A stretch of DNA of 34,065 nucleotides from Dokdonia sp. (GCA_023299935.1 JALZVV010000163.1:1-34065), one strand, 5' to 3'. Numbered from the stretch's first letter, positions 1-34,065 are shown. The notes: a model not told the origin generated them from the sequence alone. Translations and numbers: made by a program.

Positions 1-24
1 AACCTCGCCTTTTAAAAATATTTT

Positions 25-2475
25 TTACAATTTCTTTGCATTCTTAACCTTCTGTTTGGTTAATGCTATATCCAGTACTTCGCTCATATCATCTACGTAA
101 TGGAAAGTGAGGCCTTTAAGATAGTTTTGGTCTATTTCATCAATATCCCTTTTGTTTTGAGTACACATCACAATTTCTTTAATCTTTGCACGCTTAGCAG
201 CAAGAATCTTTTCTTTTATTCCTCCTACTGGTAGTACTTTTCCTCGTAATGTAATTTCACCCGTCATCGCAATACTCTTTTTCACTTTGCGCTGTGTAAA
301 TAATGAGACTAAGGAAGTAAGCATTGTTATTCCTGCACTGGGTCCATCTTTTGGGGTTGCGCCTTCAGGCACGTGTATATGCACATTGTAACCATCTAAT
401 GTTTCGGTTTTAAGTCCTAGCAGATCAACATTAGCCTTGATGTACTCCATAGCTATAGTAGCGCTCTCTTTCATTACTTTTCCTAGGTTTCCAGTAATTG
501 ATAGATTGCCTTTCCCTTTAGATAAGGCAGACTCAATAAAAAGAATATCTCCTCCTACTCTCGTCCAAGCTAATCCTGTAACTACACCTGCCACATCATT
601 GTTCTCATATTTACCTCTCTCTAAACGGGGGGCGCCTAGGACTTCAATCACATCTTCATTAGAAACCTTGACGTTGTAATCTTCTTCCATCGCCAAGTTT
701 TTGGCTCCATATCGAACCATCTTTGCAATTTGTTTCTCTAAACCACGCACACCAGATTCACGGGTATAGCCTTCTACAATTTTTTCTAATTGAGGTTTGG
801 CAATTTTAAGCTGCTTATCATTCATACCGTGCTCTTCCAATTGCTTTGGTAATAAATGGCGTTTGCCTATCTCTACCTTCTCCTCAATAGTGTAGCCCGT
901 AACATTAATAATCTCCATGCGGTCTCTTAATGCAGGCTGTATGGTATTTAAACTATTTGAAGTTGCAATAAACATAACTTTAGAAAGGTCAAATCCCATT
1001 TCTAAGAAGTTGTCATAAAACTCACTATTCTGTTCTGGATCTAATACTTCTAATAAAGCAGATGATGGATCTCCTTGATGCCCTGCTCCCAGCTTATCTA
1101 TCTCATCAAGTACAAAAACGGGATTACTTGTTCCTGCTTTTTTAAGACTCTGTATAATACGCCCTGGCATTGCTCCTATATAGGTCTTTCTATGACCACG
1201 TATCTCTGCCTCATCTCTCAAGCCACCTAGACTCATACGCACATATTCCCTTCCTAATGCTTCTGCTATAGATTTTCCTAAAGAAGTTTTACCCACTCCT
1301 GGAGGTCCATACAAACATAATATTGGTGACTTCATATCATTACGCAGTTTTAAAACTGCCAGATATTCTATAATACGACGCTTTACATCTTCAAGGCCAT
1401 AATGGTCACGGTCTAATATTTTCTTAGCCCTCTTTAAATCGAATTTATCTTTACTAAATTCATTCCAAGGTAATTCCAGAAACAGGTCCAGATAGTTACG
1501 TTGTATACTATACTCTGCAACTTGGGGATTCATACGCTGCATTTTGGCAAGTTCTTTCTTAAAGTGCTTACCTACATTCTCATCCCATTTTTTGTCCTTT
1601 GCCCGCTGGCGCATTTCTTCTAAGTCATCTTCTGATGATGCTCCTCCTAGCTCTTCTTGGATAGTCTTCATTTGCTGGTGCAAGAAATACTCACGCTGTT
1701 GCTGGCTCATATCATTTTGTACCTTGCTTTGAATATCATTCTTGAGCTCCAATTTTTGACGCTCTACATCCATATATTTGAGAGTCTCTAATGCTCTTTT
1801 ATGTAAATCGTTGACTTCTAATAAGCCTTGCTTATCTGCAACAGAAAGATTCATATTAGAACTCACAAAATTGATTAAAAAGGAGTTACTCTCTATATTT
1901 TTAATCGCAAAAGAGGCCTCTGTTGGGATATTAGGAGAATCCTGTATTATCTGCAATGACAGTTCTCTTATAGAATCTATTACCGCTTTAAACTCTTTGT
2001 CATCTTTTCCTGGACGAGTCTCAGGATATTCTAGAATAGTCGCTTTCATATAAGGCGACTCTTCTATCACCTCATTAATAGCAAAGCGTTTTTTTCCTTG
2101 TATGATTACAGTAACATTACCGTCAGGCATTTTAAGGACGCGCAGTATACGAGCTACAACACCCACTTTATTAATATCATCTGCTGTAGGGTTCTCAATA
2201 GCTTCATCTTTTTGAGCTACTACCCCTATTACTTTTCCGCCTTTGTTAGCTTCGTCTAGCAATCGTATAGAAGTATCTCTACCTGCCGAAATAGGTATTA
2301 CTACTCCAGGAAAAAGTACCATATTACGCAAAGGAAGTATGGGAAGACTCTCAGGTAATTCCTCTTTATTAATCGCCTCTTCATCTTCTGGCGTCATTAA
2401 TGGAATAAGCTCTGCATCTCCACTTAATTCCTGCAATGACAATCTGTCAAGTGTTGTATATTTAGGTTTAGCCAT
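25..2475 (-). CDS. lon: ATP-dependent protease La (Lon)
   Basis: ORF with LonN domain ([19 protein letters not shown]), Walker [10 protein letters not shown], Walker B, and Ser-Lys protease domain [11 protein letters not shown]...[13 protein letters not shown]. The track start is 2499, but [10 protein letters not shown] at 2475 is a more natural start. Confidence 0.97.
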
Positions 2476-2639
2476 ATTATATATGCGCCACTCTGTCACT
2501 TTTGGATTCAGAATTCAGGCGCGCGTTTTAGTATAAATTATTGTCTTTAGGTCGCAAACTCTTATTCAACCTTAGATATGCGTTTTGTTACAACGGTATA
2601 AAGTCAATTAATATGCCATGATGATGATTAGGTTAAGTA

Positions 2640-2655
2640 CGCTTTCGCGAAAGCG
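2640..2655. repeat. Perfect 16-bp palindrome CGCTTTCGCGAAAGCG (intergenic copy of a dispersed motif)
   Basis: Read directly. The core GCTTTCGCGAAAGC recurs at 21334 and 25467, with near copies at 12060, 18445 and 14986. Confidence 0.85.
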
Positions 2656-2668
2656 GAACACACCAAAT

Positions 2669-2676
2669 TAATTTTG
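2669..2676 (+). promoter_or_regulatory. TAATTTTG, match to Bacteroidetes -7 element TAnnTTTG, upstream of the ECF sigma gene
   Basis: Exact consensus match about 70 bp upstream of the GTG start at 2745; no clear -33 element was verified. Confidence 0.4.
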
Positions 2677-2744
2677 GAAATATTTTTGTATCCAGTGTAA
2701 CAATCTGTAAAAAGCTGCATCTTTATAATAACAATTAACCAAAA

Positions 2745-3323
2745 GTGACATTAACCAATCGAGATATTAAGGAGCTTCTCCTAATGTGCAAACAAGGTAA
2801 TCAGACTGCACAATTGGAAGTATACAATCGCTATTATAAAGCGATGTATAATACATCCCTGCGTATCGTAAAGGATGAGGCCGAAGCACAAGATGTAATG
2901 CAAGAATCGTTTTTAAATGCATTTACTAAACTTGATAGTTTTAAGGGTGATGCAACTTTTGGAAGTTGGTTAAAAAGAATTGTAGTCAACAAAAGCTTGA
3001 ATAGCTACCAGAAAAATAAGCGTATAGAGCAAACCCCTATTGAAGATCATCTGTACAAAATAGAAGATTATAATCAAGGAGTAGCAGAAATAGACTATTA
3101 CAGTTTACACGTGCGAGATGTAATGCACGCAATGGATAAACTTAAAGACAATTATAAACAATCTTTATCCTTACACCTTATAGAAGGATATGATTATGAA
3201 GAAATGAGCGAAATAATGAATGTAAGCTATGCTAACTGCAGGACGATGGTGTCTCGAGCAAAAGATAGTCTACGCAACATAATACAAGACAATGAAGAAG
3301 GACGATATAGAACAATTATTTAA
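2745..3323 (+). CDS. RNA polymerase sigma-70 family factor (ECF/RpoE-like)
   Basis: Region 2 (YNRYYKAMYNTSLRIVKDEAEAQDVMQESFLNAFTKLDSFKGDATFGSWLKRIVVNKSLN) and region 4 (DYEEMSEIMNVSYANCRTMVSRAKDSLR). GTG start. Confidence 0.95.
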   Translation: MTLTNRDIKELLLMCKQGNQTAQLEVYNRYYKAMYNTSLRIVKDEAEAQDVMQESFLNAFTKLDSFKGDATFGSWLKRIVVNKSLNSYQKNKRIEQTPIEDHLYKIEDYNQGVAEIDYYSLHVRDVMHAMDKLKDNYKQSLSLHLIEGYDYEEMSEIMNVSYANCRTMVSRAKDSLRNIIQDNEEGRYRTII

Positions 3324-3852
3324 TAGACTAGAGCAGCAGTTTGATACTGAACAGCCTAGTCAAAATCATCAGGCAAAATTTCTAGAAAAATTGCAGAGTA
3401 TACCTAATGATAAGGCAAAACTGCAAGACCCTGTTGTACGCAAAATTAACTGGGTTAAACCCCTTTTTATTGCGGCTAGTTTACTCTTACTTTTTGGAGT
3501 GATTTTAACATCCAAGGCTAGTGATACGAGTATTGATCTGGCAGATGTATCTCCAGAAATGGAACAGACACAAGCATTCTTTAAACAAGCAATAGCAAGA
3601 GAATTATTTGTTATCCAGAAAGAAGTCACTCCGGAGACTCAAGTCATGGTGAATAATGCGCTAGAGCAAATGGAACACCTAGAAACACAATACCTAGGAT
3701 TAAAAGAAGATTTAAAGGAAAGTGGTCAAGATAAACGGGTGGTCTATGCTATGATCGATAATTTCCAGAATCGTATTAATTTATTAGAAGAAGTACTCGA
3801 GCATATAGATGCAATAAAAAATTTACACAACCTGCGTCCTCAGGATATTTAG
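3292..3852 (+). CDS. Putative anti-sigma factor, single-pass membrane protein
   Basis: Overlaps the ECF sigma gene by 32 bp. Cytosolic N-terminus, one TM segment (PLFIAASLLLLFGVILT), coiled C-terminus. Confidence 0.7.
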   Translation: MKKDDIEQLFNRLEQQFDTEQPSQNHQAKFLEKLQSIPNDKAKLQDPVVRKINWVKPLFIAASLLLLFGVILTSKASDTSIDLADVSPEMEQTQAFFKQAIARELFVIQKEVTPETQVMVNNALEQMEHLETQYLGLKEDLKESGQDKRVVYAMIDNFQNRINLLEEVLEHIDAIKNLHNLRPQDI

Positions 3853-3871
3853 GATACAAAAAAATTATATT

Positions 3872-4963
3872 ATGAAAACTCAAATACAACTTTTCTTTTT
3901 CCTCTTACTAGCGGTACCTGGATTAGTTTTTGCAAACGACAACGGACTTAAAGGAAAATACACTAAGGAGAAAAAAATAAAAAAAGAATACCCTGTTAGT
4001 CCTGATGCGCGTGTAAAAATTGACAATAGTTATGGCAATGTAAATGTAGTCTCGTGGGATCAAAATACTGTGGTTATCGAAGTTACGATTAAGACCAATG
4101 GAAATGATGAAGATAAAGTTCAAGATAAGTTGGATGAGATTAATGTAAACTTCACCGGAAATTCATCATTTGTAAGTGCAGAAACAACATTTAACAAAAA
4201 TGGCAGCAGGTCTTGGTGGAGCAGCTGGAGAAGTAGTAATGTAAATATGGAAATCAATTATGAGATAAAAGTTCCTGTTTCTAATGACATAGATTTAAGT
4301 AATGATTATGGAAGTATTGCCTTAAACAAAATAGAAGGAAATGCAAAAATAAGTTGTGATTACGGCAAACTGATTATTGGAGAGTTGCTAGGAGATAACA
4401 ATCTGCTCAATTTTGATTATACAAAAAACTCGAACATAAGTTATATGAAAGGCGGACGTATTGTTGCAGATTATTCGGGTTTTACCTTGGAAAATGGTGG
4501 AGATATTGAACTCAATGCAGATTATTCTAAGTCAGAATTTGGAGATATTGCCAATCTCAATTATAACTGTGATTACGGCTCTTTATACACAGGTACATCT
4601 CAAGATGTTACTGGAGAAGGAGATTATCTCTCTACCAAGCTAGGTGTTGTAAATGGAACGATTAACATAAACGCAGATTATGGTTCCATACGTATTAACG
4701 AATTGAGCAGCACTGCCAGAGATGTCAATATACAAAGTGATTATACCGGGATAAAAATCGGATATGATGTTCAATATCATTTTAATTTTAATATCTCTTT
4801 AGAATATGCTGGACTCAATGGCGTTGAGGATTTTGAAATGATAAAAAAGCGCATTCAATCATCAGATAAATATTATGAAGGCTATTATGGTAATAGTTCT
4901 TCACCCAACACAATCAATATAAACTCAGAATACGGCGGAGTAACTTTTACTCGCCTTAATTAA
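3872..4963 (+). CDS. DUF4097-like / putative adhesin with beta-solenoid DY[GST] repeats, exported
   Basis: Signal peptide; YPVSPDARVKIDNSYGNVNVVSWDQN start typical of DUF4097-type adhesins; recurrent DYGSI/DYGKL/DYSGF/DYSKS/DYGSL/DYTGI/EYGGV. Confidence 0.75.
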   Translation: MKTQIQLFFFLLLAVPGLVFANDNGLKGKYTKEKKIKKEYPVSPDARVKIDNSYGNVNVVSWDQNTVVIEVTIKTNGNDEDKVQDKLDEINVNFTGNSSFVSAETTFNKNGSRSWWSSWRSSNVNMEINYEIKVPVSNDIDLSNDYGSIALNKIEGNAKISCDYGKLIIGELLGDNNLLNFDYTKNSNISYMKGGRIVADYSGFTLENGGDIELNADYSKSEFGDIANLNYNCDYGSLYTGTSQDVTGEGDYLSTKLGVVNGTININADYGSIRINELSSTARDVNIQSDYTGIKIGYDVQYHFNFNISLEYAGLNGVEDFEMIKKRIQSSDKYYEGYYGNSSSPNTININSEYGGVTFTRLN

Positions 4964-4986
4964 TCATCAATTAAAATTCAATCATT

Positions 4987-5712
4987 ATGAAAAAAGTAAT
5001 CGCAATTAGTTTATTCCTATTTACCATTGTTCCTATGCAAGCCCAGTGGTGGGGAAAAGGAATTAAAGGAAGTGGTAGTATGACAACAATTACAAGGTCT
5101 GTAGGAGACTATGACCAAGTAAAAGTAGCAGGCTTCTTTGATGTGCGCCTTGTTGCTGGTAGCGAAGGCTCCCTAACATTAGAAGGAGAAGATAATTTAT
5201 TAGAATATATAGTAACCGAAGTTAAAGATGGAGCCTTAAAAATTAAGGTGCAAAAAGGAAAAACCTTACGACCTAGTACTAACAAAATGATACGTATCAC
5301 TGTCCCTTTTAAAAATATAAGCGGTGTTTCCCTATCTGGTTCTGGTGATGTGTGGAATGAAGATATCATTGCATCAGAGTCATTTATTACATCATTAGCA
5401 GGTTCTGGAGACGTAAAACTTGAAATAGAAGCAAGAAATATTGAAGCAAACGTTTCGGGTTCTGGAGATTTAACCCTTACGGGAAAAGCAGAAAACATAG
5501 AGGCTAGCTTAGCTGGATCTGGAGATATAAATGCCAGAAATATTAATGCAGAAAACGCATATGTACGTGTGGCAGGTTCCGGAGATATATCTGTGCATTC
5601 TACAAGGAGTCTTAAAGCCCGCGTAAGTGGTTCTGGAGATATCGATTCTTACGGCAATCCAGACAAACAGGATACTAAGGTTGCTGGATCTGGAGATATA
5701 TCTGTTCACTAG
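4987..5712 (+). CDS. Head GIN domain-containing (DUF2807) secreted beta-helix protein
   Basis: Signal peptide; SVGDYDQVKVAGFFDVRLVAGSEGSLTLEGEDNLLEYI; repeated GSGD turns. Confidence 0.88.
   Translation: MKKVIAISLFLFTIVPMQAQWWGKGIKGSGSMTTITRSVGDYDQVKVAGFFDVRLVAGSEGSLTLEGEDNLLEYIVTEVKDGALKIKVQKGKTLRPSTNKMIRITVPFKNISGVSLSGSGDVWNEDIIASESFITSLAGSGDVKLEIEARNIEANVSGSGDLTLTGKAENIEASLAGSGDINARNINAENAYVRVAGSGDISVHSTRSLKARVSGSGDIDSYGNPDKQDTKVAGSGDISVH
5332..5704 (+). repeat. In-gene repeats encoding (S/A)GSGD turns (ggntctggngat-type units)
   Basis: Seven GSGD(V/L/I) motifs at roughly 18-21-aa spacing in the translated ORF: SGSGDV, AGSGDV, SGSGDL, AGSGDI, AGSGDI, SGSGDI, AGSGDI. Confidence 0.85.
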
Positions 5713-5724
5713 ACTCAGGTACAT

Positions 5725-5763
5725 AGCATAAAAAAGCCTCGCTGTGCGAGGCTTTTTTATGCT
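5725..5763. terminator. Bidirectional intrinsic terminator
   Basis: agcataaaaaagcctcgc-tgt-gcgaggcttttttatgct: perfect stem of about 18 bp with 3-nt loop, between convergent genes. Confidence 0.92.
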
Positions 5764-5778
5764 ATCATTTAATATATC

Positions 5779-6555
5779 TTATTGTAAGGTATATGTAAAA
5801 GTTATATCCTCTAAGATTTCAACACTTCCCATTCCATCATCAGAAACAATTTCTCCAAAGAATCCATCGGGTACAGTAAATACAATTTGCGTGCTGGAAA
5901 CTACTCCATTTATTCCATCTATAGTAATTGTATTACCATTTAAAACATAATTGGAGTTTGTAATCTCTTGTTCTATTATACACTCCACCATCTGTGTTAC
6001 AACATCACCATCAATAACAACAGACAAGTTCAAAAATGAATTAGAAGTTGCTGTCAATTCTGTCTCGGAATCAAAAAATAAAGTTTCATTCTGATAACAT
6101 CCTGTTTCTATTATTAGATCATTAGAAGCATCTCCGTCACCATCTAAATCTACGGCAGTTTCTACTTCAAAGGCTGTGAGTATATATGTTTGCCCTACTA
6201 ATGAACCTGGTGCATCTCCATCATCATCTCCACCATCACCAGGATCAACCATACAATCATCTCCTAAATCATCTAATAAGGCTTGGAAAAGACCTGTATC
6301 ATCACCGCACACAACAATAGCATTTATAATCGTAGCTTGTAAGGCATCACATAATGCCATTTCTTGACCCGCAGGAGCATTAATAAGTGCTGCTTGAGCA
6401 GAGGCAATATTAAAGGCAATATCTTCACAAAATTCTTCTGGATCACTCCCGTCTGGAGTAGAGAAAAACTCTCCTTCTAATTGCTCATCTTCACAAGAAT
6501 TCAAAGCCATTAAGCCAACAAAAACTAATATAATATAGTAGGTTATTTTTTTCAT
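5779..6555 (-). CDS. Acidic (Asp/Gly-rich) hypothetical lipoprotein
   Basis: MKKITYYIILVFVGLMALNSCEDEQ lipobox; DPGDGGDDDGDAPG and DLDGDGDASND stretches. Confidence 0.75.
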   Translation of the reverse strand: MKKITYYIILVFVGLMALNSCEDEQLEGEFFSTPDGSDPEEFCEDIAFNIASAQAALINAPAGQEMALCDALQATIINAIVVCGDDTGLFQALLDDLGDDCMVDPGDGGDDDGDAPGSLVGQTYILTAFEVETAVDLDGDGDASNDLIIETGCYQNETLFFDSETELTATSNSFLNLSVVIDGDVVTQMVECIIEQEITNSNYVLNGNTITIDGINGVVSSTQIVFTVPDGFFGEIVSDDGMGSVEILEDITFTYTLQ

Positions 6556-6645
6556 GGGTAGTTTGTTTAATACAAATAAAAACGCAAAATTAAGTAAAAT
6601 ATTTTTGTCCTAGAATATTAAAAAATATGCTTTTGCTAAAGCGTA

Positions 6646-7956
6646 CTACTTCCCTTCCCTATTCTTAGGCACTCGCATCAATAAAAGGACTCCAAAACCA
6701 AAGAATATAATTAAAAATATAATAGAATAGCGCATACTTTTAGTCACTTCTTGCATGGTTAAAAACATCACCATTCCTATGACAATCCCTATCTTTTCTG
6801 AAACATCATAAAAGCTAAAATAGGAAGTAGTATCCTCTGTCTCTGGTAAAAATTTAGAATAGGTCGATCTAGATAAAGATTGGATACCTCCCATAACCAA
6901 TCCTACAAATCCTGCTGTGATGAAAAATTGAACAGGAGTGTACACAAAATAAGCATAAGCGCAGATAGCAATCCATATAAGATTGAGGAATATAAGTGCT
7001 TTTATATTACCTATTCTGGTAGATAATCTTGAGGTTAACCAAGCACCTAAAACTGCAATAAGTTGTATTAACAGTATACTAATTATTAGACCTAAGGTTT
7101 TATCTACGCTTCCCCAATCTAGCTCTTGTTCTCCAAAATAAGCAGCTGCAAGCATTACCGTTTGAACACCCATACTATATACAAAAAAGGCTATAAGATA
7201 GCTCTTGAGTCGCGGTTGACTTTTCATTGCTTTCCATATTCCCTTCAATTCATTAAATCCTGCTTTAATAATACCCGAAGGAAGCTTGTTACCATGTTTC
7301 TCTCCGTTAGGAAGATGCTTATACGTATACTGACTAAATCCAATCCACCATAATCCTGTAAGTGCAAAAGATATGCGCATAGCGGTTACTTCATTTTCAA
7401 ATCCAAAAAATTTGTAGCCTAAAATAAGACCTAAACAAAGAAGCAGCAGAATTACACTCCCTACATACCCCAACATATAACCTTTTGCGCTAATAGCATC
7501 GTGATCTTGAGGTTGGGCAATATCAGGTAAATATGAATTATAAAAAACCAGACTTCCCCAGAAACCAATTAATGCTAAAAAGTAAAATAACAATCCTAGA
7601 TAAATTACTTCTAAAGAAAACAAGGACAAGCCTATTGTGCTTAATGCACCCAGATAACAAAAGAACTTAAGAAAGAATTTCTTATTCCCAAGAAAATCAG
7701 CAACTCCAGAAAGAAGTGGTGATATAAAAACAACTACGACAAAAGCTAGGGCTGTTGTTCCAAAAATAATAGAAGAACTCTCCCATTCTCTCCCCAATAA
7801 TTCTTGTGTCTCTGTTCCCTTAATAGTGAATAATGCTCCGTAAAACAAAGGAAATACTGCTGATGCAATAACTAAACTATAAACAGAATTTGCCCAATCG
7901 TAAAACGCCCAAGCGTTTAACAGCTTCTTGTCACCTTTTTGTAATGAATTCTTCAT
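6646..7956 (-). CDS. MFS transporter, UMF1/Atg22-like family
   Basis: 12-TM-like protein; N-terminal LNAWAFYDWANSVYSLVIASAVFPLFY and GSLVFYNSYLPDIAQPQDHDAISAKGYMLGYVGS are typical of the family. The track start at 7980 overlaps a terminator; MKNSLQKGDK at 7956 is preferred. Confidence 0.88.
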   Translation of the reverse strand: MKNSLQKGDKKLLNAWAFYDWANSVYSLVIASAVFPLFYGALFTIKGTETQELLGREWESSSIIFGTTALAFVVVVFISPLLSGVADFLGNKKFFLKFFCYLGALSTIGLSLFSLEVIYLGLLFYFLALIGFWGSLVFYNSYLPDIAQPQDHDAISAKGYMLGYVGSVILLLLCLGLILGYKFFGFENEVTAMRISFALTGLWWIGFSQYTYKHLPNGEKHGNKLPSGIIKAGFNELKGIWKAMKSQPRLKSYLIAFFVYSMGVQTVMLAAAYFGEQELDWGSVDKTLGLIISILLIQLIAVLGAWLTSRLSTRIGNIKALIFLNLIWIAICAYAYFVYTPVQFFITAGFVGLVMGGIQSLSRSTYSKFLPETEDTTSYFSFYDVSEKIGIVIGMVMFLTMQEVTKSMRYSIIFLIIFFGFGVLLLMRVPKNREGK

Positions 7957-7970
7957 GATACTAAAATAAA

Positions 7971-7994
7971 AAAGCTGCACGACTGTGCAGCTTT
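7971..7994 (-). terminator. Intrinsic terminator downstream of the M48 gene
   Basis: aaagctgcac-gact-gtgcagcttt, perfect 10-bp stem. Confidence 0.75.
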
Positions 7995-8016
7995 AATTCA
8001 ATAAAAAATTTAAGTG

Positions 8017-8850
8017 TTATCCTTTTTTGAATGTTGTTACTCCAAACTTGGCCGCTTCCGCAACTGCATTTGGTGCTTTTGCTTTTAGGTTTGCAATCCT
8101 AGTATCATTAGAGGGATGTGTACTCATAATTTCTGGCGGAGCTTCTCCTCCACTGGCTGCCTTCATACGTTCCCACAATTTTGACGCTTCATAAGGATCG
8201 TATCCCGCAATTGCAGCTAATATAATTCCTATTTCATCCGCCTCCGTCTCGTGTTTTCTACTAAAAGGTAATGTTCCTGCCAGCGTAGATCCTATCCCAT
8301 AATATTGCATGATTTGCTGGCTTTGTTCAGCAGAAGCTCCTCCAACTACAGTCCCTACTGCTACAGCTTGTCCTATAGTCCCTTGGGCCTGAGCTGCACT
8401 CAAACGCTGCGCTCCGTGATCTGCAAGTGCATGAGCAAGTTCGTGACCCATCACCATAGCTAGACCCGTTTCAGACTGGGTAATAGGCAATATTCCCGTA
8501 TACACAACAATTTTCCCTCCAGGCATAGCCCAAGCATTTACAGCATCATCCTGCACTAGATTGTATTCCCATCTATAATCTGTTAAGTATCCGGGATGAC
8601 CTAAAGCTGTTAAATAACGATCTGCAGCGACAGCAATCTTTTCTCCTACATTTCTTACCATATTAGCATCTGCTGTACCTGTGAGCACATTATTTTCAGT
8701 TAAGAATTGATCGTATTGAGCAAAAGCCGTCGGAAACAGGCTATCATTACTAATAAAGTTTAAGGTTTTCTTTCCAGTAAAAGGACTGGTCTTACACGCG
8801 CAAACTAATATCACGGTAAGCACTATTATAAATGTATTTTTGAATTTCAT
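8017..8850 (-). CDS. M48 family metallopeptidase, lipoprotein
   Basis: Signal/lipobox VILVCACKT; HEXXH in GHELAHALADH; downstream KHETEADEIGI. Confidence 0.93.
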   Translation of the reverse strand: MKFKNTFIIVLTVILVCACKTSPFTGKKTLNFISNDSLFPTAFAQYDQFLTENNVLTGTADANMVRNVGEKIAVAADRYLTALGHPGYLTDYRWEYNLVQDDAVNAWAMPGGKIVVYTGILPITQSETGLAMVMGHELAHALADHGAQRLSAAQAQGTIGQAVAVGTVVGGASAEQSQQIMQYYGIGSTLAGTLPFSRKHETEADEIGIILAAIAGYDPYEASKLWERMKAASGGEAPPEIMSTHPSNDTRIANLKAKAPNAVAEAAKFGVTTFKKG

Positions 8851-8963
8851 GGCACTTGCATTTTTTATAAAATTAAAAATAATAAAAACATTCGAAGAAA
8901 GATTAGCCTCTTACCCTTAATTCACGACTAATAGACCTAAAATATCGGTATACGGCATATTTA

Positions 8964-8971
8964 TAACTTTG
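8964..8971 (+). promoter_or_regulatory. TAACTTTG, match to TAnnTTTG, upstream of msrB
   Basis: Exact consensus match; a second match, TAAATTTG, lies at 9028-9035. Confidence 0.4.
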
Positions 8972-9049
8972 CAACAGAGCTTTCTGTTATTTATGACTCA
9001 TTTAACGACCAATAATTGAACGATTTGTAAATTTGTTAAAAAAGCACTC

Positions 9050-9529
9050 ATGAAAAAATCATTTCTATATAGTATAGTTGCTATACTTCTTATTAGTTGT
9101 GGCAGTAAAGCCCAAGAAAAACCGAAGGAAATTTTTCCTATTGAAAAAACAGACCAAGAATGGTCCCAAATTCTTACCCAAGAACAATATTATATACTCC
9201 GATTAGCAGGAACAGAAAGACCTCATAGTAGTATTCTTAACAAAAACTACAAAGAAGGTTCTTATCACTGCGCAGCCTGTGACGCACTTCTGTTTGAAAG
9301 TGAGCACAAATTTGATAGTGGCACGGGATGGCCTAGCTTTGATAGAGAGGTTGTTGGAGCTGTAGGATATAGCACAGATTATAAATTAGGATATGGTCGT
9401 TCTGAGGAGCACTGTGCCAACTGTGGCGGTCACTTAGGTCACGTATTTAGTGATGGGCCAAGAGAAACAACCGGTAAACGTCATTGTATTAATGGAGATG
9501 CCCTCGTATTCGTTCCTAAAAAAGGATAA
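9050..9529 (+). CDS. msrB: Peptide-methionine (R)-S-oxide reductase MsrB, lipoprotein form
   Basis: SelR domain: CxxC pairs (HCAACD, HCANCGGHLGHVF), SGTGWPSF, catalytic RHCINGDAL; N-terminal lipobox LLISCGS. Confidence 0.95.
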   Translation: MKKSFLYSIVAILLISCGSKAQEKPKEIFPIEKTDQEWSQILTQEQYYILRLAGTERPHSSILNKNYKEGSYHCAACDALLFESEHKFDSGTGWPSFDREVVGAVGYSTDYKLGYGRSEEHCANCGGHLGHVFSDGPRETTGKRHCINGDALVFVPKKG

Positions 9530-9530
9530 A

Positions 9531-9557
9531 GAAGAAGAAGAAGAAGAAGAAGAAGAA
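9531..9557 (+). repeat. Microsatellite (GAA)9
   Basis: Nine uninterrupted GAA units immediately after the first msrB stop codon. Confidence 0.95.
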
Positions 9558-9614
9558 AAAACAATTAAGCCTTACAATTAGGTGGATGAGATTTCTGCCA
9601 TCGTATGAATTATT

Positions 9615-10010
9615 ATGAAAAAGTATCCCCTACATAAAACCGAAGCAGAGTGGTTGGAACAATTAGGCCCGGACCGCTATCGCATACTTAGAGAAAAAGG
9701 TACTGAACGCCCTTTTACAGGTAGTTACAATATGCACTCAGAGCAAGGGAACTATCACTGCGGTGCTTGCAATGAACAACTATTTGAGAGTAACACAAAG
9801 TTTGACAGTGGTTGCGGTTGGCCTAGTTTTGATGAATCGATTCCTGGTAAGGTTGAATACATTCGTGATACTACCCTCGGAATGATTAGAACAGAAATTC
9901 TTTGCGCTAACTGTGGTTCCCACTTAGGGCATGTTTTTAATGACGGACCTACACAAACAGGACAACGCTACTGCGTAAATAGCGCGAGTATTGATTTTAA
10001 TAACTCCTAA
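9615..10010 (+). CDS. msrB: Peptide-methionine (R)-S-oxide reductase MsrB, no signal peptide (tandem paralog)
   Basis: SelR domain: HCGACNE, SGCGWPSF, LCANCGSHLGHVF, RYCVNSASIDF. Confidence 0.95.
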   Translation: MKKYPLHKTEAEWLEQLGPDRYRILREKGTERPFTGSYNMHSEQGNYHCGACNEQLFESNTKFDSGCGWPSFDESIPGKVEYIRDTTLGMIRTEILCANCGSHLGHVFNDGPTQTGQRYCVNSASIDFNNS

Positions 10011-10036
10011 GGAGAAACAAAACACTGCAACAAACT

Positions 10037-10528
10037 ATGAAAAAAATATTTGCGCTATTAATCCTCTCAGTATTTTTACTATCAGCCTGCACGAGTGCAG
10101 ATGATAATGTAGATTTTGACACTATTGGACAAACTTTTGAGTTCACCACCACTTTCAATAACGCTAATGACTTTAATCAATTCTTTGTATTTGACCAAGA
10201 CATTGTGCAATCTGACGTTGTCTTAATGTTTAGAAGAGATGGCATTGCTAACGGATTAGAAATTTGGGAGCCATTACCTACCGCATCTTTTTTCTTTTTT
10301 AATAATTCTACCGGGGCGATAGAAGGCTTTTTGAATTATATTTTTAATTTTACTATTGCAGATGTACAAGTAATTCTAAATAGTGATGATCCCCAACTAG
10401 CAGGTCCAGAATTTACAGATAATCAGAGATTTAGAATTGTTGTTGTGCCATCAGATTTTGCATTAAACACAGAGGTGGATTTGCTAAACTTTAATGCCCT
10501 CTCCGAAGCTTTGAATTTAGAATTCTAA
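10037..10528 (+). CDS. Hypothetical lipoprotein
   Basis: MKKIFALLILSVFLLSACTSADDN lipobox; no recognised domain. Confidence 0.7.
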   Translation: MKKIFALLILSVFLLSACTSADDNVDFDTIGQTFEFTTTFNNANDFNQFFVFDQDIVQSDVVLMFRRDGIANGLEIWEPLPTASFFFFNNSTGAIEGFLNYIFNFTIADVQVILNSDDPQLAGPEFTDNQRFRIVVVPSDFALNTEVDLLNFNALSEALNLEF

Positions 10529-10628
10529 GAATATCTTTACTATATCAATTTGACAAAAGCGATACATCTTATATTGGATACACAACATAACTCATTCAAG
10601 TAAGTTTCAAAATTCGGTGGAATATCCG

Positions 10629-10636
10629 TAATTTTG
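10629..10636 (+). promoter_or_regulatory. TAATTTTG -7-like element upstream of lpdA
   Basis: Exact TAnnTTTG match 35 bp upstream of the ATG at 10671. Confidence 0.45.
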
Positions 10637-10670
10637 CCACAGCAAAAATTAGACAAAAAAATATCAAGAT

Positions 10671-12047
10671 ATGAGTAAATACGATCTTATCGTTTTAGGA
10701 AGTGGCCCTGGAGGTTATGTTACAGCTATTAGAGCTTCACAACTAGGTCTTAAGACGGCTGTTGTAGAAAAAGAAAGTTTAGGTGGCGTATGTCTTAACT
10801 GGGGATGTATCCCCACAAAAGCCTTACTTAAGAGTGCTCAAGTATTTGAATATTTAAAGCACGCCGAAGATTACGGACTTAAAGTAGAAGGTGCAGACAA
10901 AGATTTTACAGCAGTAGTAAAACGCAGTCGTGGCGTAGCAGATGGAATGAGCAAAGGAGTGCAGTTCCTAATGAAAAAGAATAAAATAGACGTTATAGAA
11001 GGATATGGCAAAGTAAAGCCAGGTAAGAAAGTAGATGTAGATGGCAAGGAGTATAGTGCAGATCATATTATTATCGCTACAGGAGCTCGCTCTCGCAATT
11101 TGCCTAGTTTACCGCAAGATGGAGAAACAGTAATAGGGTACCGTCAAGCAATGACTTTAGCTAAGCAACCTAAATCTATGGTAGTCGTAGGTTCTGGAGC
11201 AATAGGTGTTGAGTTTGCTAGTTTCTATAACTCTATGGGAACAGACGTAACTGTTGTTGAGTATATGCCTAATATTGTCCCTGTAGAAGACAATGATATT
11301 TCAAAGCAGTTTGAGCGTTCTTTAAAAAAGGCAGGAATTAAGATAATGACCAATAGCTCTGTTGAGAAAGTTGAGAAAACTAAAGACGGAATCAAAGCAA
11401 CGGTTAAAACTAAAAAGGGAGAAGAAACCTTAGAAGCAGATATCGTACTATCTGCAGTAGGAATTAAAACTAATATCGAAAACATTGGATTAGAAGATGT
11501 AGGTATTGTTGTAGATAAAGACAAGATTATTGTAAACGATTGGTACCAAACTAATATTCCGGGATACTATGCAATAGGTGATGTAACACCTGGACCTGCT
11601 CTTGCTCACGTAGCCAGTGCAGAAGGCATCCTCTGTGTAGAGAAAATTGCAGGACAGCACGTAGAGGCCATAGATTACGGCAACATCCCAGGATGTACTT
11701 ATGCTACTCCAGAAATTGCTTCTGTAGGTATGACAGAAAAGCAGGCTAAAGACGCTGGATACGAACTTAAAGTAGGTAAATTTCCATTCTCTGCCTCAGG
11801 TAAAGCCAGTGCTGCGGGTACTAAAGATGGTTTTGTAAAAGTAATCTTCGATGCTAAGTACGGTGAGTGGTTAGGCTGCCATATGATTGGAGCCGGCGTG
11901 ACAGATATGATAGCAGAGGCTGTTTTAGGGCGTAAGCTAGAGACTACAGGTCACGAAGTGCTTAAAGCGATTCATCCACACCCAACAATGAGTGAGGCAG
12001 TTATGGAAGCTGTTGCAGATGCCTATGATGAAGTGATTCACTTATAA
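10671..12047 (+). CDS. lpdA: Dihydrolipoyl dehydrogenase (E3)
   Basis: GSGPGGYVTAIRASQLG, redox disulfide GGVCLNWGCIPTKALL, AIGDVTPGPALAHVAS, C-terminal HPHPTMSEA. Confidence 0.97.
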   Translation: MSKYDLIVLGSGPGGYVTAIRASQLGLKTAVVEKESLGGVCLNWGCIPTKALLKSAQVFEYLKHAEDYGLKVEGADKDFTAVVKRSRGVADGMSKGVQFLMKKNKIDVIEGYGKVKPGKKVDVDGKEYSADHIIIATGARSRNLPSLPQDGETVIGYRQAMTLAKQPKSMVVVGSGAIGVEFASFYNSMGTDVTVVEYMPNIVPVEDNDISKQFERSLKKAGIKIMTNSSVEKVEKTKDGIKATVKTKKGEETLEADIVLSAVGIKTNIENIGLEDVGIVVDKDKIIVNDWYQTNIPGYYAIGDVTPGPALAHVASAEGILCVEKIAGQHVEAIDYGNIPGCTYATPEIASVGMTEKQAKDAGYELKVGKFPFSASGKASAAGTKDGFVKVIFDAKYGEWLGCHMIGAGVTDMIAEAVLGRKLETTGHEVLKAIHPHPTMSEAVMEAVADAYDEVIHL

Positions 12048-12070
12048 TATACTTTTGTCGCTTTCGCGAA

Positions 12071-12106
12071 AACAATAAACCCTGCCAAATGGCAGGGTTT
12101 ATTGTT
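12071..12106. terminator. Bidirectional terminator hairpin
   Basis: aacaataaaccctgcca-aa-tggcagggtttattgtt, perfect palindrome between convergent lpdA and the VWA gene. Confidence 0.9.
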
Positions 12107-12120
12107 TATATGCTAACGCA

Positions 12121-14271
12121 CTATTTAGCCTTCACTAAACGTATAAATTCGGCACGAAAACCATCTTCATCCTTACCTCTTCCAGAATTTGCCAGCGTGA
12201 CTAAATCTTCTTGCTTTATATCCTTAACAAATTTTGAATCTCGAAGCTTCATTCCAAACATAGCAACAGCACTCATAAACCTAAAATCCTCAGTCAATGT
12301 ATCATTAGTTGTATTTTTAACTACATGTTCCATCAACTTACTCTTGTTACCCGCTGGCTCTTTATAGCGTAACTTTACAGTGAGCAACTCATCAACTAAG
12401 CCCGGTGCGACATTTTGATACTTTAAAGCATCACCATCAACTGGGCTATAGACTGATTGTACAGGTACTACTTCATACAAGGCTGTTACGGTATGTCCGG
12501 CACCAATTTCGCCAGCATCTTTGGTATCATCTTTAAAATCTTCATTATTTAATAATCTGTTTTCATACCCTATTAATCGGTATGATTTTACTACAGCCGG
12601 GTTAAACTCTACTTGGATTTTTACATCCTTTGCAATGGTGTGCAAAGTTCCAGAAAACTCTTTCCCAAGAAATTTATGGGCTTCTTGCATTGTATCTATA
12701 TACGCATAATTCCCATTGCCTTTGTCTGCTAGCGTTTCTAGTTTAGAGTCCTTATAATTGCCCATACCAAAACCTATACAGGTCAAAAACACTCCAGATT
12801 CTCGCTTTTCTTCAATAAGCGTCTCCATAGCTTTGTCGCTATTCATCCCAACATTAAAGTCCCCATCTGTGGCGAGTATAATCCTGTTATTTCCTTTCTT
12901 TTTGAAGTTTTGTTGCGCCAATTTATAAGCCAATTCGATTCCTTGTCCACCAGCTGTAGATCCTCCCGCATTTAAGTTATTTATTGCATTCATTATTTTT
13001 TCCTTCTCATTGCCACTTGTTGGTTCTAATACAACACCCGCCGCTCCAGCATATACAACTATCGACACTTTATCTTGTTCTCTTAATTTTTTCACCAAAA
13101 CCTGAAAAGCACTTTTAAGCAAGGGTAATTTATTAGCATAAGACATTGATCCTGAAATATCAATGAGAAAAGTAAGATTAGATGCTGGAAGTTCATCGGT
13201 ATTGATTTCCTTTCCTTTAAGTCCTATTTTCATTAATAAGCTTTCTTTATTCCATGGCGTTTGAGCTACTTCTGTATGCACAGCAAAAAGTTTTTCATCT
13301 TGTGGAGTGGCATAATCATAATCAAAGTAGTTTACCATCTCCTCTATCTTAACAGCGTCTAATGGGATATCCTGACCATTGTTAATCATCCTACGAACAT
13401 TACTATAGGAAGCTCGATCAACATCTATAGAGAATGTAGATAAAGGATCATAAGACACACTCTTAAACTCATTCTCAAATAAAGCTTTATAACTCTCGTC
13501 ATTCTCTACGCGATAGTTACCGCGCACAGTATTTATTACAACACATCGCTTTCCATCCAGGTTTCCGAAAAGTTTTTTGGCTCTAACAGGATTATACGAT
13601 ACTTTATGATCGATGTTTTCAGTATCCATTCCTTCTATTAAATCGTTTAAGGAAGGATGAATAAGAACACCGTCTACGATGTATGCCGTTTCTTTGATAG
13701 ATTTGTTACCGGCATTTTTATTATTAGTTTCAGGCACTATGCTATTTTCTAGTTGATTAAGTGCTTTGTGATTTTTTCTATTGCCATTTGATAAAGCGCT
13801 TATACCTCGTATTACGATATTTGAAGCATTTCCCGCTGTACCACTTGCTGAAGATATTTGAACCCCAGAAGCCTTCCCAGCCAATCTTCTCGCAACTTTT
13901 TTGGATCGAACTTCGCTTACAGAATAACCTAATGCTTTACTCTCCCTACTGATTCCTTGTGCAAGTACAACGACCTCATCCAGTTGATTGTCGCTAGCCA
14001 GTGCTATATTAATGATTGTTTGATCGCCCACAACTACTTCTTGAGTGGAGAAGCCCACATAAGAATATACTAAAACATCAGTTTTTGAGGCGGTGATGGC
14101 ATATTTTCCATCAAAATCTGTGGTAGTACTACCTTTTCCTCCTTTGATATAAACTATGGCCCCCGGCAATGGACCATTCCCTTCAGATACAGTTCCTGTA
14201 ATTGTTTTTGCTTGTGCTAATAATACTGTCTGGAATAGAAGTAATACTGCTAATTGTACTATGGTTTTCAT
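12121..14271 (-). CDS. CarboxypepD_reg-like + SusC-type TonB plug remnant + VWA (YfbK-like) fusion protein, exported
   Basis: N-term KTITGTVSEGNGPLPGAIVYIKGGKGSTTTDFDGKYAI, LDEVVVLAQGISRESKALGYSVSEV, ASNIVIRGISALSNGN, YIVDGVLI; then YDPLSTFSIDVDRASYSNVRRMIN and VWA MIDAS TFLIDISGSMS...ATDGDFNVG. Confidence 0.9.
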   Translation of the reverse strand: MKTIVQLAVLLLFQTVLLAQAKTITGTVSEGNGPLPGAIVYIKGGKGSTTTDFDGKYAITASKTDVLVYSYVGFSTQEVVVGDQTIINIALASDNQLDEVVVLAQGISRESKALGYSVSEVRSKKVARRLAGKASGVQISSASGTAGNASNIVIRGISALSNGNRKNHKALNQLENSIVPETNNKNAGNKSIKETAYIVDGVLIHPSLNDLIEGMDTENIDHKVSYNPVRAKKLFGNLDGKRCVVINTVRGNYRVENDESYKALFENEFKSVSYDPLSTFSIDVDRASYSNVRRMINNGQDIPLDAVKIEEMVNYFDYDYATPQDEKLFAVHTEVAQTPWNKESLLMKIGLKGKEINTDELPASNLTFLIDISGSMSYANKLPLLKSAFQVLVKKLREQDKVSIVVYAGAAGVVLEPTSGNEKEKIMNAINNLNAGGSTAGGQGIELAYKLAQQNFKKKGNNRIILATDGDFNVGMNSDKAMETLIEEKRESGVFLTCIGFGMGNYKDSKLETLADKGNGNYAYIDTMQEAHKFLGKEFSGTLHTIAKDVKIQVEFNPAVVKSYRLIGYENRLLNNEDFKDDTKDAGEIGAGHTVTALYEVVPVQSVYSPVDGDALKYQNVAPGLVDELLTVKLRYKEPAGNKSKLMEHVVKNTTNDTLTEDFRFMSAVAMFGMKLRDSKFVKDIKQEDLVTLANSGRGKDEDGFRAEFIRLVKAK

Positions 14272-14369
14272 AAGATTAGATTTTAAATTCCTTCCAAACT
14301 TATAACTACCTACTTGCTTCTAAAACGATTAATGAGCGAACTCACCTTTTCAATGAGTGAAAGCGTTAC

Positions 14370-14404
14370 AACAATAAAACCCCACCATATGGCAGGGTTG
14401 TGTT
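14370..14404 (-). terminator. Degenerate second copy of the 12071 hairpin, downstream of the OMP gene
   Basis: aacaataaaaccccaccatatggcagggttgtgtt; aligns to 12071-12106 with a few substitutions and an imperfect stem. Confidence 0.5.
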
Positions 14405-14425
14405 ATTTATATGATAAATCAATAC

Positions 14426-14980
14426 TTAAAACAGGATGTATTGAAATTTAATATCCAATAAAGGTGATGTATAATTTTCTGTTTCTTGAGCAAATACTTG
14501 GCCCACCCCAAAAGCCAATTCAAAATGGATGTTATCTACAATGTTACGGCGTAAGCCATATTTGACACCTACCACCACTCCTGGATCGATATCTACACGA
14601 TTATCGTTAGAAGAAGAAAGTACATCAGACACATAAAAAAGCTCTCCACTCAAATAGTTCCCTACATTATGTGCAATATTTTTCCCTTTATCAGATCTTC
14701 TTTTTCTGTTGTGATACCATCTGGGCTCAAGACCAAAAGTTGTAGTCGCTATATAGCGTACATCACCATCTAAACCTTGAAAAAAGCCAGCTTCATAAAA
14801 AACCAAACTATTTACTGTAAAAGCTTTATCTACTGTCAATTCATAATTAAGTCCAGCTCCAAATAATTGAAGATTAACTCCGAAATTACTTTCTACATCG
14901 TCTTGACTATGCAAATTTGCAGCAATTAGTATTCCTATTATAAAATGACAAATTCCTAATCTTTGTTGCATAATGGTCAT
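14426..14980 (-). CDS. Hypothetical outer-membrane beta-barrel-like protein
   Basis: Signal peptide, alternating beta-rich sequence, C-terminal aromatic (FQYILF). Confidence 0.6.
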   Translation of the reverse strand: MTIMQQRLGICHFIIGILIAANLHSQDDVESNFGVNLQLFGAGLNYELTVDKAFTVNSLVFYEAGFFQGLDGDVRYIATTTFGLEPRWYHNRKRRSDKGKNIAHNVGNYLSGELFYVSDVLSSSNDNRVDIDPGVVVGVKYGLRRNIVDNIHFELAFGVGQVFAQETENYTSPLLDIKFQYILF

Positions 14981-15004
14981 TAATCCTTTCGCGCAAGCGA
15001 GATA

Positions 15005-16570
15005 TTACTTCGCAATATTCACAGCTCTTGTCTCCCGTATTACGGTTACTTTAACCTGACCAGGATAGGTCATATCTGTTTGTATTTTTTGAGAGATTTC
15101 AAAGGATAGAGCCGCTGCTTTATCATCATTTACTTTCTCACTCTCTACAATCACACGAAGTTCGCGTCCTGCCTGGATAGCATAAGCTTTCTTAACACCA
15201 TTAAACCCAAAGGCAATATCTTCCAAATCTTTAAGGCGCTGTATGTATGAGTCCAATACTTGACGGCGCGCGCCAGGGCGTGCTCCGCTTATGGCATCAC
15301 ACACCTGAACGATAGGAGATAATAAACTCGTCATCTCTATCTCATCGTGGTGCGCTCCAATGGCATTACATACATCTGGTTTTTCACCATACTTCTCGGC
15401 CCATTGCATTCCTAAGATTGCGTGAGGCGTTTCTGTCTCTGTATCTGGCACTTTACCAATATCGTGTAAGAGTCCAGCTCTTTTAGCTAGTTTAGGATTC
15501 ACACCTAGCTCTGCTGCCATAACACTACAAAGCTTAGCTACTTCCCTACTGTGTTGTAGTAAATTCTGTCCGTAAGAAGAACGATATTTCATACGACCTA
15601 CCGCTTTAATAAGCGCAGGATTCAACCCGTGAATTCCTAAGTCAATTACCGTACGCTTACCTACTTCTACAATCTCTTGTTCGATTTGCTTAGTGGTCTT
15701 ACGCACTACCTCTTCTATACGCGCTGGGTGAATACGACCGTCTGTCACCAGTTTATGTAGTGATAATCGTGCAATCTCTCTGCGTACACTATCAAAACAG
15801 GAAAGAATAATAGCATCTGGCGTATCATCTACAATAATCTCTACTCCTGTTGCTGCTTCAATAGCTCGTATGTTTCTACCTTCACGGCCTATAATTCTAC
15901 CTTTTACATCATCACTTTCTAGGTTAAATACAGAGACACAATTCTCTACAGACTCTTCTGTTCCTATACGCTGTATAGTGGTAATAATTACTTTTTTTGC
16001 TTCTTGCTCTGCAGTCATCTTTGCCTCTTCCATAGCTGCTTGGATATGCCCCATTGCATCAGTCTTTGCCTTCTCTTTAAGAGACTCCATCAGTTGCTCC
16101 TTTGCTACATCTGCAGAGAGTCCAGAGATAACCTCTAGCTGTTGCACTTGATTGCTGTGCATTTTCTCTACTTCGGTCTGTTTCTTCTCTAAGAAAACAA
16201 GGCGCTTTTCGTAATCCTTAGTTTTATCTTCTAGAGTTTGGTTGAGTTTTTTGTTTCGCGCAAGCTCACTACTTACCTGTGACTCTTTATCACGAGCACG
16301 TTTCTCTGCCTCAGACATTTTTTTATCCTTGCTACGTATTACTTTTTCATGCTCTGCCTTAAGCTCAATAAACTTTTCTTTGGCCTGGAGCATTTTATCC
16401 TTCTTAAGGGACTCTCCCTCTAGTTGAGCTTCTTTTAAAATGCCTTTTGCACTTTTCTTAGCGTCATTTATTATTTGAGAGGATTTATTGCGCTCTAACA
16501 TTTTGGCTATCAAAAAGCCTACAATTAAAGCAACAACTCCTACGATAATCAATAATATAGTATTATCCAT
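15005..16570 (-). CDS. rny: Ribonuclease Y
   Basis: N-terminal TM plus coiled coil; KH domain [30 protein letters not shown] domain [10 protein letters not shown]. The track start is 16681; [18 protein letters not shown] at 16570 is preferred. Confidence 0.96.
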
Positions 16571-16673
16571 GCGGTTGGTTTTTATATAGACATACTGGCT
16601 TAGAGTATGATTATAATGGTTAATAAAAGGCAATAAACCTTTTATGACATATCTAAAATATAGATATAAAAAA

Positions 16674-16834
16674 GCCTGCATTAGTATGGGTTTTTGTATG
16701 AACTCCTAAAATAAGGATTAGAGCTAGCGGACTGATCAAGGATCCGTGACGAAGACGGCGTGCTTTTACAATCCAGATTCACTCTTTACAAAAAAATATC
16801 TGTTGAGTTCACCAAAAAAAAGACCAATGCAGGC
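16674..16834 (-). ncRNA. ssrS: Candidate 6S RNA (6S-Flavo-like structured RNA)
   Basis: Non-coding zapA-rny spacer folds as a long rod by eye: outer stem GCCTGCATT(16674-16682)/AATGCAGGC(16826-16834), inner closing stem TGAACTC(16699-16705)/GAGTTCA(16805-16811), asymmetric AU-rich bubble, then GGATT(16715-16719)/AATCC(16770-16774) and an apical CCGT/ACGG hairpin. Linkage to zapA matches ssrS context in other bacteria. Exact ends and strand are uncertain. Confidence 0.55.
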
Positions 16835-16864
16835 AGTAATATGCGTTGTATGTTTTAAAGAACG

Positions 16865-17152
16865 TTAGAGCTGCTCATCCAGTAAGGCGCTTAATGCTTT
16901 TATGCGCATCATAGCTTCTTCCTGTCCTGAGGTATTCTCTATATTTTTCTGGGACGCCTGAGAGGCAAACTGTAAGGCACACATGGCCAATACATCTTGT
17001 TTATCTCTTACGGCATAACTTTGCTCAAATTGCTTAATCATCTCATTAATATCCTTTGCCGCTTTGCGTAATCCTTCTTCTTGTTCTAAAGGAATATTAA
17101 GAGGATATACCCGATCTGCTATGGACAATTTAATCTTAAGCTTTTCTGACAT
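16865..17152 (-). CDS. zapA: Cell division protein ZapA
   Basis: LKIKLSIADRVYPLNIPLEQEEGLRKAAKDINEMI...; about 95 aa, typical ZapA. Confidence 0.9.
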   Translation of the reverse strand: MSEKLKIKLSIADRVYPLNIPLEQEEGLRKAAKDINEMIKQFEQSYAVRDKQDVLAMCALQFASQASQKNIENTSGQEEAMMRIKALSALLDEQL

Positions 17153-17164
17153 ATCTTTTTTTCA

Positions 17165-17455
17165 CTATTCAGAAAGTGCCACCACACAGGCGTCAATCTC
17201 CCTAATTAATGCGTTTATTTTGAGCTTGGTTTCCCTTTTATAATCGTTACTACCCAGTAATGCATTTGCCGTTTTAACGGTATTAAACTCCTGCTGCTTT
17301 TGTGCTATTTCTTCCTTAAGCACACTATTTTTTGCATCTAGATTAATAATCGTACCCTCTAAGATATCCAGCCTTTCTTTCAAAGCATTATATCGTGTTA
17401 ACAAAGTACTGATCCTAGTTTCAAGAGAATCAACAACTTCTGTGAGCTTAGTCAT
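17165..17455 (-). CDS. Small coiled-coil protein (possible ZapA partner)
   Basis: Heptad-rich MTKLTEVVDSLETRISTLLTRYNALKERLDILEGTI; immediately upstream of zapA. Track start is 17482. Confidence 0.65.
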   Translation of the reverse strand: MTKLTEVVDSLETRISTLLTRYNALKERLDILEGTIINLDAKNSVLKEEIAQKQQEFNTVKTANALLGSNDYKRETKLKINALIREIDACVVALSE

Positions 17456-17552
17456 ACGGCTATTACATTTACCACGTGACACAAAGTTAACATTAGTGAA
17501 CTACAATCCCAATTTAAATGGTTAAAATATCTAACTTCTTAAATCTAGCTGA

Positions 17553-18734
17553 TTAGGAAAGCTTATTATTTCTGTGATACAGGTAAATTTTGCCTGCTAT
17601 TTTCTTGAGATAGGTGGCTGCATTGCGATAACTGTCATCTTTATTCTTAGCGCAATCAAGTACTGCCCACGTCTTTTTAATGCCCATTGCTAAGGCATCA
17701 TTGCTATCAAGTTGATTTATACCGCATACCGCATATACCGGAATTTTATAGTGCTTCCCAAGACTGGAAATACCTTTTACAAGCTTCCCACTTTGTGTTT
17801 GATGATCTATGCTCCCTTCTCCCGTAATAATGGCATCAAATTCTCCCTTGATAAGTGTCTCTTCCACTCCAGAAATTGTAGTTAGAAATGTCACGCCAGC
17901 AACAAACTTTGCATTAAAAAAGACACTTAAACCATAGCCGGAACCACCTGCAGCGCCTGTTCCAGGAACATACTTATTATTTACGCCTAATTCCCTTTGC
18001 ACGATATTTGCTAAATTATCCAAGCCAGCATCAAGGCTCTCAATAGCATCCAAGCTTGCTCCTTTTTGCTTACCGTATACCTGTGCTGCACCTTTAACGC
18101 CTGTCAATACATTATCAACATCATTGATAGCATAAATTTCTGGTAAAACAAGATCTTGCGGTTTTTGTATTTGACAAATCAAATCTAAATTTTTCCCAAT
18201 AGGTGATAATTCATGTCCTTTCTCATCTAAAAATTTAAATCCTAATGCTGCGGCCATTCCTATTCCGCCATCGTTAGTGGCACTGCCGCCTAAGCCTATA
18301 TAAATCTTTTGTGCACCTCGGTCTATGGCATCTTTAATTTGAAGCCCTGTTCCATAGGTAGAGGTGTGTAAAGGGTTACGCTCACTTTGAGACAATAGTT
18401 CTAATCCTGACGCTTTAGCAAGTTCTATATATGCGATCTGAGAAGCTTTCGCGAAATCGAGCTTGTGAGATTCACGACCCTCGGGAGAGCGCAGCGATAA
18501 AGCATAATCAGCTACAATGTCTCTTCCTAAAGGATCCTTAGTATGGGTTTCAATACAATCTACAGCCACAAAGCTCTGTATAAAAGATAGAAAGCCTTCT
18601 CCTCCGTCTGAAGCAATAATAGACTGTGACCTAAAATCGGAATCCATCTCCTGAAAGCCTGAACAAAGCGCCTCAATCACTTCTTGTGCGGTAAGAGAGT
18701 CCTTGAAACTATCGGGTATTATTAAAAAATGCAC
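17553..18734 (-). CDS. Glycerate kinase (GarK/GlxK family)
   Basis: IIPDSFKDSLTAQEV, SDGGEGFL, GLGGSATNDGGIGMAAALG, GTGAAGGSGYGL, GEGSIDHQTQSGK. GTG start abutting the upstream gene's stop. Confidence 0.95.
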   Translation of the reverse strand: MHFLIIPDSFKDSLTAQEVIEALCSGFQEMDSDFRSQSIIASDGGEGFLSFIQSFVAVDCIETHTKDPLGRDIVADYALSLRSPEGRESHKLDFAKASQIAYIELAKASGLELLSQSERNPLHTSTYGTGLQIKDAIDRGAQKIYIGLGGSATNDGGIGMAAALGFKFLDEKGHELSPIGKNLDLICQIQKPQDLVLPEIYAINDVDNVLTGVKGAAQVYGKQKGASLDAIESLDAGLDNLANIVQRELGVNNKYVPGTGAAGGSGYGLSVFFNAKFVAGVTFLTTISGVEETLIKGEFDAIITGEGSIDHQTQSGKLVKGISSLGKHYKIPVYAVCGINQLDSNDALAMGIKKTWAVLDCAKNKDDSYRNAATYLKKIAGKIYLYHRNNKLS

Positions 18735-20381
18735 CTATCCGTAAATTTGTGGAGCGAGGGCTCCTATGAGAAGAATTACAACAAAAAAGCCAAGAAGAAT
18801 ATATACCTCCTTGCGCTGCCAGTCCTTTTTAGAAATGGCGAAAGAAACAGAACTGTCGCTCTTTACAGGTACTTGAGCCGTGAGCATACTTACCACATAA
18901 GCCACAACTAAGGCAATACCAACACCTGTTACATTAAGCCAAATCCAGAAAATATCAAAACCAAGATCAATATTAAAAAGCCCTTGTATGGTCTTAGAAA
19001 ACATTAAATTGATAAGAACCGCTGTAATAATACCAGCATTCATTCCAATATGATTGACTTTTTTTGAGAAAATAGCCAATAAGAAAGTAACTAAAACAGG
19101 TCCGTAAAAAACAGAACCAATAGCATTGATAATTTCAATCACTGCACTTTTACTCCCTCCAAAAAGAAAAGAACAAGCAATACACACTACTCCCCAAAAT
19201 ACTACTGAAGCTTTTGACAAAAACATATATTTTTTTGTAGAAAGCTTTTCTTTGCCTCGATTAAAAAAATCTTCTACTGATACAGCAGACAATGAATTTA
19301 CAGTAGAACTTAAAGAAGACATGGCAGCCGAAAGAATGGCAACCATCAAAATTCCAATAAATCCATGCGGGAGATACTTGAGAATAAAAACAGGAATCAT
19401 TAAATCTGCCTTATATCCAGTTGCTGCATAATCTGCAGGAAAATGTTTCTGAGTAGCAACACCAATCTCTGCCATAAAATCTGGTGCAACAGTAAGTAAT
19501 GCTCCTATAAATAAGCCCATTGTACAGTAGACTAGAACCACCGGGAATCGCAATAAACCATTAGCGAGCAATAATTGACGTATTGTCTTTTCATTTTTTG
19601 CAGAAAGCATGCGTTGCGCTTGAGATTGATCACAACCATAATAGGAGACATACAAGAAAAAACCTCCAAAAATCATAGGTAACAATCCATATTCTTCTCC
19701 ACTCCCCAAGCCCATGTTGAAATCAATAACTTGCAGTCGTTCAGGATCAAAACCTGCTGCTAGACCTCCATTATCTTGTAATAATTGCCAGCCATAATAC
19801 GTGCACACAATAAGGCCTATAAAAAGTAGAACCATTTGCACGGCATCTCCCCATACTACAGCTTTCATTCCGCCTTGCCAGGAATACACAATAGTAATTG
19901 CACTTATGATAAGAACCGTATATACATAGTCTATATCTAAAACAGCCTGTAAAATAATAGCTATTGTGTAGACCATAACTCCCGTTCCTAAAGCTTTACT
20001 TATCTGGAAAACCACACTTAAAATAAGTCGTGTAGATGATGAAAAACGCTTTTCTATAAACTCGTATATACTCACTACTCCTGACCTAAATAAAGGCGGA
20101 ATAATAAATAACATAATAAATGCCATAGCTATAGGTACGGCAAACTCAAAAGTGAGCCATTTTAAACCACCGTTTAACTTAAGCCCTACAAATGCAGGAG
20201 CAGATATAAAACTAATTGCAGAAAGCTGTGTCGCCATGGTAGAAAGACTTAATGGGAACCAGCCCATACTGCGCCCTCCTAAAAAATAATCTTTCGCATT
20301 TTTATTATCCTTAAAGAAAAATCCCATCCCTAAAAAAAAGAAGATGTAAACTGCGATTATTGTAAAATCTAACCAATTCAT
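18735..20381 (-). CDS. Sodium:solute symporter (SSS family)
   Basis: Multi-TM; DYFLGGRSMGWFPLSLSTMATQLSAISFISAPA and GCDQSQAQRMLSAK are SSS signatures. Confidence 0.94.
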   Translation of the reverse strand: MNWLDFTIIAVYIFFFLGMGFFFKDNKNAKDYFLGGRSMGWFPLSLSTMATQLSAISFISAPAFVGLKLNGGLKWLTFEFAVPIAMAFIMLFIIPPLFRSGVVSIYEFIEKRFSSSTRLILSVVFQISKALGTGVMVYTIAIILQAVLDIDYVYTVLIISAITIVYSWQGGMKAVVWGDAVQMVLLFIGLIVCTYYGWQLLQDNGGLAAGFDPERLQVIDFNMGLGSGEEYGLLPMIFGGFFLYVSYYGCDQSQAQRMLSAKNEKTIRQLLLANGLLRFPVVLVYCTMGLFIGALLTVAPDFMAEIGVATQKHFPADYAATGYKADLMIPVFILKYLPHGFIGILMVAILSAAMSSLSSTVNSLSAVSVEDFFNRGKEKLSTKKYMFLSKASVVFWGVVCIACSFLFGGSKSAVIEIINAIGSVFYGPVLVTFLLAIFSKKVNHIGMNAGIITAVLINLMFSKTIQGLFNIDLGFDIFWIWLNVTGVGIALVVAYVVSMLTAQVPVKSDSSVSFAISKKDWQRKEVYILLGFFVVILLIGALAPQIYG

Positions 20382-20387
20382 CTGTTT

Positions 20388-21701
20388 CTATTTGTTTAGT
20401 AATAAATCTAATGTTAATGCTGCACTCCAAGAAAAATTCTTTCCGCCGTAGCCTTGAGTTAGTTTTTTATCCTGCTCTTTACGTGGATCAAAGTACTCAT
20501 AAAAGCCATATTTTTTCATCAGATATAGTGTGTCAGCTTTTATTTGCTCCGTTAATTCCAGAGCAGCATATTTTCTAAATCCTCTATAAAGTAACCAATT
20601 GAGATTAATCCATATGGGACCGCGCCAGTAGCGTTTGGGATCAAAAGAGTTACTACTCGGGTCAAAAGAAGCACATAACAAGAACTCTTTTTGTTTTCCA
20701 GAAAAAGGTCCTTTTGCAAAAGCCTCAATCATTTCAAAAGCACGGTTTTTATCGGGAATACCTGCAAATAGGGCTGTAAAAGAAGAAGAAGAAAGTACCG
20801 GCAAAGCCCTATCATTACGCAAATCATAATAAACATATCCCTTTAGTTCAGGATCATATAATTTTTGATTGTAGCTCTTTTTACTTTGAGCATTCCATTG
20901 TTCTAATTGCGACACTTTTTCTAGCTTCCCTAAGATTCTTCCCAAATCAATAAGAGCCGCATTAGAAGCTATGAGCATAGCATTAAAAAGGGGGTCTTGT
21001 ACTAAAAAAGGGGACTTTTCAGCAATAAGGGCATCATCATATGCGTAAGATTTAAATAACTCTATCAAATGAATATAATGTTGGTATTCTCGATTACTCG
21101 GTCTATGACTTGCAGCGATATGCAAATTATCTTTACGGTCTAAGTCATACTCTGGAGAGTCCATGGTATCCCAAATACTATCCCATACCGGCGTATTATC
21201 TGTTCCAGCTTCCCAGTTATGGCATATATATACTAAGCCTTCCCCTTTAGGATCTCTATGGGTATATAAGTACTCATGAAAGTGATATGCCGCGTCATAG
21301 ACTTCGTTAAGAAATGGTAACATTCTAGAGTCCGCTTTCGCGAAAGCATACATCTCCCCAAGCACCCACCCTAATACTGGTGGCTGAGTTATGCCCGAGG
21401 TTGGAATCTCTGGGGCAAAAGGACTTAAATGTGAGGCTTGAACCTCAGGGCCAGGAAAATAACTATCTGATGGATTATGAAAAATAATATGCGGGATAAA
21501 ACCATTTTTCCATTGCCCCTTGAGTAATGATTGTATCTCTTTAAAAGCTCTTTCTAGATCCAGATGCATCCATCCTAAAGCAATAAAACCAGAATCCCAA
21601 TGCCATTGAAAAGGATACAATCCCTCACAGGGTACCGTAAAACCTTGTCTCCAGTTATTTTCTAAAATATTCTTAGCCTCTATTGATAATGATTGCTGCA
21701 T
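20388..21701 (-). CDS. GH63/MGH1-like glycoside hydrolase (trehalase/mannosyl- or glucosyl-glycerate hydrolase-like)
   Basis: (alpha/alpha)6 signatures: FQWHWDSGFIALGW, CHNWEAGTDNTPVWDS, YWRGPIWINLNWLLYRG, YGFYEYFDPRKEQ...YGGKNFSWSAALTLDLL. Confidence 0.85.
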   Translation of the reverse strand: MQQSLSIEAKNILENNWRQGFTVPCEGLYPFQWHWDSGFIALGWMHLDLERAFKEIQSLLKGQWKNGFIPHIIFHNPSDSYFPGPEVQASHLSPFAPEIPTSGITQPPVLGWVLGEMYAFAKADSRMLPFLNEVYDAAYHFHEYLYTHRDPKGEGLVYICHNWEAGTDNTPVWDSIWDTMDSPEYDLDRKDNLHIAASHRPSNREYQHYIHLIELFKSYAYDDALIAEKSPFLVQDPLFNAMLIASNAALIDLGRILGKLEKVSQLEQWNAQSKKSYNQKLYDPELKGYVYYDLRNDRALPVLSSSSFTALFAGIPDKNRAFEMIEAFAKGPFSGKQKEFLLCASFDPSSNSFDPKRYWRGPIWINLNWLLYRGFRKYAALELTEQIKADTLYLMKKYGFYEYFDPRKEQDKKLTQGYGGKNFSWSAALTLDLLLNK

Positions 21702-21763
21702 ATACCGCCTGTTATTGACTAAATATACTACTTAATCCTTATTTTTACATTAAAATAAACACT

Positions 21764-22576
21764 GTGTCTTTTACCAAAACCACCGAGCAAGATTCTGCTT
21801 ACGACCATCTAGAAAAGATGTCTACGACAGAGCTACTAAGTAGTATGAATGCCGAAGACCAGACCGTTCCTAAGGCTGTAGCCAAAGTCATCCCACAAAT
21901 AGAACACGTTATTGACCAAGTCGTAAGTTGTCTAGAATCCGGAGGACGCCTATTTTATATGGGTGCAGGAACAAGCGGTCGTTTGGGTGTGGTAGATGCC
22001 AGTGAGTGTCCTCCTACTTTTGGAGTGTCACATAATACAGTAATTGGCTTAATCGCGGGTGGTGATACTGCCATACGTAAAGCCGTTGAGTTTGCCGAAG
22101 ACAGTACTACTCAAGGATGGAAAGACCTAGAAGCAGCAAACATAAGCACTAAAGATTTTGTGATTGGGATTGCAGCATCTGGCACTACTCCTTATGTTAT
22201 AGGTGCTTTAGAAAAGTGTAATCAAGAAAGGATAGGAACAGGATGTATCACGTGTAATGCAGGAAGTCCGCTAGCGATAACTGCACAATTCCCAATTGAA
22301 GCTGTTGTAGGTCCAGAATTTGTTACTGGCAGCAGTCGTATGAAAGCAGGTACGGCGCAAAAACTTATTCTTAATATGATATCTACTGCCACGATGATCA
22401 AACTAGGTCATGTAAAAGGGAATAAGATGGTAGATATGCAACTGAGTAACCATAAGCTTGTAGGTAGAGGTGCGAAAATGATTATGGATGCCTTAGACAT
22501 ATCGCAGGAAACAGCAAATGCACTCTTAACTAAGTACGGTAGTGTGCGTAAAGCCATTGATAATTATGAGCACTAA
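21764..22576 (+). CDS. murQ: N-acetylmuramic acid 6-phosphate etherase
   Basis: SIS domain GRLFYMGAGTSGRLGVVDASECPPTFG, IAASGTTPYVIGAL, PEFVTGSSRMKAGTAQKLILNMISTATMI. GTG start. Confidence 0.95.
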   Translation: MSFTKTTEQDSAYDHLEKMSTTELLSSMNAEDQTVPKAVAKVIPQIEHVIDQVVSCLESGGRLFYMGAGTSGRLGVVDASECPPTFGVSHNTVIGLIAGGDTAIRKAVEFAEDSTTQGWKDLEAANISTKDFVIGIAASGTTPYVIGALEKCNQERIGTGCITCNAGSPLAITAQFPIEAVVGPEFVTGSSRMKAGTAQKLILNMISTATMIKLGHVKGNKMVDMQLSNHKLVGRGAKMIMDALDISQETANALLTKYGSVRKAIDNYEH

Positions 22577-22787
22577 TAAAGACGTATTACTTAAAGGCAT
22601 CAAGATGATGGGCGGAACCCTTTTCCTACTAGTTCTAGCTCCTATTGTAATAAACTCTTCCTTTAAAAATCAAGACCATACTTTGTTTATTCCTGTATTA
22701 GGAATTGGGATTATACTATTCATTGCCGCAATCTATTTTGGATTTAAAGGAATTAGGACCTTAATGAGAGCGCTGTTTAATGATTAA
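22566..22787 (+). CDS. Small two-TM membrane protein (DUF6095-like)
   Basis: MSTNKDVLLKGIKMMGGTLFLLVLAPIVINSS...; start overlaps the murQ 3' end (translational coupling). Track start is 22542. Confidence 0.7.
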   Translation: MSTNKDVLLKGIKMMGGTLFLLVLAPIVINSSFKNQDHTLFIPVLGIGIILFIAAIYFGFKGIRTLMRALFND

Positions 22788-22949
22788 AAAATAGCCGTTG
22801 GGTACTAGCCTCTAAGAGTTAGCTAAGGTTTAAATGTTTGAAAATAGATTTGATGATGTGTTTATAATTTCTAGACAGTTTCCAAGCTAGAAACACTCGA
22901 TTACAGTAAACTAGGCTTAGTTTGGTAGTGATTTTTTTTTAGTCTTGTC

Positions 22950-23177
22950 TCGTGGCTCCTGATTTCTAGTTTCTAGTTTCTAGTTCAAAAATCAAAAATC
23001 TACAATGGTTAATCAACAAACGGTTTTCTCGATACATTTCTCGTTACGTTCCAAATACTAGATCACCTCAAAATAGACTTCAACTATTGGGTGTTGGGAT
23101 TTTAGTCAATTTGTCGTGGCTCGTGGCTCCTGATTTCTAGTTTCTAGTTCAAAAATCAAAAATCTACAATCGTTAAT
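22950..23177. repeat. Pair of roughly 57-65 bp direct repeats (22950-23014 and 23121-23177) containing TTTCTAG heptamers
   Basis: tcgtggctcctgatttctag(tttctag)n ttcaaaaatcaaaaatctacaat[g/c]gttaatc; three TTTCTAG units in the first copy, two in the second. Confidence 0.9.
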
Positions 23178-23194
23178 CTCCAATCAAAAATCGT

Positions 23195-23725
23195 CTATAT
23201 CCCCTCTCTCTTAGGAACAGGTGTAGAAGGATTGTACCCAAAGCCAGGGATTTCCACATTTACTTGTAGTGTGCTAAGCATATAACTAATAATAGCATAG
23301 TGATGTGTCGCGTGGGTATTAGCTTGTGCAAGAATACTCTCTAGTGTATACATAATCGTTACTTTACCATCTCCTAGATTATCAGTAACGTGTAACAAGT
23401 AATCTGTATTTACATCTGCAAAAGAAGCTAGCTTTTGCTGAATACCATAAATATGCTCCTTTGCCGCTTCTGGATTTGTAGAGATTACTTCATCGCGTTT
23501 GCGCGCAGTAAGGTCAATATTATTGGACTGTAAGCCATTTATAATACAATCAAAAAAGTCCATCGCATGGCGTATATGTGAACCTATACTACTGTAATAC
23601 GGTGCCACAGTAACATTCGTATAGATATCACTATCTATAGCGTCTATTAATGAAATGGCATTGGATAAATTCTTGTTGATGGCTGCAATAACAGTAGCTC
23701 GCATATATTGTATGTTTGTGGGCAA
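23195..23725 (-). CDS. DinB/YfiT-fold family protein (putative metal-binding)
   Basis: Four-helix DinB-like pattern with IGSHIRHAMDFF and ANTHATHHYAII histidines. Confidence 0.7.
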   Translation of the reverse strand: MPTNIQYMRATVIAAINKNLSNAISLIDAIDSDIYTNVTVAPYYSSIGSHIRHAMDFFDCIINGLQSNNIDLTARKRDEVISTNPEAAKEHIYGIQQKLASFADVNTDYLLHVTDNLGDGKVTIMYTLESILAQANTHATHHYAIISYMLSTLQVNVEIPGFGYNPSTPVPKREGI

Positions 23726-23796
23726 TATAAGTATTTCCTGCCTTAAGACGAATAATCCCGCGTAGACTTACACTTTTTTTAACATATCAACTTATT

Positions 23797-23835
23797 AACA
23801 ATTGTTTTAAAAATAGGAATTATTCTTTAATTTTG
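23797..23835 (+). promoter_or_regulatory. Putative Pol IV promoter: AACAATTGTT palindrome overlapping a -33-like TTG, with -7-like TAATTTTG (23828-23835)
   Basis: Palindrome at 23797-23806; TTG at 23802-23804; exact TAnnTTTG at 23828-23835, 18 bp before the ATG. Confidence 0.4.
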
Positions 23836-23852
23836 GATTATTTCCTCATACA

Positions 23853-25073
23853 ATGAATAGAACTATTGCACATTTTGATTTGGATACTTTTTTTGTGTCT
23901 TGTGAGCGCAGACTAGATAGCCGTCTAGAGGGCAAAGCTGTTATTGTAGGCGGTACCGGAGACAGAGGCGTTGTAAGCGCTGCCAGTTATGAGTGCAGAA
24001 CCTATGGAGTGCATTCTGGAATGCCTATGAAACTTGCAAAACAACTCTGTCCGCAAGCGATTGTAATACGAGGCAATGCCGGTATCTACACTAAATTCTC
24101 CAAAGAAGTCACAGAAATTATCCAGAGTGAAGTCCCTGTACTTGAAAAAGCCAGTGTAGATGAATTTTATGTAGACCTCACTGGAATGGATCGTTTTTTT
24201 GGGTGCTATTCTTTTGCAACCGAGTTACGCACAAAAATAATGCGAGAGACGGGTTTACCTATTTCTTTTGGGCTTTCGCCAAATAAAACCGTATCCAAAG
24301 TCGCTACAGGCGAGGCAAAACCCAACAACCAGTTACGCATCGCAGCTGGCACCGAAAAAGAATTCCTCGCACCATTATCCATCAAAAAAATCCCAATGGT
24401 AGGCGAAAAAACCTACCGCACCTTTTGCAATCTAGGCGTTCGGGAAGTAAGTGTCGTACAACAAATGCCAGTAGAAATGATGAGCTCTGTTTTTGGAAAA
24501 AACGGACGTATTATCTGGCAGCGCTGTCAAGGGATAGATCACACTCCCATCATACAATATCACGAGCGTAAGTCTATCTCTAGCGAACGCACCTACGGAA
24601 AAGACACTACAGACATCACTAAACTCAAAACAACCCTCACAGCAATGTCAGAAAACCTAGCGTTTCAGTTACGTCGCGGGGGTAAACTCACCTCTACTAT
24701 CACAGTAAAAGTGCGCTACTCAGATTTCCAGACCTATTCTAAGCAATTAAAAATCCCCTATACATCTGCAGACCATCATCTCATCCCAAAGGTCTTAGCC
24801 CTTTTTGAAAAATTATATAATCGTCGCTTACTCATCAGACTCGTAGGTGTACGCTATAGTGCACTCACCACGGGCACTTACCAGATTAAGCTTTTTGACG
24901 ACCCCAAACGCACCGTAAACTTGTACAAAGCAATGGATGATATCCGTATTAAATACGGCGACCGCAGTATCATGCGTGCTGCCACCATGGGCGAAGGCGC
25001 TCGTACCATAGGTAACCAAGGCAACCCCTTTAATGGCCAACCACCTATTGTATTGGCACATAGACATCAGTAA
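23853..25073 (+). CDS. dinB: DNA polymerase IV (Y-family)
   Basis: IAHFDLDTFFVSCERRLDSRLEGKAVIVGG, SVDEFYVDLTGM, SFGLSPNKTVSKVATGEAKPN; clamp-binding-like QIKLF at 24882-24896. Confidence 0.95.
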   Translation: MNRTIAHFDLDTFFVSCERRLDSRLEGKAVIVGGTGDRGVVSAASYECRTYGVHSGMPMKLAKQLCPQAIVIRGNAGIYTKFSKEVTEIIQSEVPVLEKASVDEFYVDLTGMDRFFGCYSFATELRTKIMRETGLPISFGLSPNKTVSKVATGEAKPNNQLRIAAGTEKEFLAPLSIKKIPMVGEKTYRTFCNLGVREVSVVQQMPVEMMSSVFGKNGRIIWQRCQGIDHTPIIQYHERKSISSERTYGKDTTDITKLKTTLTAMSENLAFQLRRGGKLTSTITVKVRYSDFQTYSKQLKIPYTSADHHLIPKVLALFEKLYNRRLLIRLVGVRYSALTTGTYQIKLFDDPKRTVNLYKAMDDIRIKYGDRSIMRAATMGEGARTIGNQGNPFNGQPPIVLAHRHQ

Positions 25074-25338
25074 TGATTGGAGATTTTTGATTGTTGAATG
25101 ATAAATGACGAGATAAAGAAACAAGAGACATGAAGCACAACAAAATGACTAAAAGTACGAGCGACGAGGTGATAAATGGGAAGCATAATAAATTACACAT
25201 AGTAAAGCATCACATTATGTCCGTGTATCTGTGGCTAATAAAGAATAATGAAATTGAAATCGAACTTAAAATCGAATTAGAAACAAGAGACACGACGCAG
25301 AAAGTGGTGGTAAGCTAGAAGCGTAAAGTAAACCTATC

Positions 25339-25386
25339 AAATCATTGTCTCATTAATCCATTATCTCATTAAATCATTGTCTCTTT
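25339..25386. repeat. Three imperfect tandem 16-bp units (aaatcattgtctcatt)
   Basis: aaatcattgtctcatt / aatccattatctcatt / aaatcattgtctcttt. Confidence 0.85.
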
Positions 25387-25400
25387 ATCCCAATAACTCC

Positions 25401-28400
25401 TTGTATCTAAACACCCACACGCAATACAGCTTACGATATGGGACCTGGAGTGTTCCGGAGATTATTGCTTTCGCGAAAGCGAACCACATCAAAAAAATCG
25501 CCCTTACAGATATCAATAATACATCTGCCTGTCTGTCTTTTGTCCGAAAAGCCCAAGAGGCCAATATCCAAGCTGTTTTAGGCATCGATTTTAGAAATGG
25601 GATACAGCAAGAATTTGTGGCGATTGCTCAAAACAACCAAGGCTTTTTAGAAATTAACCACTTTCTATCAAAGCACCTACACGATAAAACACCTATCCCT
25701 GAGAAAGCCCCCACTTTTGCCCATAGCTATGTAATTTATCCTTTTCATAAAGTAGCACAATGGCCATACAGACTGGATAATCACGAGTATATAGGTGTTC
25801 GGATAAGAGACCTAAGCAAACTTTCATTTTTAAAATTGAGCAAGGATCAGCACTCAAAAATTGTCTTGCTAGAACCCATGACTTTTGGTTCTAAAAAGGA
25901 ATATAATATCCATAGATTATTACGTGCCATAGCAGAAAATACGCTTCTTAGTAAACTCCCTAAAAATGCACAAGCTAGTGCTCAGGACATCTTTAAAACC
26001 CCTCAGGAGTTAGCACAAGCCCTCTTGCATTTTCCCGAGATTAAAGCCACTACCCAAGCCTTGTTGGACAGTTGTCATATCCATTTTAATTTTGCTAAAA
26101 CCAAACCCCACCAAAACCTCAAACACCTCCTAGATTCTATCGCTTGTGATTATTCAAAACTGCGCAAACTATGTAAGCAAGGGCTTCCTGAGCGATATCC
26201 TAACGGTATCACCTATGCTATAAAAAGGCGGGTGATAAAAGAACTACAATTAATACAGCAGCAGCATTTTGTAGCTTTTTTTCTCATCAACTGGAAGATT
26301 ATAGAATATGCCCGAAGCAAGGATTATTATTATGTAGGTCGTGGCAGCGGTGCAAATAGTATTGTGGCGTATCTGTTGCGCATTACAGATGTAGACCCCA
26401 TTGAGCTAGATCTCTATTTTGAGCGTTTTATGAATCTCTACCGTTCCACTCCCCCAGATTTTGATATTGATTTCTCCACTTGGGACCGCGAGGATGTGAC
26501 GCGCTTTATTTTTGATGAATTTGGTAAGCAATCCCAGGTCGCATTACTCGGTGCTTATGTTACTTTTAAGCATAGTGGTGCCGTACGAGAATTGGGGAAG
26601 GTATTCGGGCTACCTAAACACGAGATAGACAAGCTTAGTGATGGGAAGTATAATCCCAATGAGCTGGATGATATCTCAAAGCTTGTCCTCACCTATGCGA
26701 GCTATTTTAATGGCAGACCTAACTATCTGAGTATTCACGCCGCAGGCATACTCATTGCAGAGCAACCTATTCACTATTTTTCGGCTACTAGTTTCCCGCC
26801 TAAAGGCTTCCCTACCGTACAGTTTGATATGCATATCGCAGAAGATGTGGGTCTTTATAAATTTGATATACTAGGACAGCGCGGACTAGGAAAAATAAAA
26901 GATGCTGTAGGTATTATTAAGGAGAATCATCCCGGTGTGCAACTGCCCGATATCCACCATACGCGACCTTTTTTTAAAGACCCAAAGATTAATGCAATGA
27001 TTGCGCGGGCTGAGTGTATTGGTTGTTTTTATGTGGAGTCGCCCGCAATGCGTATGCTACTGAAAAAACTAGCCGTAAACGATTATCTCACACTCGTGGC
27101 TGCTAGTTCTATCATACGCCCTGGCGTGGCAAAAAGCGGAATGATGCGCGAGTATATCCTCCGTCATAAAAACCCAGAAAGAGCACAGCAAGTAGGACAT
27201 CCCGTACTATTGGATATTATGCCAGATACATACGGCGTGATGGTATACCAGGAAGACGTCATTAAAGTGGCTCATCATTATGCTCATCTTGATCTAGGCG
27301 AGGCAGATGTACTACGCCGTGGGATGAGTGGGAAATACCGCTCTCGTGCTGAGTTCCTTCAGGTTAAAGAAAAGTTTAAACAAAACTGTTTTGCTCGCGG
27401 CGAAAATCCTAAAATTGTAAACGAAGTATGGCGACAGATAGAAAGTTTTGCAGGTTACGCTTTTGCTAAAGGTCATTCTGCCTCCTATGCCGTAGAGTCC
27501 TACCAAAGTCTCTATCTTAAATGCTATTATCCTCTTGAGTATATGGTAGCTACCATAAACAATGGTGGCGGTTTTTATCGTGTAGAAACCTATCTGCACG
27601 AAGCTCGATTGCAGGGCGCTAGTATTCATCCGCCCTGCGTAAACCGAAGCCAGATACAAACAATTATACAAGGAAAAGACATTATTCTAGGTTTCCAGCA
27701 CTTACACGGCCTAGAAAAAAGTACGATGATTGCACTACTCAATGCCCGTAATCATATGGGGGTATTTCACTCCCTAGACAAGTTTATAGAACGTGTGTCT
27801 ATAAGCATTGAGCAGTTGGATATTCTTATACGCATTGACGCCTTTAGAAGTACCCAAAAAGACAAACGCACGCTATTATGGGAAGCCTATTATAAAGAAC
27901 ACGCCATTCCTGATAATCTTGCTCAGCAACAACTCTTTAGCCTTGCGATACAGGATTTTACCTTGCCTACATTTGACATCACTGCTTTAGAATGTGCTTT
28001 TGACCAATTGGAACTTTTAGGTTTCCCACTCTGCGACTCTTTTATTCTTCTAGAAAAACCACCGAGTACTGCTCTACTGGCTAGTGAACTGCGGCAGTAT
28101 CTAAATAAGATCGTACGTATATATGGTTATCTCATAACAGCCAAAAGAACTCGAACGACAAGAGGCAATCGCATGTTTTTTGGCACCTTTCTAGACCAAG
28201 CTGGCCGGTGGATAGACACTGTACATTTCCCTCCCGTAGCCCAGCGTTATCCATTTAAAAGCAAAGGTATTTACTGTATTACAGGCAAGGTGGTGAGTGA
28301 GTTTGATTTCCTTACCATAGAAGTGAGCAAACTAGAACGTATGGGGTATGTGCCTGACCCTAGGTTTGATCCTACGTATAATAGGAAAGTGAGGAAAGAA

Positions 28401-28451
28401 AAAAAGGACGATTACGGAAATCTGTTTTTGCTCAATAAAGAAAAAAACTAA
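25401..28451 (+). CDS. dnaE2: Error-prone-type DNA polymerase III alpha subunit (second/short DnaE, DnaE2-like)
   Basis: PHP N-term YLNTHTQYSLRYGTWSVPEI; YYVGRGSGANSIVAYLLRITDVDPI; PPDFDIDFSTWDREDV; MVYQEDVIKVA; AFAKGHSASYA. About 1,017 aa. Track start is TTG 25377; TTG 25401 (MYLNTHTQYS) fits family N-termini better. Confidence 0.85.
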   Translation: MYLNTHTQYSLRYGTWSVPEIIAFAKANHIKKIALTDINNTSACLSFVRKAQEANIQAVLGIDFRNGIQQEFVAIAQNNQGFLEINHFLSKHLHDKTPIPEKAPTFAHSYVIYPFHKVAQWPYRLDNHEYIGVRIRDLSKLSFLKLSKDQHSKIVLLEPMTFGSKKEYNIHRLLRAIAENTLLSKLPKNAQASAQDIFKTPQELAQALLHFPEIKATTQALLDSCHIHFNFAKTKPHQNLKHLLDSIACDYSKLRKLCKQGLPERYPNGITYAIKRRVIKELQLIQQQHFVAFFLINWKIIEYARSKDYYYVGRGSGANSIVAYLLRITDVDPIELDLYFERFMNLYRSTPPDFDIDFSTWDREDVTRFIFDEFGKQSQVALLGAYVTFKHSGAVRELGKVFGLPKHEIDKLSDGKYNPNELDDISKLVLTYASYFNGRPNYLSIHAAGILIAEQPIHYFSATSFPPKGFPTVQFDMHIAEDVGLYKFDILGQRGLGKIKDAVGIIKENHPGVQLPDIHHTRPFFKDPKINAMIARAECIGCFYVESPAMRMLLKKLAVNDYLTLVAASSIIRPGVAKSGMMREYILRHKNPERAQQVGHPVLLDIMPDTYGVMVYQEDVIKVAHHYAHLDLGEADVLRRGMSGKYRSRAEFLQVKEKFKQNCFARGENPKIVNEVWRQIESFAGYAFAKGHSASYAVESYQSLYLKCYYPLEYMVATINNGGGFYRVETYLHEARLQGASIHPPCVNRSQIQTIIQGKDIILGFQHLHGLEKSTMIALLNARNHMGVFHSLDKFIERVSISIEQLDILIRIDAFRSTQKDKRTLLWEAYYKEHAIPDNLAQQQLFSLAIQDFTLPTFDITALECAFDQLELLGFPLCDSFILLEKPPSTALLASELRQYLNKIVRIYGYLITAKRTRTTRGNRMFFGTFLDQAGRWIDTVHFPPVAQRYPFKSKGIYCITGKVVSEFDFLTIEVSKLERMGYVPDPRFDPTYNRKVRKEKKDDYGNLFLLNKEKN

Positions 28452-28537
28452 ACCCACCTTTTAAAAACACATATTGCTGCTTCATAATACGTTGAGTTTG
28501 TGTTAACATATTTCAAAACAAGACAAAACATTAAACA

Positions 28538-28566
28538 AAAAAGCCACACTTATCGCGTGGCTTTTT
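28538..28566. terminator. Bidirectional intrinsic terminator
   Basis: aaaaagccacac-ttatc-gcgtggcttttt hairpin between convergent dnaE2 and the T9SS cargo gene. Confidence 0.85.
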
Positions 28567-28588
28567 GATTTTGTTACCGTCTAAAAAA

Positions 28589-31522
28589 TTAGTTCACAAT
28601 AATCTTCGCGGTTTGAAAAGTGCTTGGATTGGCACTCCCCAATCGCACTAGATATACTCCAGCAGCCATTGCTGATAAATCTAGATTAATTCTATAACCA
28701 CCATCAACTTGGGCAACTGGTTTATAAGTGAGTTGCTGCCCTAAAGTATTAAATACCGCAATAAAAATACGTTCTTCAAAATCAGTATTAAATTGAATAT
28801 CAAAATTATTATTATCTAATGAGGTCACTAGTAATTTGCCATTATTGATTTGCTGCTCTTCTATACTAAGTACTCCCGATATGTTAGCTGTATAGTCATT
28901 TGTTCGCCCAAACTGCAAATCATCACAAGGATCTAAAACATCTCCTGTTTGATCTTGATCCTCGCCCCTTAATCGCATTAAATGCATTCCATCAGTTGCA
29001 TTTGGAAAATCATCAAAATTGATTGAAAATGGAAAATCAGTATCTGCAATATTAACCAATTCATTAGATACAACTTCAGCTGCTTCAAATATATTATTGT
29101 CATTAAAGTCGATCCATAACGCATATTCAGAATCCGCAAACCCCATTTGCAATACTCCTTCAAAAGGATTATCACTATCCAATGCAAAGTTGAAAACTAT
29201 ATCAGTATTATCTGTATAGCCTTCACTTGTACCATCACAATCTACAACGATACTTTGATCTGCTAATGCTATTTGCGTAACCCCATCATTAAAACCTGCA
29301 CAGTTAGAAACTGGTTGACATAAAGAGTTCTCAATGGTCATAGTCAAAGCATCATTAGAAATATCTTGATCTTCATCAAGATCAGTAACTACAGTTATTA
29401 CATAATCCTGAAGATTAGATAAATCAATAGTTTGAGAAAAAGTATATTCTAGGGTTCCCTGAGCTATCAATGTTTCTGCAATGGTCTCAGTAAAAGGCAC
29501 GCCATCAAGATCTAAGATAATATCAAAATTTGATTGATCGGTAGATCCAAAGTTGGTGACAATTACTATCACTTCCTCTGTTGCTGTTAAAGCTGACCCC
29601 GATACTGGAGCGACAATTTCCGTGACCCCTAAGTCATTTCCAAACAGGTGCTTTACTTCTTTTGTCCTATCATCATTATCCGGGAATTCATCCTCTGCAA
29701 AAACTGTAGTCGCATCTAAAAAGTAGGTTTGTCCTTCTATAGACAAATCTATGGTTTGATTAAAAGTATAATTTACACTTTCACCTGCCAGAATAGTTCC
29801 AACAAAAGTTTCATTAGCTACTACCGTTCCATCTAAGCTTAATTGTACATCTGCGTCTACCTTATCTTCACTAGCAAAGTTTCTAATTGTAACTTCTACC
29901 GATTCTGTATCTGTTAACATACCGTCATTGGGAGTATTTATACTCGTGACACCTATATCATTAAGAAAACCTCCTGATAAATTAAAAACTCCAATTCTGG
30001 TATTCCAAAAATTATCTGCAGAAAAATATTCTGAAATATGCCAAAATGTAAAGTTATCAGGATCCATAGATAATTGAGAGTAATCTCCAAACCTATTAGT
30101 GGTTGTTTGAACACCCCCTCCATCAATTATTGTGGTTTCTGGAAATGTCATCTGTCCGAGGGGATCATTTTCAAATCTACCTGTATAAGCAACCCCTACA
30201 GGAGTATCTGGTCCTCCTACATTAAATGCTAAACCAATATTTCCTTGAGCATCAATAGCTCCACTACCCATAAAACGACTATTACCGTCAGCCGGAGCAT
30301 ATGTGCCTTCCTGATAAACAGACCAATCAGATGTATCATTATTTCTTAATTCGATCCATCGTACACCAGAAGTCATATTATCTTCTTGAACATCCACATT
30401 AAATGTAACTAACCAAGAATTATGAGTAGAAAATGGTCTATAATGCGCAGCATAAGAGATTACTCCAGTAATCATATCGATACGCTGACCCGTGCCAGGT
30501 TGAGTTAACTCCCCTGAACCAAAAGGTGCGAAAAAAGAGTCAAAAGGACTCACTGGGATTTCTAAAGGTGCTGAAACATTTGAATTAGCTGGATTATCAA
30601 AATCAATATCTAGTTCCCAAACTTTTAAATGGTCAAAAGCTGCTCCCCATCCATCATCTTGTAAATAAGTAATGTAGCCCGGAGTTTCTGGATCAAACTC
30701 TGTACCCAATAAATATGCTGGTTCAGGGCTAAAAACAGTATTTGGGTTATTAATTATATTTGGTAGATTGAAACCTTGTATTTGTGGGCTCGCACCACCA
30801 GCAAGCATTACATCCCTATCTAATGCATATATATTTTGCCCCCCTTTATTTGCTGTTAGGTAATATGCATCATGCCATACAGAGTAGTGTGGGTAATCTG
30901 GAAAAGCATCTAAAGGAAATTCATATAAAAAATAAGCTCCAGTTGGATCTGGCGTTTCAGATATTGCAATAGCTAACCCATTATTATTGACATTAAACTG
31001 ACTTACAAACCATCGATCTGCAAGCTGGTCATACATAATAATTGGATCTCCACTATTCTGACCATCCCCAATAAAATTACCTAAACTCGTTGGTCCAGCT
31101 AAAGCATTCCCTTCTTTATCATACACTATAATAACCACGTTCACCGCACTCACATAATGATTAGGACCTACAGCTCCAGATGGGTCAGGTGGTGTAGCTT
31201 GTCCTTGAGAAACATTAGGACCATCAAAACTTAATTGGAGATTACGTGCCTGCTCTGCCATATTAATAGCAGACTGTCGTATAGGATCGCCCCCTATTGG
31301 TAAAGAATTAGATGCCTCATATCCATTTACCGGAAAGTTATTTGGTATAATTTTATAATTACTCTTACCTGATGACTCAGACTGTACTAAAGGGAAATCC
31401 CTCAAAGGGATACTTTTTCCTAAATAAGTTCCTTCTCCTATTGAAGAAACAGGCTGTCCTTCTTGAGCATAATTAGTTATACAAACTAGGAGCAAAATGA
31501 ATGATAATAGATTTTTTTTCAT
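28589..31522 (-). CDS. Large secreted protein with CARDB-like repeats, GEVED domain and T9SS type A sorting domain
   Basis: Signal peptide; two CARDB-like modules (DIGVTSINTPNDG..., DLGVTEIVAPVSGS...); GEVED-like YALWIDFNDNNIFEAAEVV; C-term FNTLGQQLTYKPVAQVDGGYRINLDLSAMAAGVYLVRL...AKIIVN. Start chosen at MKKNLLSF. Confidence 0.9.
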   Translation of the reverse strand: MKKNLLSFILLLVCITNYAQEGQPVSSIGEGTYLGKSIPLRDFPLVQSESSGKSNYKIIPNNFPVNGYEASNSLPIGGDPIRQSAINMAEQARNLQLSFDGPNVSQGQATPPDPSGAVGPNHYVSAVNVVIIVYDKEGNALAGPTSLGNFIGDGQNSGDPIIMYDQLADRWFVSQFNVNNNGLAIAISETPDPTGAYFLYEFPLDAFPDYPHYSVWHDAYYLTANKGGQNIYALDRDVMLAGGASPQIQGFNLPNIINNPNTVFSPEPAYLLGTEFDPETPGYITYLQDDGWGAAFDHLKVWELDIDFDNPANSNVSAPLEIPVSPFDSFFAPFGSGELTQPGTGQRIDMITGVISYAAHYRPFSTHNSWLVTFNVDVQEDNMTSGVRWIELRNNDTSDWSVYQEGTYAPADGNSRFMGSGAIDAQGNIGLAFNVGGPDTPVGVAYTGRFENDPLGQMTFPETTIIDGGGVQTTTNRFGDYSQLSMDPDNFTFWHISEYFSADNFWNTRIGVFNLSGGFLNDIGVTSINTPNDGMLTDTESVEVTIRNFASEDKVDADVQLSLDGTVVANETFVGTILAGESVNYTFNQTIDLSIEGQTYFLDATTVFAEDEFPDNDDRTKEVKHLFGNDLGVTEIVAPVSGSALTATEEVIVIVTNFGSTDQSNFDIILDLDGVPFTETIAETLIAQGTLEYTFSQTIDLSNLQDYVITVVTDLDEDQDISNDALTMTIENSLCQPVSNCAGFNDGVTQIALADQSIVVDCDGTSEGYTDNTDIVFNFALDSDNPFEGVLQMGFADSEYALWIDFNDNNIFEAAEVVSNELVNIADTDFPFSINFDDFPNATDGMHLMRLRGEDQDQTGDVLDPCDDLQFGRTNDYTANISGVLSIEEQQINNGKLLVTSLDNNNFDIQFNTDFEERIFIAVFNTLGQQLTYKPVAQVDGGYRINLDLSAMAAGVYLVRLGSANPSTFQTAKIIVN

Positions 31523-31700
31523 GATAATTTTATTTCTTTTCAAATATAACTTTATAAATTGTAATAAGTACAGTGTACATACTTATTAAGGTACTGAACT
31601 AGGAAAAATACTACCTACATCAAAAAAATTCAGTTAATAAGGATGTTCATAAGCCTAAAAAGAGCTCTTTGTAAATCGTGTTTTTTCGCAAGAAATAAAT

Positions 31701-31708
31701 TAAATTTG
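31701..31708 (+). promoter_or_regulatory. TAAATTTG -7-like element upstream of purL
   Basis: Exact TAnnTTTG match 31 bp upstream of the ATG. Confidence 0.4.
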
Positions 31709-31738
31709 TGCCTTTGATAATCAGTACAAAAAACACGT

Positions 31739-34065
31739 ATGATCTACTTTTTTGGGAACCCTACAGCACAGGTTTATGCGGTTCAAACCGTAAAAGAAAT
31801 TTCACAAGAAGACACTCAAAAACTAGTATGGCTTTTTGGTAACCAAGCTCAACTACAAGCGTCCACAATTGACGCTTTTTTTATTGGCCCTCGTGCGGCA
31901 ATGATTACGCCTTGGAGTACCAATGCGGTTGAGATTACTCAGAACATGGCAATTGATGGAGTTGTGCGTATTGAGGAGTTCGCTTCTGCAAAGGCAGAAA
32001 CTAGCTTCGATCCAATGATCTCTCAGCAGTTTGAGGGGTTAAATCAAGATATCTTTACTGTAGCTGTCACACCAGAAGAGATACTTCCTGTAGACGATAT
32101 TGCTGCTTATAATGCACAAGAAGGATTATCGCTAAGTGATGAAGAAGTAAATTACCTAAATGAAGTAGCTACAAAAATAGATCGACCACTTACAGACTCA
32201 GAAGTTTTTGGTTTTAGCCAAGTAAACTCAGAGCACTGTCGTCACAAAATATTTAATGGCACCTTTGTAATAGACGGAGAAGAAATGCCTACTTCCCTAT
32301 TCAAATTAATTAAAGAAACATCTAAACAAAACCCAAATACTATTGTCTCTGCCTATAAAGACAATGTTGCTTTTATAGAAGGGCCACGGGCTACACAGTT
32401 TGCACCTAATACAGCAGACAAACCAGATTTTTATACAGAAAAGGACTTTGACAGTGTTATTTCGCTTAAAGCAGAAACACACAACTTCCCAACCACAGTA
32501 GAGCCATTTAACGGAGCTGCTACAGGTTCTGGAGGAGAAATTAGAGATAGACTTGCTGGAGGTAAAGGATCCCTCCCATTAGCAGGAACAGCAGTATATA
32601 TGACTCCTTTCTCTAGACTCATAGAAGATAGACCTTGGGAGGCTAATATGCCTGAGCGCAAGTGGTTGTATCAAAACCCAATAGATCTATTAATTAAAGC
32701 GTCTAACGGAGCTTCAGATTTTGGAAACAAATTCGGTCAACCTCTTATTACAGGATCGGTACTTACCTTTGAACACGAAGAAGATGGCCGTCGTATTGGA
32801 TATGACAAAGTAATCATGCAAGCTGGAGGGATTGGGTATGCAAAAAAAGAGCAAGCCCTAAAAGATACTCCTAAAGATGGAGATAAGATTGTTATTCTAG
32901 GAGGAGAAAACTACCGTATAGGTATGGGTGGTGCTGCGGTTTCTAGTGCAGATACCGGAGCTTTGGATAGTGGTATTGAGCTTAATGCTGTACAACGCTC
33001 TAATCCAGAAATGCAAAAACGCGCTGCTAATGCCATAAGAGGTATGGTAGAAAGTGATATTAACCCTATTGTATCCATACACGATCACGGTGCTGGAGGA
33101 CATCTTAACTGTCTTTCTGAACTTGTAGAAGACACAGGAGGTCATATAGATTTAGATAAATTACCTGTAGGAGACCCTACACTTTCGGCTAAAGAAATTA
33201 TTGGTAATGAGTCGCAAGAACGTATGGGACTTGTGATTGGTCAAAAAGATATAGATACATTACAACGTATTGCAGACAGAGAACGTTCTCCTATGTATCA
33301 AGTAGGTGATGTAACTACAGATCATCGCTTTACTTTTAAAAGTAAAACGACAGGGCTTAGTCCTATGGATTTACATCTAGACGATATGTTTGGAAGCTCC
33401 CCTAAAACGGTACTTACAGACAAAACCATAACACACAAATACAAGAATCCAGAATACCAACTAGAGCACTTTCACGATTACTTAGAGCAACTACTACAAC
33501 TAGAAGCAGTTGCCTGTAAAGATTGGTTAACTAACAAAGTAGACCGTTGTGTAGGAGGTCGTGTGGCTAAACAACAATGCGCTGGACCACTACAATTACC
33601 GCTTAACAATGTAGGGGTAATGGCAATGGATTACAAAAACAATACAGGAATCGCAACATCTATTGGACACTCTCCTATTTCGGGATTAATTGATCCTGTT
33701 GCAGGAAGTAAAAACAGTATTGCAGAGGCCTTAACTAATATTGTTTGGGCACCACTTACAGAAAATTTAAAGAGCATAAGTCTTAGTGCAAACTGGATGT
33801 GGCCTTGTAAAAACCCTGGAGAAGATGCTCGCTTATACAAAGCGGTAGAAGCTATCTCACAAATGGCAATAAATCTAGGTATTAATATACCTACAGGAAA
33901 AGACAGCCTCTCTATGAAACAAAAATATCCTGATGGTGATATTATTGCTCCTGGAACGGTAGTAATAAGTGCTGCAGGAAGCTGTGATGATATTAATAAA
34001 GTGGTAGAACCTGTCTTGCAAAAAGATGGAGGAGCAATTTACTATATTAATATGTCTGGCGATAC
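31739..34065 (+). CDS. purL: Phosphoribosylformylglycinamidine synthase, 3'-truncated by the window end
   Basis: Open frame from ATG 31739 to the window edge (absent from the ORF track because it has no stop). FGFSQVNSEHCRHKIFNG, SLKAETHNFPTTVEPFNGAATGSGGEIRDR, VSIHDHGAGGHLNCLSELV. Confidence 0.96.
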   Translation, partial: MIYFFGNPTAQVYAVQTVKEISQEDTQKLVWLFGNQAQLQASTIDAFFIGPRAAMITPWSTNAVEITQNMAIDGVVRIEEFASAKAETSFDPMISQQFEGLNQDIFTVAVTPEEILPVDDIAAYNAQEGLSLSDEEVNYLNEVATKIDRPLTDSEVFGFSQVNSEHCRHKIFNGTFVIDGEEMPTSLFKLIKETSKQNPNTIVSAYKDNVAFIEGPRATQFAPNTADKPDFYTEKDFDSVISLKAETHNFPTTVEPFNGAATGSGGEIRDRLAGGKGSLPLAGTAVYMTPFSRLIEDRPWEANMPERKWLYQNPIDLLIKASNGASDFGNKFGQPLITGSVLTFEHEEDGRRIGYDKVIMQAGGIGYAKKEQALKDTPKDGDKIVILGGENYRIGMGGAAVSSADTGALDSGIELNAVQRSNPEMQKRAANAIRGMVESDINPIVSIHDHGAGGHLNCLSELVEDTGGHIDLDKLPVGDPTLSAKEIIGNESQERMGLVIGQKDIDTLQRIADRERSPMYQVGDVTTDHRFTFKSKTTGLSPMDLHLDDMFGSSPKTVLTDKTITHKYKNPEYQLEHFHDYLEQLLQLEAVACKDWLTNKVDRCVGGRVAKQQCAGPLQLPLNNVGVMAMDYKNNTGIATSIGHSPISGLIDPVAGSKNSIAEALTNIVWAPLTENLKSISLSANWMWPCKNPGEDARLYKAVEAISQMAINLGINIPTGKDSLSMKQKYPDGDIIAPGTVVISAAGSCDDINKVVEPVLQKDGGAIYYINMSGD

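Follow-up and report, generated by a model that had tools for sequence, protein, structure and literature searches.

A predicted glycosylglycerate utilisation operon in Dokdonia sp. and a palindrome abundant across its genus

Three adjacent genes of the marine flavobacterium Dokdonia sp. very probably form a catabolic operon that scavenges an alpha-glycosylglycerate (2-O-alpha-mannosyl- and/or 2-O-alpha-glucosyl-D-glycerate). They lie in a 34,065-nucleotide stretch of DNA (the window), which is contig C163 of a 2.62 Mb assembly estimated to be 85% complete, and encode a hydrolase (GH), a sodium:solute symporter (SSS) and a glycerate kinase (GK). In the pathway that we propose from sequence, SSS would import the alpha-glycosylglycerate together with sodium, the cytoplasmic GH63 hydrolase would split it into a hexose and D-glycerate, and GK would phosphorylate the glycerate, which could then enter lower glycolysis. 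The hexose would enter general sugar metabolism via kinases and isomerases encoded elsewhere in the genome; outside the operon, the assembly has two isomerase-type genes and a single ROK kinase gene. This predicted use of glycosylglycerates is well supported by the contact residues of the hydrolase, the conservation of the gene triplet, the co-occurrence of GK and GH, the additional genes found in relatives and a parallel arrangement in Deinococcus. The features of the locus are:

20388..21701, minus strand: GH63 MGH1-type hydrolase (GH), 437 codons, predicted from family and residues to act on mannosylglycerate/glucosylglycerate
18735..20381, minus strand: SSS-family sodium:solute symporter (SSS; TIGR00813), 548 codons, probable glycosylglycerate importer
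17553..18734, minus strand: GK1-type glycerate kinase (GK; PF02595/TIGR00045), 393 codons, GTG start
21702..21763, no strand assigned: divergent intergenic region of 62 bp from the start of GH to murQ, presumed to hold the operon promoter
21764..22576, plus strand: murQ (N-acetylmuramic acid 6-phosphate etherase), divergent neighbour outside the conserved unit

All three genes are arranged head to tail, with a gap of 6 bp (AAACAG) between GH and SSS and of 0 bp between SSS and GK, where the TAG stop codon of SSS is directly followed by the GTG of GK. Open reading frames re-derived from the window reproduced exactly the positions and both gaps given in a preliminary description of this DNA. Separately, an intergenic part of the window (22800-23190) contains two near copies of repeated phrases such as ctagtttctagttcaaaaatcaaaaatctaca.

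GH matches the complete Pfam MGH1-like_GH profile (PF22422; 304 bits, residues 29-426, profile positions 1-356 of 356), and its top PDB match, over the full length and with ~42% identity, is the Thermus mannosylglycerate hydrolase (MgH; 307.6 bits), followed by the mycobacterial glucosylglycerate hydrolase MhGgH (202 bits). The 19 substrate contacts described for MhGgH (PMC6608630) were mapped onto GH, Thermus MgH and homologues. GH is identical to Thermus MgH at 19/19 of these positions and to MhGgH at 18/19, the sole exception being Phe in place of Gln434. The catalytic acid Asp168 and base Glu402 correspond to Asp182 and Glu419 of MhGgH, and the glycerate contacts Tyr29, Trp33, Tyr81, Arg200 and Tyr358 to its Tyr36, Trp40, Tyr88, Arg216 and Tyr375. 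This pattern is identical across all 27 close homologues examined, and in two distant homologues used as a control (L064 and L068) the glycerate-contact positions are mostly lost or unaligned. Phylogenetic inference placed GH in a Bacteroidota clade with 98/93 support, next to the Thermus MgH clade, with MhGgH joining more loosely, and the deep branching order is unsure because several branches are long. The score of GH on the NCBIfam glucosylglycerate hydrolase equivalog (NF047898), 316 bits, falls below the cut-off of 550 and counts against the operon explanation; the Rubrobacter (362 bits), Meiothermus (403 bits) and Deinococcus homologues miss the same cut-off.

GH is extremely unlikely to be just another trehalase or GH63 disaccharidase with GK beside it by accident. 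Homologues are publicly annotated as 'trehalase family glycosidase' and GH has a weak match to the Pfam Trehalase profile (33.6 bits); however, YgjK, trehalase-like and GH63 glucosidase PDB chains match only in part and with less than 30 bits, far below MgH. GK is moreover conserved with GH, and a non-homologous glycerate kinase takes its place in Deinococcus. We therefore rejected a trehalase or generic GH63 disaccharidase on the residue pattern, the score ranking and the linkage to GK. Two checks named in the preliminary description, clustering with trehalases and the glycerate-binding residues, turned out in favour of its proposal, as the best full-length match of GH is Thermus MgH and all of these residues are intact.

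Which hexose is released is less readily predicted. MhGgH cleaves both mannosylglycerate and glucosylglycerate with an approximately tenfold preference for the latter, and MgH from Thermus or Selaginella acts about equally on the two (PMC6608630). Since all of these enzymes act on both substrates, the sequence predicts that GH hydrolyses glycosylglycerates but does not specify the sugar. Glucosylglycerate from marine picocyanobacteria might be the main substrate instead of red-algal mannosylglycerate (digeneaside), a possibility that we take seriously while leaning against it. Prochlorococcus NATL2A has glucosylglycerate as a major compatible solute (PMC11631117). In Meiothermus, moreover, a homologue whose contact residues are the same adjoins a sugar phosphorylase similar in type to sucrose phosphorylase and possibly acting on glucosylglycerate. 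However, GH shares Phe at position 434 with Thermus MgH, where MhGgH has Gln. In three relatives (L022, L023 and L087), a mannose-6-phosphate isomerase gene adjoins GK in the same orientation, and for these loci this speaks for mannose as the sugar. Neither point is decisive, because Thermus MgH handles both substrates about equally (PMC6608630). In L022, mannose-6-phosphate isomerases are encoded at 4301-5269 and 5480-6454; both L022 and L023 carry two convergent paralogues. The preliminary description had proposed that the operon imports, splits and uses a glycosylglycerate, which the residues, the triplet and the co-occurrence data support, whereas digeneaside, its specific candidate, is a substrate that we can only infer.

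The neighbourhood survey, which the preliminary description had named as a check, found GH, SSS and GK in this order in 26/26 distinct relatives with readable flanks. These comprise six initial loci, five further ones from Winogradskyella and Saprospiraceae, 14 found among 397 genomes drawn from the order, and Emticicia; L032 is not among them, as its contig end is too near. GK lies ~1.8 kb past SSS in one relative (L089), and another (L084) matches SSS and GK only in part. The recurrence of three genes in unchanged order in all of these relatives indicates that their arrangement is not due to chance. Close homologues of GH occur in ~4% of the genomes of the order (draw of 397). Among 18 genomes of the genus, GH and GK are both encoded by five and neither by 13; in one of these 13, a genome of low quality, another GH63 is matched weakly. 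PF02595 is found only in the five genomes that encode GH, and GK is the only PF02595 protein found in the window's own assembly; together these are strong evidence that GK serves the GH pathway, and they bear out the functional tie between the two genes that had been suggested before.

In most relatives the triplet is flanked by a TonB receptor and by a LacI regulator in divergent orientation. Neither gene is present at the window locus or in its nearest relative (L021/L027), both of which also lack the isomerase and instead have murQ divergent; we counted the absence of the three genes from the window locus against the operon explanation. The transported solute, the choice between mannose and glucose, outer-membrane passage and regulation are features of the pathway that we infer. 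A functional link to murQ (a shared lactate/glycerate theme) was considered and rejected, because murQ is adjacent solely in the window and this one close relative.

The operon could instead recycle an osmolyte made by the cell itself, which is the role of MhGgH in mycobacteria (PMC6608630), although we regard this as very unlikely. The symporter is a constant part of the operon, and the TonB receptor and LacI regulator of most relatives indicate an external substrate. A search of the window's own 85%-complete genome confined to mannosyl-3-phosphoglycerate synthase (PF09488) gave no match, and recycling via this synthase was set aside. Scavenging of an external glycosylglycerate is the reading that we retain.

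SSS is assigned to its family by PF00474 (SSF, 139 bits) and by TIGR00813 (214.9 bits, above the cut-off of 184). Its nearest PDB chains are SGLT, SiaT, NIS and SMCT, which transport glucose, sialic acid, iodide and monocarboxylates. Given these varied solutes, the substrate of SSS is unreadable from its sequence, and deducing it from the PDB relatives was abandoned as uninformative; as part of the triplet, SSS is a probable glycosylglycerate importer. GK matches PF02595 (Gly_kinase, 359.5 bits) and, over its full length, TIGR00045 (326.5 bits, above the cut-off of 168.45). It is also divergent and carries a 15-residue insertion, both of which we counted against the operon explanation. The insertion forms part of one of two repeat features within the operon:

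18445..18503, minus strand: 59-bp element in GK, made up of 45 bp inserted in frame (15 aa) and an adjoining copy of the palindrome with one mismatch
21334-21347, no strand assigned: exact 14-bp palindrome GCTTTCGCGAAAGC within GH, where it reads AFAKA

The 15 inserted codons are absent from every aligned relative, and L021 has the plain palindrome alone at this site. Matches of GK gene DNA elsewhere in the genome trace to the 59-bp element (18445-18503). The repeat, which has the palindrome at its end, also occurs in L002-L006 and at many sites in G010, G006 and G004; in G010 the 59-bp form gave 88 partial matches. Its scattered occurrence in genomes of the genus, most of all in G010, suggests a small mobile or duplicating element.

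The window contains palindrome sites at 2641-2654, 12060-12073, 18445-18458 (the one-mismatch copy in GK), 21334-21347 and 25467-25480. The copy in GH and its 3' flank are identical in L021, wobble bases included. GCTTTCGCGAAAGC occurs 385 times in the window's own assembly (control 0), and each of the 18 genomes of the genus (G000-G017) has 369-905 exact copies. In the rest of the family it is abundant only in two sampled genera, g26 (578-664 copies) and g237 (408 copies), with 0-19 copies in the remaining sampled genomes; the genomes outside G000-G017 recorded as having the palindrome are G042, G390, G700 and G544. Within 400 kb of one complete genome we counted 107 exact copies against 0.0009 expected and only eight single-mismatch forms, with the extended consensus TTACGCTTTCGCGAAAGCGTAA. 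In the same 400 kb, 57% of copies are intergenic compared with ~11% of bases (approximate values from simple ORF calling), and their spacing is more even than random (p 0.0002). Literature searches did not find the 14-mer GCTTTCGCGAAAGC, and a search for TTTCGCGAAA as a palindrome gave nothing related. We take the palindrome to resemble cyanobacterial HIP1 in kind. It is an even call whether TTACGCTTTCGCGAAAGCGTAA is an apparently undescribed, strongly maintained HIP1-like site for a chromosome-organising, repair or DNA-modifying protein, which in GK served as the entry point of the 45-bp, 15-residue in-frame element.

Red algae and marine picocyanobacteria commonly contain mannosylglycerate and glucosylglycerate as osmolytes. 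With GH-SSS-GK as a defined marker, the turnover of both compounds by Bacteroidota could be tracked in metagenomes, where such hydrolases are now often labelled trehalases. SSS in addition offers a concrete candidate for a carrier that couples glycosylglycerate uptake to sodium, of which our searches yielded no example.

Among enzymes of solved structure, GH is closest to MgH of Thermus thermophilus (GH63; PDB 2z07, 4wva-c), with which it shares ~42% identity over the whole length and all 19 contacts, including Phe at the position of MhGgH Gln434; unlike this enzyme, it belongs to a separate Bacteroidota branch (98/93 support). MhGgH of Mycolicibacterium hassiacum (GH63; PDB 5ohc) is of the same family and agrees at 18/19 contacts; however, GH shares only ~32% identity with it and has Phe for Gln434, and MhGgH itself prefers glucosylglycerate about tenfold (PMC6608630).

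Related loci in Deinococcus, Rhizobium, Roseomonas and Meiothermus (L117-L120) likewise combine an importer with a GH of the MgH type. In contrast to the window, the importer is of the ABC type instead of SSS, and the glycerate kinase, where present, is of the unrelated MOFRL/DUF4147 type. On a plasmid of Deinococcus peraridilitoris (L119, 4986-8407), an ABC importer and GH are followed by a MOFRL/DUF4147 glycerate 2-kinase, unrelated to PF02595, and a ROK kinase; the MgH-type hydrolase is publicly annotated as trehalase family. This locus has a pathway logic equivalent to that of the window, built from non-homologous parts and with a sugar kinase (ROK) in addition. In Meiothermus, GH adjoins the sucrose-phosphorylase-type enzyme mentioned above. 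GH is thus repeatedly paired with an importer and, through unrelated proteins, with a glycerate kinase, as the pathway predicts.

A literature search on mannosylglycerate use by flavobacteria found little. Digeneaside utilisation/degradation genes of Zobellia galactanivorans were described by Barbeyron et al. 2016, as cited in PMC8072126, where Maribacter homologues are also named, and digeneaside is a listed PUL substrate of North Sea Flavobacteriia (PMC6298971). As far as these descriptions go, the likeness of the Zobellia and North Sea genes to the window triplet lies in a proposed function in marine flavobacteria; compared with the Zobellia system as cited there, the window locus lacks a TonB receptor and LacI regulator. 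The idea of a digeneaside/glycosylglycerate pathway is therefore not new, having already been predicted in related bacteria, and what is added here is the present lineage, the measured co-occurrence of GK and GH, and the finding of a non-homologous kinase in Deinococcus.
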